Shown here piece after piece: positions 1 through 15,178 of a stretch of DNA of 15,178 bases. Under the pieces are notes generated by a model, which saw nothing but the letters and a program-made list of their open reading frames with translations, was not told the origin of the DNA and ran no database searches. Position numbers and translations under genes: made by a program. Location of the stretch: NCBI GenBank assembly GCA_001799195.1, contig MGSU01000316.1:12021-27198 (forward strand), in the 5' to 3' direction. Every line of letters begins with the position of its first letter. Position 1 is the stretch's first letter. Origin of the DNA: Deltaproteobacteria bacterium RIFOXYA12_FULL_61_11 (GTDB taxonomy: Bacteria > Bdellovibrionota_F > JAHFAK01 > YA12-FULL-61-11).

Positions 1-2
1 CG

Positions 3-947
3 CTCTCGGAGCTGTACTCCAGCGTGCTCCAGATCACCATGTTCTGGAGTCTGGTGAACAATCTCTGCACGGTGCAGGAAGGCAAGCGCATCTACCCCTT
101 CATCTTCCTCGGGAGCCAGATCGGCGGCATGGTCTCGGGCAAACTGGCCAATGCCATCATCGGTTCCTACGGCATCCAACCGATGATCTACCTGGTCGCA
201 TTCCTCACCCTCTGCAACGCCTTCCTCTTGCTCTGGTACGGCCGGTGGCTCGAGGCCCATCCCGAGCTCCTCCCTCCGGTCGAGAAGGTCGAACTCAGAT
301 CGCGGACCTCGGCCCTCGAGGGTCTCCGCCTCCTGCTGCGGAAACGCTATCTGCTCCTGATCTTCGTCATCATGGTCTGTTACAACGTCTGCATCATCAT
401 GGTCGATTTCCAGTACAAGGTACGCATGGAGGGGCACATCACCGGCCAAGAGAACATCGGCGCGCTGTTCGGCGACTTCTATTTCTACGTCAACCTCGCC
501 TCGTTGCTCTTCCTGCTCTTCATCACCAAGAACATCATCCGCTACGTCGGCTTGACCGTCTGCCTCATCCTACTACCCCTGACCATGGGCCTCCCGGCGA
601 TCATCTCCTTCATGACCGCGGGCTGGCTGATGGGTCTCGTCGCCAGCGGGATCGGCCAAGCCGGCAAATATGCCTTCTTCGACCCCTCGAAAGAACTGCT
701 CTACGTACCCTGTACCGTGGACGAGAAATACAAAGCCAAGGGCGCCATCGACCTGATCGGCCATCGCGGGGGCAAGGGGCTGGCCTCGGTCATCAACATC
801 ATCATCCACGGCTACATGGTGTTGTGGGAGAGCCTCGTCTATTCTCTCGTCTTCTCCGGACTCCTCCTGCTCTGGATAGGAGCGGCGGTGAAGGTGGGAA
901 AACGGTTCAAGGAGCACCTGGGCGGAAAAGCCGTGAACCGGGAGTGA
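3..947 (+). CDS. TLC-family ATP/ADP (NTP/NDP) antiporter-like membrane protein, 5'-truncated by window edge
   Basis: The frame is open to the left edge, so the true start lies outside the window; 314 residues are visible against a usual family length near 500. The visible part has about seven hydrophobic membrane spans. Two stretches resemble the Npt/TLC nucleotide transporters: QEGKRIYPFIFLGSQIGG, which matches the family's QxKRxxPxIxxGxxxGG pattern, and a loop starting FDPSKELLYVP and running on to KAKGAIDLIGHRGGKG, which matches the conserved FDPxKExxYxP ... KGKAxIDxxGxRxGKS region. Family members exchange ATP for ADP or import nucleotides across the inner membrane. They are best known in Chlamydiae and Rickettsia but also occur in free-living bacteria. 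Substrate cannot be read from the sequence. The 3' end and its flank are repeated at 3477-3577. A different MFS-type carrier is possible but less likely. Confidence 0.8.
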   Translation, partial: LSELYSSVLQITMFWSLVNNLCTVQEGKRIYPFIFLGSQIGGMVSGKLANAIIGSYGIQPMIYLVAFLTLCNAFLLLWYGRWLEAHPELLPPVEKVELRSRTSALEGLRLLLRKRYLLLIFVIMVCYNVCIIMVDFQYKVRMEGHITGQENIGALFGDFYFYVNLASLLFLLFITKNIIRYVGLTVCLILLPLTMGLPAIISFMTAGWLMGLVASGIGQAGKYAFFDPSKELLYVPCTVDEKYKAKGAIDLIGHRGGKGLASVINIIIHGYMVLWESLVYSLVFSGLLLLWIGAAVKVGKRFKEHLGGKAVNRE

Positions 948-961
948 GGCTCGGGTAGGTT
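861..961 (+). repeat. 3' end of transporter gene, copy 1 of an imperfect direct repeat
   Basis: This stretch covers the last 29 codons of the transporter plus 14 bases of flank. It aligns without gaps to 3477-3577 at a constant offset of 2616 bases, with 13 mismatches in 101 positions by eye. A core of 30 bases (879-908) is identical in both copies. The match stops just downstream of 961. Confidence 0.85.
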
Positions 962-1042
962 TTTCAGCATGTTGAACCCAGTGGTACTATTTGCGAGGCA
1001 CAGTAGGTGTTGAGGGCTATGGACGAAAAGGTAGCGAGCGGT

Positions 1043-1594
1043 TCAGGGTTCATCCAAGATCGCCTTGACGTTAACGATGGGCATATACCCGACCGCATTC
1101 GGTCTCACGTACACCTGATTACTGCGAGGATTGTTAAAATCTGGGTTGTTTGCCGCCATGCCGAAACAACTCTTCTCCGCATCACTCACCAAGGTCGCGT
1201 AGCACTGGAAAGCCTCTGTCTCGCCCAGTCTTGTGTCCTGGAGCGGCTGAACCGTCAGCGCTTCCAGAACGACATAGCCAAACCAAGCCACCAAACCTAA
1301 GCTCGAGAGCGTTGCCATTTTTACAAATTGAGCGCCCTTATAGGTATCGGTTTTCTCGCAGGTGGAGGTCACTTCGATGCTGGACGGTTCACCGTTGGTA
1401 AAATAACCGTCTTCTTCAAACTCTTTGATAATTTTTTCCCGGATTTTTGCCTCAATCTGCGGGAGATGCTTGGTGCAGCTTTCGAGGTCAGCAAAGACCT
1501 TTCCCTCCTCAGCACGCGATACGCTGCTCGCGTACGCTGAGTTTTGACCTGTACAAGCGAGCAAGGCAGCCAGGATGAACAGCACGGTTTTCAT
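1043..1594 (-). CDS. small exported cysteine-containing protein of unknown function
   Basis: 183 residues. The ATG at 1594 is chosen over an upstream in-frame ATG at 1663 because it is preceded by AGGAG eight bases away and begins a Sec signal peptide (MKTVLFILAALLACTG), with a likely signal peptidase I site after Ala-Tyr-Ala at 20-22. LLAC at residues 11-14 is also a weak lipobox, so a lipoprotein is possible. The mature part has four cysteines (40, 79, 131, 143), enough for two disulfides, a charged helical stretch at about 45-62, and a hydrophobic segment at about 90-115 that could be a membrane span. No family was recognised. The sampled G+C is near half, lower than in the right half of the window, and the gene converges on the transporter. 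Upstream lie two perfect inverted repeats. Confidence 0.7.
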   Translation of the reverse strand: MKTVLFILAALLACTGQNSAYASSVSRAEEGKVFADLESCTKHLPQIEAKIREKIIKEFEEDGYFTNGEPSSIEVTSTCEKTDTYKGAQFVKMATLSSLGLVAWFGYVVLEALTVQPLQDTRLGETEAFQCYATLVSDAEKSCFGMAANNPDFNNPRSNQVYVRPNAVGYMPIVNVKAILDEP

Positions 1595-1631
1595 AGGTAT
1601 TCTCCTGTGAGGATATCGCGGGTATAGCAAA

Positions 1632-1646
1632 ATTTCTGCCAGAAAT
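1632..1646. promoter_or_regulatory. 15-base palindrome upstream of the exported-protein gene, candidate operator
   Basis: ATTTCTG-C-CAGAAAT is a perfect 7-base inverted repeat around a single central base. It lies 38 bases upstream of the ATG at 1594, in an AT-rich stretch. The size and position fit a dimeric repressor site. The protein that binds it is unknown. Confidence 0.4.
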
Positions 1647-1651
1647 AGTGT

Positions 1652-1668
1652 ATTGAATATCATTCAAT
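1652..1668. promoter_or_regulatory. 17-base inverted repeat upstream of the exported-protein gene, candidate operator
   Basis: ATTGAAT-ATC-ATTCAAT is a perfect 7-base inverted repeat with a 3-base centre, five bases beyond the palindrome at 1632-1646. Its minus-strand TTGAAT could also serve as a -35 element, but no well-spaced -10 was found. That leaves the promoter undefined. Confidence 0.4.
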
Positions 1669-1799
1669 TCTTATTGGCGCCTGCGACCTGTGTGTCCCTC
1701 CATGACCACCTTCCTGTCCCGTGAAGAGGGTATCATCGCCGGTCAGAAAGAAGAGAACCCAAAGCCGGACTTAGTTTGCCTCCCGGTTGCGCCGACTTG

Positions 1800-1815
1800 C
1801 TTGTCAGCGGACAAG
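1800..1815. repeat. perfect hairpin, 6-base stem
   Basis: CTTGTC-AGCG-GACAAG folds into a 6-base stem with a 4-base loop; a G-T pair could extend it by one. No T-tract follows, so it is not an obvious terminator. Confidence 0.45.
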
Positions 1816-1904
1816 TCATGAGATCGAGTGCGGTGACCAGGATCGGCACCTCGTCCGTAACAGGGTGTTTACGCTCCGGGAGGCATGGATGCAGGGATTG
1901 CTGA

Positions 1905-1922
1905 CGTGCAGTTGGCTGCACG
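1905..1922. repeat. perfect hairpin, 7-base stem
   Basis: CGTGCAG-TTGG-CTGCACG gives seven Watson-Crick pairs closed by a four-base loop. It lies in the middle of the non-coding gap with no adjacent gene end to explain it. Confidence 0.5.
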
Positions 1923-2055
1923 ATGCCGAGCAAACTGCCTGGGGTGCCCGCATGGGTGGGTGCAGCACTGGACATGTTGAACCCAAGCTCCCCGACAACG
2001 GCATGGTCGTACGTGGCGAGCGCAGAGCGAGCCTGGTACGCGGGTTGGCTCTCCC

Positions 2056-2074
2056 GGAGCGCCCCCGACGCTCC
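2056..2074. repeat. hairpin followed by a T-rich stretch on the plus strand
   Basis: GGAGCG-CCCCCGA-CGCTCC, followed on the plus strand by TTTGCCTTCTTTCTT, resembles a weak rightward intrinsic terminator. No rightward gene was found upstream of it within the gap, so the role is unclear. Confidence 0.35.
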
Positions 2075-2102
2075 TTTGCCTTCTTTCTTGTCGTCAGAGT
2101 GA

Positions 2103-2120
2103 GAGCAGGAAGAACTGCTC
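2103..2120 (-). terminator. possible terminator hairpin just after the YD-like exported-protein gene
   Basis: GAGCAG-GAAGAA-CTGCTC forms a 6-base stem with a 6-base loop. It starts seven bases past the leftward stop codon at 2128-2130. The minus-strand sequence after it lacks a T-run, so intrinsic termination would be weak at best. Confidence 0.3.
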
Positions 2121-2127
2121 ACCGTGT

Positions 2128-2931
2128 TCAGAACGTATAGGTGATGGTGGTCGACCCGACGAGTTGCTCCTGCACCATGTCGAACTTGTGAAGTACCTCG
2201 TACTTTTCATACGTAACCACGTAGTGCTGATCATCATGTTGCATGACTTCAATAGTATGGTCTTTCGGAGCTCTGGTTTCAATCCGTACCAGATTACCTT
2301 TTTCATCGTACTCATTGATCGTTCCAGTGGTTGAAATCAAATGGCCCGCCATATCATAGGTTTTCGAAAGGACCGTATTTCCCTTCACGTCAAGCTGATC
2401 TTCATATCGTACAAACTTCTTTCCATCACCATTGTAAACAAGGCATTGTCGGAGTTCATCGTCCTGCCCAGTATAGGTCATTGCAATGAACCAAGAAATC
2501 TCACCTGAATGGCTAAAGAACTCCGCTTCTACCATCTTCTGCTGTTCGTTGTATTTGAACTTGGACCTTTGAATCCTCCCGGTGACCGCATCTTGAACGG
2601 AGAGGTCTACCACGTTGCCCTCGGCATTCAGGATAATTGTCGCATTTGAATGTGGCTTCCCGTCCTTGATTTGCTCGCAGGAAACGATCCCCTGCTCCGC
2701 ATCATTGCTACATCTGGTTTTTTGCACGGAAAGGACGACCTTCTCGCCAAACTTATACACATATTGTGTCTCAATGGCCTCCGCGGTCGCGAAAAGCACC
2801 TTGTCGCCGACCCGGATCCCCAGAATACCCGGTGCAGCAGGCAATATCGGCAGCGCATGAACCTGCAAGGCCAGACAGAGAAATAGCAATGCGGCGCCCA
2901 CCATTACCCGACAACCTTTGATACCCGACAT
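2128..2931 (-). CDS. exported protein with YD-repeat-like segment, function unknown
   Basis: 267 residues. The ATG at 2931 is preferred to the longer frame (ATG at 2988) because GGAGG lies seven bases upstream and the product then opens with a clean Sec signal peptide, hydrophobic at about 8-24 and likely cut after Val-His-Ala (24-26). The mature protein is rich in short beta-type segments. The region at 190-220 contains YDMAGHLIS and YDEKGNLVRIET, the spacing and wording of Rhs/YD wall-associated repeats; the rest is too divergent to assign. Cysteines lie at 74, 85 and 163. The gene is lower in G+C (about 45% in one sampled row) than the right half of the window and has its own promoter candidate at 3019-3048. 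A periplasmic or surface protein is the safest reading. No substrate or partner can be inferred. Confidence 0.7.
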   Translation of the reverse strand: MSGIKGCRVMVGAALLFLCLALQVHALPILPAAPGILGIRVGDKVLFATAEAIETQYVYKFGEKVVLSVQKTRCSNDAEQGIVSCEQIKDGKPHSNATIILNAEGNVVDLSVQDAVTGRIQRSKFKYNEQQKMVEAEFFSHSGEISWFIAMTYTGQDDELRQCLVYNGDGKKFVRYEDQLDVKGNTVLSKTYDMAGHLISTTGTINEYDEKGNLVRIETRAPKDHTIEVMQHDDQHYVVTYEKYEVLHKFDMVQEQLVGSTTITYTF

Positions 2932-3018
2932 CGCTCGACCTCCATGGATCAGTGTTCGCACACGATCGCATTGCAAAAATGCATCCACTATTTTTGTTTG
3001 CGAAAATGTTTTTCTTAT

Positions 3019-3048
3019 ATTTTATTTCAAATTGATATGAATTGTCAT
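3019..3048 (-). promoter_or_regulatory. candidate sigma70-type promoter for the YD-like exported-protein gene
   Basis: On the minus strand ATGACA (3048-3043) and TAAAAT (3024-3019) each match the consensus at five of six positions and are 18 bases apart, inside an AT-rich island in otherwise GC-rich DNA. The leader to the ATG at 2931 would be roughly 80 bases. Confidence 0.5.
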
Positions 3049-3240
3049 AGCATCTTGATGCTGTCGTATGGTGTCATTTTGATGATACCTATCAGGTGGA
3101 ATGCTACTTCGGCTCTCTCCACAGCAAGGCCCATTATCAAGCTCACGCTCTCTCTCACCTGGCCCTACAACTAGGAGAAAGCGTTCACAACGGGGCCAGA
3201 CCGGCCTGTTGTGCGGCTGCAGCGAGGGACCGGTTCTGAA

Positions 3241-3333
3241 CTTCTCGACGAAGTCCACTACATCCTCGAGAAGTACCGGGTGAACTTCCTCCTCACGGGG
3301 TCGAGCGCCCGCAGGCTCAGGAAGCAGCAGTAA
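3241..3333 (+). pseudogene. remnant of AAA_14/DUF4143-type ATPase
   Basis: The plus frame from 3241 reads LLDEVHYILEKYR then VNFLLTGSSARRLRKQQ and a TAA stop. This matches the Walker B to sensor-1 part of DUF4143-associated AAA ATPases, which carry a DEVH...I/LE motif followed by FxLTGSSARKLRR. Full proteins run to roughly 400 residues, with a P-loop before this part and the DUF4143 domain after it. Neither is present: the frame is closed by TAG at 3172-3174 and no Walker A motif was seen nearby. It is therefore a broken relic of a gene family common in accessory regions. The match rests on about 30 residues recognised by eye. Confidence 0.6.
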
Positions 3334-3476
3334 CCCATCAGTAAATGGGGGATTTCAGTTTTGGGTGGTACGAGTACACTTCCTGGAAGAGCTGTGGGTT
3401 GGAGAGATCGTCGAGCTTGCATGAGCCTCGTCCGGACCTAGTCCGGTCATGCGCGAGTATCGTGCCGTTTGATCGC

Positions 3477-3577
3477 CTCTTCCTGCTCTGGATTGGAGCG
3501 GCGGTGAAGGTGGGAAAACGGTTCGAGCAACACCTGGGTGGGAATGCCGTGAACCGGGAGTGGAGTTCGGGCCGGTT
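3477..3577 (+). pseudogene. 3'-end remnant of a TLC-type transporter gene (repeat copy 2)
   Basis: This is a gapless match to 861-961, reading LFLLWIGAAVKVGKRFEQHL and GGNAVNRE where the intact gene has LLLLWIGAAVKVGKRFKEHL and GGKAVNRE. The stop TGA has become TGG, and nothing upstream of 3477 resembles the transporter. Several differences are silent or conservative, as expected if both copies were once translated. It lies directly beside the 3' end of the TPR gene. It is either the displaced native 3' end of the transporter gene or the tail of a lost second copy. Confidence 0.75.
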
Positions 3578-3585
3578 CATACGGT

Positions 3586-3612
3586 TGGTCGTGCGAGCAG
3601 ATGCCTCGACCA
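3586..3612 (-). terminator. weak hairpin after the TPR gene
   Basis: TGGTCG (3586-3591) and CGACCA (3607-3612) can pair around a 15-base loop, nine bases past the leftward stop of the TPR gene. There is no T-tract, so this is only a possible terminator. Confidence 0.2.
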
Positions 3613-3620
3613 CCGGACAC

Positions 3621-5984
3621 CTACTTGTAGATCCTGTTGAACAGGTCATCGGCGAGCTTGGGATCGAGCGCCCGGAGTTGTTGGTACTGGGCCATGGCTT
3701 GCGTGGAGTCCTTCTTCTGCAGGAAGAGCAACCCGAGCTGATACCGGGCCTTGGCCATTTCCGGCGCGTAGAGCAAGGCCTGCTGGAAGGACTCGATGGC
3801 CTCATCGAGCTTGTTCTCGGCCTGCCGCACTTGGGCTAAGCCGAGGTGTGCGGCCGCGTGCTTCCGATCGGCGAGAATGGCCTGCTGGTAATAGCGCCCG
3901 GCAAGGGCCAACTCACCTCGACGCTGGTGGCAATCGCCGAGCAGGGTCAAGGCCTCGAGGTGGGTCGGAGTGGTGCGCAGCACCGAGGTGAGGGCTTGGA
4001 TAGCCGGTTCGAGCTGTTTCTGGAGGAAATAGGCCTTCCCCAGGCGGAACATGAGGACAGGGTCGTCCTTGCGAAGGCGCAGCGCGGTCTGGTAGGCGGC
4101 GACGGCCTCGGCAGGACGCTCGGCTTTGAGGTTAACGTCCCCGAGCAATTCGGCGAGCGAGGAGTCCTCGGGCGCCAAGGCGACGGCTTCAGCGATGATA
4201 GCCACGGCGTCGTCGAGTTTATTCTCGAGGAGATACACCTCGGCCAGTCGCCTGCGCACCAAGGGATCCTTCGGAGCTTGGGTCAAGGCGTTCTGAAAGG
4301 CTTTTCTGGCCTCGGGATAGAGTTTGAGCTGGGTGTAGGCCAGGCCGAGGGTCACGAGGGTTTCTTGGCGTTGGGGGCCGAGTTCGAGGGCTTTATTGAT
4401 CGTTGCCACCGCGGCGGCATGCTCTCCGGAGAGGCTCTGAGCTCGAGCGAGCTCCACCAGGGCATCGACGTCGCGAGGCGAGAGTTCGAGGGCTCGATGC
4501 AGGGCCTTGATGGCCTCGGCTGGACGTTTGAGTCGATTGAAGGCGACGCCCAGGCCGAGATGGCCCTTGATATAGGTAGGATTGATCTGGACGGAGCGTT
4601 CGAGAGCCTGCCGGGCGCGGTCTGGCTGTTCCAGGACGAAGTAGCTTTCCGCCAAGAAATAGTAGGCTTGGAAGTCGTTCTGCCGCAGGGCGATGGCGCG
4701 TTGCAGGGCTTGTTCTGCTTCCTTGTGCTGACCGAGCCGTTGATAGGTACGGCCCAGGTTGTAGTGGGCCTGGGCGAGGGTCGCATCGATGGCCACGGCT
4801 TGGCGGAACGCGATCACCGCGCTCTTGAAATCACCGGCACTGGTATAGGCGAACCCAAGTGCATAATGTCCATCGGCGAGCTCCGGTCGCAGGCGAATGG
4901 CCTCCTTATAGGATGCAATAGAGTGCTGGTACTCGCCGAGCTGGTCGTAGACCGCACCGAGGCGGCACCAATTGCGAGCGCCCGCCGGCGAGGCTTCGGC
5001 GACCTGTCGGATGGCGTGGACGGCCTTGGCGCTGTTCCCTTGGGCGAGGTGGACCAGAGCCAACCCGTAGTGCCCATCGCTGAGCCCGGGATCGTCCCGC
5101 AGCGCTCGGTTGAGGTACTCGACGGCCTGCTCGTACTTCTGCTGTTTCCAGGCGAGATAGCCGAGTTGGAGATAGGCGGGCGGGTAGGAACGGGAGGTCG
5201 AGAGCAGGCGCTCAAGCCGAGACCTTGCTCCGTCGACATCGCCGACCAGGATCCGGTTGATGGCGGTGAGATACGAGAAATCGGCGGATTCCCGCCAAGC
5301 CGGTTTCGCGCCACTGTTGAAGGTCGCCAGAGGAATGCTCCGACCGGAGAGCAAGGTGCGCAGGCGCTCGGCCCCAAAGGCGAGATGCCGATTGGCGAGG
5401 CGGGGTTTGAGGCCGACGACCAACCCGAGTACTCGGCCCCGGGTGGAGATCACCGGCATTCCGGGGCTCTTCCACGCCAGCTCGGCTTCGAGTTCGACCA
5501 GGTCCCCGAGGTCGAACAACTCGTGCACCGCGGTGATCCTGCCTTTGGCGATCTTGGTGGCAAGACCTACCGGACTGCCAAACACATGCACCGTGCCGTC
5601 GATGCGTGGGCTGGTGTCTTCGAACTGGAGGGGTTTGCACAGCGGCGGTTTACGAACCAGCGCAATCCTTGCGAGGTCGAAGCGTGCCACCTCGGCGACC
5701 ACCCCTGCTACTGGGATGGTCGTGCCATCGAACAGCTTGACCTCCGCACGACTAGCTCCCTCGAAGGGATGCCGTACGGTGAGGACTTCCCCTTGCTCGT
5801 CGACCAGGAAACCGATGGCCTGGGCCAAGAGCTTCTCTTTGGCGTCATAGGTCAGGACCTGCAGAACCGAGGCCTGGGTCTTGCGCAACCAGTCTTCCGG
5901 CTCTTCTCCTCTCGAGGAAGAGATTCCACAGAAGAACCCCGCCACGAAGAGAACCCATGGCAACGAGCGCGGCCGGAGACCCAT
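3621..5984 (-). CDS. exported protein: degenerate trypsin-like domain fused to 15 TPR repeats
   Basis: 787 residues; ATG at 5984 has GGAGG five bases upstream. The N-terminus (1-27) is basic then hydrophobic, a Sec signal. Residues about 35-215 look like an HtrA/trypsin-fold domain: GFLVDEQGEVLTVRH puts His at 72, and RFDLARIALV puts Asp at 103. The segment where active enzymes carry GNSGGP reads KSPGMP (172-177), with Pro at the catalytic Ser position, so peptidase activity is doubtful. After a degenerate unit at about 235-268, residues 269-778 divide into exactly fifteen gapless 34-residue TPR units with the usual small/aromatic pattern and Pro near position 32. This predicts a long right-handed superhelix in the periplasm or outside the cell, used for protein binding or assembly. 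The gene stands alone with its own promoter. Confidence 0.9.
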   Translation of the reverse strand: MGLRPRSLPWVLFVAGFFCGISSSRGEEPEDWLRKTQASVLQVLTYDAKEKLLAQAIGFLVDEQGEVLTVRHPFEGASRAEVKLFDGTTIPVAGVVAEVARFDLARIALVRKPPLCKPLQFEDTSPRIDGTVHVFGSPVGLATKIAKGRITAVHELFDLGDLVELEAELAWKSPGMPVISTRGRVLGLVVGLKPRLANRHLAFGAERLRTLLSGRSIPLATFNSGAKPAWRESADFSYLTAINRILVGDVDGARSRLERLLSTSRSYPPAYLQLGYLAWKQQKYEQAVEYLNRALRDDPGLSDGHYGLALVHLAQGNSAKAVHAIRQVAEASPAGARNWCRLGAVYDQLGEYQHSIASYKEAIRLRPELADGHYALGFAYTSAGDFKSAVIAFRQAVAIDATLAQAHYNLGRTYQRLGQHKEAEQALQRAIALRQNDFQAYYFLAESYFVLEQPDRARQALERSVQINPTYIKGHLGLGVAFNRLKRPAEAIKALHRALELSPRDVDALVELARAQSLSGEHAAAVATINKALELGPQRQETLVTLGLAYTQLKLYPEARKAFQNALTQAPKDPLVRRRLAEVYLLENKLDDAVAIIAEAVALAPEDSSLAELLGDVNLKAERPAEAVAAYQTALRLRKDDPVLMFRLGKAYFLQKQLEPAIQALTSVLRTTPTHLEALTLLGDCHQRRGELALAGRYYQQAILADRKHAAAHLGLAQVRQAENKLDEAIESFQQALLYAPEMAKARYQLGLLFLQKKDSTQAMAQYQQLRALDPKLADDLFNRIYK

Positions 5985-6013
5985 CCAACCCTCCAGGAAG
6001 AGCGAGCGGACTC

Positions 6014-6042
6014 ATTGTAGCTCAAGTGCTTGACGCGGCCAA
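6014..6042 (-). promoter_or_regulatory. sigma70-type promoter of the protease-like/TPR gene
   Basis: On the minus strand TTGGCC (6042-6037) is separated by exactly 17 bases from TACAAT (6019-6014), which matches the -10 consensus at five of six positions. The predicted transcription start lies about 20 bases before the ATG at 5984, leaving room for the GGAGG site. The spacing and position make this the best promoter in the window. Confidence 0.6.
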
Positions 6043-6153
6043 GGAATTTCCAGGAATTGCCGTGACCTCCCGGCTAGCACCTTATGGGGGACCCGATGTT
6101 CGGCAACGAGGTGCTCTCAGCGGGGCATACTGGACACCATGCCTGTGCCGAAT

Positions 6154-7230
6154 TCACGGAGGCGCAAACAACTCTCGGAGGTGTCGCCGGCAAGCTGCAG
6201 CGCCCTCGCCCTCGGCCTGGTGTTCGAGGCAGGCCCGGAAATGGGCTTGGGCTTTCCCGGATTCTCCCCGGCGCAAGTAAAGGTGAGCAAGGTCGTGGTG
6301 CACATAGTGGAGCTGGAGCCGGTCCTCTGGAACGGCTCCGAACAAGGCTTGTGCTTTCAACAAGTGCCCCAAGGCCTTACCATCGTTTGCATGGTGCATC
6401 GCCTGGTCGGCCAATGCTTTCTGGAGGAGACCTGCCTCGCGTCCGGCAAGATGGCCATCCGCTCTCTCAGCAAAGAGGCCGAGGAGTTCGACCCTGCTCT
6501 CCTGCGACAGGTCCAGGAGGGTCCAATATAAAGGAGAGGATAGCTGCTCGGGATGCTCAACCTCGGTAAGAAGATTGTGGAGGAGGTCAACGGGTAGCTT
6601 CGAGGGCCTTGCGTCGAGTTGACCAAGGGCGGTGAGCAGAGCCTCGAGCTTGGCCTCAGGAGTTGCACCGAAGGCGAGGAGGTCGAGCAGGTGGGCTCGG
6701 GAAGGGGCACCGGTTTCGAACAAGGCTCGGATCAAGCACGGCAGCGCGGAAGACTCCCCTTCGAACAACCTCCGTTGGCTCGGCAAGGAGAGCCGGCGCA
6801 GGAAAGCGAGGCCGTGGGAGGGAGACCGGCGGAGCAAGCCCTCGGCCATAGTTTTCAGGAGGAGGAGCGCACGTTCTGCCGCACGAGGATCGACATGCAG
6901 CCAGACAGAAGCGCGCTCCAGGCTTTCGTGAAAGGGCTGGAGCTGGGGTTCGAAGCCGAGGAGCGGTTCGGTTCCGATCTGGCGGAGGAGAAGGGAGAGG
7001 AGCCGTTCGAGCCTGGGAAGACGTTCGGGGAAAGGACCCTTCGCCTTCGCGAGTTGGGTCTCGAGACAAGAAATTTCCCCCTGATCTCCGGTAGGCTGGC
7101 ACGCCGAGGAGAACCGTGGGAGGTTCCCGAACCCGGTTTGCCCGAGGAACAGATAGGTGCCGGTGTGCAGGAGGAACACCAACACCATGGGACACCAAGA
7201 GCCAGCGACGAGAGACCTGAGCGTGATCAC
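6154..7230 (-). CDS. membrane-anchored alpha-helical protein with C-terminal TPR-like segment, last gene of the operon
   Basis: 358 residues from the GTG at 7230, chosen because its GTGA overlaps the TGA of the upstream glycosyltransferase gene; the longer frame (to 7335) would run over that gene's 3' end. A hydrophobic stretch at about 8-30 (SLVAGSWCPMVLVFLLHTGT) is a signal anchor or signal peptide. The rest is Leu/Glu/Arg-rich and predicted helical. The last 60 residues contain a TPR-like helix pair (HDLAHLYLRRGESGKAQAHF), so the protein may be a solenoid facing the periplasm. No family was recognised. As the last of five coupled genes it may act as a partner of the glycosyltransferase. 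No catalytic motif is visible. Confidence 0.75.
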   Translation of the reverse strand: MITLRSLVAGSWCPMVLVFLLHTGTYLFLGQTGFGNLPRFSSACQPTGDQGEISCLETQLAKAKGPFPERLPRLERLLSLLLRQIGTEPLLGFEPQLQPFHESLERASVWLHVDPRAAERALLLLKTMAEGLLRRSPSHGLAFLRRLSLPSQRRLFEGESSALPCLIRALFETGAPSRAHLLDLLAFGATPEAKLEALLTALGQLDARPSKLPVDLLHNLLTEVEHPEQLSSPLYWTLLDLSQESRVELLGLFAERADGHLAGREAGLLQKALADQAMHHANDGKALGHLLKAQALFGAVPEDRLQLHYVHHDLAHLYLRRGESGKAQAHFRACLEHQAEGEGAAACRRHLRELFAPP

Positions 7231-8882
7231 GGCACGAGCACCACATCGTGTTGCTGTTGACCCGGGAACCAAAACCGATGAACAGCTTTCTCCAGGCATT
7301 GCCCGGGCAGGAGGAGAGCGAGCTGCTCCCGGCATTCGAGGGTCAGGGGGTGATCGAACCCCTGGGGAAAGACATACAGCGCGGTTCCCCGCGGCATGCT
7401 TCCCGGGTTTCTGGTCGCGTCGAGGTCGACATTGCGGAGAGCCAAGGCGGGGAAGCGCAACCGGAGTTGGAATTCGAAGGGTTTATCCCGAGCGAACGCA
7501 GGGGGGCAGTGGCGCAAAACCACGCTCTCGGAGTTCGTCAAGGCTTGCACGAAGGGAAGATCCTGCTCGAACGGCAACCGGAAGGGGGTGGAGGGAGGAA
7601 GGAGCCGGTCGTGGAAGCGGTAGTACGTGTCCTGGGGCGTCACAAGCGCCAGGTAGTCGGTGACAGGTCCCTCCACGGTGCTCAGAAGTGCCAGATTGCA
7701 GAGCAGGAGTCCGAGGACCATCCTGCGTAGCCACTCGCCTCGGAAGGTGGTGAGGTAGTGGGCGACCGCGACGACAAGCAACCCATGACAGGGAAGGAGG
7801 TAGTAGCTCCGTTTCTGGGCCACCGCGGTGAGAAGGACAAGGCTCGCCCCCAGCGAGACGAGGAGGAGGCGATGCGCGCGATACCGGCGCGAGGCGAGGG
7901 TGACGTACAGTCCCGCCGCCAGCAGCATCGCGGGCAAAAGCGTCCAACTCTTGAGCAGGTACCACGGGTAGAAAAGGAGCTGGAAAGCCCAGCCCGCACC
8001 CGGGAAGTGTTCCGGGGAGAGATGGTACCGCCAACGCTCGAGGGAGAGGAACGGGGCGAAGAAGTAGAGACCGCCAAGGCCGAGAACCCCTGCACCGACC
8101 AGACAGGTTCTGAACAGGAGGGGATGCCGGCGACGTTGGGCGAACACCACCAGGAGCACCAAGGGCACGGTACAAAGGAGAAAGGCTGGTTTCGTGCAAA
8201 GGCCCAGGATCGCGATGAAGACCAGAGAGGCCGAGCGCCTTCGCAGGCTCGATCCGGGGCGCGGGGCAAGGAAGTGCTGGAAGAAGAGCGTGACCCAAGC
8301 AGCCAGCAGCAGGTCGAGTTGGCAATAGCGCATCGCCGCGGCGATTGGAGGGAGGAGGGGAAGCAGCGCCACGGCATACCAGGCTTCTCCAATCCCGGAC
8401 AGACGGCGCACCAGTCGATGGAGGGGAAGAGCGAGGAGCGCATAGGCGAGGATATTCGGTAGGAGAACGACCGCGGGTCCCTTTCCCAACAACAGGCAGC
8501 AGAGGGCACCGATGAAGAAGCCGAGAGGGGGATGCGCCAGGTCGATACGTTCAGGGAACCAGAGGAGGAAGGTGTCGAGACTCGCCTCGACCCAGGCTCG
8601 GCCGAGGGCGTCGGTGAATTGGAAGGTCGTACCAAGGTGCAAGGTCGCGTCGCCGTTGCCCCCGTATCCGACCTTCGCAACCCAGGCCGCCAAGACCCCC
8701 GCTGCGAGGATATTGGCGATCAGGGCCGTCTTGTACGCCCGACGGGGGTCGAGGCCCTCAGCGCTCTGCACCGTTGGGCCTGGGCGGGGGTTCAATTCCT
8801 GCACAGCCATGTCCTCTCGCCCCGCTTGCACCGCTACCTTCGCGACCGCGCTCGGGGAAACCTTGTTCCAGTCCTGTACCAT
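7227..8882 (-). CDS. GT39-like (ArnT/PMT_2-type) membrane glycosyltransferase
   Basis: 551 residues with about ten hydrophobic spans between 50 and 410 and a soluble C-terminal domain of about 140 residues. Family-like features are the first external loop after span 1 (GGNGDATLHL, Asp 78), AHPPLGFFIGA at about 116-126, which matches the [KH]PPL motif of PMT_2/ArnT proteins, and KRSYYLLPCHGLLVV near the end of the membrane part, like the family's RYLLPxxP region. Such enzymes move a sugar from a polyprenyl-phosphate donor to lipid, glycan or protein on the outer face of the inner membrane. The usual acidic pair of the first loop is reduced to one Asp, so the substrate is uncertain. The ATG at 8882 lies three bases past the upstream gene's stop. 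ATG 8810 (residue 25), with GAGAGG very close, is an alternative start. The stop overlaps the next start by four bases. Confidence 0.8.
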   Translation of the reverse strand: MVQDWNKVSPSAVAKVAVQAGREDMAVQELNPRPGPTVQSAEGLDPRRAYKTALIANILAAGVLAAWVAKVGYGGNGDATLHLGTTFQFTDALGRAWVEASLDTFLLWFPERIDLAHPPLGFFIGALCCLLLGKGPAVVLLPNILAYALLALPLHRLVRRLSGIGEAWYAVALLPLLPPIAAAMRYCQLDLLLAAWVTLFFQHFLAPRPGSSLRRRSASLVFIAILGLCTKPAFLLCTVPLVLLVVFAQRRRHPLLFRTCLVGAGVLGLGGLYFFAPFLSLERWRYHLSPEHFPGAGWAFQLLFYPWYLLKSWTLLPAMLLAAGLYVTLASRRYRAHRLLLVSLGASLVLLTAVAQKRSYYLLPCHGLLVVAVAHYLTTFRGEWLRRMVLGLLLCNLALLSTVEGPVTDYLALVTPQDTYYRFHDRLLPPSTPFRLPFEQDLPFVQALTNSESVVLRHCPPAFARDKPFEFQLRLRFPALALRNVDLDATRNPGSMPRGTALYVFPQGFDHPLTLECREQLALLLPGQCLEKAVHRFWFPGQQQHDVVLVP

Positions 8883-8885
8883 GGA

Positions 8886-10130
8886 TCACCATGGGGTTCC
8901 ACGGCGTTGGGCGGCGCTCCGGTTGCTCAGGTCGCGGCCGGAACGGAGGGCCGAGAGAACTCGCACGATCAGCTCGGGGGTCGGACGACCTCTCCCATCG
9001 AGCAGTCTCACGGCCTCTTGCCTGGGGAGGCCGAGGACCTTGGCCAGCCTGAGCGGCGAAGGACGGAGGAATAGGTCGAGGAGGCCGCCCCATCGCTCGT
9101 GGACGAGGAACTGGGTGAGCAGGAACTGCGCGTTCATGCCCGGGGGAGGCAGGGCGAAGCCACGTTCGAGCACGAACTCGAGGTACTGCCTGCGAGGCAG
9201 CGAGACAGCCCGGCGGAGCTGCCGTTCGACGGCCCGAGATACGCGCACCTCGGCGCGGGCGGCGAGTTCGACGGCCAAGAGCAGATTTGCCCGGAGGTTG
9301 TTCTCGGCGGTCCAGCACAGGAGTTCATCCCAATCGAGCGTGTCGCGGTGCAGGGAGAAGAACAGGGCGAGATCGAGCCCGTGCTTGAAGGACACGACCT
9401 TGCCCAGGCGCCGGAGGTTGAGAACCAAGGCCATGACCGTGTACTCGGGTGACAGGACTTGCAATCCCTCGGCTCGGGGATGGGCGAGCGCGCGCAACCG
9501 GGGACGCCAGTCCGGGAGGTCGAGGCCGGTCCGGGCTACGTCGAGCGCGGGATGGAGATCGAGCGTGGTCAGGGGCGTGCGCTCCGGCGGTGCATGGTAC
9601 AGGACATGGACCTGCTGGTCGTCCCGACGGAGCGAAGCAAGGGATTCCTCCCCGTCCTCCCGGTAACCGAACCCGTCGATAAGGACCTTCCCCGCCCGTT
9701 CGAGGTCCTCGGGCACGACCAAGAGGTCGAGGTCCCGACACACCCTGGCCTGGTTGGCGGGATAGAGCTCATGAAGCAGGGCCATACCCTTGATCGGCAC
9801 CACGGGGATGCCCGCGGTCGTGAGGGCAGTACATAGCTCGAGCGTTGCTCGCCAGGTGAGGGCGTTGGTGAGCAGGCGAAGCCGGTGGCGATCAGCGAGG
9901 AGCTCCGGCCAGCCCTCGGGCAATGCCGTGGGGTCCTCGAGATAGAGGGGATGCAGGAAATCGAGCAGCTCGTGGTGCTCGAGGTACGCGAGGATTTCCG
10001 GAGAAAGGTGCGGAGGGTCGAACCGACCACCGACGACGCCCAGACAAGAACGGTGCAGGAGCGGGAGGAGTTGGCGCAATACTGGTGAGGGGTCGACGCC
10101 TCTACGGCCTGATCGGAGAGCGGACCACAT
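8886..10130 (-). CDS. NTP_transf_5-type nucleotidyltransferase family protein
   Basis: 414 residues. The start is the ATG at 10130, which shares one base with the TGA of the upstream radical SAM gene (TGATG). The frame runs open to 10817, but that extension is antisense-like Arg/Pro-rich sequence inside the radical SAM gene. Hallmarks of the uncharacterised nucleotidyltransferase family (PF14907) are VPIKGMALLHELY (112-123), CRDLDLLVVPEDLE (131-144) with the Asp-x-Asp pair (133, 135), the helix AGKVLIDGFGY, and TLDLHPAL (189-196), standing where the family usually has E/D-x-H-W. These proteins have a minimal nucleotidyltransferase fold. Relatives occur in lasso-peptide and other tailoring clusters. 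The acceptor molecule is unknown. The position between a radical SAM enzyme and a membrane glycosyltransferase suggests modification of a shared intermediate. Confidence 0.8.
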   Translation of the reverse strand: MWSALRSGRRGVDPSPVLRQLLPLLHRSCLGVVGGRFDPPHLSPEILAYLEHHELLDFLHPLYLEDPTALPEGWPELLADRHRLRLLTNALTWRATLELCTALTTAGIPVVPIKGMALLHELYPANQARVCRDLDLLVVPEDLERAGKVLIDGFGYREDGEESLASLRRDDQQVHVLYHAPPERTPLTTLDLHPALDVARTGLDLPDWRPRLRALAHPRAEGLQVLSPEYTVMALVLNLRRLGKVVSFKHGLDLALFFSLHRDTLDWDELLCWTAENNLRANLLLAVELAARAEVRVSRAVERQLRRAVSLPRRQYLEFVLERGFALPPPGMNAQFLLTQFLVHERWGGLLDLFLRPSPLRLAKVLGLPRQEAVRLLDGRGRPTPELIVRVLSALRSGRDLSNRSAAQRRGTPW

Positions 10131-11524
10131 CAGGATGCACCGCGAGAGGTCAGGTGAGAGTAAAACTGCAGGAGGCCGACGAGAGCCCTCCTCGTGCCCA
10201 CCTCGAAAAATCCTCCTGGGCCGAGCGGCTCCACCCCGACCAAGGTGTCCAGGTACTGCCGGTAGTATCGTTCCGGATGGTGGTGAAACTCGCTGCAGGC
10301 GTCGAGCACGAAGCGGTTGAACCCGACGAGGTCGGGACGAGCCTCGCCGAGGAAACGGAACGTGGCGAGGAGGTCGCGCAAGGTTTCCGTCGGCAGGCCG
10401 TAGATGAAGGAGGCCCGGGTGCGCAGGCCCGCGGCACGTGCGGCGCGAACCGCGGAGGTCATGGTGTCGACCGAGAGACGTTTGGCGCACAATTCCAGGA
10501 GCCGGGGGGAGGCGCTCTCCACCCCGAAGGAGAGGAGCGTGCAGCCCACGGCCGCGAGGAGAGCATAGAGGCTGGGGTCGGTCCACTCGGGGCGGGCCAG
10601 GCAGGTGAAGGAGACGGGCTCGGGGAGGGTTAGCAGGAGACCGCACAGTCGGCGGAGATAGTCGGGATCGGCGAGGAGATCGTTGTCGTGGAAGACGAAG
10701 CGCCGGCAATCGTGCCGTTGCAACAGCCCGCGCAACTCTTCCACGACTATGGCCGGAGGCCGGAGGCGGAGAGGACCCGGGAAGCCGCGGCCGCAGAAGC
10801 GGCACCTGCCGCCACACCCGCGGGAGGCGAGCATGGGCAAGCCTCGGCCCCCTTCTTGGTAGAAGTCGAGGTCGAAGAGGTCATAGACCGGCCCTGGGAG
10901 CGCGGGAAGATTCTCCGGAGGTGCATGCTCGGAGAGGATCGGGGTGGAGCCCGATTGATAGGAGAGGCCCGGCAACCCTTCGGGCCGGACGGCGCGATCC
11001 AGTGCGGCGACAAGGGCGACGAGCGTGGTTTCTCCCTCTCCCCGGACCACGAAATCGACCTGGGGCTTCTCCAGGAAATGGGGGGTGAAGCGCGAGGCGC
11101 GATGCCCGCCGATCACGGTGTGGAGGTTCGGGAACACCTGTTTGAGGTGCCGCAGGATGGTCAGAGCGAAGACGGCATTGTCGGCATTGACCGCAACCAT
11201 GCCGGCTCCGGTTGCACGTACCCGGGAGGTGACGCGGTCCTTCAGGAATTCGAGGTACTGCGTCCGGTAGCAGGCTTGCCGAACCGTTGCCAGGGGGGAA
11301 TGATCGTTGGTATAGAAGGTTGCCCGGATCCTCCGATTGTGGCCACGAGGGCCGAAGCACTGCACGCTCTCGCGATGTAGGTCGCACAACACGGGCTCTT
11401 CCCCGGCAGCCAGCAACGAACCCAGTAAAGAGGCGAGGTTCAGGGGCAGTTCGCTGACCAGACTTTCGACCGGAGTACGCAGGGAAGCGCGGAGCCCAGG
11501 AGGGTTGAGGAGCAGGACGATCAT
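10130..11524 (-). CDS. B12-binding-domain radical SAM enzyme (CX3CX2C)
   Basis: 464 residues; the ATG at 11524 overlaps the preceding gene's TGA (ATGA). Residues 1-180 form a cobalamin-binding-type Rossmann domain as in BchE-like enzymes: strand MVAVNADNA (109-117), then VIGGHRASRF (137-146) and VDFVVRGEGETTLVALV (156-172), the family's conserved VxGEGE turn. DLHRES at 48-53 recalls DxHxxG but lacks its Gly. The radical SAM barrel follows: SRGCGGRCRFCG gives Cys 237, 241 and 244 for the [4Fe-4S] cluster, then FHDNDLLADPDYL, FGVESAS and IYGLPTET, all typical. Enzymes of this class do radical methylation of unactivated carbon or ring rearrangement. Anaerobic or low-oxygen use is expected. The product cannot be named. 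It is second in the five-gene operon. Confidence 0.9.
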   Translation of the reverse strand: MIVLLLNPPGLRASLRTPVESLVSELPLNLASLLGSLLAAGEEPVLCDLHRESVQCFGPRGHNRRIRATFYTNDHSPLATVRQACYRTQYLEFLKDRVTSRVRATGAGMVAVNADNAVFALTILRHLKQVFPNLHTVIGGHRASRFTPHFLEKPQVDFVVRGEGETTLVALVAALDRAVRPEGLPGLSYQSGSTPILSEHAPPENLPALPGPVYDLFDLDFYQEGGRGLPMLASRGCGGRCRFCGRGFPGPLRLRPPAIVVEELRGLLQRHDCRRFVFHDNDLLADPDYLRRLCGLLLTLPEPVSFTCLARPEWTDPSLYALLAAVGCTLLSFGVESASPRLLELCAKRLSVDTMTSAVRAARAAGLRTRASFIYGLPTETLRDLLATFRFLGEARPDLVGFNRFVLDACSEFHHHPERYYRQYLDTLVGVEPLGPGGFFEVGTRRALVGLLQFYSHLTSRGAS

Positions 11525-12267
11525 CCGGGGCCATCCGCGGGGAACAGAGGTCTCCGGGTGACGATCAGGGAGAAGGTTCTGCCTCCTGCCTTCACCACCT
11601 GCAACGGTTCACAAGCGAGCTGGGCCCTCAGGGGTTCCTCGTAGAGCCGTTGCGGGTCGGCGGTGCTGATGTTGTAGAGCAACAGGAGCAGAGTTCTGGG
11701 CCGGGAGCGCAGCGAGCGTGCGAGATTCGTGCAGAACTCACGATACCCCTTCGGCCTGAAGGGATGATTGAGATAGAGGCAGGTGCACTCCTCGGGCAGG
11801 GGGTGGGTGAGGGCATTGACGCAGCGTACCTCGCAAGGAGGAGCCTGCTTGTTCTCGGTTCTCGGCCTGAGGTTGAAACGGGCGAGGGCGACGAGCAGCG
11901 GGGCCTGTTCGAGCCCGACGAGCTTCGAGAACGGGAATTCTCGAGCCACGAGCAGGCCCTTCCCGGCGCCGCAGCCGACCTCGAGAAAGCCCTGGTCCCT
12001 GGTCAGGTGAGGATAGCGTTCAAAGACGACGCGCAAGGCCTCCCGCAAGGGGGCCGCCGGGGTGGGGTGATAGTACTCGCTCTCCGCGCAGTCCCGCGGC
12101 CTCACGCCGAGCCGACTCAAGTGCGGAGGCAAGACCGTGAAAGTACGGTGCACCAGATCGAAGTGCACCTCGCGGAACCAGCGCTCGAGGAGTTGCAGGG
12201 CGTGGACGAAGCGCGACGGTTCGCGGGTGGGCCGGGGCGACGGAGGTGCCGAGGAGGTGTTGCTCAT
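11521..12267 (-). CDS. class I SAM-dependent methyltransferase, first gene of the operon
   Basis: 248 residues from the ATG at 12267. The glycine-rich SAM loop is GFLEVGCGAGKGLLVA (93-108), followed by the acidic end of strand 2 in KLVGLEQ (115-121). CLYLNHPFRPKGYREF (163-178) fills the motif IV region with an NHPF in place of the more usual [DN]PP[FY]. RTLLLLLYNIS is a later strand. The first 20 residues are Ser/Pro-rich and probably disordered. The start is not secure: no clear Shine-Dalgarno precedes 12267, a TTG at 12291 has GGGGAG nine bases upstream, and the open frame continues to 12423, but that would run into the divergent gene. O-, N- or C-methylation of a small molecule is likely; the substrate is unknown. 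Its stop overlaps the next start. Confidence 0.85.
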   Translation of the reverse strand: MSNTSSAPPSPRPTREPSRFVHALQLLERWFREVHFDLVHRTFTVLPPHLSRLGVRPRDCAESEYYHPTPAAPLREALRVVFERYPHLTRDQGFLEVGCGAGKGLLVAREFPFSKLVGLEQAPLLVALARFNLRPRTENKQAPPCEVRCVNALTHPLPEECTCLYLNHPFRPKGYREFCTNLARSLRSRPRTLLLLLYNISTADPQRLYEEPLRAQLACEPLQVVKAGGRTFSLIVTRRPLFPADGPG

Positions 12268-12286
12268 GCCGAGTGCGGTACCGCTG

Positions 12287-12299
12287 ATCAAGGCTTGAT
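12287..12299. promoter_or_regulatory. palindrome in the divergent promoter region, candidate operator
   Basis: ATCAAG-G-CTTGAT is a perfect 6-base inverted repeat around one base. It lies in the 91-base gap between the divergent methyltransferase operon and the radical SAM gene. It overlaps the best -35 candidate for the rightward gene, so a bound protein could control both directions. Confidence 0.4.
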
Positions 12300-12323
12300 A
12301 CTCCCCGCTCTCCGTGGGACAGT
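12295..12323 (+). promoter_or_regulatory. weak candidate promoter for the rightward radical SAM gene
   Basis: TTGATA (12295-12300, five of six) is followed after 17 bases by GACAGT (12318-12323), which matches the -10 consensus at only three of six positions. The predicted start lies about 30 bases before the GTG at 12359. The poor -10 suggests a regulated promoter or a different sigma factor. Confidence 0.3.
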
Positions 12324-12358
12324 CAAGAGTTCCTTCATCCGAGGTGCGAGGAGGCTTG

Positions 12359-13390
12359 GTGCAGGAAGAGGTTTCCCCCGAACTCGCGTTACCGGGCTTG
12401 GTCGAGGTCTCCTTCTCGGTCACCGCGGCCTGCCGCGGTTCCTGCCGGTTCTGCTACGCCAAGGGTCGAGCCGAGGTAGAGGACCCCACCCTCCCCCAAC
12501 TCGAGCGCCACTTCCTCCGGCTGCGGCAGGGGGGAGTCCGCACCCTGCGCGTAACCGGGGGGGAACCCCTGCTCCGCCGGGAGCTCCTCGATCTCCTCGA
12601 CCTCGCGAGGCACCACGGCTTCTCCTGCGTGCTGAACACCAGCGGGTTCGGCGGCCGTTCCCCGGCCTGGTGCGAAGAGGTGTTCCGGCGTTGCGACCTC
12701 CTCATTATCTCCTTGCACGCGCTCGATCAGGCGGCCGCGAACTGGCTCGGCTGGACCGGAGGGGAGATCGGGGAGAACCTCGCCTTCCTGCGCCACGCTC
12801 TTGAGGTAGTCCCGGCCAAGGTCGTGGTGACCACGCTCGTCACCACCGTCTTCCAGGCCCAGTACCAACGTTTCCTCCTGTTGCTGCGCTATCTCGGGGC
12901 TCCGCGCTGGTACCTAAACCGGCCCATGGTGGACCCGGTACTCGGCACGACTCTCCATCCCGAGGCGCGAGCCCTCGACGCCCTGGTCTCTGACCTCGTG
13001 CGCTTCCGTTCGAGCTGGCCCGGGGAACTCAGGCTCTCGAACTATCCCCACTGCAGGTTCGGCGAACCGGCTCGAGGCCTCCTGGGCAAGAACCTCCTCC
13101 TCAACGGCGTCAATCGTCTCACCCGCGACCTCGATGGCCGGTACCGTCCGGTGGGCACCCTCGCCCTCGATCTCGGCGAGGAAATCGGCGCGGCTTGGGC
13201 AAGCAACCCCTTCCGCCTCGACGCGCGACCTTGCCGGTTGCCTGAGGTGTGCCGGACTTGTCAGCTCTTCCCGGCCTGTGTAGGCGGGAGCCGGCATCAG
13301 GCCTTCGCGCAGCACGGCTCGTATAACGCTCCAGATCCTCTCATGGTCGGTCCGATTTCCGGGAACGGCCAACTCGGGGGGCTCGCCTAG
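12359..13390 (+). CDS. radical SAM protein with reduced SPASM/twitch C-terminal domain
   Basis: 343 residues from the GTG at 12359, chosen because GGAGG lies four bases upstream and the product then begins shortly before the first strand; the frame is open to GTG 12314. SVTAACRGSCRFCYAKG supplies Cys 25, 29 and 32 (CX3CX2C), and VTGGEPLLRRELL (65-77) is the SAM-contacting GGEP motif, as in MoaA/PqqE-type enzymes. The C-terminus is SPASM-like: PHCRFGEP, DLDGRYRPVGTL, LGEEIGAAWASNPFR, then CRLPEVCRTCQLFPACVGGSR (CX5CX2CX5C). The Cys normally following the DGxVxP segment is Val here, so probably only one auxiliary cluster forms. Relatives modify peptides or cofactors. It diverges from the methyltransferase operon and overlaps the next gene tail to tail by 50 bases. 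Confidence 0.85.
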   Translation: MQEEVSPELALPGLVEVSFSVTAACRGSCRFCYAKGRAEVEDPTLPQLERHFLRLRQGGVRTLRVTGGEPLLRRELLDLLDLARHHGFSCVLNTSGFGGRSPAWCEEVFRRCDLLIISLHALDQAAANWLGWTGGEIGENLAFLRHALEVVPAKVVVTTLVTTVFQAQYQRFLLLLRYLGAPRWYLNRPMVDPVLGTTLHPEARALDALVSDLVRFRSSWPGELRLSNYPHCRFGEPARGLLGKNLLLNGVNRLTRDLDGRYRPVGTLALDLGEEIGAAWASNPFRLDARPCRLPEVCRTCQLFPACVGGSRHQAFAQHGSYNAPDPLMVGPISGNGQLGGLA

Positions 13391-14933
13391 GATCGGGCCA
13401 AGTCCGATGGAAACGCCGGTACAAGCCCCTGATGACGGTTTCCAGCTCCTCCCGGCTCAGCCCATCTTCGGTCCTGTACCGGTACCCGAAGCGCCGGGTG
13501 AGGTACTTGTCCTCGCGGTCAATCCCCGTGACCCCATAGTGAGCGGGCCGAGAGAAGACCTCACTGCCGTCGTCGAGGCTGAACACCGCCACGCAGAGGT
13601 GGTGGAACAGGTCGCGATGGCCTTCGAGGAACTCGAGGGTCTGGTGTACCTCGTCTCTGGTTTCCCCGGGAAAGCCGAGGAGCAGGTTGAGGACCACGGT
13701 CAGGCCCGCTCCGCGGAGGCTCCGCAGGATGGCCGGCACCTCTTCGCATCGGTGGGGTTTTCCCATGCGCTGGAGGGTCCGCGGAACCGCGGCTTCCAGC
13801 CCCAGCACCACGCGCCGGCAACCGGCTCGGGCGATCAACCGGGCCAGCCCCGGAGAAGCAAGGTCAGGGCTGAGGCACAGATTGCAGGTCCAGTCGAACC
13901 GTTGGTCCAGGGCGACCAAGCGGTGGCAGAATGCTTCGAGGAAGGCCGGAGGGAGGGCCTCGTCGACCAGGTCGAAGCGGGTGGCGCGATAGGTGCGGCC
14001 GAGGGCGAGGAGCTGCTCAACCGCTTGTTCGGGCGGCAGCAGCAGATGGTCCCGGGCGAGACGCTTACTTGTGCAATAGGTGCAGCGGTGCCAGGGACAA
14101 CCGATCGAGAGGCGATGGGGGACGAAGGGCACGTGTAATCCCTTGAAGTCCGGGAGGATGCGCACATCCTCGGGTATATATCCTTCCCGACGGACGGGGG
14201 GCACGAACCGGCCTTCGCGACAAAGATGCAGATTGGGCACCTGGTCGAGCTCGGAGCCATCGTGCAAGCAGCGGATGAGGGGCAAGAGGGCCCGCTCCCC
14301 CGCGCCCTCGGCCAGGCCATCGACCAAGAGCGCTAGGTCGGCACACGCAGTCAGGAACCCGAGGTTCATGGTGACGACCGGGCCCCCGAGGACCACGAAC
14401 GAGGAGGGGGCTTCCCGCTTGACCTCGCCCGCCAAGCGCAGCGCCGGATACAACTGCGAGGGGGTGGTGACGGAGATGCCGACCAGGTCAGGTCGGGTCT
14501 GGCGAAGGGCCACGGTGAGGGCGGGTACTCGTTCCTCGGGGAGGTGCGGCCGGGCACAACCAGCCACCAGGATGGAGCGCAGGGAAATCGGGGGCGGGAG
14601 GACTTGGGCGACGAAGGCGGCTTCGTTGTCGCGGTGTCGGTGCGCGTTGATCCAGGAGAGAACCCCGGCGAGCACGGAACCCTCTCTGCGCAGCAGGCCT
14701 CGGCGCACCAGAGGATAGATTCCTTTGGCGAACGGAGGGTGTCCGCGGGTGTCGAGGAGGGCCAGGTGACGATACCCGGCCGCGACTGCCTGCCCTCGCA
14801 AGACCGCGATGCCGAGCGGCGGGTGCGGCAACGGATTGAAGAAGCTGGAAGGCACGAACCCGGGCGCCTCGGGAGGGACCACCAGCAGGGTGCGCAGGGT
14901 CACGCCGTGGAGTGTTGAAGACTCCCGCTCCAT
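13341..14933 (-). CDS. B12-binding-type radical SAM enzyme with CX4CX2C cluster motif
   Basis: 530 residues from ATG 14933; the GTG just before it (14936) has GGAGG eight bases upstream and is equally likely. The frame extends to 15125, but that part is low-complexity and lacks a ribosome binding site. The N-terminal half (about 10-240) is cobalamin-binding-like: VTLRTLLVVPPEAPGF, HPPLGIAVLRGQAVAAGY, PDLVGISVTTPSQ, VVLGGPVVTM, and LVDGLAEGAGERALLPLI in place of the usual VxGEGE turn. The radical SAM centre reads SIGCPWHRCTYCTSKR, with Cys 279, 284 and 287: four residues, not three, separate the first two cysteines. Later motifs FDLVDEALPP, VLGLEAAVPRTLQRMGK and LLLGFPGETRDE are typical. It probably does a radical methylation or cyclisation; the substrate is unknown. 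Its 3' end overlaps the convergent radical SAM gene. Confidence 0.85.
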   Translation of the reverse strand: MERESSTLHGVTLRTLLVVPPEAPGFVPSSFFNPLPHPPLGIAVLRGQAVAAGYRHLALLDTRGHPPFAKGIYPLVRRGLLRREGSVLAGVLSWINAHRHRDNEAAFVAQVLPPPISLRSILVAGCARPHLPEERVPALTVALRQTRPDLVGISVTTPSQLYPALRLAGEVKREAPSSFVVLGGPVVTMNLGFLTACADLALLVDGLAEGAGERALLPLIRCLHDGSELDQVPNLHLCREGRFVPPVRREGYIPEDVRILPDFKGLHVPFVPHRLSIGCPWHRCTYCTSKRLARDHLLLPPEQAVEQLLALGRTYRATRFDLVDEALPPAFLEAFCHRLVALDQRFDWTCNLCLSPDLASPGLARLIARAGCRRVVLGLEAAVPRTLQRMGKPHRCEEVPAILRSLRGAGLTVVLNLLLGFPGETRDEVHQTLEFLEGHRDLFHHLCVAVFSLDDGSEVFSRPAHYGVTGIDREDKYLTRRFGYRYRTEDGLSREELETVIRGLYRRFHRTWPDPRRAPRVGRSRKSDRP

Positions 14934-15178
14934 CACCGGACGGCCCTCCGGGTCTTTTCTCCGCCTCATGTCTGCAGCAGGCTCCGGCCGAGGTAGGTCG
15001 GAACTCGACCGGCCCTCTCTGCAGTACCCGGCTCTCGATAGAGCGTTGTCATTCAAACCGATCGCTGGTATCTTTGCATCGAGGAATTCGTCCGGGGCTG
15101 CCTCGTATGTTCGATGGAACCACACTCCTGCGCAGAAGCCAAGACGTCGTCACCCAAGGGGTGTGCGTCAGCAAAGAG
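14934..15178 (-). other. leader region of the right-hand radical SAM gene and possible end of an upstream gene
   Basis: No cobalamin riboswitch box or confident promoter was found. On the minus strand a frame open from the right edge runs 41 codons to a TGA at 15055-15053 (ending SSMQRYQRSV). It could be the C-terminus of another leftward gene lying mostly outside the window, but third-position G+C is only moderate and no family is recognisable. A 5-base hairpin (CACCC-AAG-GGGTG) lies at 15151-15163. Confidence 0.3.

Follow-up and report, generated by a model that had tools for sequence, protein, structure and literature searches.

A putative tailoring locus with three radical SAM enzymes, a PF14907 protein and a predicted membrane sugar transferase in a Deltaproteobacteria genome

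What is made by a run of seven genes in which three radical SAM enzymes (rSAMs) stand beside a methyltransferase, a nucleotidyltransferase-like protein, a membrane glycosyltransferase and a helical protein, and do these genes serve one pathway? We addressed this question for positions 6154-14933 of a window of 15,178 nt (the whole stretch of DNA analyzed, to which all positions refer), which forms the right end of contig C316 (27,198 b) of Deltaproteobacteria bacterium RIFOXYA12_FULL_61_11. The source genome is 87% complete and consists of 4.64 Mb in 342 contigs. Seven genes fill the interval, and a codon-usage gene caller retained all seven, in agreement with a sequence-only reading made before this analysis. 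Because the contig ends at the right window edge, the gene set may be incomplete, and any partner upstream of the outermost gene, which starts approximately 245 nt from the contig end, would be missing. The last 31 bases of C316 matched nothing in the contigs of the source genome that were examined (a minority of its contigs).

Five genes lie on the minus strand in the following order: a class I SAM methyltransferase (11521..12267, 248 aa), a B12-binding rSAM termed B12-rSAM2 (10130..11524, 464 aa), a PF14907 (NTP_transf_5) nucleotidyltransferase-like protein (8886..10130, 414 aa), a PMT_2/GT39-like integral membrane glycosyltransferase (7227..8882, 551 aa) and an orphan all-helical protein (6154..7188, 344 aa, in an ORF open to 7335). 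The methyltransferase stop overlaps the B12-rSAM2 start as ATGA at 11521-11524, and the B12-rSAM2 stop overlaps the PF14907 start as TGATG at 10130; both overlaps, as well as the start position of the PF14907 gene, were taken from sequence reading. A 3-nt gap (8883-8885) separates the PF14907 and PMT_2 genes, and the helical gene follows 38 nt beyond. Owing to these overlaps and short gaps, we infer that the five genes form one transcription unit. The remaining two genes are arranged differently. A SPASM-like rSAM (12359..13390, plus strand, 343 aa) diverges from the operon, with 91 nt between it and the methyltransferase start. Its final 50 nt are shared with the 3′ end of the convergent B12-rSAM A (13341..14933, minus strand, 530 aa), the first gene at the contig end. 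Therefore, the proposal of a single locus holds with regard to adjacency but not collinearity, and the seven genes are not one operon.

The left flank contains further features. A gap of 169 nt separates the operon from a downstream gene of the same strand (3621-5984), which encodes a 787-aa fusion of a trypsin-like domain and a long TPR array; its MamA match was taken as a generic TPR match. Further left, a TLC-type ATP/ADP translocase gene (PF03219) adjoins a presumed urocanate hydratase-like gene, so named from its sequence (window 3-947 and L043:11663-12967). TLC-type translocases are known chiefly from plastids and intracellular bacteria. A 101-nt direct repeat, 87% identical (861-961 and 3477-3577), carries the 3′ end of the translocase gene in a partial duplication, and the window begins directly after a short N run (scaffold gap) within that gene.

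The three rSAMs all exceeded the curated Pfam cut-off for Radical_SAM (PF04055, 29.5 bits), with 64 bits for enzyme A, 55 for the SPASM-like enzyme and 77.7 for B12-rSAM2, and all carry a CXnCXXC motif (CPWHRCTYC, CRGSCRFC and CGGRCRFC, respectively), in which n is 4 rather than 3 in enzyme A. Two of them had been read as B12-binding. This was borne out for B12-rSAM2, in which a B12-binding domain (PF02310) precedes PF04055 at 42 bits against a cut-off of 32.1, whereas enzyme A was borderline, with 30.6 bits over part of the domain. Among 41 B12-rSAMs with a readable motif in pooled contigs of the source genome, 39 have CX3CX2C, and the CX4CX2C form was found in enzyme A and only one other. 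The third enzyme retains C-terminal SPASM-type cysteines (CX5CX2CX5C, only the later cysteines of the SPASM pattern) but has no match to PF13186; its NCBIfam matches to ScmF, Tes, viperin and MoaA are weak.

None of the named B12-rSAM equivalogs (PhpK, BchE, HpnJ, HpnR, ApyD and rSAM_ocin_1) was reached at the NCBIfam curated cut-offs, which makes the label of an unassigned tailoring locus a fair one. B12-rSAM2 matched ApyD (105.9 bits, cut-off 750) and BchE (98.5) best, both far under the cut-offs, and on this ground a bacteriochlorophyll assignment was rejected, as was a hopanoid hpn cluster (HpnJ 61 of 578 bits, HpnR 34 of 650). The substrates of PhpK, ApyD and rSAM_ocin_1 are phosphonates or peptides. 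For enzyme A, the best model was the P-methyltransferase PhpK at 103.5 bits, which would suit a phosphonate or phosphinate pathway in which enzyme A serves as the P-methyltransferase. However, the PhpK cut-off is 600, B12-rSAMs of another kind from an unrelated genome (locus L203, below) also score 70-99 bits, and the Pfam-scanned genes of the window and the left part of the contig include neither a PEP mutase nor any other gene for phosphonate synthesis. The assignment was rejected on the NCBIfam cut-offs, and we regard this chemistry as very improbable here.

The other operon proteins were recognizable to different degrees. The PF14907 protein scored 91.9 bits against a gathering cut-off of 31.2 and keeps the DXD active-site motif as KG...RDLDLLV. 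The membrane protein falls within the GT39/PMT_2 family (PF13231, 29.7 bits against 26.1; seven hydrophobic segments) and is a predicted sugar transferase; transferases of this type use polyprenyl-linked sugars. Both identifications agree with the sequence-only reading. The methyltransferase was recognizable only weakly: it contains the motif FLEVGCGAGKG, but its family match (Methyltransf_25) of 20.7 bits is below the cut-off of 27, its PDB matches to RlmG and PRMTs are weak, and its single-sequence fold reached a pLDDT of 36. The helical protein matched no Pfam family and had no homologue in 240 other genomes. Its single-sequence AF2 model is all-helical (pLDDT 64). Foldseek matched the model weakly to TPR and other helical-repeat proteins, never at E<=0.001, and on this model it is probably TPR-like. 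It had been called membrane-anchored, which we found unsupported because no segment passes the Kyte-Doolittle threshold.

The unusual mix of enzymes had been judged not to match a familiar pathway. This argument is weaker than first thought, since tandem B12-rSAMs, SPASM-type and GT39-like neighbors and the pairing of PF14907 with rSAMs are all recurrent. In the source genome, B12-rSAM2 gave 51 matches in 4.64 Mb, some of which may be rSAMs that lack a B12 domain, and approximately 50 such matches represent a marked expansion. Because 23 of the 51 have another such match within 5 kb, two neighboring B12-rSAMs are unremarkable in this genome; tandem copies occur, for example, on C16, C48, C119, C124, C279, C283 and C336. 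This density favors an explanation without a single pathway, in which the five-gene operon is the only unit and the SPASM-like rSAM and enzyme A belong to other processes and were brought next to it by that density. The divergent and convergent orientations of the flanking genes fit this explanation, as does the result of the neighborhood search, in which the exact seven-gene set was found in none of the other genomes searched, an outcome that goes some way toward the rare co-occurrence by which the sequence-only reading would be refuted. Nevertheless, one unrelated genome holds a similar cast at L203 with no unrelated genes in between, and at many sites of the source genome a SPASM-type rSAM is found no more than 5 kb from a B12-rSAM, as seen on contigs chosen for their B12-rSAMs. 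We hold such a juxtaposition to be a serious but unlikely explanation, and the flanking rSAMs probably belong to the same pathway as the operon, although they could be independent.

The exact gene set is thus new, and its component enzymes are of known kinds. Relatives of the PF14907 protein were found in 28 of 289 other genomes, of the methyltransferase in 9 of 289 and of the PMT_2 protein in 4 of 279, with E-values calculated per genome; in the five methyltransferase neighborhoods that were listed, no other window family was matched. Relatives of B12-rSAM2 were only 24-37% identical, and a pooled search found no PF14907 match with two 29% relatives in the contig scan. Genes of relatives were called by greedy ORF selection or with a codon model trained on the source genome, and families outside Pfam and NCBIfam were represented by HMMs built from the window proteins and their matches and scored by best bits. 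The phylum is hardly sampled: the comparison covered one other genome from it, in which the PF14907 protein was absent, and the relatives outside the phylum are classed only as belonging to the same domain, so that absence there says little about closer kin.

The company kept by PF14907 proteins elsewhere points toward peptides. The family occurs in 136 of 386 genomes sampled, beside an rSAM as a recurrent pairing. Within 6 kb of 60 PF14907 loci, drawn from the upper part of a ranked list rather than at random, we found an HprK-like P-loop protein in 29 (a raw count), a SPASM-type rSAM in 13, and a B12-rSAM (at L203) and a PMT_2 protein of the window subfamily in one each. In the source genome itself, a SPASM rSAM, a PqqD-SPASM rSAM fusion and a PF14907 gene lie in a row (L048:7029-10507), resembling a peptide-tailoring cassette. 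L203 (G118:C101) carries, in order, PF14907, an HprK-like kinase (TIGR04352, 25 bits, under the cut-off of 200), three B12-rSAMs, a methyltransferase and a partial rSAM. Moreover, RiPP enzymes are among the best NCBIfam models of the window B12-rSAMs. We take PsmN, from the pseudomycoidin system, to be a PF14907 member. One report (PMC9266682) describes PsmN as placing hexoses on the phosphoserine of the lasso peptide pseudomycoidin. PsmN acts there after phosphorylation by PsmK.

These observations support RiPP-like tailoring, in which the SPASM-like rSAM and the B12-rSAMs would modify a precursor encoded beyond the contig end, the methyltransferase would methylate it and the PF14907 protein, acting like PsmN, would attach a nucleotidyl or hexosyl group. 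However, the small gaps contain no precursor-like ORF, neither a protease nor a transporter of the types typical for such clusters occurs among the scanned window genes, and the RiPP hallmarks (precursor, RRE/PqqD, exporter/protease) and HprK, the kinase that a PsmN-like route would lead one to expect, were not seen on C316, which ends approximately 245 nt upstream of gene A. A PMT_2 membrane transferase would not be expected in such a pathway, and SPASM density near PF14907 (16 per 630 kb) was only 2.7 times that further out (3 per 314 kb), which is suggestive only. We regard a peptide product as a serious but unlikely reading.

The sugar-related genes lead in another direction. GT39-like proteins repeatedly adjoin B12-rSAMs in the source genome: of its 24 PMT_2 genes, 7 have a B12-rSAM no more than 5 kb away (P ~0.002 against uniform placement, with contig ends ignored; P = 0.016 at 8 kb), three of these seven being on the window's own contig. 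The nearest paralogue of the PMT_2 protein (34%, on C298) adjoins an rSAM and a B12-rSAM, C119 carries two B12-rSAMs flanked by PMT_2 genes, and other B12-rSAMs adjoin GT2 glycosyltransferases, NeuB, a DegT aminotransferase and a split transketolase; these examples were chosen from gene maps after inspection and therefore show a theme, not a frequency. Elsewhere on C316 (L043:2-9200), an AMP-binding enzyme, a GDSL-like/TPR protein, two PMT_2-like proteins, a methyltransferase and a B12-rSAM are found.

Because a PMT_2 gene lies within the operon and B12-rSAMs stand beside glycosyltransferase and sugar-biosynthesis genes elsewhere in the genome, our leading, still tentative reading, at a probability of roughly 0.4, is that the locus tailors a cell-surface glycan or glycolipid. 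We infer the substrates and chemistry of all seven proteins as follows. The B12-rSAMs and the methyltransferase would install methyl groups or another radical-based change on a cytoplasmic sugar or lipid precursor, the PF14907 protein would add a nucleotidyl or sugar-phosphate group, and the PMT_2 protein would then move a sugar from polyprenyl phosphate at the external face of the membrane, with the helical protein possibly acting as a scaffold. Several points argue against a glycan: nucleotide-sugar synthases, flippases, polymerases and GT2/GT4 proteins are absent from the window, PF14907 proteins elsewhere accompany HprK-like kinases and SPASM rSAMs, which suggests peptide or carrier modification, and the closest named B12-rSAM families act on phosphonates or peptides, although the similarity is far below cut-off. 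We also speculate, while considering it unlikely, that B12-rSAM chemistry, the PF14907 nucleotidyltransferase and the polyprenyl-sugar membrane transferase work one after another on a single surface molecule in an undescribed pathway, of which the G118 locus would be a second, kinase-containing version. PF14907 proteins are common yet almost uncharacterized, and literature searches on the family or on the gene combination returned nothing relevant. The union of PF14907, B12-rSAMs and a membrane sugar transferase at one locus, in a genome with approximately 50 B12-rSAMs, offers a place to test whether PF14907 proteins act on peptides or on surface glycans.

Known systems resemble the locus in part. 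The SynChlorMet cassette contains the SPASM rSAMs ScmE and ScmF and the HprK-like ScmC. The SPASM-like rSAM of the window weakly matches ScmF (42.9 bits, cut-off 400), but the window has only one such enzyme, lacks PqqD and ScmC and has B12-rSAMs in addition. rSAM_ocin_1, ApyD, PhpK, BchE, HpnJ and HpnR share the order of B12-binding and radical SAM domains, whereas the window enzymes score far below these families' cut-offs. As in PsmK-PsmN, a nucleotidyltransferase-like protein is placed inside a tailoring operon; in contrast to that system, the window genes include no kinase and no lasso A/B/C genes (neither an asparagine-synthetase-like lasso cyclase nor a transglutaminase-like protease) and do include B12-rSAMs and PMT_2. 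L203 differs from the window in its HprK-like kinase, its third B12-rSAM and its lack of PMT_2 and the helical protein, and it may have been assembled independently rather than by common descent, since its B12-rSAMs share only 24-30% identity with the window enzymes. It nonetheless brings together PF14907, tandem B12-rSAMs, a SAM methyltransferase and an rSAM on one 7.5-kb contig.
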